Shown here: one piece after another, positions 1-41,078 of the stretch
How the letters are laid out: each line of letters begins with the position of its first letter
Numbering within the stretch: position 1 is the stretch's first letter
Assembly (NCBI GenBank): GCA_947259075.1
Contig: CAMYKQ010000041.1
Span: forward strand, 1 to 41,078
DNA: 41,078 nt
Reading direction: 5' to 3'
Source: an uncultured Gammaproteobacteria bacterium
Lineage (GTDB): Bacteria > Pseudomonadota > Gammaproteobacteria > DRLM01
Notes under the pieces: model-generated
The model's input: the letters and a program-made list of their open reading frames with translations, nothing else
Database searches by the model: none
Told to the model about the DNA's origin: nothing
Position numbers and translations under genes: made by a program

Positions 1-162
1 AGTGAGACTGCGGTACCTGTCGGCCACAGCGACGCAGTACCGGCACGTGATGCATCACCTGCATCCCCATGCTTATGCCCGAAATGCAAACAGGGCCGCT
101 TGATCGTCATCGTCACCCTGTTACCCCGGCGACGAACGGAGTCAACCATCATGAACCACTGA
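1..162 (+). pseudogene. Possible C-terminal remnant of an IS91-type transposase (partial)
   Basis: An open frame runs in from the window edge and stops at 160-162. Its last residues contain a CPKC pair followed by a Gly/Leu-rich strand and a basic tail (LLPRRRTE). From memory this resembles the extreme C-terminus of IS91-family (Y2) transposases, which often end with a Cys pair and a short hydrophobic strand. Only about 53 codons are visible and no catalytic part is in the window, so the call is weak. Its position directly before an integron cassette fits mobile DNA. It could also be the end of an unrelated zinc-ribbon protein. Confidence 0.35.
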
Positions 163-451
163 ACCACATCGATACCGGCTGATATTCAAACGAGGCGACA
201 GACCTCGGGGCTCCCCTTGTCCAGGCGCCTGAAAAACCGTTGATTGTGTTTGATTCAGACCACAGAAAAAGCGAGGAGACCCGGTAAAAATCAGATCAGC
301 GGCTCACTGACCGATTGAAAATCACCAAATGGCTTGGACTTCCCAAGCCTGCCAAAATACAATCCCCTATATATCGGGCAGCCGTGGCGACGCGGCTTAG
401 TTCAACAGACATTTATACGCCATGCGCGGCACAGCGCATAAATGCTTAGAT
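163..451. other. Non-coding stretch between transposase-like tail and integron cassette
   Basis: No credible gene is seen. The piece near 386-404 (gcggcttagttcaac) resembles the left part of the 3' half of an attC site, but no complete core site follows it. The segment may hold the end of the insertion sequence and a damaged recombination site. Confidence 0.4.
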
Positions 452-452
452 G

Positions 453-1361
453 TTATGCGGCAGCGAATTCGTTGCTTGTTCAGATAAAAGGGCCACACAT
501 GTGAGATGGGCTGTCGAAATTCAAAAGACAGGTTTGGAGAAAAGAAATCTCTCTGATCTGCTGAATGGCTTGGGATTCAAACTTGTTGAGGGAATAGAGT
601 TTCCGGCATTGGCATCACCGGAAATCGACACATGCGCTACAGCAGCAGATGCATTCGAAAAGGCCAAGGCAGTGAGAGCAGCGTTTAAAGGGCCTACACA
701 AACAGATCCAGAATTCGCACTAGGTTCAGTTATAGATTACTCAAGCAGCCCACCGCGGCGACACGCGTTTCTTGAAGTCGATTCGTGCGTTATGACAATG
801 TCGGCGGGGAATGTCACCATAAGTATATCTCCTCCCAAGGGATTGCCCCCCGCTGAATTGGAACGTTGGACAGCGGAATACGAAGAGAAACAGTATCAGG
901 CGAAATTGGAGCGCCAGCGCTCGAAGCTCGAACCCGCTTTCTTCAGTTCGAGAGCAGCGAAAGCTATAGAGCTACTTGCTACTGATGGGCCATCTGCTGA
1001 AATCATCTACAAAATATACGAACTCGCTGAAGGACACCCGGAAGAACGAGCCGATTTCCATCGGCAGTTCGGAATATCACGGGAACAATTCAATCGTTTT
1101 AAGGACGCTGTGCACAATCCATCTGTTACTGGTGATTGGGCGCGGCACGCGTACCACGACACGCCGAAAACTCTGGACCCCATGACAAAGAGTGAGGCAG
1201 AAACATTTGTTCGAGACATTGCTGCCAAATGGTTAAGAACACTTCAGACGAAGCAGTCACAAGAAGGCGCATCAAATGACTGATATGCCGCATAACACGG
1301 CGCTCAACCTGACTCGCTACGTCGGCGCTTCGCGCCTCGTAGCTCGCAGGTTAGCTTTGCG
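453..1361 (+). mobile_element. Complete integron gene cassette
   Basis: The boundaries are diagnostic. A core site GTTATGC lies at 452-458, with crossover after G452, so the cassette starts with TTATGC. Its own attC begins with GCATAAC at 1290-1296, the exact reverse complement of GTTATGC. This is expected because the two halves are joined in the free circular cassette. The attC ends in GTTGGGT at 1361-1367, which matches the GTTRRRY core consensus. One gene fills the cassette in the usual orientation, reading towards the attC. No integrase gene is in the window. Confidence 0.75.
501..1283 (+). CDS. Integron cassette protein of unknown function
   Basis: Unrecognised soluble protein of about 260 residues. 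The frame is open from an ATG at 450, but that codon lies across the cassette recombination boundary (452/453) and cannot belong to the mobile gene. The first in-frame start inside the cassette is GTG 501, giving a product beginning VRWAVEIQKTG. There is no signal peptide or membrane segment. The middle is rich in charged residues (PAELERWTAEYEEKQYQAKLERQR, shown here only as residues near 115-140 of the product) and likely helical. The C-terminal third resembles a small helical domain. The gene stops six bases before the attC, typical spacing for a cassette. I cannot assign a function. Cassette genes often encode adaptive or stability functions, but that is general knowledge and not evidence here. 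Confidence 0.6.
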   Translation: MRWAVEIQKTGLEKRNLSDLLNGLGFKLVEGIEFPALASPEIDTCATAADAFEKAKAVRAAFKGPTQTDPEFALGSVIDYSSSPPRRHAFLEVDSCVMTMSAGNVTISISPPKGLPPAELERWTAEYEEKQYQAKLERQRSKLEPAFFSSRAAKAIELLATDGPSAEIIYKIYELAEGHPEERADFHRQFGISREQFNRFKDAVHNPSVTGDWARHAYHDTPKTLDPMTKSEAETFVRDIAAKWLRTLQTKQSQEGASND

Positions 1362-1367
1362 TTGGGT
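1290..1367 (+). repeat. attC recombination site
   Basis: The site has outer cores GCATAAC (1290-1296) and GTTGGGT (1361-1367). The inner arms are GCTCAACCTG (1302-1311) and CAGGTTAGC (1347-1355), which pair except for one extra C in the left arm, the usual extrahelical base that sets strand polarity. Further arms CGCTACG/CGTAGC and an inner GGCGC-TTC-GCGCC hairpin complete the folded structure. Length is 78 bp. Confidence 0.78.
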
Positions 1368-1387
1368 TTCAAAATAAGAATCATCGA

Positions 1388-1606
1388 ATGGAATTTCGTC
1401 TGTACTACAGAGGTCCGCTGAAATCGAACGGAAACGTTAAGCATAAGCACGCCATTCGGGAGCAAATTCACAGCCAACTAAAACAGTTGTGGCACCAGAA
1501 GCCGCTTTCCGACCTGAAAGACAAGCTGTTAAGTGGTCAACATGAACTTGGATGCATTCGTCCCTTAGAAGGTTTCGTGTTTGCGCCACTCGTGCAAGTG
1601 CAGTAG
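1388..1606 (+). pseudogene. Truncated second cassette gene
   Basis: A 72-codon frame starts 20 bases after the core site at 1361-1367, as expected for the first gene of a following cassette. The N-terminus (MEFRLYYRGPLKSNG, then KHAIREQIHSQLKQLW) resembles, from memory, a family of roughly 190-residue hypothetical proteins. Here the frame ends just after FAPLV, at a stop within the REP-like palindrome at 1605. No matching attC start (ACCCAAC) is found downstream. The cassette therefore appears to have lost its 3' part. Confidence 0.5.
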
Positions 1607-1632
1607 GGCGGAAGCCCGAAGGGTGTTCCGCC
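1607..1632. repeat. REP-like palindrome
   Basis: Arms GGCGGAA (1607-1613) and TTCCGCC (1626-1632) enclose an inner CCC-GAA-GGG hairpin. It marks the exact end of cassette homology and supplies the stop codon of the truncated gene just before it. The form is like dispersed extragenic palindromes of proteobacteria. Confidence 0.5.
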
Positions 1633-1732
1633 GCATGGTCGCCAGCACCGTAGGCTGCAATCACTAAAAGACATTGTGCCGACTGACTACAGCCTCCACC
1701 CTCAACAAAGCTTCCTTGTAATTCGCTCCCAC

Positions 1733-1793
1733 AAAAAAATCGGCCGACCCGGCACCGTGGCTTTTTGTTTGCCACGGCCCCGAGCCGGCCGAT
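1733..1793 (-). terminator. Rho-independent terminator of the carbonic anhydrase gene
   Basis: On the minus strand a long nested hairpin is followed by seven T. The outer arms are ATCGGCCGG and its partner ending CGGCCGAT. The inner arms are CCGTGGC/GCCACGG. It lies 35 bases past the stop of the upstream minus-strand gene. Confidence 0.8.
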
Positions 1794-1827
1794 CACTCAC
1801 GAAGGGATCGCTTGCGCGAACCTCGGT

Positions 1828-2688
1828 TTATTTCTTGATGTTGGACAACAGCGCCTTGTTCACGACCAGTTTGCGCACGCCGTGGGCGTGGTCTTCGCTG
1901 AACTCGTTGTTCTTGCACCATTCACCCACGGTGTTGATGTTGAGCTTGGCGCATTGGGGACGCACGCTCCAGGTGACTTGCAGCGGCGAGCAGGACTTGG
2001 CGTCGTACTTGGGGCCGGTGGTGGAGCCGAGGAACTCGACGGGTTTGCCGGTGTTGGTTGGCAGCGCCTTGGGCTGATGCAGGCCGTTGGCCATATTGCC
2101 GTCGTAGTCCAGCGTGTTGAAGTCGAGCGCGCTGTCGTCGTTGACCAGAGTGAACACCTGGGTCTCGACGCGCAGGTCGGGATTGGCGCAAGTGTCGGAG
2201 AGACACGAACCCAGACCCTTGCCCGGCTTCACATCGCAGGAGCTGTGGACCCAATGCACTTCAATGGTGTCGCCCGGTTTTAGCTCGCCGTGCTCGCCCT
2301 TACAAATGGCTTCCTTGGTGGGCGCCATCTCGGCCGCGGACAGCTCCTTGCTGATGTTGCACTGATAACCGCTCTCGAAGCCGTGGCCGTCGCCGTCACC
2401 GGCGTAGATCGAGAAGGCGGCCGCCTTGTGCTCGGCGTTTTTGTGGAAGTGGATATTGCACAGATTCATCTCGGTGGAGGGCGGCGCCATGGCGAACTTG
2501 CGCTTGTTTTCCCCCGCCAGACTGTCGATATCACGCGGCGTCTGCGGGCCGAAGCCCTCGCACACCGCGCCCGACATATGCTCCGCGCCGTGGCCTTTAC
2601 CATGTTTGTCATCACTCGCGACCCCATTCGCGGAGATCACACCCATCGCCAAGACGGCGAATATCTGACTCTTAACTCCGAATTTCAT
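1828..2688 (-). CDS. Delta-class carbonic anhydrase, periplasmic
   Basis: Reversible hydration of CO2 to bicarbonate in the periplasm. The 286-residue product has a signal peptide (about residues 1-25, ending NGVAS) and a short His-rich linker (KHGKGHGAEH). Two segments then match the delta carbonic anhydrases first known from diatoms: GFGPQTPRDI (45-54) and NLCNIHFHKNAEH (75-87). His80, His82 and His87 are the likely zinc ligands. Eight or more Cys residues in the mature part suggest disulphides, which fits an exported enzyme. The start is supported by AGGGAG ten bases upstream. The gene stands alone with its own terminator and hemF diverges from it. A periplasmic anhydrase would aid inorganic carbon supply or pH control, but no carboxysome or RuBisCO genes are visible here. 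Confidence 0.82.
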   Translation of the reverse strand: MKFGVKSQIFAVLAMGVISANGVASDDKHGKGHGAEHMSGAVCEGFGPQTPRDIDSLAGENKRKFAMAPPSTEMNLCNIHFHKNAEHKAAAFSIYAGDGDGHGFESGYQCNISKELSAAEMAPTKEAICKGEHGELKPGDTIEVHWVHSSCDVKPGKGLGSCLSDTCANPDLRVETQVFTLVNDDSALDFNTLDYDGNMANGLHQPKALPTNTGKPVEFLGSTTGPKYDAKSCSPLQVTWSVRPQCAKLNINTVGEWCKNNEFSEDHAHGVRKLVVNKALLSNIKK

Positions 2689-4264
<1,576 letters not shown>

Positions 4265-4383
4265 ACTAGACTTGTCTGCATATGGCACAAGGAAATGCGC
4301 GGACGAATACAGGCCGGCCGGCTGGGCGGTCTTCCCTCTGGCGGCGCCTTCAGCACCGCCGCCGTCAATGCAAGGAGTAACTT

Positions 4384-5430
4384 ATGAAACTCAAACACCC
4401 CCTCATTTTCAGCAGCATTTTATCGGGCCTGCTCGGCGCCAGCCTCGCGGCGCAGGCCTTCGAGGCCCTGCCTGAAAAGGCGCCGGCCCCGGCCGACAAC
4501 CCCATCACCGAGGCCAAGGTCGAGCTGGGCAAACAATTGTTCTTCGACCCGCGGCTGTCGGTGGACGGCACGGTGTCCTGCAACTCCTGTCATAACGTCA
4601 TGAGCAGCGGCACCGACAACCGCCCGGTGTCCGTGGGCGTCGCCGGTCAAAAGGGCGGACGCAGCGCCCCCACGGTGTGGAACGCCGCCTTCCTCACCGC
4701 GCAATTCTGGGACGGCCGCGCCGCTACGCTGGAAGATCAAGCCAAGGGCCCCATCCTCAACCCCATCGAGATGGGCATGCCTTCGGCGGAAATGGCGGTG
4801 GAGCGCATCAAGGCCATCCCCGAATACCGGGCGCAATTCGCCAAGGCCTTCGGTGGTGACGATCCCGTCACCTACGACAACATCGCCAAGGCCATCGCCA
4901 CCTATGAGCGCACCCTGATCACCCCCAACAGCGCCTTCGATCGCTTCATCAAGGGCGATAAAAAGGCCTTGTCCGCCGAGGCGCAGCGCGGCATGCAGCT
5001 AGTGGAAAGCGTGGGCTGCACCGCCTGCCATAACGGCGCCAATTTCGCCGGACCCACCAACCTGCCCGTGGGCCAGGGTTTCTATCAGAAATTCCCCGCC
5101 TTCACCGACAACGCCTATGTCAGCAAATATAACTTCATGGATGACACCGGCCGCCACGAAGCCACCAAGGATGAAGCGGACAAGTTCATGTGGCGGGTGC
5201 CGACCTGGCGCAACGTCGCCTTGACCGCGCCCTACTTTCACAACGGCTCCGTCGCCACCCTTGATGAAGCGGTGCGAGTGATGGCGAAAACACAGCTCGA
5301 CAAAGATCTGGGCGAGGCGCAGGTAAGAGACATCGTCGCCTTCCTCAACAGCCTCACCGGCGAGTTCCCGCAGCAGAGCATGGTGCGGCTGCCGACGACG
5401 CCCAATAATTCGACGTTTGCCACCAAGTAA
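4384..5430 (+). CDS. Di-haem cytochrome c peroxidase (CcpA/MauG family)
   Basis: Periplasmic enzyme that reduces H2O2 to water with electrons from cytochrome c. A signal peptide (residues 1-25, AAQA) is followed by two c-haem sites, CNSCH (66-70) and CTACH (212-216), spaced as in bacterial di-haem peroxidases. WDGRAATLEDQAKGPI, NPIEMGM and the C-terminal WRVPTWRNVALTAPYFHNG are typical family segments. Length 348 fits. The start has AAGGAG eight bases upstream. An intrinsic terminator follows at 5458. MauG-like enzymes share this fold, so a different oxidation role cannot be excluded, but no mau or other substrate-protein genes are nearby. Confidence 0.9.
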   Translation: MKLKHPLIFSSILSGLLGASLAAQAFEALPEKAPAPADNPITEAKVELGKQLFFDPRLSVDGTVSCNSCHNVMSSGTDNRPVSVGVAGQKGGRSAPTVWNAAFLTAQFWDGRAATLEDQAKGPILNPIEMGMPSAEMAVERIKAIPEYRAQFAKAFGGDDPVTYDNIAKAIATYERTLITPNSAFDRFIKGDKKALSAEAQRGMQLVESVGCTACHNGANFAGPTNLPVGQGFYQKFPAFTDNAYVSKYNFMDDTGRHEATKDEADKFMWRVPTWRNVALTAPYFHNGSVATLDEAVRVMAKTQLDKDLGEAQVRDIVAFLNSLTGEFPQQSMVRLPTTPNNSTFATK

Positions 5431-5457
5431 TCAAAAAAATTCTTTTGCTCTACTCCA

Positions 5458-5483
5458 AGCGCCCGCTCATGGGCGCTTTTTTT
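5458..5483 (+). terminator. Rho-independent terminator after the peroxidase gene
   Basis: AGCGCCC and GGGCGCT pair around a six-base loop, followed by seven T. It lies between convergent genes and may also slow transcription arriving from apaH. Confidence 0.85.
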
Positions 5484-5511
5484 CGCCCGATTTTTACGGC
5501 GGGCCGCGGAC

Positions 5512-6342
5512 TCAATCCTCGCCGGGCGCGCAAACACCCTTGCAGGCAACGCTGAACCACCGCGCATCATCGAGACGCAAGGCGCTGAGCGCGCCGCCCC
5601 AGATACATCCCGTGTCTAGACAATACACGCCGCCGCTTGCATACCGGCCGAGGGTGGACCAATGACCGAAGATTATTTTTAAATCCGCGCTGCGCCGCCC
5701 CGCCACCTCGAACCACGGCAACTGTCCAGCGGCTTGCGCGCCCGGCTGACCTTTATAATCCAGATCCATGGCGCCGGCGGCATCACAATAACGCAGACGC
5801 GTGAGACTATTGGTGATGAAACGCAAGCGTTCCCAGCCTTGCAGCTCATCACGCCAGCGCGCGGGTTCGGCGCCGTACATCTCTTGAAAAAACGCGATGG
5901 CATCGCCGCCGCGCAACACCCGCTCCATTTCCGCGGCGCAGGCTTGCGCCGTGGCCAAATCCCATTGCGGCGGCAGACCCGCATGCACCAGCGTATAACC
6001 CAAATCCGCGTCGTGATGCAGCAAGGGCCGCTGCCGCAACCAATCCAGCAGACTCTCGCGGTCATCAGCCGCCAAGACATCCATGAAGCTGTCTTTAGGC
6101 CGCAGCGTGGCCGCGCCGCTGGCCACGGCGAGCAAATGCAGATCGTGATTACCGAGCACCGTCACCGCGCGCGCGCCCAAGTCCCGCACGAAACGCAGCA
6201 CTTCCACGGACTGCGTGCCGCGATTGACCAGATCACCGGTGAACCATACCCTGTCGCGCTCGGGTGAAAATTGAATCGCGTCGAACAGCGCGAGCAGTTC
6301 GTCGAAGCAGCCTTGAATGTCGCCTATTGCGTAAATGGACAT
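5512..6342 (-). CDS. apaH: Symmetrical bis(5'-nucleosyl)-tetraphosphatase
   Basis: Hydrolyses Ap4A to two ADP, controlling alarmone-like dinucleotides and removing Np4 caps from RNA. The 276-residue product has the metallophosphatase signature blocks: GDIQGC with Asp8 (residues 7-12), GDLVNRG (about 36-42) and GNHDLHLLA (about 64-72). Later ApaH-type segments include the VHAGLPPQWD stretch and IFGHWSTLG. It converges with the peroxidase gene. In enterobacteria apaH follows ksgA-apaG, but neither is adjacent here, so it appears to be a single-gene unit. The start ATG is directly followed by the core fold, so no alternative start is likely. Confidence 0.95.
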   Translation of the reverse strand: MSIYAIGDIQGCFDELLALFDAIQFSPERDRVWFTGDLVNRGTQSVEVLRFVRDLGARAVTVLGNHDLHLLAVASGAATLRPKDSFMDVLAADDRESLLDWLRQRPLLHHDADLGYTLVHAGLPPQWDLATAQACAAEMERVLRGGDAIAFFQEMYGAEPARWRDELQGWERLRFITNSLTRLRYCDAAGAMDLDYKGQPGAQAAGQLPWFEVAGRRSADLKIIFGHWSTLGRYASGGVYCLDTGCIWGGALSALRLDDARWFSVACKGVCAPGED

Positions 6343-6488
6343 GTCTTAGAATTTGTCATATGGCTCATAGAAAACAGAGAGCCCAGGTGATACTTCATTG
6401 GGAAAAGGCCTCTGGTAGCCATGATTCACGGTAAGTAACCAGTTGGTGCATGGCATTAGCTCGCCATTTTAACCTCGCCTGTCATTCA

Positions 6489-6836
6489 TTAGTAATAGGG
6501 TGAGACCGTAATAGACTGTAACGTTGTCCAATCCCCGCTACACCCAGAACTGTTTAATATTTCAAGCCTAACCTTCGTCTTACTCATAAGGGCCGCTAAC
6601 GCTGCGGCATATGCTTCTTTGGAGCCTGGATTATTTAGGTTAAGTTTGAAATTAGTGGTGCCACACTGATTACTGCTTTCTACGGTTATCAGAACATGGC
6701 CTTTCTGATTCTGATCTTCAAACACATACGGACGTATCTGAGTAATAAAGGTCGGTGCTGTTGTGGGTTCCGCATACGTTTGAGACGACAATAAGCCAAC
6801 AAACAATAAACTCATTACTAAATATGCATTTTTCAT
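6489..6836 (-). CDS. Small secreted protein of unknown function
   Basis: Product of 115 residues with a signal peptide (MKNAYLVMSLLFVGLLSSQTYA). The remaining 93 residues form one small domain with two Cys (in SNQCGTTNF and SSGCSGDW), likely a disulphide, and alternating hydrophobic beta-strand patterns. A longer frame exists upstream, but GGAGGAA eight bases before ATG 6836 decides the start. The composition is poorer in G+C than the neighbours. It follows dtd on the same strand after 115 bp and could be co-transcribed or separate. I recognise no family with confidence. The pattern is reminiscent of small periplasmic DUF proteins of marine gammaproteobacteria. Confidence 0.7.
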   Translation of the reverse strand: MKNAYLVMSLLFVGLLSSQTYAEPTTAPTFITQIRPYVFEDQNQKGHVLITVESSNQCGTTNFKLNLNNPGSKEAYAAALAALMSKTKVRLEILNSSGCSGDWTTLQSITVSPYY

Positions 6837-6951
6837 TACATTATTCCTCCCCGTTTTGCACACGAAAAATCGACAACTCACTACGAACATTGCCAATCAA
6901 AATATTCATAGAACACGCTTCATTTTTTCCGTTACACGCCAGTATCGCCAT

Positions 6952-7398
6952 CTACCCCGGCGGCACGCGCAAATGAAACGTCACCGGCCCGTCGTTGGTG
7001 AGACTGACTTGCATGTCGGCGCCGAAGCGGCCGGTGGCGACGCGGGAATAAGCAGCGCGCGTTTGCGCCATCAGATAATTAAACAAGCGCTCGCCCTCGC
7101 CCGGCGCGGCGGCGGGGGTGAAGCTGGGGCGCAGTCCCTTGCGGGTGCCGGCGGCGAGGGTGAATTGCGGCACCAGCAATAACTCGCCATCGATGTCGCG
7201 CAAGCTCAAATTCATTTTGCCCTCGGCATCGGCGAAGACGCGGTAGTCGAGCAGGCGCGCGGATAAACGTTCGGCCTGCGCCTCGCCGTCGCCGCGCTCC
7301 ACCCCCACCAGCACCAGCAGACCGCGGCCGATGGCGGCCACGCGTTCATCCGCGACGCGCACCTCCGCCGCGCTGACTCGCTGCAATAATCCGATCAC
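6952..7398 (-). CDS. dtd: D-aminoacyl-tRNA deacylase
   Basis: Removes D-amino acids, and glycine from mischarged tRNA-Ala, as translation proofreading in the cytoplasm. The 148-residue product carries the DTD blocks: [12 protein letters not shown] at the N-terminus, [21 protein letters not shown] in the middle (SQ/QFTL motif as PQFTL) and [10 protein letters not shown] near the end, the GPVT-type cross-subunit motif. The frame continues upstream, but GTG 7398 gives the normal family start, V/M-IGLLQRV. This GTG overlaps the pip stop codon (GTGA at 7395-7398), so translation is probably coupled to pip. Confidence 0.93.
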
Positions 7399-8345
7399 CG
7401 CACCCGTTCCGCCATCGCCCGGGTGGCGTTCACCAGCGCGCTGACGATGCCGGGCTCGGTGGCGGAATGCCCCGCGTCGGCGATGATTTTCAATTCGGAC
7501 TCGGGCCAGGCTTGATGCAGACGCCAGGCGTTTTCCACCGGACACACCACGTCGTAACGGCCGTGGACGATGACGCCGGGAATGTTTTTGAGCTTATGGG
7601 CATCACGGATGATTTGCTCGGGCGCGAGGAAACTGTCGTGCATGAAATAGTGGCACTCGATACGCGCGAGGCTCAAGGCGGTGTGCGGATCGCTGAAGTG
7701 ATTAACCACATCGGCCTTGGGCCGCAAGGTGGAGCAACGCCCTTCCCAGGTGGACCACGCCTTGGCGGCGGACATGCGCGCTATTTCGTTGCCGCCGGTG
7801 AGCAGGCGGTAATAGGCACTCACCATATCGCCGCGCTCTTCTTCGGCTATTGGCTTGAGGTAATCTTCCCAGTAATCGGGGAAAATATGATTGGCGCCTT
7901 CTTGATAGAACCAGCGGATCTCCCAGGGCGTACATAAAAAGATGCCGCGCAAGATCAGTCCGCGCACCCGTTCGGGATAAGTCTCGGCATAAACCAGACC
8001 TAAGGTCGAACCCCAAGAACCGCCGAACACCACCCAGCGCTCGATGCCGAGCCGCGTGCGGATGGTTTCCATATCCGCCACTAAATGCGGCGTGGTGTTG
8101 TCACTGAGTTCGGCATGGGGCGTGGAGCGTCCGGCGCCGCGCTGATCGAAGAGCACGATGCGATAGACATTGGGGTCGAAAAAACGGCGGTGATACGGCT
8201 CGCAACCGGCACCCGGCCCGCCATGCACGAACACCACCGGCACACCCTGCGGGTTGCCGCACTCTTCGACATACAAGGTATGCAAGCCATCCACTTTGAA
8301 GTTATGGCTGGCGTAAGATTTAATGTCCGGATACAACGCCGTCAT
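7395..8345 (-). CDS. pip: Prolyl aminopeptidase
   Basis: Alpha/beta-hydrolase that releases N-terminal proline from peptides. The 316-residue product has the oxyanion segment [11 protein letters not shown] (near 38-48), DQRGAGRS, nucleophile elbow GGSWGSTL (Ser near residue 110), catalytic Asp in GRYDVVCP and catalytic His in AGHSATEP. All are characteristic of the proline iminopeptidase family (S33). ATG 8345 is chosen over a TTG six bases upstream because GGGAG sits six bases before it. It lies between the ATP-grasp gene and dtd on one strand and overlaps dtd by four bases. The pip-dtd pairing is common in gammaproteobacteria. Confidence 0.94.
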
Positions 8346-8430
8346 CGTCAACTCCCGAGAAATAGCCCTCCCATCATACCCGCAATGTCAGACAAGGGAA
8401 GCGGCGGCGCACGCTGCGGTTTCTTCAGGC

Positions 8431-9720
8431 TCAACCGGCGCCGATCGCGCCCGGCCCGGGGAAATACACCGGCGCGAACCCGCCGCCGGGGGTGCGGAAA
8501 TTGGTGGCTTGGCCTTGATACAAACGCGCGGCGAATAATTGCACGCGGCTGGCGTAGACATACGCCCGCAGATCGAACTTCAAAGAGGCGTCGGCGCCAT
8601 CGTCCAGTTTGAGCATCCGCTCGCCCGGCGGCGCGTATTCTTGCGCCACGTACGCGCCCGCGAGAATGTCCCGCCATACCCGGCGCGTGAGTTTCTCGCC
8701 GCGATACACCGCCTTGCCGCCGTAACCGCTGGCGGGTTTGAAAAACCAGCGCCGCCGCTCGGCCCATAATTGCGCGGCATTCCCCGCGTCCACCCGCACG
8801 GTGGGCGTAAGCGCGGCCCGCAACACCGCCAGCGCGGCCTCGTCCGCGCCACAAGCGCGCAGTGCCGCCGGGTCACTCAACAAAACGAGGTTGCGTTTAT
8901 CCGCGTACAGCGCGTGGGCGCGCGGATGCGGCGTCACCACCACGGCGCCCGCGCTATAGGCCGCGCGCAAGGCGGCGTGTTCCGGCGCCGCAAAATAAAA
9001 ATCCGTGAGGCGGTTGTAGACCATGTCCAGCCGGCGTCCGGCATGATGCAAGGCGCCGTCACGCCATTCCATGCTGGCGGCATCGGCGATGACGGCCTCG
9101 ATGCCGTGACGCGCGAACAGGCGCTGAAATAAAATAAATTCGGGGTAGAGAAATTGCGTTTCCGGCGCCGCGTCGGCAATCGCCACGCGCAGCAGAGGCG
9201 CCTCGCCGCGCTGACGCCGCCACTCCTCGCGAAACATCATCACGAATTCATCTTCCAGCGCGTCGAGCGCCACCGCGCCCGCCACGGCCCAGGGCCGGCA
9301 GCAGGCGCGCTGAGCGCGGGCGAGCACGGTGTTGAGCAGCGCGCCGCCAGCGTTGGTGTTGATCTCGATGAGCCGCGGCCCGGCGCTGGTGAGGTGAACG
9401 TCGTAACCGAAAAAAACACCGCGCGGACCGGGATTGAAATGGGCGATGGCGGGGGCGGCGGCGAGCACCCGGTCTTGATAGGCGGGCAAGGCCGCCACGG
9501 CCTCCACCGCCCTTACCAAGGCCTGGATGGCCTCGGCCCACCGCGGGGCGGCGAACACCGCTGTATCGGAAAAAAGGTGAGGACGCGTGGTCCTCACCCA
9601 TTGAGAAAAATCCGGGTCGTGCAATTCGCCGGCGAGCGCGCGGGCCAATGCCTCATGATCGACGGTCTTGCAGCGGCAATTCCGATTGAGCGCCTCGGCT
9701 ATCCCGCTCAGCCTTGTCAT
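8431..9720 (-). CDS. ATP-grasp-fold protein of unknown substrate
   Basis: Product of 429 residues, Ala/Arg-rich and soluble. Features suggesting an ATP-grasp ligase-like fold are LIEINTNAGGALLN (about 117-130), MVYNRLTDFYF, ADKRNLVLL and a C-terminal nucleotide-binding stretch WFFKPASGYGGKAVYRGEKL (about 330-350). This is followed by an acidic FDLRAYVY strand resembling a metal/ATP site. These resemble glutathione-synthase-like and circularly permuted ATP-grasp proteins, but I cannot name the substrate. Seven or more Cys are present, including CRCKT near the N-terminus and ACCRP. It is the first gene of a likely operon with pip (85 bp apart) and dtd. A peptide or amino-acid ligation role would fit those neighbours, but that is inference. 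Confidence 0.65.
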   Translation of the reverse strand: MTRLSGIAEALNRNCRCKTVDHEALARALAGELHDPDFSQWVRTTRPHLFSDTAVFAAPRWAEAIQALVRAVEAVAALPAYQDRVLAAAPAIAHFNPGPRGVFFGYDVHLTSAGPRLIEINTNAGGALLNTVLARAQRACCRPWAVAGAVALDALEDEFVMMFREEWRRQRGEAPLLRVAIADAAPETQFLYPEFILFQRLFARHGIEAVIADAASMEWRDGALHHAGRRLDMVYNRLTDFYFAAPEHAALRAAYSAGAVVVTPHPRAHALYADKRNLVLLSDPAALRACGADEAALAVLRAALTPTVRVDAGNAAQLWAERRRWFFKPASGYGGKAVYRGEKLTRRVWRDILAGAYVAQEYAPPGERMLKLDDGADASLKFDLRAYVYASRVQLFAARLYQGQATNFRTPGGGFAPVYFPGPGAIGAG

Positions 9721-9746
9721 GGAGTCAGTCCATGAAACTTAGCGCA

Positions 9747-9930
9747 CTAGGAGCCGCCGGACTTGGGGCTGATCTGCTGCGCCGGTGGGAAAGCGGTCCA
9801 TTTTCCCGATCCTTCTCGTCAAATAGCGCAGACTCCACCCTTCGCTTCGCTCTTCCCTCGAACGATCGAAAAACTGGCCTCGCCCTCCCACCTTGCTCGC
9901 TACGATCGCCCAAGTCCTACAGGCTCCTAG
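9747..9930. mobile_element. MITE-like element with terminal inverted repeats
   Basis: The left end, ctaggagcc...ggacttggg (9747-9767), is matched in inverted orientation at 9909-9930 with one small central difference: 18 of about 22 positions pair. The 184-bp span has no gene. The right repeat contains the TAG stop codon of typA (9927-9929), so the element appears to have inserted at the 3' end of typA and now defines its C-terminus. No transposase is present, as expected for a miniature element moved in trans. Confidence 0.5.
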
Positions 9931-11738
9931 GAGCGGGAGGCGCGCTTGCGGTCGTTCTCCAGCAACATCTTTTTACGCAAGCGGATGAAGTTGGGCGTGA
10001 CTTCAACGAGCTCGTCGTCGTCGATGAATTCCAGCGCCTGCTCCAAGCTCATGCGGACGGGCGGAGTGAGAATCAGCGCCTCATCCGTGCCCGCGGCGCG
10101 GATATTGGTGAGCTGCTTGGCCTTGAGGGCGTTGACCACCAGGTCGTTGTCGCGGGAATGGATGCCGAGGATCATGCCCTCGTACACCTCTTCACCGTGA
10201 CCGATGAACAAACGGCCGCGCTCCTGGAGATTGAACAAGGCATAGGCCAGGGCCTTGCCCATGGCGTTGGCGATCAGCACACCGTTCAGCCGTTGACCGA
10301 AGCTGCCCTTTTTCATCGGGCCGTAATGATCGAAGACGTTGTAGAGCAAACCGGTGCCTTGGGTGGCGGTGAGGAATTCGGTGCGGAAACCGATCAGGCC
10401 GCGCGAGGGGATGATGAAATCCAGACGCACGCGCCCTTTGCCGTCGGGCATCATGTTTTGTAAATCACCGCCGCGGGTACCGAGGCGCTCCATCACCGTG
10501 CCCTGGTGTTGTTCTTCCACATCCAGGGTGAGCTGCTCGAAGGGCTCCTGCTTCTCGCCGTCCACCGTCTTGATGATGACCTCGGGACGCGACACGCCCA
10601 GCTCGTAACCTTCGCGGCGCATGTTTTCGATGAGGATGCCCAGATGCAATTCGCCGCGGCCGGAGACACGGAATTTATCCGGGTCGTCGGTCTCTTCCAC
10701 GCGCAGCGCGACATTGTGCAGCAGCTCGCGCTGCAGCCGGTCGCGGATCTGGCGCGAGGTGACGAATTTGCCGTCGCGGCCGGAGAAGGGCGAGGTGTTG
10801 ACCTGGAAGGTCATGCGCACCGTGGGCTCGTCCACCATCAAGGGCGGCAGGGCCTCGGGCGTTTTGGGATCGCACAAGGTATCGGAGATATTGAGTTCTT
10901 CAACGCCAGTGAAGGCGATGATGTCGCCGGCCTGCGCGTCCTGGGTCTCGACGCGGTCCAGGCCGAGAAAGCCCAGCACCTGCAGGATGCGGCCGTTGCG
11001 CTTGCGGCCTTCGCGGTCGAGGATCACCACCGGGGTGTTGGGTTTGATGTGGCCGCGGGCGATGCGGCCGATGCCGATGACGCCGACGTAGCTGTTGTAA
11101 TCGAGCTGGGAGACCTGCATCTGGAACGGGCCATCCATATCGACGTTAGGCGGCGACACATGTTTGATGACGGCCTCGAACAGCGGCGTCATATCACCGC
11201 TGCGCACATCGGACGTCAGGCCGGCGTAACCGTTGAGCGCCGAGGTGTAGATCACCGGGAAATCCAGCTGCTCATTGGTGGCGCCGAGGCGGTCGAACAG
11301 ATCGAAGGTCTGGTCCAGCACCCAGTCCGGGCGGGCGCCGGGGCGGTCGATCTTGTTGATGACCACGATGGGCTTCAAACCCTGGGCGAAGGCCTTTTGG
11401 GTGACGAAGCGGGTCTGCGGCATGGGGCCGTCCACCGCGTCCACCAGCAGCAGCACCGAGTCCACCATCGACAGCACCCGCTCCACCTCGCCGCCGAAAT
11501 CGGCATGTCCCGGGGTGTCGACGATATTGATGCGGTAGTCCTTCCAGCGCACGGCGGTATTCTTGGCGAGGATGGTGATGCCGCGTTCTTTTTCCAGCGC
11601 ATTCGAGTCCATCACCCGCTCCGTCGCGGGGCCGCGCGAGGCCAGCGTGCCGGATTGCTGTAGGAGTTTGTCCACCAAGGTGGTCTTGCCATGGTCGACG
11701 TGGGCGATGATGGCGATATTGCGCAGATTCTCAATCAC
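9927..11738 (-). CDS. typA: Ribosome-binding GTPase TypA/BipA
   Basis: Translational GTPase that assists 50S assembly and stress or cold adaptation. The 603-residue product matches the family. G1 is [10 protein letters not shown] (residues 13-22), the switch segment contains ERGITI, G3 is [15 protein letters not shown], and G4 is NKIDRP. Domains II and III and the BipA-specific C-terminal domain follow ([14 protein letters not shown]-like segment near 480; [19 protein letters not shown]). The start is GTG, with GAGG nine bases upstream. The stop codon lies in a MITE-like inverted repeat. A single-gene unit, reading away from tsaD's downstream region. Confidence 0.97.
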
Positions 11739-12290
11739 GGGGGAAACCTCGAAATTAACCGCTTACTTAAAGACGGGAAGGACGTTCAGGGGGGAGCAAT
11801 CAAAAATAATTAACGAGCACTCGAATAACCGGCCGCCATGTCCGCGCGGCAAAAATGGTGGGCTATTATACGTGCCTCAGCGCCACTTAATCCACACCGG
11901 CTTAGCGGCTGGCGCGCTTATTTCATGATCGCGCTTATTAAAGACAGCCTATCAGAGCAGGCCGCCCGCACCATCCCGCCACCGATTTAACACCCTGCGC
12001 AGACCGCGCCACCACGCGCCCTTGCCAGTGAATAGCCCCCCAAGACGCGGACACCCCCGCCACCCGCCCGCCCGCGAATCGGATGAAACGCGGGTACGCG
12101 GCCGCCCGCCTTTTCAATCCGCTGTTCCCAAATACGGGCATGGGATACGGCCATATCGGCCAGCCCGGTGAAGCGGTGATTTATTCGGGATCGAGCCCGG
12201 CCCGGGTGAGGATGCGATAGATGCAGGCCGATTTTTTTCCTCGAACCCCGTGGTTTTTACTGCCTGAGCGCCTCCGTGCTTTGGCGGCGC
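11739..12290. other. 552-bp intergenic region, typA upstream/tsaD downstream
   Basis: Holds the typA promoter. No credible gene or RNA is seen. A perfect 11-bp hairpin (GCCTGAGCGCC at 12262-12272 with its partner at 12286-12296) overlaps the tsaD stop but is not followed by a T-run on either strand. It may protect or end the tsaD message but is not a typical intrinsic terminator. Confidence 0.45.
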
Positions 12291-13310
12291 TCAGGCCGGC
12301 AGCGGCGTCAATTCCGTCAGGGGCCAGCGCGGCCACGCGGTGAAGGCCAAGGGCTCGGCCTGGCCCGCGCGCAGGCGTTGCGCGCCGGCGTAAGCGATCA
12401 TCGCGCCGTTGTCGGTGCAGAATTCCAGGCGCGGATAATAGACCGTCGCGCCCGCCCGCGCCGCCTCCTCTTGCAGGCGGGTCCGCAGGCCGACATTGGC
12501 ACTCACCCCGCCGGCGACCACCAGACGGACAAGGCCGGTCTGTTCCAGGGCGCGGCGGCATTTTATGGCCAGGGTATCCACCACGGCGTCTTCGAAGGCG
12601 CGGGCGATGTCGGCGCGAGCTTGCTCATCACCCGCGCTGGCTTGCCACGTAGTCAGCGCGAAGGTCTTCAAGCCGCTAAAGCTGAACTCCAGACCGGGGC
12701 GATTGGTCATGGGGCGAGGAAAATGAAAACGCGCCGGGTCGCCCCGCTCCGCCAAGCGCGCCAGCGCCGGGCCGCCAGGGTAACCCAGACCCAGCAGTTT
12801 GGCGGTCTTATCGAAGGCCTCGCCGGCGGCATCGTCCAACGTATCGCCCAGCAAGGTGTAACGGCCAACGCCATCCACCCGCATCAATTGGGTGTGGCCG
12901 CCGGAGACCAGCAAGGCCACGAAGGGAAAGGCGGGCGGGTTTTTCTCCAGCATCGGCGCCAGCAAATGCCCTTCCATATGATGCACCCCCACGGCGGGCA
13001 CGCCCAAGGCCCAGGCCAGGGAGCGGCCAATGGCGGCGCCCACCAGCAGGGCCCCGATCAAACCCGGCCCGGCGGTGTAGGCCACGCCGTCAATATCGGC
13101 ACGGTTCAGACCCGCTTCGGACAACACTTGTTTCAATAGTGGCAGAGTCTTACGCACGTGGTCGCGCGAGGCCAGCTCCGGCACCACGCCGCCGTAGTCC
13201 TCGTGCAAACTCACTTGGCTATATAAAGCGTGGGCCAGCAGGCCGCGTTCCGTATCATAGAACGCCACCCCGGTTTCATCGCAGGAGGTTTCCAGGCCTA
13301 TCACCCGCAT
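12291..13310 (-). CDS. tsaD: tRNA N6-threonylcarbamoyladenosine transferase subunit
   Basis: Catalytic subunit that, with TsaB and TsaE, transfers threonylcarbamoyl to A37 of ANN-decoding tRNAs. The 339-residue product has the Kae1/TsaD signatures: [15 protein letters not shown] at the N-terminus, metal-binding HHMEGHL (His112 and His116 region), [10 protein letters not shown], and the C-terminal [10 protein letters not shown] and [15 protein letters not shown] 13310 is preferred over a GTG six bases upstream because it gives the usual MRVIGLETS start. In many gammaproteobacteria tsaD diverges directly from rpsU. Here the adjacent divergent gene is an ABC transporter, and rpsU lies 25.6 kb away. 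Confidence 0.97.
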
Positions 13311-13459
13311 CGGCACACGCCCCGGCGGTTATCTATTAAGTTGTTTCGCATTATGCCGTAAAAACCTTATACTTCGGTCTTTTACTCGACTAACAAAGAG
13401 GGTCCCCCGGCGCCGCGGCGCGGCGGTACGCGGCCCCCAGCCATAGGATCTTACGCGCC

Positions 13460-15382
13460 ATGATACAGGTACGCGGTCTCACCAAGGTATTCCCCGGCGG
13501 CACAAAGGCCGTGGACGGTCTGGATTTGGAGGTCAGTGACGGGGAAATCCTCGGCCTGCTCGGCCCCAATGGCGCGGGCAAAACCACCACCATCCGCGCC
13601 CTCTCCACTTTATGCGGCTTCGACGAGGGCGAGGTGAAGGTGGCGGGCTTCGATGTCGACGCCGAACCCCACCGGGTGCGCGAGAGCATCGGCGTGGTGG
13701 CGCAGAACACGGGCATCGATTACTTCCTCACTGGCCGCGAAAATCTGGAGCTGCAAGGGCAGATGTACCGCATGAACAAGGCGGACATCCGCGCCCGGGT
13801 CACCGAACTGGCGCGCTATTTCGAGCTGGAAGACAGCCTCGACCGCACCGTGACCACCTACTCCGGCGGCATGCGCCGCAAGCTCGACATCGCCACCGCC
13901 CTCATCCACCGGCCCAAACTGGTGTTTCTCGACGAACCCACCCTGGGCCTGGACATCAAAAGCCGCAAGATCCTGTGGAACTACATCACCAAGCTCAATA
14001 AAGAAATGGGCCTGACCATCCTCCTCACCACCCATTACCTGGAAGAGGCGGACCAACTGGCCGACCGCGTCGCCATTATCAATGCAGGCAAGATCCGGGT
14101 GGTGGGCACGCCCGACGAACTCAAGCGCGGCATCGCCGGCGACGCCATGACCCTCAGCGTCGAGAAGCAGGACTGGACCACGCAGCAATTCACCCAGACT
14201 CTGAAGCAGAGCAGCCTCATCAAGGATTCCCTGTGGCAGGGCAATAAGCTGCACCTCTACGTGGACAACGGCGCCGAGAGCGTGCCCAAGATCACCGCCC
14301 TCGCCAGCGAAAAACAAGTGCGCATCCTCACCCTGTCGCTGTCGCGACCCAGCCTCGACGACGTCTTCCTCAAGTACACCGGCACCAGCCTGGAAGGCGA
14401 TACCGAGGAGAGCGGCGACGAGTGGTGGAAGCAATGGGCCGGCAAGGGCGGCGGCGGCAAATGGCAGAAGCAATGGGAGCAATCCCAGGCGGAAAACCAG
14501 GACGACGCGGCCGCGGGCGAAGACGCGCAGCAATGGACCGAGGAAGAGACCGCGCAGTGGCAGAACAAACAGTGGTCGCCGGAGGAGATGGAGTCCTGGC
14601 AAAAACAAAAAGCGGTCGAAAACGCCACCGCCAATCCGCAGACCTCCGCTGCCAGCAGCCAGACCTGGAGCGCCGAAGAGACCGCGCAATGGCAGAGCCA
14701 GCAATGGTCACCCGAGGAGATGGACGAGTGGCGACGCCAGCAGCATGCCGCCAGCGTCGCTCAGCAGGCGCCCGCGAGCGGGGCGGCGGCCTGGAGCGAG
14801 GAAGAGACCTCGCAATGGTTGAAGAAACAATGGACACCCGAGGAAATGGATCAATGGCAGCGGCAGAGAGAGGCTGCACAGTCCGGCGGCGACGTGTCCG
14901 CGAAACAATGGAGCCAGGATGAAGCCGAGCAGTGGCAAAACCGCCAATGGACGCCAGAAGAGATGGACGAATGGCGGCGCCAGCAGCATGCCGCCAGTTT
15001 GGCCAAACAAACGGCGGGGCAGTGGACCGAGGAAGAGACCGCGCAATGGCTGAAGAAACAATGGACGCCGGAACAGATGGACCAGTGGCGCCGGCAGCGC
15101 GAAGCCGCCCAATCCGCCGCCTCGACGGCGGACGGAGGGGAACAGCAATGGACCGCGGAAGAGACCGCGCAATGGGAAAGCAAACAGTGGTCCCCTGCGG
15201 AAATGGACCAGTGGCAGAAACAACGCGAGGCCGCCAGCGCGGCCTCTAAGCCACAAGGCGGGCAAAGCGCCGCCCAATGGAGCGCCGAGGAAACCGCGCA
15301 GTGGCAGAACAAACAATGGTCCGAGGAAGAAATGGTCGAGTGGCAAAAACAACAAGCCGAGACGGCTAAAAAAGGCAAGTAA
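13460..15382 (+). CDS. ABC exporter ATPase (DrrA-like) with Trp/Gln-rich tandem-repeat tail
   Basis: The first 310 residues are an ordinary drug/lipid-export ATPase: Walker A GPNGAGKT (35-42), Q-loop near 82, signature YSGGM (134-138), Walker B LVFLDE (154-159), H-loop His192 and a DrrA-type C-terminal domain. The following 320 residues are extraordinary. A Trp-rich lead-in (DEWWKQW, from 320) precedes seven repeats of about 40 residues from 357 to the end. Each repeat contains two similar half-units, QW[ST]xEETAQW and QW[ST]PEEMDQW, with Trp eight residues apart. These are joined by A/Q/S-rich linkers. The tail is presumably cytoplasmic. The permease follows 59 bp downstream. Usual DrrA proteins end near residue 310-330, so the tail doubles the length. 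Its function is unknown; it could oligomerise or tether partners. Confidence 0.88.
   Translation: MIQVRGLTKVFPGGTKAVDGLDLEVSDGEILGLLGPNGAGKTTTIRALSTLCGFDEGEVKVAGFDVDAEPHRVRESIGVVAQNTGIDYFLTGRENLELQGQMYRMNKADIRARVTELARYFELEDSLDRTVTTYSGGMRRKLDIATALIHRPKLVFLDEPTLGLDIKSRKILWNYITKLNKEMGLTILLTTHYLEEADQLADRVAIINAGKIRVVGTPDELKRGIAGDAMTLSVEKQDWTTQQFTQTLKQSSLIKDSLWQGNKLHLYVDNGAESVPKITALASEKQVRILTLSLSRPSLDDVFLKYTGTSLEGDTEESGDEWWKQWAGKGGGGKWQKQWEQSQAENQDDAAAGEDAQQWTEEETAQWQNKQWSPEEMESWQKQKAVENATANPQTSAASSQTWSAEETAQWQSQQWSPEEMDEWRRQQHAASVAQQAPASGAAAWSEEETSQWLKKQWTPEEMDQWQRQREAAQSGGDVSAKQWSQDEAEQWQNRQWTPEEMDEWRRQQHAASLAKQTAGQWTEEETAQWLKKQWTPEQMDQWRRQREAAQSAASTADGGEQQWTAEETAQWESKQWSPAEMDQWQKQREAASAASKPQGGQSAAQWSAEETAQWQNKQWSEEEMVEWQKQQAETAKKGK
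14528..15379 (+). repeat. Seven in-frame repeats encoding Trp/Gln-rich units
   Basis: Units start at about residues 357, 401, 443, 482, 521, 560 and 603 of the ATPase. Each encodes x-W-[ST]-x-E-E, a QW pair and [ST]-P-E-E-M-x-x-W with Lys/Arg-Gln following; Trp codons are all TGG. DNA copies have diverged in the linkers but keep blocks such as gaagagaccgcgcaatgg nearly identical. This indicates repeated duplication rather than random low complexity. Confidence 0.9.
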
Positions 15383-15441
15383 GCTACCGCCGCCTAAGCC
15401 GCGATTCACTCACCCATACCCATACGTTAGAGGTAAAACCC

Positions 15442-16203
15442 ATGCTCGCCGATACCTGGCACCTGTTCAACAAATACATGAAGGTCACCATCCGCATGCC
15501 GATGTGGACCCTCTTCACCTTGGTGCAACCCTTGATCTGGCTGATTATCTTTGGCCAATTGTTCAAGAACATCACCCAACTGCCCGGCTTCCCCACCGAC
15601 AGCTATATGGATTTCTTCGTGCCCGGCGTACTCATCATGACCGTGCTGTTCGGCTCCTCATGGAGCGGGGTCAGCCTGCTGCGCGAGATACAATCGGGTA
15701 CGGTGGACAAGATGCTGGTCTCGCCGGTGTCGCGCATCGCCATCGTCCTCAGCCGGGTGCTGCACTCCACCGCGCAAGTGGTGGTGCAGGTCTTGATCAT
15801 GCTCGCGGTGGCCTGGGCCATGGGTGCGAAGCTCAATCTGCATCCCGTCTATTTCGGCCTCAGCATGCTGGTGGTGGTATTGCTGGGCCTGTGCTTCGCC
15901 GCGATATCCAATGGCTTCGCCATCGCCCTGCAACGCGAAGAGCCACTGGTCATCATCGGCAACCTCATGACCCTGCCCTTGATGTTCTTCTCCACAGCGC
16001 TGGTGCCCGAAAACTTCATGCCGGGCTGGATCAAATATGTTTCGCTGATCAACCCCATTAACTACTCGGTGGAAGCCGTGCGCGCGGTGCTGGTGGGCAC
16101 GCCGGATTTAGCCGCATTCGGCACGGCGTTACTGATACTCACTGGCTTCACCGTCGCCGCAATGTGGTGGGCGGTGTCGGCCTTCAATACCCTGCGCGAT
16201 TAA
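15442..16203 (+). CDS. ABC-2 type exporter permease (DrrB-like)
   Basis: Inner-membrane partner of the preceding ATPase. The 253-residue product has about six hydrophobic segments, including TLFTLVQPLIWLIIF (residues 24-38), the VPGVLIMTVLFGSSWSG segment, VVVQVLIMLAVAWAMG, MLVVVLLGLCFAAI and a C-terminal ALLILTGFTVAAMWWAV. The central LLREIQSGTVDKMLVSPVSR is the ABC-2 cytoplasmic signature and the NPINYSVEAVRAV segment is also typical. AGAGG sits eight bases before the start. Substrate is unknown. DrrAB-type pairs export hydrophobic drugs, lipids or polyketides. A strong terminator follows, so the operon is only these two genes. Confidence 0.9.
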   Translation: MLADTWHLFNKYMKVTIRMPMWTLFTLVQPLIWLIIFGQLFKNITQLPGFPTDSYMDFFVPGVLIMTVLFGSSWSGVSLLREIQSGTVDKMLVSPVSRIAIVLSRVLHSTAQVVVQVLIMLAVAWAMGAKLNLHPVYFGLSMLVVVLLGLCFAAISNGFAIALQREEPLVIIGNLMTLPLMFFSTALVPENFMPGWIKYVSLINPINYSVEAVRAVLVGTPDLAAFGTALLILTGFTVAAMWWAVSAFNTLRD

Positions 16204-16222
16204 ACGCGCCAGCAACGCAATT

Positions 16223-16252
16223 AAAAAAGGGGGCCGAGGGCCCCCTTTTTTA
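16223..16252 (+). terminator. Bidirectional Rho-independent terminator
   Basis: GGGGGCC...GGCCCCC-type stem with A6 on the left and T6 on the right. It can serve both the permease gene and the convergent FmdE-like gene ending at 16278. Confidence 0.88.
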
Positions 16253-16277
16253 TCGGCCAATTTATTGCGGCGGCATT

Positions 16278-16889
16278 TTAAGCATTCAGGCCAGCCGCGC
16301 ATTCAGCGCAAATCTTTTTCCCGCTTTGCTCAAGCAACAAATCATGTTTAGCGTACTCACCACACAGCGCGCACGCCGCGGAGCGGTACTTGGAAAATTT
16401 GGGCGGCAGCGGCATATCCACCCATGACAGCTTGAACAGTTCGTCCTCGGGCAAGGAAAGAATCGTGTTCACGCCGAGAGTCAAGGCATCCCGCAGCGCT
16501 TGTTTTTTCTCCAGCGTCCCCGTGACCGGATCATTCGCCTCTTGGCGCTGGCGGCGCAGTGCCTCGTGGTCAAAATCATCCCAATAATGACAATAGGCTC
16601 GCGCCGCCTTACCACTGACCGTATTCTGCAGCACGAAACTGGACTTGCCGCTATTGGTGTAATAAAGATTACGCTTGCCGAGGGTGCAGCCGGCGAGCTG
16701 CTGCAGGGCGTCGATGGCGCAGGTGGGCGCGCCCGCATAGGCCACCACGTGCTTCGGGTTACACAGCTCATCACCCATCTCGCGCGACAGCGCCTTCACC
16801 ACGCGATAACCCAAGGCAATATCGAGGCAGTAGCAGCCGTGAAAAGCCACTAAGGCATCGAAATCCGCACGATCAATCGTTTCCATCAT
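16278..16889 (-). CDS. FmdE-like protein with C-terminal zinc ribbon
   Basis: The 203-residue product resembles the FmdE family, named for a gene in methanogen molybdenum formylmethanofuran dehydrogenase operons and of unclear biochemical role. The N-terminal FHGCYCLDIALGYRVVKAL (about 16-34) corresponds to the FHGHxCPGxxLGYR motif but with the central His replaced by Cys and the Pro-Gly lost. The AYAGAPTCAIDALQQLAGCTLGKRNL segment is strongly family-like. The C-terminus carries a CALC...CAEC zinc ribbon. GAGG nine bases before ATG 16889 supports this start. It begins 23 bases after the TPR gene and is probably the last gene of the export operon. The altered N-terminal motif may change its metal site. 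Confidence 0.78.
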   Translation of the reverse strand: MMETIDRADFDALVAFHGCYCLDIALGYRVVKALSREMGDELCNPKHVVAYAGAPTCAIDALQQLAGCTLGKRNLYYTNSGKSSFVLQNTVSGKAARAYCHYWDDFDHEALRRQRQEANDPVTGTLEKKQALRDALTLGVNTILSLPEDELFKLSWVDMPLPPKFSKYRSAACALCGEYAKHDLLLEQSGKKICAECAAGLNA

Positions 16890-16912
16890 TAAGCGCGGCC
16901 TCACGCATTCAA

Positions 16913-19657
16913 TCAAAAATTGACCGCCACGCCCGCCCCTAAGGTGTGTTTCTGATAATCACCCAAGGAGGGACTTTGCACCCCGACGGCCACATCTTCG
17001 GACGTGAAGATAAACCCGGTGGGTAAATTCGATGAATTCATCTGGAAAGAGTAATTAGCGAATAGGCGCAAATTTTCACTCAGGAAAAGATTGAGACCCA
17101 GCGAAAGGAAATTCGCGCTATTAACGCGCGTCTCCAGAAAACGGGTTGATGAATCGGGGTGCTTGAATTGCGAATACACGTAATTGTAACCGCCGTTCAT
17201 ACTCAATCCAGGTCGCAGCATTTTTGACAACTGCAAGGAGAGGCTATGGCTGGTATAGGCAAAATCATTGCCGATAGGCAAGGTATTTGAGTTGTCGGTA
17301 TAAGCATAATTGCCCGTCCATGACCAACCATCCGCCAATGACTGATTAATCAAAGCACCCATGGAATAACTGTTCGAATTAAACAAGGGAGAGGAATCGG
17401 ATTTAAATTGACGCGCGTTCGCACTGATCTGCAAGGCGCTGGGCACCTCCTTCATTCCCGACGCCAGAAACGGTAGAAGCGGCCTCATCTTGATCCGCTT
17501 GATGGCATCCGCGCTCAAGGTCGAGCTGTCATTAACAAGCGCCTCGTTCAACAAGCCCTCCATGCGGTTCATGGTGAAAGTAGCGGACAAATCATATCCA
17601 CGCCACGTCCCCGTGACAAAAGGCGCCAATTCCGTTACCACGAAATCATACTGTCCATTGTGATAAATATTATACGCGGGGTTATAACTCACGCCCCAAG
17701 TCAACTTCTTCCCTCGCAACTTGCGGCGGTAAGTGATACCGCCGCTCAAATCCGAGCGGAATTCCTCAACGGGATGATTGGCGCTCAAATTACTATTGTT
17801 ATCCCAATTCATCCCATAGGAAACTCTGTAAGAAAAACCATCGATACGCTGTTGCACATTATCCAAACGCTTCTTGGCCGCTTCCGCCATTCCCCCGGCC
17901 CCCGAACGCATCACCGCGCGATATTCAGGGATCGCGTCCTCTTCCCGGCCCAATTGCTCATAGAGCATCGCCAGGTTCAAACGCGCGCCAATATGTGATG
18001 GCACCACACGAAGCACCTCCTTGTATTCCGTTACGGCACTCTCTAAATCTTCCTCGCGGGAATAAATCAGGCCCAAAAAGAAATGGGATACAAAATTATT
18101 CGGATCGCTCTTCACGATGGTCTGAAACTGCAATTTCGCTTGAGCTTGCCTGCCTTCATTATAGTTTTTCTTGGCGATAGCCAAGATTATTTGGCCTTGT
18201 ATCTTCTCCCGAGTCGCCTCATCGGCGGCCAAGTCCAGAGCACGCGCAAAGGCCGGCACTGCCTTGGCATAATCCCCCATCTCATCGTACAACTCAGCCA
18301 GCGTATGCTGCACTCTGCCGTGAGTCGGGTCTATCCTCATCACGTTTTCGAAGGCGTCTATCGCCTCTTTAATGCGGCGCTGGTTCAGATATATAACCGC
18401 AAGATCCAGCCAGGCGTCTCGATTATCCGGCTCTTGCGCCAAAATAGCCTTATACCCGTCGATGCGTTCTTCCAGAATCCTCGCCTGCACCTCTTTACCT
18501 TGCTCGGACTTGTATAGCTCACCAAGAAACTGCGCGGCCTGACGTGCTTGCGGACCACCCCGCCCTTTAATCAACACCTCTTCAAGCTCACGCGCGGCCT
18601 GGATCAACTCGCCCTCCTCGAACAAGAGCGCGCCGTAGCGTAAACGCGCATCCAGATCATTGGGCTTCTCATCGAGCAAGGCGCGCAATATTACTTCCGC
18701 CTCTTTCTGCTTACCTATGCCGCGATAGGCCGTCGCCAAATTCAAACGCGCTAACGGATTATCGGGCGACATTGAAACCGCCTCCTCGAATAAGCTAGCC
18801 GCATCCTGCAATTGCCCATTTTCCAAGGCCCTCAAACCATGGATCATTGACAACTTGAATTGCGCCTGACGCGCGGGCGCCGAACCCATGGGCATCAACT
18901 CGAGCACACGTTGATAATGCTCTTCAGCACGCGCGATATCGCCTTTACGGTCATATATATCGGCCAAATAACTATGCGCGACCGGATTATCGGGCTGGAG
19001 CTTAATTGCATGCTCAAAATGCGCCTGAGCCTCATCGAACCGATTAAGAAATAAATTCGACAGCCCGGCGTCAATCAGCACAGGCACGTCATCCGGGTAA
19101 TCCGCCAGCACGGACATAAAAATCTGCAAGGCCCGTTCGAGATCACCTTGCTCACCGTATTTTTTGCCGACCAATATCCGGCCCCGCTTACTCGCCTCTT
19201 GCCCCTCTGGGGTATTAGGCGCGATACCTACCACCCCCCGGTATTCGGTTATGGCCTGATCGACCAGCCGCAGACTTTCGTAGGCCTGCGCCAACACCAT
19301 GCGTAGCCTGTAATTCTCGGGCACCAATTGCGCGCTGCGCGCCAAGTATTCCAGTCCGCGCTCCGCATTATTCATGCGCAGATAAAGAGACCCGGCATTA
19401 TAAAGCGCCTCGGGATTTGATGGCTCGAGAATGAGCACTTGTTCGAAGAGTTCAAGCGCGCGCTCAAACTCGTTTTGCTGTATAGCGCGCTTCCCCTCAG
19501 CCATCAAACCGGAGACGCTGGACCGCTGAACGGGAGGTGTTTGTTCTTGGGCGCTCGCGGGCAAACAGAAGATCAATGCACAGATAAAAACCATGACGGG
19601 CATGATTGCCTTCATGCCCGCTCGCGCAATCGAAATATGTGTCAGTTGAAATTGCAT
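16913..19657 (-). CDS. Large TPR protein with C-terminal outer-membrane beta-barrel
   Basis: Product of 914 residues. A signal peptide ends near ASAQ (about residue 36). From about residue 45 to 610 there are many tandem tetratricopeptide repeats with the usual A-x-x-x-Y/F and P spacing (for example YNAGSLYLRMNNAERGLEYL at the start of the second). The last 290 residues alternate polar and aromatic residues in strands and end in NF, the usual C-terminal Phe signal for outer-membrane assembly. This TPR-plus-barrel layout recalls exopolysaccharide export proteins such as BcsC/PelB, but sequence does not prove relationship. The start could instead be an ATG at 19615, giving a shorter signal peptide. 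Neither has a strong ribosome-binding site. It lies 17 bp after the barrel gene. Confidence 0.8.
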   Translation of the reverse strand: MQFQLTHISIARAGMKAIMPVMVFICALIFCLPASAQEQTPPVQRSSVSGLMAEGKRAIQQNEFERALELFEQVLILEPSNPEALYNAGSLYLRMNNAERGLEYLARSAQLVPENYRLRMVLAQAYESLRLVDQAITEYRGVVGIAPNTPEGQEASKRGRILVGKKYGEQGDLERALQIFMSVLADYPDDVPVLIDAGLSNLFLNRFDEAQAHFEHAIKLQPDNPVAHSYLADIYDRKGDIARAEEHYQRVLELMPMGSAPARQAQFKLSMIHGLRALENGQLQDAASLFEEAVSMSPDNPLARLNLATAYRGIGKQKEAEVILRALLDEKPNDLDARLRYGALLFEEGELIQAARELEEVLIKGRGGPQARQAAQFLGELYKSEQGKEVQARILEERIDGYKAILAQEPDNRDAWLDLAVIYLNQRRIKEAIDAFENVMRIDPTHGRVQHTLAELYDEMGDYAKAVPAFARALDLAADEATREKIQGQIILAIAKKNYNEGRQAQAKLQFQTIVKSDPNNFVSHFFLGLIYSREEDLESAVTEYKEVLRVVPSHIGARLNLAMLYEQLGREEDAIPEYRAVMRSGAGGMAEAAKKRLDNVQQRIDGFSYRVSYGMNWDNNSNLSANHPVEEFRSDLSGGITYRRKLRGKKLTWGVSYNPAYNIYHNGQYDFVVTELAPFVTGTWRGYDLSATFTMNRMEGLLNEALVNDSSTLSADAIKRIKMRPLLPFLASGMKEVPSALQISANARQFKSDSSPLFNSNSYSMGALINQSLADGWSWTGNYAYTDNSNTLPIGNDFAYTSHSLSLQLSKMLRPGLSMNGGYNYVYSQFKHPDSSTRFLETRVNSANFLSLGLNLFLSENLRLFANYSFQMNSSNLPTGFIFTSEDVAVGVQSPSLGDYQKHTLGAGVAVNF

Positions 19658-19674
19658 TAGCCTGACATATCGCT

Positions 19675-20565
19675 TTAATAGTAGACCGTGACTTTGAAAA
19701 GCGCTTTCCAGCCATCAAAGCTCAGCCTGAGTTCACGGTATTCCTCACCGGACTCAAGCTTATATTGCATACTGCCATTAACGCCCGGAACGATCGGCAC
19801 CTGCAAAAATAAATTATCGGTGTCGCGAAAATCCGTGTTCAAGCGGCCATCACCCAGAGTCATTTCTTTCATCCCGAGGGTATAACCGGCCTCCGCCCCC
19901 AGCGACAACCAATCATTAATAAACCATTCGGCGCCCCCCGCCCCCTGCAACAACAGCAGACCCGTAGCCTGCGCCTGAACCACCACGGACTTACGGAAGC
20001 TTCGCGGCGGCCCGCTCAAGAACAACAAGGAAAAGTCCTCTCGATAATCGATATCGAACACTTCATGGGCGGACATCCGCAAGTAAAGATTATATTTTTT
20101 AGGTTTACGCACGGCGTTGTAACGCCAACCCAAATAGAATTCGTTGTAACTCATATCGCCTTTACGCTGCGATACCGCGGATTCGAACGCGCCTTGCACG
20201 GGGAAAAGGCCTTGCGCCGTGGCGAATGTCGTGGCTTCCCAGCTTCCGCCGCCGATCAACAATGCGTGCTTTTCATTTATGTTCCAAATAAATTCCAAAC
20301 CCACGAGCGCGCCTGGCTCCAGTTCCGGCATGGGATTGCGGTAAACAAAACTCGTGGGATTATTGAAACCAAACTCATCAATGATGTCGGCGGTACCGCT
20401 ATAGGGCGAACGAAAATGACCGCTATTGAGGTTTTCCAAGTTCGGACCATGCATGCCGACATAGGGCGATATGCCCCACACGCGCCCGGCATCCTCGGCA
20501 TACGCACTGATGGGCAGCAACGACATCACCAGCAGAAACAGGAAACGACGCGCGGCATTACGCAT
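19675..20565 (-). CDS. Outer-membrane beta-barrel protein, family unknown
   Basis: Product of 296 residues with a signal peptide (ending ISAYA, about residue 23). The mature part is rich in aromatic and Gly residues in alternating strand patterns (GISPYVGMHGPNL, FYLGWRYNAV, LGAEAGYTLGM) and ends in YY. This resembles an 8-10-strand barrel. Its ATG overlaps the stop codon of the RND gene by eight bases (ATGCGTAA), so translation is coupled and the product is probably needed in fixed ratio with the pump. I know no specific family. It might be the outer-membrane channel of the pump or an acceptor for its substrate. Confidence 0.7.
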   Translation of the reverse strand: MRNAARRFLFLLVMSLLPISAYAEDAGRVWGISPYVGMHGPNLENLNSGHFRSPYSGTADIIDEFGFNNPTSFVYRNPMPELEPGALVGLEFIWNINEKHALLIGGGSWEATTFATAQGLFPVQGAFESAVSQRKGDMSYNEFYLGWRYNAVRKPKKYNLYLRMSAHEVFDIDYREDFSLLFLSGPPRSFRKSVVVQAQATGLLLLQGAGGAEWFINDWLSLGAEAGYTLGMKEMTLGDGRLNTDFRDTDNLFLQVPIVPGVNGSMQYKLESGEEYRELRLSFDGWKALFKVTVYY

Positions 20566-23065
20566 GAGCCACGCCCTCTGCCCGTTTCGCTCTGACTGGG
20601 CGCCGGAGATAAAACAGCAGAGGCAGCACTATCAAGGCCACGATACAGCTGATGAGCATATAGGCAACCACGAAGTAACCCAATTTCACATGGGGCGGAA
20701 ATTGCGACCAAAATAAGACGGCGAAACCTATCACCACCACCACGGCGTTAAATACGATGGTCTTGCCCACCGTGCGCATGGTGACTTGCGCCGCCAGCAC
20801 CGCATCACCGCTACGCTGATATTCATCTTGGTAACGGAAGATATAGTGAATCGCGTAATCAACACCAACACCGATGGCCACGCCCGCGGCCAGCGCCGTC
20901 GACACATCCAAGGGTATGCCCGCGAACCCGGCGAATCCGGCAATAAACAAAGTGGACAGCGTCACTGGCACAACCGTAAAGAACCCGATTACCAGTGAAC
21001 GGAATAGCAGGGTGGCAATCAGCAAAATACCTAGCTTCGAAAGCACGATCGCGATCTTTTGGCTATCGATCAGCAGGTCGGCCCAAATATAGGAGTTATT
21101 GGCCGAACCCGCGTAATTCACCTGCACATCAAACCCGGAAAACACTTCATTAGCACGTTGTTTGATGCCGGTAATAATCCTATTCAGGTCCTGGGTGTGA
21201 TCCGTTTTGATAATGAAGGTCACCAAGGCCGTCTTGTAATCGTAATCGATGATTTCATCCAGCTGCTGAGGGCGGCCGGAGACGGAAAATAGAAATAGAT
21301 ACTCACCGATCTGCGCCTCGGTATCAGGAATGGTGTTGTACGCTTTGTCTCCGACATGCAAGGTCATATTCATATTCTTAATGTAATCCACAACTGAGCG
21401 TGAGCTGCCCACGTAGGGCAGCGACTCACCATAGGATTGCAATTCTTCGACGCGCTGCAATAACTGAGGAGACTTGAATATATCTTTTTGCCCACCCTCG
21501 ATGACCACATTTAAAAAAATGGCGCCATCGAAACGCTCATTGAGCATATTGTTTGCGTGAACCAACTCGCTGTCTTGCCGGAAATCATTCATCCAGCTTG
21601 AATCCACATAGAGCTTTGACACACCCCAAGCGGCGACAAGCACCATCACCAGCAACACGGCGGAAACACCATGCCGGGCCCGGTGCAGAGAAGCCGCCAA
21701 TTGCACTAAATATTTGCTCAAGCGATTTTGTTCGTTATGCACACGCATCGCGCGGCGCTTGGCCAAATAAGCCCCCACTTTGGGCTTCATGACGGTCAGG
21801 ACCGCGGGGATGAAGGTGACCGTAAGCAACCAGCTCACGACAATACCAATCACGGTGAATACGCCGAATATCACGAAGGGGGGCATCTCGGCGAAAAACA
21901 GCGCAAGAAACCCTACCGCGGTGGTCACCGTGGTGGTCAATAGAGGCGCCCCCAATTTGCCCATAACACTGGCGATGATATCGGTACTGGGCTGATGCGC
22001 GTCTTCCAGCACGTGATCGTAGTAGTGGCTCATGAGGTGCACCGAATCACCGATACTCACCGCCACCAATATCACCGGCAACATCGTCGAGATGGTATAT
22101 AAAGGCACATCGAACAGCACCATCAATCCCATGGTCCAAATAATGGCAGCCCCCATCACGAACATCGGCAATACGACGCCGCGCCCGGTGCGGAAAAGAA
22201 AGAATAAGGTGATCGCCAGTGCGGCCATGAGGAGAGGGATCATGACCTTCATGTCATCCATGGCATGGGAGCCGGATGTCACTTCAATCACCGGCCTTCC
22301 CGCCAGATAAAAGGTATCGCCATTGAGCTCGTAGACCGGCTCGGCTTCGGTTGCTTTGCCGTCCGCTTTCCCCTGCTGCGCCCACTGTCCTTGCTGCGGC
22401 CATGCCTGCCCTTGACCACCACTCTGCTGTTGCCAGTCACCCTGTTGCTGCCAACCGCCTTGCCAGCCGCCGGATGCGCCGCCTTTTTCCTGGGCCAAGA
22501 TACCTTGGATTTGCCAGTAGGTCTGGTAGCGGTTAGCCTGCCCCTCTTTTAAACGGGCGCGGATCATGGCCGCATTGCCATCACGTGACACCAAATTGCC
22601 AACGAATAAATCACTATTGGCGAACACCGCCTCTTTGAGACGCGCCACTGCCGCATCATCTTCAGGCACGCTGGGCATGAGCATGACGCTGCCGATGCTG
22701 GATTCATCACCCACAAACATCGTTGCGGTAGAGAGGGAGGCGACATCGATGGGACGCGTGGCGATGACGCCGGGCAAGGCCGCGACCTTTTCGGTTATAC
22801 GCGCTATCCGCGCCAGCGTAGTGGGATTAAAGACACCATGTTCATCATTCACAATACCGATAATGACCGCATCTTTTACTCCGAATAGCTCATCCACCTT
22901 TTCATCATAAAGAATCGCCGCATGCCCCTTGGGCAGGTAAACCCGCGCATCGGTCTCCCATCGCAAGCCGGGCAACTGAAGTGCAAGATAGACGGTAATA
23001 CCTAAAACCAATGCGATGATCAGTTTCGGGTAACGGATAACGGCGGTAGTAATCGGCTTTAACAT
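20558..23065 (-). CDS. RND/MMPL-family exporter with Trp/Gln-rich periplasmic insert
   Basis: Inner-membrane proton-driven exporter of the MMPL/HpnN type (single long chain). The 835-residue product begins MLKPITTAVIRYPKL. It has TM1 near 16-30, a first periplasmic domain, a TM2-6 bundle from about 280 (TLFFLF, VLPMFVMGAAIIW) with GDSVHLMSHYYD near 370, a second periplasmic domain, and a second bundle containing GVGVDYAIHYIFRYQ near 750. These two acidic motifs are the proton-relay sites. Residues about 195-232 in the first periplasmic domain are a Gly/Gln/Trp-rich insert with five Trp. ATG 23065 is chosen because the frame upstream is Arg/Cys-rich and unlike a membrane leader. It overlaps the next gene. 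Substrates of this family are usually lipids, hopanoids or polyenes. Confidence 0.88.
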   Translation of the reverse strand: MLKPITTAVIRYPKLIIALVLGITVYLALQLPGLRWETDARVYLPKGHAAILYDEKVDELFGVKDAVIIGIVNDEHGVFNPTTLARIARITEKVAALPGVIATRPIDVASLSTATMFVGDESSIGSVMLMPSVPEDDAAVARLKEAVFANSDLFVGNLVSRDGNAAMIRARLKEGQANRYQTYWQIQGILAQEKGGASGGWQGGWQQQGDWQQQSGGQGQAWPQQGQWAQQGKADGKATEAEPVYELNGDTFYLAGRPVIEVTSGSHAMDDMKVMIPLLMAALAITLFFLFRTGRGVVLPMFVMGAAIIWTMGLMVLFDVPLYTISTMLPVILVAVSIGDSVHLMSHYYDHVLEDAHQPSTDIIASVMGKLGAPLLTTTVTTAVGFLALFFAEMPPFVIFGVFTVIGIVVSWLLTVTFIPAVLTVMKPKVGAYLAKRRAMRVHNEQNRLSKYLVQLAASLHRARHGVSAVLLVMVLVAAWGVSKLYVDSSWMNDFRQDSELVHANNMLNERFDGAIFLNVVIEGGQKDIFKSPQLLQRVEELQSYGESLPYVGSSRSVVDYIKNMNMTLHVGDKAYNTIPDTEAQIGEYLFLFSVSGRPQQLDEIIDYDYKTALVTFIIKTDHTQDLNRIITGIKQRANEVFSGFDVQVNYAGSANNSYIWADLLIDSQKIAIVLSKLGILLIATLLFRSLVIGFFTVVPVTLSTLFIAGFAGFAGIPLDVSTALAAGVAIGVGVDYAIHYIFRYQDEYQRSGDAVLAAQVTMRTVGKTIVFNAVVVVIGFAVLFWSQFPPHVKLGYFVVAYMLISCIVALIVLPLLFYLRRPVRAKRAEGVAHA
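22370..22483 (-). repeat. Trp/Gln-rich low-complexity coding segment in the RND gene
   Basis: Encodes residues about 195-232 with GGWQGGWQQQ-like near-repeats, then further W-Q-Q and W-A-Q pairs. The composition recalls the ATPase tail at 14528-15379 but lacks its Glu-rich helical pattern. Confidence 0.75.
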
Positions 23066-23167
23066 GGCGGCATGCTTACCTGTCGGACACCCTGTCCGTC
23101 TTCCAACTCTGTGGCACAAGCCCACACTAGGGCCACGCACCTTGGAAGCACGTTATCTTGGGTGATA

Positions 23168-24685
23168 TTAAAATGCATATTTAAACTCTACAAAAGCCCG
23201 GTCATTATCGTGGAAGTTCCCAATGAACTGGGCCCGCTGTTCGCGCACGACCACACCCTCGGTAGCGGTGGTGCTGGAAGCAACGCCAAACTGGGATTTC
23301 TTACCAAAGAAAATATCCAGCCCCGTGCTAATTTGAAAACGGTCGGTGAGGCGGAACGTCCATTTGGGTTTGACGTAGAGCTCATCAAGATTAATTAAAT
23401 AAATACCCAGAAGCTGGAATACCATGGAGCTCTGGGGGAACTCTTTTCTAAGGAATATATTTAAGCTGGTATCGAATTCATCCTGAATGATCGCATCGTC
23501 ATAATCCATGATGATCCACTGCACCACGCTGGGTGAGATATCCAGACCCTGCCAGTTATAGTCCAAACCCAGTCCCCAACGGATGTGATCACGCTTGAAT
23601 TCACCGTTGCCATCTAAAAATCCATCGCTATTTTTGTCCACATCGGCTACGGCAAAATATTTGTCCGTCACGTACGCCATTTCGCCTTTGAGAATCAATG
23701 AACTCAACTGCTTGATGAAACTAGTGCCATACATGGACATTCGCGTGTAGGTAGGAGAAAAATCAGGCGCATCCGCTTCATCAATGCGCACGCGGCGAAA
23801 AATCACTGGAAAATCGTCCCAGGTGTAAAAGTAACTGAATGTAAGCTCGGTATCCCAATGATTGGTGCTCAGCTTCATTCCCACCTCGGCATTCTTGTAA
23901 TCGAATGACTCTGGAAAACGCGTGCCAGGCACCTCTTGCAATAATTCCCACTCCGAACCCGGCGGTGCCGGCTTGTGGAAACGGATATCGGGTATCCATA
24001 AAAACTGATAGTTGGCGTTTTCTCTATAATAATCGAGCTTGGCCATCCAGAGCGGGATGCGGTAATCCAGCAAGTCAGGGAGAATCAGCTCACGGAAATC
24101 TATGGGGTTAATCTCATCAGTGATACGCACCCCCTCCAGCACACCCCATACCACAAACTGCTTACCAAGACGGATGTCCATATCACCCAAAAACATGTCC
24201 ATATACAATTCGCGAATCTCGGCGACGGGTGTGTCTTTTTCGCGCGGCAGATTTACGATAAACGCCAAAGGTTCATCTTCGTTGCGCTCAAGACGAGCGG
24301 CTATGGTGTCGTAATCAAATAAATCATACGCCAAATCATAATAGGCCCAGCCAGAAAAATTAAACTTCAGGCGTGAACTATAGGGGTATTTGGCATTTAG
24401 GTAGGCTATATTGCGAATCTTAGTAATCGAGCGCGGCTCCCGATAGCGATAGGCGGTCTCGTTCTTTAAATAGCCACTCAATTGAACATCAGACAAGAAA
24501 GAGGCGGACGTTTTATCGGTTACATCAGCGCCCATACCTTCCCGGAGGACAGCTTCGGCGCCATTTTTTTCATCCGCGCCCAGGGCGACGCCCACCCCCA
24601 AAACACTAAAAAAGCCCAATAGAAGAATGACCGCGGCAAACTTCTGCGGCAGTTCAACACCCCACTTTATACTGACTCCTTGCAT
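23168..24685 (-). CDS. DUF1302-type outer-membrane porin
   Basis: The 505-residue product has an N-terminal signal peptide (hydrophobic LLLGFFSVLGVGVALGA) and a mature part matching the DUF1302 barrel pattern. The barrel begins LSGYLKNETAYRYREP, followed by IRELYMDMFLGDMDIRLGKQFVVWGV, the DEINPIDFRELI segment and many aromatic strands, ending FVEFKYAF with terminal Phe. DUF1302 proteins commonly sit beside LolA-like and MMPL genes, as here. ATG 24685 overlaps the upstream regulator gene by 19 bases, so translation is probably coupled. AAGGAG inside the overlap is too close to serve this ATG but close to the upstream stop. The frame is open further upstream, but that part is antisense-like and lacks a leader. 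Confidence 0.82.
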   Translation of the reverse strand: MQGVSIKWGVELPQKFAAVILLLGFFSVLGVGVALGADEKNGAEAVLREGMGADVTDKTSASFLSDVQLSGYLKNETAYRYREPRSITKIRNIAYLNAKYPYSSRLKFNFSGWAYYDLAYDLFDYDTIAARLERNEDEPLAFIVNLPREKDTPVAEIRELYMDMFLGDMDIRLGKQFVVWGVLEGVRITDEINPIDFRELILPDLLDYRIPLWMAKLDYYRENANYQFLWIPDIRFHKPAPPGSEWELLQEVPGTRFPESFDYKNAEVGMKLSTNHWDTELTFSYFYTWDDFPVIFRRVRIDEADAPDFSPTYTRMSMYGTSFIKQLSSLILKGEMAYVTDKYFAVADVDKNSDGFLDGNGEFKRDHIRWGLGLDYNWQGLDISPSVVQWIIMDYDDAIIQDEFDTSLNIFLRKEFPQSSMVFQLLGIYLINLDELYVKPKWTFRLTDRFQISTGLDIFFGKKSQFGVASSTTATEGVVVREQRAQFIGNFHDNDRAFVEFKYAF

Positions 24686-25125
24686 AGATCGCACAATATA
24701 ATATGTTCCTCTCCCGGCGCCCCGACTCCCAGCGTCACTCTCGAACCGGCTTGCAGCTTCGCTCCACACGCAGCGCAATTAACTAACCGATTCAGCCTGA
24801 TATCCTCCCAACCAAGCACGCCAGGAAATTTAGGTGCGCCACCCAGGTTAAGCGCTTCAGCTCTCATATCGACACTTGGCTTGGATTGCCCAAGTGGAAG
24901 CGTACCGTCTTCACGGAACGCCTCTTCTAGTACATTGCGGATTAAAATGGAAACCGGAATACCAAGACGGTCTGCGCGTTCGATTACCTTGTTTTTGAGC
25001 TCTCTGGGCACCCGCGCGCCCAAATACTCTTCCTTTCTTTTCATCGCGATAGCATGGGCTTGATCCCTTGCCGCGGCGCCCTGTTGCGGCCCTGACAACC
25101 GTGACCGTCTACTCGATTGATACAT
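24667..25125 (-). CDS. Ribbon-helix-helix regulator with C-terminal zinc ribbon
   Basis: The 152-residue product has a basic N-terminal 30 residues and a likely ribbon-helix-helix domain (33-72: YLGARVPRELKNKVIERADR then a second helix ILIRNVLEEAF). A linker leads to a C-terminal CAAC (117-120)...CDLC (145-148) pair suitable for binding zinc. GAGGT five bases before ATG 25125 supports the start. It is the first gene after a 246-bp gap that contains a TTGACA and a palindrome, so it probably regulates itself and the export genes behind it. The RHH-plus-ribbon layout is unusual. Arc/CopG-type regulators normally lack a C-terminal metal site, which may act as a sensor. Confidence 0.72.
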   Translation of the reverse strand: MYQSSRRSRLSGPQQGAAARDQAHAIAMKRKEEYLGARVPRELKNKVIERADRLGIPVSILIRNVLEEAFREDGTLPLGQSKPSVDMRAEALNLGGAPKFPGVLGWEDIRLNRLVNCAACGAKLQAGSRVTLGVGAPGEEHIILCDLCKESV

Positions 25126-25221
25126 AAATACCTCGCTGTGATTAGATGTAGCCTGGCTCTAAGGCCATACCACCTCACTACCCATATATTTGAGAGGTCC
25201 GATCAATCGCGACCTCGCTGC

Positions 25222-25258
25222 CTAACATAGGTTAGACATTGTTATACAGGCATGTCAA
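25222..25258 (-). promoter_or_regulatory. Candidate promoter and operator of the export operon
   Basis: On the minus strand TTGACA (25258-25253) is a perfect -35. At 17-18 bases spacing the -10 position falls in the palindrome CTAAC-ATAG-GTTAG (25222-25235). The -10 match itself is poor (CTAACC/TAACCT), as in regulated promoters. A repressor bound to the palindrome would block RNA polymerase. The RHH protein encoded 97 bases downstream is the natural candidate. Confidence 0.45.
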
Positions 25259-25371
25259 CAACTCGGTACGGATGTTTCAATTGTTATGCTGAACATACAT
25301 CTAAAGCATGCCGCAATCACTGGTCACGGCATGGGGAGTAGCGTCTTACCGCAAAACCAGACCGGGCTATT

Positions 25372-26190
25372 TTACTGACCAATCCTCAAGGCCCTCTCCG
25401 TAAACTCATCCTCGCTCAAACCCACATTGACCTGCACATCCGTCACCTGAAATATTGATGAATGGCCGGTTTGAACGTTACGCACGGTCACATCATCCCA
25501 AACCCAAGCCTTATTTGCGCGCTGCCATTTTATTATTTGCTGCTTGAACGGCTCCCCTTTTTTATCGAAATAATCCACTTGGCGCTTTACACAGCTATCC
25601 CAATCCTGCCCCTTAACGAACCAAGACACGGTTTTGCTGTACAAACTATTGGCCTTATTGATCGGCACATTTTCAACGGCATAAACTAGCTCGTCGCCAC
25701 GCGGCATTGATTGGATCAGCCGGTGCTGGTCAGCATCGAGGCTGCGCCCACTGATATCCGCATACGTAAGATCGGAGCCGAGGAAGCTGTCACCCGGATC
25801 ACGAATAGAGACCCGGCGGATCTTCTTCAGCACCGGCAGATAGATCCATTGATCCGCATTACGATCAGATGCCGCGGTGTAGGCCCAACGCATAAAACCA
25901 GCACCTTGCGCATCCGGCGGGAACTCGGTAAACAGCACCATCTTATCGGCAATGCCTTCCGCGCCATTGAAATCTTTCCAGAGACGGCGGTAGATATTTT
26001 TTTTCTCGTTGCCGTCTTTGTCACGCAAAATAATGGTCAAGCGAGAACGCTGGTCTTCTCCCGGATACTTGAAATTACAGCGCTCCATGATCTCCCGCCC
26101 CTCTTGCAAGGGATCGGCGGCAAAGGAGAGCGTCGGCACCACAAGCATGCAGGCGGCAAAACTCAAAACCACTCTAGGAAAGGAATACAA
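25372..26190 (-). CDS. Outer-membrane lipoprotein-sorting protein, LolA-like
   Basis: Periplasmic carrier with a LolA-like fold. The 272-residue product has a signal peptide (ending LSFAA) and family segments: MERCNFKYPGEDQRSRLTI, KDKDGNEKKNIYRR-like strand, FTEFPPDAQGAGFMRW, the ADQWIYLPVLKKIRRVS core and SFLGSDLTYADI. All are typical of the MMPL-associated LolA_like (PF17131-type) proteins. The start is TTG. An in-frame TAA lies 24 bases before it, AAGG eight bases before it, and the next Met would remove the signal peptide, so TTG is decided by sequence. It follows the methyltransferase by 18 bp. It likely ferries a lipid-like cargo between the RND pump and the outer-membrane proteins. Confidence 0.85.
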   Translation of the reverse strand: MYSFPRVVLSFAACMLVVPTLSFAADPLQEGREIMERCNFKYPGEDQRSRLTIILRDKDGNEKKNIYRRLWKDFNGAEGIADKMVLFTEFPPDAQGAGFMRWAYTAASDRNADQWIYLPVLKKIRRVSIRDPGDSFLGSDLTYADISGRSLDADQHRLIQSMPRGDELVYAVENVPINKANSLYSKTVSWFVKGQDWDSCVKRQVDYFDKKGEPFKQQIIKWQRANKAWVWDDVTVRNVQTGHSSIFQVTDVQVNVGLSEDEFTERALRIGQ

Positions 26191-26208
26191 GATATTACCT
26201 TCAGATGA

Positions 26209-27219
26209 TTAGGGCTTAGTACCTTGGATCAAGGTAAACGGGCTTGGTTCTGGCAAAGGCCTAAAACTCAAATCTTTGAACCCGATTTCTGCCGCCCAAT
26301 CCGCAACTTCTTTTGCGGAATAGGCCCGGCCGGCCGGAGTATGAATCAACTGGTTAATGCCAATCAACGCGGGCAATAGGGGACCGGACTTATCCGTATC
26401 CAAAAATTGTTCCTGGATCAAAATAACACCACCCGGCTCCATGGCATCATACGATTTTTGAATAATACCCTTGATGACATCCGGCCCTTCTTGGCTGATC
26501 ATCGAGGAAAGCAGCACGACGTCGTAGCCCGTCCCGAAATCATCCTCAAGGTAACTTCCCTCTTTCGTGCTCACCAAGGCCTCGGCATGAAAGTCTTTAA
26601 TGATGTCACGCGTGACGCGCAAGGTCTGCGGCAAATCCAGCACATCCGCATTAAGTCCCGGGTTGTTCTGCGACAATATAATGGAGAAGATACCCGGACC
26701 ACCGCCCACATCCAACAGTTTCTTATGCCCCTTCAGCGGCACCTCTTCGGCAAGCAAATGCGCCTGAGGAATACCACGATACAACATCCCCATGATGTAA
26801 GTCCGCGTCGCCTCCTCACCGTGATCATGCTGCTTTTCAACCACAGGCCGGCCGTGAACTACCGCATCACGAAGCTTCGACCAAGGGGAAACCCAGTCAG
26901 CAAACATCGAAACGATACCGCCCTGATAGCGCTGCCCCCCCTTGACCAAGAATGTCTGCGCGACTTGGCCATTACTAAATTTACCATCGTGTTTTTCTAA
27001 TAACCCCAAACCAACACACGCGATCAGAATAAGCTCCAAGCCACGCTCATCAGCAGCACATTTTTTCGCCAGCTCAGCCGCGGTGGCCGGGCCAGCTGCT
27101 AAGGCTGTAAAAATGTCCAAGCTATGCGCCACATGCAGGACGCTAGAATTCCAGTAGGCGGATGCGATTCGCATCACGGCCATCGGGTCAGCACTATTCC
27201 ACTGATTTTGCGCACTCAC
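26209..27219 (-). CDS. SAM-dependent O-methyltransferase (plant-type/CrtF-like)
   Basis: The 336-residue product has an N-terminal winged-helix dimerisation domain (MRIASAYWNSSVLHVAHSLDIFTAL, about residues 15-40) and a class I methyltransferase domain. Motif I is LLDVGGGPGIFSIIL (about 167-181), then DLPQTL, and later VLLSSMISQEGPD and the GGVILIQEQFLD strand. These are features of the methyltransferase_2 family (hydroxyneurosporene, acetylserotonin and flavonoid O-methyltransferases). In such enzymes a conserved His acts as base; here the equivalent region is MISQEGPD, where Gln/Glu replaces the usual HxW/HDW, so catalysis may differ. GTG start with GAGGGG nine bases upstream. First gene of the run with the LolA-like gene 18 bp downstream. 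Substrate unknown. Confidence 0.82.
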   Translation of the reverse strand: MSAQNQWNSADPMAVMRIASAYWNSSVLHVAHSLDIFTALAAGPATAAELAKKCAADERGLELILIACVGLGLLEKHDGKFSNGQVAQTFLVKGGQRYQGGIVSMFADWVSPWSKLRDAVVHGRPVVEKQHDHGEEATRTYIMGMLYRGIPQAHLLAEEVPLKGHKKLLDVGGGPGIFSIILSQNNPGLNADVLDLPQTLRVTRDIIKDFHAEALVSTKEGSYLEDDFGTGYDVVLLSSMISQEGPDVIKGIIQKSYDAMEPGGVILIQEQFLDTDKSGPLLPALIGINQLIHTPAGRAYSAKEVADWAAEIGFKDLSFRPLPEPSPFTLIQGTKP

Positions 27220-27872
27220 TAGATCAACCCCTCATTAGTTTAGAGTAATGCATTGATAATTATAGCCATGGTGAAATGAATGCGATCTGAACGTCGTTTC
27301 ACCTTATAAGTGTATCGTCCATGCTCTCTAGAGGATAAGCGCAATAGCTAATCCAGCTCGTTAGAATAGCAAAAATAGGAGGATATGCCTCCCCTATTTT
27401 ACAAATTCGGGCAATACTTGCCGACTTACCACAAAGCAACGCCCAGCAAAGAATCCATTCGCGAGAAGGCTCACCACCACTCCGTCCACACAATTTTACG
27501 GCCAAATAAAGGGCCATCTTTCTTGGGCCAGAGGATTAATATACGCACATCATTATCGCATCCACCGCTAGACAGAATATAGAAAGCGCCAATTAGGTCG
27601 CATCAATTCTCAGGCCCTATATCAGCAATGAGTTAACCCCTCACTGAATATTATAATATTGCAAAACGCAAACCCACTTACCGTGACGAACCCACGGCCA
27701 GATGGAAAACCCCTACACTTCATCACCCGCTCCAGATTTACTTCTCAAGCATGTGGGCAGCACGATTCATAAAACAACCCCGAAAACAACTGCGCCCACA
27801 AGCCAATAACGCTACTCATACTAATTAGGCACATCCCACGCTTCCAGAACCCCTCATATCCTTTTTTTAAGC
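27220..27872. other. AT-rich intergenic region without a gene
   Basis: About 650 bp before the methyltransferase gene. Short frames on both strands lack domains, leaders or ribosome-binding sites. It must hold the methyltransferase promoter. I see no tRNA, riboswitch or repeat. Confidence 0.5.
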
Positions 27873-27904
27873 TTAAAAAAAAGAGGGCGCTTTCGCGCCC
27901 TCTT
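27873..27904 (-). terminator. Rho-independent terminator of the secreted-protein gene
   Basis: On the minus strand GAGGGCGC and GCGCCCTC pair around a GAAA tetraloop, followed by eight T. It lies 48 bases past the stop codon at 27952. Confidence 0.9.
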
Positions 27905-27951
27905 TCTTACTTCACTCACGTGAAACAACTACAAGCTAAGCAGCTAAAACA

Positions 27952-28794
27952 TCAGAAGCTCGGAGCGGTACCGAATACCGGCGCCCAATTCCAAGGTCCG
28001 GTTTCTGACAAGCTGAAGTAGCTCGCTATAGAGCTGGTATCGACATTCTCATGCGATTGGAAGCCGAACACCTGAGCGGTGCTGGGCATGGTTTGACCCA
28101 CCCAGATCGCCTTGATGGTTTGACCAGCCGTCCACGACATGCTGGCACTGTTCGGCAGAGTCGCGCTGCCACTGGCCGCCGCTTCGATTTGACGCAGCGC
28201 AAACACCTGCTTGTCATCATCCGCAGTGCCAGGATTATCCAGCAAAAGGACGGACTGATTGAGGTCCATCGCTATCCGGCCGTCGCCTTCTTGACGGAAA
28301 CGAAAGCCGCTGGAGAACCCAGTGGCGCTTTCAGCAACACTCTGCTGCAGATCCAATTGGGGAGCCGCAGCACCTACAGTTTGCGCCCAACCCATGTTCA
28401 GTTCGTTGGTGGTGCTCAACTCACTGGCGGCGTCCGTCACGCGTTGCTTACCCGCGATACCACCCACCGCAGAACCGCTACGTACATAGCTCTCATCGGA
28501 GAAGGCCAAGGCGCCCGGCGCACCGGACACGCCCGTATCGGTAATGATGGTTTGGAAGTATTGATTGCCAGTAGCATCAGTGATGGTGCGCTGCAAGAAG
28601 CCATCACCAACCACGCCAGAACCGCAAGTGAAGCCGGTCGGACAAGTCAATGGACCCGTGCCAGCAGTGTCTCTAATGTCCCCACCCACCGCACTCCACT
28701 GATCGTAAGGTGTCGGCGGACCCGCAGTGGCAGCCCCAGAGATGATCAGAGCAGCGGAACCTATTGTTAACGCAAATTTGATTGCCCTACGCAT
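27952..28794 (-). CDS. Secreted protein of unknown function
   Basis: The 280-residue product has a clear signal peptide (MRRAIKFALTIGSAALIISGAATA) and a mature part rich in Gly, Ala, Ser, Thr and Asp. It is predicted soluble or cell-surface, with one Cys pair (TCPTGFTCG, about residues 50-58). There are no transmembrane segments, lipobox or C-terminal Phe. AGGAGG seven bases before ATG 28794 decides the start over an ATG six bases earlier that would leave only one base of spacing. This is the strongest ribosome-binding site in the region and, with the strong terminator, suggests high expression. It lies just upstream of the export cluster on the same strand but is a separate unit. It may be a cargo or surface partner of that system. 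Confidence 0.75.
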   Translation of the reverse strand: MRRAIKFALTIGSAALIISGAATAGPPTPYDQWSAVGGDIRDTAGTGPLTCPTGFTCGSGVVGDGFLQRTITDATGNQYFQTIITDTGVSGAPGALAFSDESYVRSGSAVGGIAGKQRVTDAASELSTTNELNMGWAQTVGAAAPQLDLQQSVAESATGFSSGFRFRQEGDGRIAMDLNQSVLLLDNPGTADDDKQVFALRQIEAAASGSATLPNSASMSWTAGQTIKAIWVGQTMPSTAQVFGFQSHENVDTSSIASYFSLSETGPWNWAPVFGTAPSF

Positions 28795-29180
28795 TTGCAT
28801 GCCTCCTAATTATCGTTTTTTAGAAATACGCGCCCGGACGCGGGACGTCGCCATGAACCCGAAAAAATTAAGGATGAACTACCCCAAACACTTTTTACCA
28901 CCCACTCTCAAACTTTATAGTTTTGAGATATTTTCTTTGTACGACTTATTTACCACGATCCGCGCCCGAAGGTCAATAGGACAACAGCTTTTTACTGTGA
29001 ATTTCTGTCCTTTTCTGGCTGCCCTTTTGGCCTCGTGTATCTATGCTAAACATCCTCACACAGCTTTGTCAATTCAATCCACTAAATTGCATTTATGCAC
29101 GCGAGCACGAACTCAACAAAGCCTGAACAGTATTAATTTTGGCCCCGAAAAATTAACCATGAAATAACCGTCTGGCAGAC
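28795..29180. other. 386-bp AT-rich upstream region
   Basis: Lies between the end of the histidine phosphatase gene and the start of the secreted-protein gene, so it holds the latter's promoter. No gene or stable RNA is seen. A plus-strand frame spanning it has no recognisable content. Confidence 0.4.
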
Positions 29181-29807
29181 TTAAAAAAGTCCCTTGCTCA
29201 GATTCGCATAAATCATATTATTCTGACTGCGTCCGTAGTCGATACATGTGAGCGAACCATTATCGATACGTAATTGACGATACCACGCCAAGGGAATTTT
29301 CATCGCCTCCGACACGCAGACGCGTATGGGCCCCACATGGGAAACCACCACCACGGTTTGCTCAGGATGCGCTTGCACAATACGGGCGATCTCCGCCCCT
29401 GTCCGCCGCAATAAAACCTCCATTGTTTCACCGCCTTCGGGAGTATAACCGGCGGGATCACGCTTCCATGCCTGATATTCTTCCGGGTAACGCTGCTCGA
29501 TCTCGTGGAAATACAAACCGTCCCATATGCCGAAGCGGCGTTCACGGAGCGCCTCCACCTCAATAATCCCCACCCCGGCCATCTTGGCGATTTCATCGGC
29601 GGTCATGCGCGTCCGCCGGCTTGGGCTGGCATAGATCGCATCCACCGGCTGCTGGGCCAAAAGTGCCGCCGCGTCCTGCGCATGCCGCATACCCTGCTCA
29701 TTCAAGGCAGGATCCTCTCGATCATCGCAGTAAATTCGCTTGTTTGGAAAATCCGTCAACCCATGACGGACATAAATGATCCGCGTCGCCGCCTCTTTCT
29801 CCCTCAT
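29181..29807 (-). CDS. Histidine phosphatase family protein (possible CobC-like)
   Basis: The 208-residue product of the phosphoglycerate-mutase-like fold begins with the catalytic RHG motif (IIYVRHGLTDFPN, His near residue 15). It also has ASPSRRTRMTAD, the catalytic acid region in ALRERRFGIWDGL, and the second His in VVVSHVGPIRV. AGGGGG five bases before ATG 29807 decides the start. It follows cbiO by 34 bp. Its position after a cobalt/nickel transporter suggests alpha-ribazole phosphatase (CobC) activity, but the family is broad, no other cobalamin genes are visible, and the nearby nikR points to nickel. Role uncertain. Confidence 0.85.
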   Translation of the reverse strand: MREKEAATRIIYVRHGLTDFPNKRIYCDDREDPALNEQGMRHAQDAAALLAQQPVDAIYASPSRRTRMTADEIAKMAGVGIIEVEALRERRFGIWDGLYFHEIEQRYPEEYQAWKRDPAGYTPEGGETMEVLLRRTGAEIARIVQAHPEQTVVVVSHVGPIRVCVSEAMKIPLAWYRQLRIDNGSLTCIDYGRSQNNMIYANLSKGLF

Positions 29808-29841
29808 CCGAACCCCCTGCCCAATCACTCACCAAATAGCA

Positions 29842-30864
29842 TTATTTCTTTTTAGACACGGGCACATACCGGATCTGGGCCCCAGGCTTTGCCTCCCCAT
29901 CCTCCGCGACGCCTGGCGCATGGTCATGCCCACCGTATTCCAAATGATGCACGTGATCACCATGCGGATGATCGTGCAAATGCTCGTGACCGTGGGGGTG
30001 GACATGCAAATGCACATGTTCATGCTGATCCGGCCCATGCGAATGGCGATGGGCGTGCAAAAAACTCTCGATGATCCGCCGGTGCTCGCCGTCCATTTCC
30101 CCGCTACGCAGCTTTTCGTGCAGCAGCTCGTGGGTCATCAAAGCCAAGGGTAATTCCAGATTATTGGCCTCGAGCAGCTTGCGATCATACAGAATTTCTT
30201 TGGAGGGCCCGTCCGCCACAACCACCCCATCAACCAGCACGATACACCGGCTACACACATCCAGCGCGATGTCCAAATCATGGGTACACAACAACATCGT
30301 CCTCTCGGACGATTGCAGCCAGCTAATCAAGCGCCGGCGGTTCAATGGGTCCATATTGGTCGAGGGCTCATCGAACACCAGAATATCCGGCTGATAGGAG
30401 AGCACCGCGGCCAAGGCCAAGCGCTTGCGCTCGCCAAATGACAGGTGAAAAGACGAACGCGCCTCGAAGCCCGTGAGCCCCACCAAAGCCAGTGATTCCG
30501 TGACGCGCGCATGAATTTCATTGGGCGGCAAACCCAAGTTCAGCGGGCCAAAGGCCACGTCATCGAACACCGTGGGGCAAAACAGCTGGTCGTCCGGATC
30601 TTGGAAGACGATACCCACCTTGCGCCGCACCGCGGTGAGCGTGTCTTTTTTCACATCCATGCCGCTCACGCTCACCCTGCCTCGACTGGGCAGCTCTACG
30701 CCGTTAAGCAAGCTCATGAAAGTGGATTTGCCGGCGCCATTGGGACCGATCAGCGCCACCTTCTCACCCTGCCGCAAGCGGCAAGAAACCCCGCGCAGCA
30801 CGTCATGCCCGTCCGGATAGGTGAAGTACACGTCTTCTACATTGATCGCCACATCGTCAGCCAT
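29842..30864 (-). CDS. cbiO: Nickel/cobalt ECF transporter ATPase with His-rich tail
   Basis: Energises metal uptake with CbiM and CbiQ. The 340-residue product has Walker A GPNGAGKS (40-47), Q-loop FQDPDDQLF, signature LSFGERKR (141-148), Walker B ILVFDEP (161-167) and the H-loop THDLD. All are typical of CbiO/EcfA. Residues 270-315 contain 20 His in repeated H-x-H pairs, absent from most CbiO proteins, suitable for binding several metal ions at the cytoplasmic face. GGAG six bases before the ATG. It follows cbiQ by 17 bp. The tail and nearby nikR make nickel the more likely substrate than cobalt. Confidence 0.93.
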   Translation of the reverse strand: MADDVAINVEDVYFTYPDGHDVLRGVSCRLRQGEKVALIGPNGAGKSTFMSLLNGVELPSRGRVSVSGMDVKKDTLTAVRRKVGIVFQDPDDQLFCPTVFDDVAFGPLNLGLPPNEIHARVTESLALVGLTGFEARSSFHLSFGERKRLALAAVLSYQPDILVFDEPSTNMDPLNRRRLISWLQSSERTMLLCTHDLDIALDVCSRCIVLVDGVVVADGPSKEILYDRKLLEANNLELPLALMTHELLHEKLRSGEMDGEHRRIIESFLHAHRHSHGPDQHEHVHLHVHPHGHEHLHDHPHGDHVHHLEYGGHDHAPGVAEDGEAKPGAQIRYVPVSKKK

Positions 30865-30881
30865 AAATCACTCCACAGCAC

Positions 30882-31670
30882 TCAGTACCAGCCCAGCTCG
30901 GCGCGATTGAATATGCCGGCCACATCCACCCCAAACAGCAGCGCGGCGCCCAGCAAAATCAACACCGCCTTCACTAGGTCTTTACTAGTGGCGTTAAATA
31001 CCACCAAAGTATGAAACTCACCTTGGTAGCCCTTAGACAGCATCGCTTTATAGATACGCTCGGTACGCTCAAAACTGCGGACCAGCAAGGTGCCGACAAA
31101 ATCCCCCATCACCCGCAGCGTGCGCCGGTCCGCGCGCTTGACGAAGCCACGCGCGCTCATCGCCACATCCATGCGCCGCATCTCCGCGAGAAACACGAAG
31201 ATATAGCGGTAAGTAAACAAGAGCATTTGCACGATGACTTTCGGACACTTCAAATGCTGAAGCGCGATCATCGAAATATCAAAACGGCTGGAGCCAAACA
31301 TGGCGTAGGCGAACAACACAATCGCCAAGGCCTTAACGACGATCAACACCGCCAAACGGAAACCTTCCCAGGCAAAGGGCAAGCCCAGAATATGGAAAGC
31401 GGCTTCCCCGGGATAACTCAAGGGCATGATTAACAAAAAAGGAAGCAGAAATAGGGACACCCATTTCACGCCCTGCGAGACAAACGACGCGGGCAGGCAC
31501 GCCAAACTCACCAGCACCACCGCCCCAATCAAGGCCGCGGCGGCCACGGGAATCGTCTTTATCAACGCCACGGCGACCACCAGCACCCCTAGCGCGGCCA
31601 GTTTGAAACGGGGGTCCCAGCGCTGCAAGGGCGAGCCCACATGGGCAAAACGATCGATATCTAAAGGCAT
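30882..31670 (-). CDS. cbiQ: Nickel/cobalt ECF transporter transmembrane protein
   Basis: The 262-residue inner-membrane T-component couples the ATPase to the substrate-binding CbiM. Hydrophobic segments include LAALGVLVVAVALI (28-41), AALIGAVVLVSLAC, WVSLFLLPFLLIMPL and later ones near 95-120 and 235-255. The coupling-helix motifs are evident in MDVAMSARGFVKRADRR and FERTERIYKAMLSKGY, corresponding to the ARG signatures of EcfT proteins. It lies 66 bp after cbiM and 17 bp before cbiO in one operon. Confidence 0.93.
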   Translation of the reverse strand: MPLDIDRFAHVGSPLQRWDPRFKLAALGVLVVAVALIKTIPVAAAALIGAVVLVSLACLPASFVSQGVKWVSLFLLPFLLIMPLSYPGEAAFHILGLPFAWEGFRLAVLIVVKALAIVLFAYAMFGSSRFDISMIALQHLKCPKVIVQMLLFTYRYIFVFLAEMRRMDVAMSARGFVKRADRRTLRVMGDFVGTLLVRSFERTERIYKAMLSKGYQGEFHTLVVFNATSKDLVKAVLILLGAALLFGVDVAGIFNRAELGWY

Positions 31671-31736
31671 GGACGCGAATCCTAAATGACCGGAGCGCTA
31701 CGACTACCACACGCACTTGATGAGAATGCCATCACA

Positions 31737-32372
31737 TCACGCGGACGGCCGGCCAAGCAAGGCGGGCGCGGTATTCCCCGCGAGGATATGGGGACGCACT
31801 TTCGCTAAAAACCCGGCGGCGGCGCCCACCACAACCGCTTCAATAATCATGACGGGGATATGCGCAGCCAAGGCCGCGCCAGCCATAACCAGGAATTGCT
31901 CGCCGGTCGTCACCAATGCCAGGGATAGCACCATACCCGACACCAGCGTCGCGCTGCCCCCGGCCAAGGCGCCAAAGATCACCTCTTTGCGCTCCAGCGA
32001 AAACCAATGCCGCAACTGCCAAACGCCGTAGGCGGCCAAGGCCCCGCCGCCCAACATCACACAATTGGCCCCGATTACGGAAACGCCACCATGACCAAAC
32101 AGGATGGCCTGCAGGATTACGCCCAGCATGATGGCTGGAAAAGCCCGCCAGCCCAACACCACCCCCACCAAGCCATTGAGAATCAAGTGAACACTACTGG
32201 GGCCCACCGGGACGTGAATCAATGACGCGACGAAAAAGACCGCTGTGATAACCGAAACCTTAGGAATTTCTTCCATATCCATATTGCGCAGGGTCAAACC
32301 AGCGATGACCGCCGTCCCCACAAACCCGGCCGCCAATACAGGACCGGAGAGAATACCGTCAGAAATATGCAT
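31737..32372 (-). CDS. cbiM: Nickel/cobalt substrate-binding membrane protein
   Basis: S-component of the metal ECF transporter. The 211-residue product must begin MHISDGIL at ATG 32372, because in CbiM/NikM proteins the N-terminal Met-His segment coordinates the metal. The frame extends 11 codons upstream but that would bury the site. Further ligand segments are HVPVGPSSVHL (His near residues 55 and 63). About seven hydrophobic segments follow. The upstream gap of 188 bp holds a palindrome that may be a second regulatory site. Same strand as nikL, cbiQ and cbiO. Confidence 0.93.
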   Translation of the reverse strand: MHISDGILSGPVLAAGFVGTAVIAGLTLRNMDMEEIPKVSVITAVFFVASLIHVPVGPSSVHLILNGLVGVVLGWRAFPAIMLGVILQAILFGHGGVSVIGANCVMLGGGALAAYGVWQLRHWFSLERKEVIFGALAGGSATLVSGMVLSLALVTTGEQFLVMAGAALAAHIPVMIIEAVVVGAAAGFLAKVRPHILAGNTAPALLGRPSA

Positions 32373-32467
32373 TGGACTCCGCGACTCCGAAAAAATATTC
32401 CGCATTAACGGACAGTTATAACGGGTCCTTGCTCGTTATCCTTTAATCCGCGATTTGCTCACGAACC

Positions 32468-32484
32468 GTGTTTCAGCGTAACAC
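32468..32484. promoter_or_regulatory. Candidate operator palindrome between nikL and cbiM
   Basis: GTGTT-N7-AACAC, perfect five-base arms. The half-site GTAACAC at 32478-32484 matches a half-site I recall for NikR in some bacteria, but the usual N14 spacing is missing. It sits in an AT-rich stretch able to act as a promoter for cbiM. Confidence 0.3.
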
Positions 32485-32560
32485 ATAATTTATTTTATTG
32501 TCACCCCGCAAAATCCCACTACCCGCCCGGCACGGAAATCACACAAACCACCCTATTAAA

Positions 32561-33241
32561 TTAACCCGGTTTTCTGGATTTTAAGTAGGCAAACACACCC
32601 AAGATGCCAATGATGAAACCCAAACCTCCAATGATGTCAGACAAGCCCCGCCGCTCTTTCAGCTCCGCGAGCTCCCGGGCCATAGGTAACATTGACTCCG
32701 TCACGGCACGGCGCACCACGGCCTCAATATTGCCGCCATTTCCGCTCCCCGTCACCGGCGCGCCCACATGGGCGCCAGACTCAGCATTACCAACGCTCGC
32801 GTCATTAAGCAGCGGCGTATCATGAAGCTCACCACCCGCTATATCCGCGACGGAAAGCCGGTATTCCGCCTGGTGTCCCTGACCGGCATTTAACACTATC
32901 CGCATATCCTGATTGGGGATAACGTTAAAAACATACTCGCCCTCGCCGTTCGTCACCCCTTCCGCTAAGCGCGCATCATTTTCACCGTAAACGACCACGG
33001 CACTGTTCTTGGTCTTTTTACCATCGAGGAAATAACCCTGAACGTAGACCTGCGCACCCTCAACATAAGCAAACACATTCACCTTGTGCGCGTAGGCGGG
33101 CGCCGCACTGATAAGAATCAGCAAGGACAGCAAACACCTCAGGCCATTCCGCCAGGCTCGCGACCGACGGCGCCGCTCATCTAAAATTTCCTCCTGCCTC
33201 ATCAATGTCCCTATTTTCATCAATGCGTTTCTTCCCGCCAT
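32561..33241 (-). CDS. nikL: Periplasmic/membrane auxiliary component of the nickel transporter (NikL-like)
   Basis: The 226-residue product has a basic N-terminal region and signal peptide (LLSLLILISAAPAYA). The mature part begins with His (HKVNVFAYVEGAQVYVQGYF), the recognised start of NikL-type proteins with a free N-terminal His able to bind metal. A beta-rich carboxypeptidase-regulatory-like domain follows (TNGEGEYVFNVIPN), then a low-complexity linker, a predicted amphipathic helix, and a C-terminal membrane anchor (IIGGLGFIIGILGVFAYL). GGGAGG six bases before the ATG. It starts 15 bp after nikR. NikL with NikM/Q/O forms nickel-specific ECF systems, which supports nickel rather than cobalt. 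Confidence 0.85.
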   Translation of the reverse strand: MAGRNALMKIGTLMRQEEILDERRRRSRAWRNGLRCLLSLLILISAAPAYAHKVNVFAYVEGAQVYVQGYFLDGKKTKNSAVVVYGENDARLAEGVTNGEGEYVFNVIPNQDMRIVLNAGQGHQAEYRLSVADIAGGELHDTPLLNDASVGNAESGAHVGAPVTGSGNGGNIEAVVRRAVTESMLPMARELAELKERRGLSDIIGGLGFIIGILGVFAYLKSRKPG

Positions 33242-33256
33242 CTAACACCTCCCACC

Positions 33257-33724
33257 TCAGTCATGCGCCTGCTCATGACCATCACCATGCCCATGATGCC
33301 CACCTTTAGTCGGGATCAATTTACCCGTCGTCGCCATCGCGAGTGTGCCGTGCTTAACACCCCGCGTGCTCGCTAGCTTATCGGCGAAACTCTTCAGCAA
33401 ATGCCCCTTCCCCTGCACCACCAGCACCTCAAGGCAATTGTGGTGATCGAGGTGAATATGCAATACCGACTTGATTTCACCTTCGAAGGAATGCTGCAGG
33501 TGGGTCAGATGGCCCATGAGTTCGCGCGTGTGGTGATCGTAGACAATAGTAATTGTCCCCACGGTTTCCTCGTCGCCATTCCACTCTTCTTCGACGATGC
33601 GGTCCCGAATCAAATCCCGAATCGCCTCGGAGCGATTGGTATACCCTTTCTGCTTGATCTGCTCATCAAAGCGCTCAAGCAACTCACCCTCGATCGACAC
33701 CCCGAAACGCAGTAAATCACTCAT
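33257..33724 (-). CDS. nikR: Nickel-responsive transcriptional regulator
   Basis: Tetrameric repressor with an N-terminal ribbon-helix-helix (LLRFGVSIEGELLERFDEQIKQ, about residues 4-25) and an ACT-like nickel domain. The high-affinity square-planar site is present: His89, His91 and Cys97 in VLHIHLDHHNCLEV, with His78 from the partner subunit. ATG 33724 (AGGGG four bases upstream) gives the usual MSDLLRFGVS start. The frame extends 27 codons upstream but without homology. The C-terminal 14 residues are His/Gly-rich, an unusual extension. First gene of the nickel operon and probably autoregulated. Confidence 0.95.
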   Translation of the reverse strand: MSDLLRFGVSIEGELLERFDEQIKQKGYTNRSEAIRDLIRDRIVEEEWNGDEETVGTITIVYDHHTRELMGHLTHLQHSFEGEIKSVLHIHLDHHNCLEVLVVQGKGHLLKSFADKLASTRGVKHGTLAMATTGKLIPTKGGHHGHGDGHEQAHD

Positions 33725-33817
33725 ACATCCCCTCCCGTCCGCGGCATTCAATGACCCAGCCACACGCCATGCGTCCTGACGACACACCCGCCCGCACCAT
33801 TTCACTAGCAGCGCTCA

Positions 33818-33871
33818 TCACGTTAAAACCCCATGATATAAGAACCATCGAAACGTGACGGGGCATATCAT
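33818..33871 (-). promoter_or_regulatory. Interlocked inverted repeats upstream of nikR
   Basis: TCACGTT (33818-33824) pairs with AACGTGA (33852-33858), and ATGATA (33833-33838) pairs with TATCAT (33866-33871), each with 27-base spacing. Two such pairs in a nikR promoter are plausible operator elements, although the spacing differs from E. coli NikR sites (N16). Confidence 0.3.
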
Positions 33872-33893
33872 AGCGCCCCAACTTCCCACACGC

Positions 33894-33945
33894 TAAAAAG
33901 CAAAGGGCCGTATCCACGGATTGACCGGAGATACAGCCCCTTTAA
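33894..33945 (-). terminator. Terminator of the moa operon
   Basis: On the minus strand AAAGGGGCTGTATC pairs imperfectly with GATACGGCCCTTT, followed by GC and five T. It lies 17 bases past the moaE stop. Confidence 0.7.
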
Positions 33946-33962
33946 CGGCCAGCGCTAAACTA

Positions 33963-34436
33963 TTAGGCCGATTTTTGCTTCGTTCCCTGTGAATTGACTC
34001 CGGGATCTTCTGTATTGTGCTCGACCCAACGCTGACCCTGCGCGGTGGATTCGCGCTTCCAAAACGGCGCGCGCTCTTTAAGATAGTTGATGATGTAGCG
34101 GCACGCGTCAAAGGCATGCGCACGATGCGCCGACCACACCGCGACCAACACAATGGGCTCACTCACCGAGATGTCACCGTGGCGATGCAACACCAAGGCA
34201 TCGATTACATCCCATTTATCCGCGGCCTCTTGGCACACATCCTCGATATGACGTTCGGTCATACCGGGGTAGTGTTCCAGAAACATCGCCGAGACATTAT
34301 GCCCATCGTTGAAATCACGCATGGTACCGACGAAGGTCACCACCGCCCCGTGTTTACCCACCGGCAGGGATTGCGCTTCGTAATCGCGTGTTACTTGATA
34401 GGGATCGAACGGACCTTCTTGCACGATGACTTTCAC
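33963..34436 (-). CDS. moaE: Molybdopterin synthase catalytic subunit
   Basis: With thiocarboxylated MoaD it inserts two sulphurs into cyclic pyranopterin monophosphate to form molybdopterin. The 157-residue product has GAVVTFVGTMRDFN, LEHYPGMTERHIED, HRHGDISVSEPIVLVAVWSAHR and the catalytic-Lys segment YLKERAPFWKRE, all family hallmarks. The start is GTG, two bases after the moaD stop, with GGGAGG overlapping that stop codon, so translation is coupled to moaD. Last gene of the moaA-C-D-E operon. Confidence 0.95.
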   Translation of the reverse strand: MKVIVQEGPFDPYQVTRDYEAQSLPVGKHGAVVTFVGTMRDFNDGHNVSAMFLEHYPGMTERHIEDVCQEAADKWDVIDALVLHRHGDISVSEPIVLVAVWSAHRAHAFDACRYIINYLKERAPFWKRESTAQGQRWVEHNTEDPGVNSQGTKQKSA

Positions 34437-34438
34437 GT

Positions 34439-34675
34439 TTAGCCTCCCGTCACGGGTGGGAAAAATGCCACCTCATCCCCGTTCTTCAGAGCGCGGGACG
34501 CGTCCGTGTATTCCATATTGACCGCAATCAAGACATTGGCGGGCAACGCTTGTTGCGGTGAGACCCGGCGCCACAATTCTTCCACGGTAACGGTCTCACC
34601 CTCGAGGGACACGGAATCCTCAGCGCGCCCCATACGGTCGCGCATATTGGCGAAATATCTCACGGTAATATTCAT
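34439..34675 (-). CDS. moaD: Molybdopterin synthase sulphur carrier subunit
   Basis: Ubiquitin-like 78-residue protein ending in the required Gly-Gly (PPVTGG), which is adenylylated by MoeB and thiocarboxylated. MNITVRYFANMRDRMG is the usual N-terminus, and NGDEVAFFPP near the end is the MoaD signature. ATG 34675 is preferred to a GTG two codons earlier. Lies between moaC and moaE. The MoeB-like enzyme encoded at 38061 is its likely partner. Confidence 0.94.
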   Translation of the reverse strand: MNITVRYFANMRDRMGRAEDSVSLEGETVTVEELWRRVSPQQALPANVLIAVNMEYTDASRALKNGDEVAFFPPVTGG

Positions 34676-34694
34676 AACCACACCCCATCGTGCC

Positions 34695-35177
34695 TTAAGC
34701 GGACCGGCTCCAAGACCCGGATTTGCCGCCGGACTTAGACAGTAAACCGATGCCTTGCATCACCATGCCGCGATCCACCGCCTTGCACATATCATAGATA
34801 GTCAAAAGCGCGATCTGCACCGCCGTAAGCGCCTCCATCTCCACACCCGTCTGCCCCACGCAGCGCACGGCCGCCCTGCAATACACGGCGTTCTGCTCGG
34901 GCTCGGGCGTCAGATCAAGATCAACGGCCGTGATACTGATAGGGTGTGAAAGCGGAATCAAGTCCGGGGTCTTTTTCGCACCCATAATACCCGCCACTCT
35001 TGAAATGCCCAGCACATCACCCTTTTTGTGACCACCTTGCATGATGAGCTCCAAGGTGCTTGGCGCCATAAAGATGCGCCCTTCCGCCACCGCTTCGCGC
35101 TGAGTGACGTTCTTCGTGCCGACATCCACCATATGGGCATCGCCGCTGGCATTAAAATGCGTTAACTTCCCGTCCAT
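34695..35177 (-). CDS. moaC: Cyclic pyranopterin monophosphate synthase
   Basis: Converts the MoaA product to cPMP in molybdenum cofactor synthesis. The 160-residue product matches the family: [28 protein letters not shown] at the N-terminus, [27 protein letters not shown]-type central block (LIPLSHP motif near residues 73-79), [11 protein letters not shown] and the catalytic [11 protein letters not shown]. Between moaA (78 bp upstream) and moaD (19 bp downstream). Confidence 0.97.
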
Positions 35178-35255
35178 TTATTACTCGCCTACTTCTAGTG
35201 GGCACGTGCCCGTCATAACATCCCGGAGCGCAGAATCCGGGCATCTTCTTCGTAA

Positions 35256-36377
35256 TCAACCGCCGATTTGAGTCATACTCACCCGGCCGATGTCGGCGAC
35301 ATTCACGCGCTTCACGGCGGAGCGCTTCTTGGCCTCAAAACCGTCCTTCGCCTTTTCGGTGAAAGCGGTGCGGAACACGGCGGCGATATCCTCGTCACTG
35401 CCACCCGCGCGCAGCGGCGTCTTCACGTCGTACTCGTCATCAGAGTACAAACAATTACGAATACGGCCATCAGCGGTCAGGCGAATACGGGAGCAATTGC
35501 CGCAAAGACTGCGTGTGAACGCGGGAATCACGGCCATCTTGCCGGCATAACCCGGGGCTTGGAAAATATGATGCTCAGTGCGCGTACCGGACGCATCCGC
35601 GATGCCGGGGTACAGGGCCTTCATCTGATTCACCATATTCTCCGCGCTGGCGAAATGCTCACCGGTTTCCCAAATTTGGTGCGCGTCGAAAGGCATGAAT
35701 TCAATGAAGCGGACGGTGACGGCCAAATCCTTGGTCAGCTCGCAGAATGCTGGCAGTTCGTCCTCGTTAAAGCCCCGCATCAACACCACATTGACCTTGA
35801 CCCGCGGAAAACCCAGATCAAGCGCCAAACGGATACTATCCAGCACCTTCTCGACGCCGGTACGGCGGGTGATACGTTGGAATTTATCGCCGTCGAGACT
35901 ATCCAGGCTGATATTAACGCCCGTCAAACCCGCGGCCAGGAGATTTTTAGCGTAACGGCTGAACAAAATACCGTTCGTCGTCAGATGCACGGCTTTAATG
36001 CCTGGCGTCCCTGCCGCCCCCTCTACCAGCTTCACGATATCTTTGCGCACCAGGGGTTCGCCGCCCGTGAAACGGACTTTTTTAATCCCCATGCGCGCCA
36101 AGACACCAATGGTGCGTATGATTTCGTCGGCCTGAAGAATCTGTTCGCCGTTCTTGAAGTCGACCCCTTCCTCGGGCATGCAGTAAGTACAGCGCAGATT
36201 ACATTTTTCCGTAACCGCGATGCGCACATAGTCAAACGTGCGGCCAAACTGATCTTGCAAGGGGGGAAGGGGTGAAGGATTCGAATTCGATTGCGTGGAA
36301 GCGGAACCGTTGGAAACGACGCCGGGCTTCGACTCTGAGGGCGAAAGCTCTTGGTACAGCGATTCATTGTAAAGCAT
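35256..36377 (-). CDS. moaA: GTP 3',8-cyclase, radical SAM
   Basis: First enzyme of molybdenum cofactor synthesis, rearranging GTP with two 4Fe-4S clusters. The 373-residue product has an N-terminal radical-SAM motif CNLRCTYC (about residues 58-65) and the GGEPLVRKDI segment. The C-terminal cluster motif is CGNC...C (C-x2-C then C after 13 residues in RIRNC), and the terminal Gly-Gly (MTQIGG) is required for activity. About 40 Ser/Pro-rich residues precede the conserved QFGRTFDYVRIAVTEKC start, an unusual extension. AGGCAGG precedes the ATG. First gene of the moa operon. The gene moaB is absent from the window. Confidence 0.96.
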   Translation of the reverse strand: MLYNESLYQELSPSESKPGVVSNGSASTQSNSNPSPLPPLQDQFGRTFDYVRIAVTEKCNLRCTYCMPEEGVDFKNGEQILQADEIIRTIGVLARMGIKKVRFTGGEPLVRKDIVKLVEGAAGTPGIKAVHLTTNGILFSRYAKNLLAAGLTGVNISLDSLDGDKFQRITRRTGVEKVLDSIRLALDLGFPRVKVNVVLMRGFNEDELPAFCELTKDLAVTVRFIEFMPFDAHQIWETGEHFASAENMVNQMKALYPGIADASGTRTEHHIFQAPGYAGKMAVIPAFTRSLCGNCSRIRLTADGRIRNCLYSDDEYDVKTPLRAGGSDEDIAAVFRTAFTEKAKDGFEAKKRSAVKRVNVADIGRVSMTQIGG

Positions 36378-37042
36378 GGGCCTGCCTCTGATGTTATCGT
36401 TTATCTTCGGGTCAATACCGTTAAACCTCTAACAACCCAGCCTAAATCATGCGTCACCCGCGCGCTGGCTTAAAACCCGCCGCCACTAAATCCGCTGTGG
36501 CACGACGCCAACCATCTCCATTGGGTCACACACTAAAAACCCCATCCTCGCTCTTTAAAAACTCTCGCTACAATCAAGCGGATGGAGCCATTTCACATTG
36601 GGCGAGCATCCCACCAAGACATCTGGCCTCTAATGGTTCGCACGCGCGACAACCCAAACAATCCCGCACCTCGCGGCCACAGCGGCAGGCAATCACTTGT
36701 AACGACTGCCCGATCCTCCTGCTGGATCAGTCCGGACACATCCTTGCTGATGACTCTCAAGACGCGAGAAGGTTTGCCTATCTAGGCCTTGTATCGGCGA
36801 TCTGCACTTAATCTTAAACCTACAGACAGTCTTGGATACTAACTCAAGCCAACGCTGCGCTACAACCACAGCATCCTTGCTTAAATTGACGAGTCTCGCG
36901 CTGATTTGACCGTGGCAGCCCCGCCCTCAATAAATATCCCGTCTCAAGTTTCTTTATAAAAATAATCAAGCCGACTTATGTCTTTGCGACCATGGCTTAG
37001 CGATTTATACTGTCAAAATTCCCTGAATAAGTAAAGGCGCTC
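36378..37042. other. Divergent intergenic region, moaA/kelch gene
   Basis: About 665 bp with promoters in both directions. Short frames on the plus strand (36449-36811) have no domain or leader. I looked for a molybdenum-cofactor riboswitch before moaA and could not recognise one. TTGACC (minus strand near 36410) could be a moaA -35 element. Confidence 0.4.
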
Positions 37043-37093
37043 ATGTTATCGTGCTGGTTATCCTTCACCCCAACCCACTCACACGAATACTAA
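37043..37093 (+). other. Possible short leader ORF before the kelch gene
   Basis: ATG 37043 with AAAGG five bases upstream begins a 16-codon frame (MLSCWLSFTPTHSHEY) ending four bases before the kelch start, which itself lacks a clear ribosome-binding site. Translation of the kelch gene may depend on reading this leader. Confidence 0.25.
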
Positions 37094-37097
37094 CGAT

Positions 37098-38048
37098 ATG
37101 AAAATTACTGAAATACAAACCACGAAACCTAACACCTGGGCCATCAAATGCCCGCTTGCTGATGCACGCTCCCACACGCCGCCCGCGGTGCATGGCGGCA
37201 AAATTTACATCTTCGGCGGCGGCGGCCCTCAGTTCGCCAGCAAAAATTCGGTGTACGCCTACGATCCCGCCACGGATCAATGGGAACAGCGTAGCGACAT
37301 GCCCACCTACCGCTCGGGTGCGGTTACCGCCGTGGTTGATGATCGCATTTACGTCATGGGCGGCGGCTTCAAGCAACCGAACGGCCAGTTTAAATTTCTC
37401 ACCACGGTTGAAATTTACCATCCGGACAGCGATAGCTGGGAAACCGGCCCGGACCTCCTGATGCCGCATGATTACCCCGCCGTCGCGCAACTCGACGGCG
37501 CCCTCTATGTCCTCGGCGGCCACCATCCAGACGCCACCAAGGCCGGCCCGAAGACCGATCCCGGCTTCGATTTCTGCGAACGCCTTGACCTCAAGAAAGG
37601 CCAATGGGAAGAGATCGCCCCACTAAAACAACCCCGCTTCGCCCTCGCCGCGGTGGTCGTTGACGGCGCCATCCTCACCATGGGTGGCGTCGCCTTCACC
37701 CCGGAAGGTTTCAATAATTTCACCCTGGTCGAGCGTTACGAGCCAAAGCAGAACCGCTGGGTCCCGGACGAACGCCATGCCCTGCCTTGGCCGGCCGCGG
37801 GCTTGGGCGCCTGTACCCTGAACGACACCATCTATATATTTGGCGGTTACAGCACTGACAACATCCACAACCGCGCCGCGCGCTTCGACAAGCAAAGCAA
37901 TAGCTGGCAGCGCATTGCGGACATGCCCATGCCCCGTGCCGCCATGGGTGTGGCGACCCTGGGGAATACTATCTATCTCATCGGCGGCTGGGCCGACGAT
38001 GGCCGCACCCCGCAAGCCGAGGTGTACGCCTACACCACGGGCGGCTAA
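37098..38048 (+). CDS. Kelch-repeat beta-propeller protein
   Basis: The 316-residue product comprises about six kelch blades. Each has the Gly-Gly pair and later Tyr/Trp pair: IYIFGGGG...YAYDPATDQWEQ, IYVMGGG...EIYHPDSDSWET, LYVLGGH...LKKGQWEEI, ILTMGG...RYEPKQNRWV, IYIFGGY...RFDKQSNSWQRI, IYLIGGW. There is no signal peptide, so it should be cytoplasmic, unlike the periplasmic NanM-type kelch proteins. The frame begins at ATG 37098 without an evident ribosome-binding site. The moeB-like gene follows after 12 bases, so the two are probably one operon. Function unknown; kelch propellers often bind proteins. Confidence 0.88.
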   Translation: MKITEIQTTKPNTWAIKCPLADARSHTPPAVHGGKIYIFGGGGPQFASKNSVYAYDPATDQWEQRSDMPTYRSGAVTAVVDDRIYVMGGGFKQPNGQFKFLTTVEIYHPDSDSWETGPDLLMPHDYPAVAQLDGALYVLGGHHPDATKAGPKTDPGFDFCERLDLKKGQWEEIAPLKQPRFALAAVVVDGAILTMGGVAFTPEGFNNFTLVERYEPKQNRWVPDERHALPWPAAGLGACTLNDTIYIFGGYSTDNIHNRAARFDKQSNSWQRIADMPMPRAAMGVATLGNTIYLIGGWADDGRTPQAEVYAYTTGG

Positions 38049-38060
38049 ATCCCCACAGGA

Positions 38061-38852
38061 ATGAACGACGAGCAACTCAGCCGCTACAGCCGCCACCTGC
38101 TATTGCCTGAAATTGACACGCATGGCCAAGAAACTCTGCTGCGTTCACGGGCACTGGTGGTAGGGCTGGGCGGACTGGGTTCGCCGGTCACCCTGTATTT
38201 GGCTGCCAGCGGTGTCGGCACCCTGGTCCTCTGCGATCATGACCGCGTCGATCTCAGCAATCTGCAACGGCAAATCCTGCATGACGGCACCCGCCTCGGC
38301 CATGCCAAAACCGATTCCGCCCAGACCCGGCTCAGCGCCCTGAACCCCGACATCCGGCTGCAGAGTATCCCGCGCAGACTGGCAGGCGAGGAATTGGCGC
38401 ACGAGGCACAGCTCGCCGACGTCGTCATCGACGCTAGCGACAACTTCGCCACCCGCTACGCCCTCAACGCCGCCTGCGTGGCCGCGCGCACACCGCTAGT
38501 CTCCGGCTCCGCCCTGCGCATGCAAGGCCAAGTGACTGTATTTAGAGCCGACAAAGACCCCTCGCCCTGCTACCACTGCCTCTATCCGGAGGGCGACGCC
38601 CCCGAAGAAAACTGCGCTCAAAACGGCGTATTCGCCCCGCTGGTCGGCCTCATCGGCAGCATCCAGGCCGCCGAAGCCCTCAAGATTCTCCTCGGCATGG
38701 ACGATGCCTTGTGGGGCCGCTTACTGCGCGTCGATGCCCGCAACATGGATTTCCACAGCGCCCGGCTGCGGCCCGACCCCCATTGCCCCGTATGCGCCCA
38801 GCCTCATGCTCAAGCACGCGCGGGGCTTGTAGCGCGGGACGCGTCCGGCTAA
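38061..38852 (+). CDS. moeB: MoeB/ThiF-type adenylyltransferase
   Basis: E1-like enzyme that adenylylates the C-terminal glycine of MoaD. The 263-residue product has [11 protein letters not shown] at the N-terminus and GLGGLGSP nucleotide-binding loop (near 35-42). [16 protein letters not shown] and the ATP-site Asp in [15 protein letters not shown] follow. The zinc-binding Cys pairs are CYHC (near 170) and CPVC (near 245), and [21 protein letters not shown] is close to MoeB. There is no C-terminal rhodanese domain, so it is the short bacterial form. It may also serve ThiS. The moaD gene is 3.4 kb away on the opposite strand. Co-transcribed with the kelch gene. Confidence 0.9.
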
Positions 38853-38905
38853 ACTGTCGCGCTTTGGCTTTTCCGCTACCTCCGAGATCAATAGGGAAAC
38901 ATATA

Positions 38906-39121
38906 ATGCCCGCTGTGAAATTACGCGAAAACGAACCGTTTGAAGTCGCCCTGCGCCGCTTCAAGCGCACCTGTGAAAAAGCCGGCGTCCTCACCGAGAC
39001 CCGCCGCCGCGAGTTCTATGAAAAACCCACCGCCGTGCGCAAGCGCAAGGCTGCCGCCGCCGTGAAGCGTCACCTCAAAAAGACCCAGCGCGATCGCGTC
39101 AACCGGGTCCGCCTCTACTAA
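38906..39121 (+). CDS. rpsU: 30S ribosomal protein S21
   Basis: Small basic ribosomal protein of 71 residues. The sequence [27 protein letters not shown] followed by [14 protein letters not shown] and a Lys/Arg-rich C-terminus is that of S21. The frame is open upstream, but AGGGA nine bases before ATG 38906 and the exact family length fix the start. First gene of the rpsU-yqeY-dnaG macromolecular-synthesis operon. Confidence 0.97.
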
Positions 39122-39149
39122 TCATCTCCTGCGATTCGAGACCACCAAC

Positions 39150-39608
39150 ATGGGCGGCACACCAGGCTTGCGGCAGCGTATCGAGGAGGACATGAAGTCC
39201 GCCATGCGCGCCAAAAACAAAGAGCGTCTGGGCACCATCCGCCTCATGTTGGCCGCGATCAAACAACGCGAAATCGACGAACGCATCACCCTCGATGATG
39301 CGCAGATCCTCGCCGTGCTCGATAAAATGAACAAGCAACGGCGTGACTCCATCACGCAATACGAGGCCGCTGGCCGTCAAGAATTGGCGGACATCGAGGC
39401 GGCGGAAATCCGCATCATCCAGGAATACCTTCCCGCCGCCCTCAGCGAAGCGGAACTCGACGGCTTGATACGCGAGGCCATCACCGCGTCCGGCGCCGCC
39501 TCCGCGCAGGACATGGGCAAGGTCATGGCCGTGCTCAAACCCAAAATCCAAGGCCGTGCCGACGTGGGCCTGGCCAGCCGCAAAGTTAAAGACGCCCTGG
39601 CCAACTGA
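39150..39608 (+). CDS. yqeY: GatB/YqeY domain protein
   Basis: The 152-residue cytoplasmic protein matches YqeY: LRQRIEEDMKSAMRAKNKERLGTIRLMLAAIKQ at the N-terminus, YLPAALSEAELDGLI centrally and the MGKVMAVLKPKIQGRADV C-terminal helix. The domain is shared with the tail of GatB and thought to bind tRNA, although its role alone is unclear. Placed between rpsU and dnaG as in many proteobacteria. Confidence 0.95.
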   Translation: MGGTPGLRQRIEEDMKSAMRAKNKERLGTIRLMLAAIKQREIDERITLDDAQILAVLDKMNKQRRDSITQYEAAGRQELADIEAAEIRIIQEYLPAALSEAELDGLIREAITASGAASAQDMGKVMAVLKPKIQGRADVGLASRKVKDALAN

Positions 39609-39663
39609 TACCCGCTTAAACCTCGCCTGACGAGCCGCCGGAAATCAGCATACAATTGCGCTC

Positions 39664-41078
39664 ATGGCCGGCCGCATCCCTCAGCATTTCATCGATGACC
39701 TCATCAGCCGCATCGACATCGTCGAGCTGATCGACGCGCGCGTGCCCCTGCGCAAAACCGGCCGCGATTACACCGCCCGCTGCCCCTTTCACGAAGAGAA
39801 GTCCCCCTCTTTCACCGTCAGCCCCACCAAGCAGTTCTATCACTGCTTCGGTTGCCAGGCCCATGGCACGGCCATCAGCTTTTTGATGGAGTACGAGCAC
39901 CTCGACTTCGTCGAGGCCGTGCATGAATTGGCGGCCAAGGCCGGACTCGACGTCCCCAGCGAGGGGCCGGAGCTCGCGCCCACCGCGCCCAACACCCCGC
40001 TCTACGAACTGTTGGAGCAAGCCGCGCGCCTCTACCGCGACCAGTTGCGCCAACACCCCGCCGCTGTGGACTACCTCAAACAGCGCGGCCTCACCGGCGC
40101 CATTGCCGCCGAATTCGCCATTGGTTACGCGCCGCCAGGCTGGGACACCGCGCTGCAAACCCTAGGCAACTCCGCCGAGCGGCAACAGCAATTGCTGACC
40201 GCGGGCCTGCTCATCAAAAAAGACCAAGGCGGTTATTACGACCGCTTCCGCAACCGCATCATGTTCCCCATTCGGGATCGCCGCGGCCGCGTCATCGGCT
40301 TCGGCGGCCGGGTGCTGGACAAGGACGGCACCCCCAAATACCTCAACTCGCCGGAAACGCCCATCTTTCATAAAGGCCAGGAGCTCTACGGCCTGTTCGA
40401 GGCGCAACAAGCCCTGCGCCGTCTCGACCGCATCTTGGTGGTGGAAGGCTATATGGACGTGGTCGCCCTGGCGCAACACGGCATCCGCTACGCCGTCGCC
40501 ACCCTCGGCACCGCCACCAGCACCGAACACGTCGAACGCCTGTTCCGCGCCGCACCGGAAGTCATCTTCTGCTTCGACGGCGACCGCGCCGGCCGCGAGG
40601 CCGCCTGGCGCGCCGTGGAACACACCCTGCCCGCCCTGCGCGAAGGCCGTCAGGCCCGGGTCATGTTCCTGCCCGAGGGTGACGACCCCGATTCCCTGGT
40701 ACGCCGCGAAGGACGAGAACACTTCGAGCAAGGTACTGCGCAATCCATCCCAATTTCCACATTCTTTTATGAAGGACTCCTGAAGCAGACCGACATAAGC
40801 AGCATGGAAGGCCGTGCGCGCCTTGTGGAACTGGCAAGGCCCATGCTCTCGAAGTTAAGTGCAGGGGTATTACGTCATATGATGATCACCAAACTGGCCG
40901 AACTCGCCCGCATCGACGGCAACAGCCTGGACCGCATGCTGGCGGGTAAGAGCACCCCCAGCGAAACACGCGCCACTGCCGCCCGCCCCGCATCCCGGGG
41001 CAACCTATCCCCGTTGCGGCTGGGCATCAGCCTCTTGCTCCACGCCCCGGGTTTAGCCAGCCGGACCGGGGACGTTCA
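39664..41078 (+). CDS. dnaG: DNA primase (3' end beyond window)
   Basis: Synthesises RNA primers for replication. The visible 471 codons hold the N-terminal zinc site (Cys40, His43, Cys61, Cys64 in CPFH...CFGC). The RNA polymerase domain follows, with IMFPIRDRRGRVIGFGGRVL, KYLNSPETPIFHKG and Toprim acidic motifs VVEGYMDV and FDGDRAG. The start of the helicase-binding C-terminal region comes after about 420. ATG 39664 gives the usual MAGRIPQHFIDDLISRIDIVELID start. Last visible gene of the operon; rpoD would be expected next. The frame is intact to the window edge. Confidence 0.97.
   Translation, partial: MAGRIPQHFIDDLISRIDIVELIDARVPLRKTGRDYTARCPFHEEKSPSFTVSPTKQFYHCFGCQAHGTAISFLMEYEHLDFVEAVHELAAKAGLDVPSEGPELAPTAPNTPLYELLEQAARLYRDQLRQHPAAVDYLKQRGLTGAIAAEFAIGYAPPGWDTALQTLGNSAERQQQLLTAGLLIKKDQGGYYDRFRNRIMFPIRDRRGRVIGFGGRVLDKDGTPKYLNSPETPIFHKGQELYGLFEAQQALRRLDRILVVEGYMDVVALAQHGIRYAVATLGTATSTEHVERLFRAAPEVIFCFDGDRAGREAAWRAVEHTLPALREGRQARVMFLPEGDDPDSLVRREGREHFEQGTAQSIPISTFFYEGLLKQTDISSMEGRARLVELARPMLSKLSAGVLRHMMITKLAELARIDGNSLDRMLAGKSTPSETRATAARPASRGNLSPLRLGISLLLHAPGLASRTGDV

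Follow-up and report, generated by a model that had tools for sequence, protein, structure and literature searches.

Why should the ATPase of an ABC exporter carry, in one and the same reading frame, a long tail rich in tryptophan, and which features of such a tail are kept in evolution? The gene that raises this question lies in a stretch of 41,078 nucleotides (the window) from an uncultured Gammaproteobacteria bacterium, where a single open frame on the + strand, with an ATG at 13460 and a stop at 15382, codes for 640 aa. Residues 1-308 (13460-14383, +) consist of an ABC_tran NBD and a DrrA1-3_C domain (Pfam) and harbor the Walker A GPNGAGKT, the signature YSGGM, the Walker B motif with its Glu, and H192; the catalytic motif residues are without variation across 16 orthologues. 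This core is a complete DrrA-type ABC ATPase by profile, with an NCBIfam TIGR01188 score of 332.5 bits over aa 13-308, above the cut-off of 312.45. A tail continuing in frame after a complete DrrA-like ATPase had been proposed from the letters of the DNA and their translation (hereafter the sequence-only reading), and this is confirmed: it measures 332 aa beyond the core, is rich in Trp, Gln and Glu, and ends in seven repeat units. Trp accounts for 10.0% of the tail and 1.0% of the core of this protein. The tail would be cytosolic, since it is without a signal peptide and is fused to the NBD. No second copy of it was found elsewhere in the genome. Antisense ORFs are present at 13610-14704 and 14708-15409, opposite the repeat codons.

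The repeats start only at aa 358. Residues 309-357 include an acidic linker and a junction motif (DEWWKQWAGKGGGGKWQKQW), the latter overlooked by the sequence-only reading, which described the repeats correctly. The linker, TSLEGDTEESGDE (aa 309-321, 14384-14422, +), keeps its position and is Asp/Glu-rich in orthologues, and the junction motif, WWKQWAGKGGGGKWQKQW (aa 322-339, 14423-14476, +), is the most conserved segment of the tail. Seven tandem Trp units then occupy aa 358-640 (14531-15379, +), with starts at aa 358, 402, 444, 483, 521, 563 and 606 and lengths of 34-44 aa, in agreement with the seven terminal units of about 40 residues first reported; on the DNA they correspond to 14531-14662, 14663-14788, 14789-14905, 14906-15019, 15020-15145, 15146-15274 and 15275-15379 (all +). 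Each unit consists of two half-units W[ST]xEExxxW, and the Trp spacing is exactly 8-5-8 (W-8-W-5-W-8-W) in 7/7 units. The initial description of 14 half-units QW[ST]xEExxxW stands for their number, obtained with the relaxed pattern W[ST]x[EDQA][EDQ]xxxW, and for the distance of eight between Trp, whereas the strict W[ST]xEE occurs in 11/14 half-units (WSQDE, WTPEQ and WSPAE are each off by one residue) and a Q directly precedes the Trp in 12/14. The invariant positions in aligned unit pairs are W, E, W, Q, W, M, W and Q, and W[ST]P is present in six of the seven units.

The DNA of the units is far from uniform, with identities of 62-81% between them. Between units, pS reaches 0.79 (near saturation) against a pN of 0.19, and pS exceeds pN in 21/21 pairs; judged from these substitutions, the units are under purifying selection, being old duplicates kept by selection at the protein level rather than products of slippage or assembly error. 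An assembly error, which the sequence-only reading had raised against itself, is ruled out, as is recent slippage, by the divergence of the units at the DNA level, by Tandem Repeats Finder, which gives no report across the repeat region, and by the presence of tails in orthologous genomes. The comparison of repeat number among relatives that had been suggested finds the tail kept and the number of units variable, with seven here and two in the same-genus relative G002. This variability, together with total tail lengths of 99-332 aa among orthologues, would suit a non-adaptive expansion of low-complexity sequence, in which repeats arose from slippage and are tolerated. We hold this to be very improbable in view of the low pN relative to pS, of the invariant Trp, Glu, Met and Gln positions within units, and of the retention of Trp in every lineage despite its single codon and its easy loss by drift.

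An orthologue is present in 24 of the 369 genomes of a class sample (an even draw), belonging to nine families, and the sole match at E 1e-90 in a phylum sample of 398 genomes is the window's own genome. The orthologues in genome collections share 52-80% identity over the matched part and come from Gammaproteobacteria metagenome assemblies (groundwater, marine and other); the alignment of more distant DrrA-type ATPases stops at about residue 310. All distinct orthologues examined (36/36) harbor WWxxWAGK at 12-15 residues past the core, after which come a stretch rich in Gly and another two Trp. Eight junction columns (W, W, W, A, G, K, W and W) are invariant in 22/22 representative orthologues, and the motif reads WWKQWAGK in this protein. 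The profile of the junction motif and the ATPase match the identical set of 24/369 genomes. Three weak matches of the motif in other proteins (E 0.009-0.02) were taken as chance. Beyond the junction, the tail extends over 65-299 residues that are unalignable between lineages. An invariant junction so close to the core, set against a distal tail variable in length and sequence, is what speaks for an intramolecular regulator, whereby ATPase activity would be set by the junction folding back onto the NBD dimer or onto the DrrA C-terminal domain, the rest being a fast-evolving spacer. This appears rather unlikely, as it leaves unexplained that the Trp density is kept over the whole of these further residues and that Phe, Tyr and Cys are excluded from them.

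The composition of the tails is indeed peculiar. When the 36 orthologues are pooled, Trp makes up 9.2% of the tails vs 0.7% of the cores, with Phe and Tyr at 0.1% each, Cys at 0, and Leu, Ile and Val at about 1% each; compared with shuffles, Trp-Trp spacings of 5 and 8 are enriched and those of 2 and 4 depleted. Lineages are not alike in their type of repeat: W[ST]xEExxxW is shared by this protein and several others, L072 has NWQGNEWVxxDG, L068 has DWQNNEWNKxKDSPPDDWKKW (tail run DWQNNEWNK...DDWKKWASKAGYDV), and L005, L056 and L057 have NPAQTWTKEEMxxWW. Some orthologue tails are without Trp repeats, and the repeats of L068 and L072 are unrelated to W[ST]xEE. On the tree of the ATPase core, the half-unit label takes 4 changes, at least 3 of which are forced by well-supported branches. 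That the helical W[ST]xEE half-unit is the essential device of the tail is not supported, because it is lineage-specific and the tails of other orthologues lack Trp repeats or are built from unrelated ones. As far as these alignments indicate, the W[ST]xEE units are one lineage's elaboration, and the wider constraint is the junction motif plus a Trp-only aromatic composition; with junction and composition conserved and repeat types specific to lineages, the repeats are real, yet a local answer to this wider constraint.

The AlphaFold2 model of the full protein, obtained with 16 sequences, has a mean pLDDT of 52 and a badly modelled core; it shows two helices per unit, with a pLDDT of up to about 80 in the last unit. 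Two units modelled alone reach a pLDDT of 63, with helices at 4-11, 17-33, 47-54 and 60-76. The two short helices per unit, predicted with moderate confidence, are weak evidence in line with the capping-box or N-cap reading of [ST]xEE that had been made from the sequence. A Foldseek search with this two-unit model, itself weak, gave no PDB match. Searched by itself, the tail has no match to any repeat or domain family of Pfam or NCBIfam, nor to a PDB sequence. In relaxed Pfam scans of unit pairs, the matches (DUF4266, GYF and TryThrA_C) were scattered and all well under the cut-off, and the single tail match in PHROGs, at 0.017, is to a family of unknown function. A kinship with SHOCT-like hairpins, considered for their common [ST]xEE-capped second helix, was rejected, no SHOCT match being obtained even at E 10, and a viral origin of the tail was likewise rejected, viral contigs being without any match. 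Plasmid records contain only DrrA-type relatives without the tail, at <60% identity. Finally, a literature search, incomplete in coverage, yielded no description of a comparable tail on an ABC ATPase, which agrees with the novelty first claimed for it, nor of any WWxxWAGK-type motif.

Tryptophan prefers membrane interfaces, and the Trp-dense WWKQWAGK adjoins the C-terminal domain of the NBD. Both points would suit a membrane-interface anchor, in which Trp side chains inserted in the inner leaflet would tether the ATPase to the membrane or link its motion to the permease. Such an anchor is nevertheless improbable: all orthologues examined have a tail of negative net charge (-3 to -29), the tails are poor in other hydrophobic residues, and the hydrophobic moments are low, at 0.03-0.18 for the tested repeat helices and 0.19-0.25 for the junction, which argues against amphipathic membrane binding by the repeats.

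The gene directly downstream of the ATPase, in the window and in the loci examined, codes for a DrrB-like ABC-2 permease of 253 aa (15442-16203, +; Pfam ABC2_membrane, 9e-35), whose best NCBIfam match, TIGR01247 DrrB, is below cut-off (131 vs 223 bits). It is about 60-94% identical in orthologues, and the permeases of the orthologues inspected have no extension mirroring the tail of the ATPase. Convergent to this pair is a module of TPR, P6, MMPL and DUF1302 genes that also takes in a small ribbon-helix-helix-like (RHH-like) protein and, often, a LolA-like one; it is adjacent to the pair in most of 20 distant loci, and in the non-adjacent cases the TPR/P6/MMPL/DUF1302 block, whole or in part, is found elsewhere in the genome or on another contig. 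The first gene codes for a TPR protein of 914 aa (16913-19657, -; Pfam TPR and synteny). The second, P6, codes for 296 aa (19675-20565, -) with a signal-like N-terminal segment and the C-terminal end ...KVTVYY; it has no match in Pfam and NCBIfam and is probably an outer-membrane barrel. It is followed by an MMPL/HAE3-type RND transporter of 860 aa with an uncertain start (20558-23140, -; Pfam MMPL), whose best NCBIfam match, TIGR00921 HAE3, is below cut-off, and by a probable outer-membrane protein of the DUF1302 family (23168-24778, -; Pfam PF06980 and synteny), the true start of which probably lies downstream of 24778. In many loci the DUF1302 gene is preceded by that of a small RHH-like protein with a Cys-containing C-terminal part (24667-25125, -; CopG_antitoxin match weak and below cut-off), which is 40-56% conserved in place and possibly regulates the module. 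Moreover, a LolA-like/DUF1329 periplasmic protein (25372-26190, -; Pfam LolA_like, 2e-39) is in place in part of the loci. Two other genes were observed in this region: that of an FmdE-like protein (16278-16916, -), lying between the permease and TPR genes in part of the lineages only, and an O-methyltransferase gene (26209-27219, -) that adjoins the LolA-like gene and is also present, at 87% identity, in G004 (L090), a genome of the same family.

A profile of P6 matches exactly 24/369 genomes, the very set that harbors the tailed ATPase, including genomes with P6 on another contig. Fisher's test gives a p of 3e-38 for this co-occurrence if genomes are independent, which they are not, and the pattern could come largely from shared ancestry after a single origin. 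On a TsaD tree, most deep branches of which are unsupported, the carrier/non-carrier label needs 6 changes at best. A second copy of P6 is present in G003, G004, G080, G207, G299 and G307. The same-genus genome G001 is without the ATPase, P6 and TsaD, in an assembly rated 96% complete. A loss in this genome was considered and withdrawn: as TsaD is missing as well, these absences are most likely missing sequence and not gene losses, and the region of the ATPase and P6 is probably absent from the assembly.

The abundance of Trp in the tail also recalls that this is the usual sugar-stacking residue. The tail could therefore recognize the substrate, its Trp binding an exported glycan or lipid-linked head group before transport. 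Wzt would be the precedent for such a substrate sensor at the C-terminus of an NBD (PMC9445017). However, no carbohydrate-binding domain was detected in the tail (Pfam, NCBIfam) and no glycosyltransferase was recognized among the module proteins scanned. In addition, the tail sequence is unconserved next to a core ATPase and a permease that share about 60-80% identity, and because a specific binding site should be conserved, this counts against substrate recognition, which we consider unlikely.

The explanation toward which we lean, tentatively, is that the ATPase drives an envelope export system from the inner membrane and that its tail acts as a multivalent, Trp-only arm to gather transporters or to capture a partner. 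Together with the permease, the ATPase would form an ABC exporter of the DrrA/DrrB type, and this exporter would be the motor, in the inner membrane, of a wider system that would comprise the TPR protein, P6, the HAE3-type MMPL pump, the DUF1302 outer-membrane protein and often the LolA-like carrier, and the cytosolic C-terminal tail would serve as the multivalent assembly arm. The invariant WWxxWAGK...W...W junction would dock at a specific site, which may belong to the transporter itself or to a cytosolic partner. The distal tail, Trp-only, net-negative and otherwise hydrophilic, would supply many weak binding points ('stickers') that may cluster transporters in the membrane or keep a substrate-supplying partner near; in this genus the stickers would be the seven two-helix units, with four Trp each. 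We infer the docking, the clustering and the link of the ABC exporter to the envelope module, and the latter might also be a mere syntenic neighbour without functional link to the exporter. A sticker-and-spacer region would be expected to keep its composition through changes of sequence and of repeat type. Oligomerisation, partner docking and phase separation, the three roles initially envisaged, would all fit conservation at the level of composition, and the evidence does not separate them. It is possible, if doubtful, that these proteins represent a new class of ABC exporter in which a Trp-only tail anchored by WWxxWAGK condenses or scaffolds the motor of a trans-envelope machine, the selected trait being sticker valence and not sequence, and lineages rebuilding the tail from different Trp repeats.

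Disordered tails with a conserved make-up and an unconserved sequence are hard to study because they usually combine several kinds of sticker residue. In the present tails, Trp is practically the sole aromatic residue and is kept in at least nine bacterial families, on a transporter with measurable activity and location, so that the question of whether sticker number is what selection sees becomes directly testable. The strict partnership with P6 points, in addition, to an uncharacterised multi-part envelope export system.

Among known systems, the closest are the DrrA-type ATPases themselves (TIGR01188, DrrA1-3_C), which share the complete NBD and C-terminal domain and the ABC-2 permease gene directly downstream. 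They usually end soon after the C-terminal domain, a matter of usual length for the type and not part of the TIGR01188 profile, whereas the present protein goes on for another 332 aa, which contain the WWxxWAGK junction and the Trp repeats. The ATPase is thus of the known DrrA type and the tail is what is new, an earlier mention being possible. Wzt of O-antigen exporters is also an ABC ATPase with a functional C-terminal extension past the NBD, but there the extension is a folded carbohydrate-binding domain that binds O antigen (PMC9445017), whereas here it is a Trp-rich low-complexity sequence without a match to such a domain.

For clustering, the comparison is with Rv1747 of Mycobacterium tuberculosis, an ABC transporter that clusters and has a cytosolic disordered linker (PMC9312465). 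Both are ABC exporters with a cytosolic disordered regulatory region, and the likeness is one of possible working, not of homology. Rv1747 has N-terminal FHA domains, a phosphorylation-dependent linker, and NBD and membrane domain in one polypeptide; the present system has no FHA match (Pfam), a C-terminal Trp tail, and an ATPase subunit separate from the permease. After Rv1747, it may be a second example in bacteria of a disordered arm that organises an ABC exporter. Short helical Trp motifs repeated along a chain are also known from PYCO1 of diatom pyrenoids, where the stickers are KWSP and their W-to-A replacement essentially eliminates co-condensation with Rubisco (PMC10288592); W[ST]P occurs here too. 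PYCO1 is an unrelated eukaryotic Rubisco linker that also uses Tyr stickers, absent here, and homology is not expected.

The neighbouring module, finally, resembles AmeABCD of Castellaniella defragrans, an efflux system tied to tolerance of monoterpenes (PMC6394551), in bringing together a DUF1302 protein, a DUF1329/LolA-type protein and an HAE3 RND pump; all three are found in the window, the pump with an HAE3 profile match below cut-off. No TPR protein, P6 or tailed ABC exporter figures in the description of AmeABCD, and no gene for an AmeC-like protein (COG4447) came up among the module proteins scanned here. This likeness suggests, by analogy, that the ABC exporter may hand a hydrophobic or amphiphilic molecule to the module.
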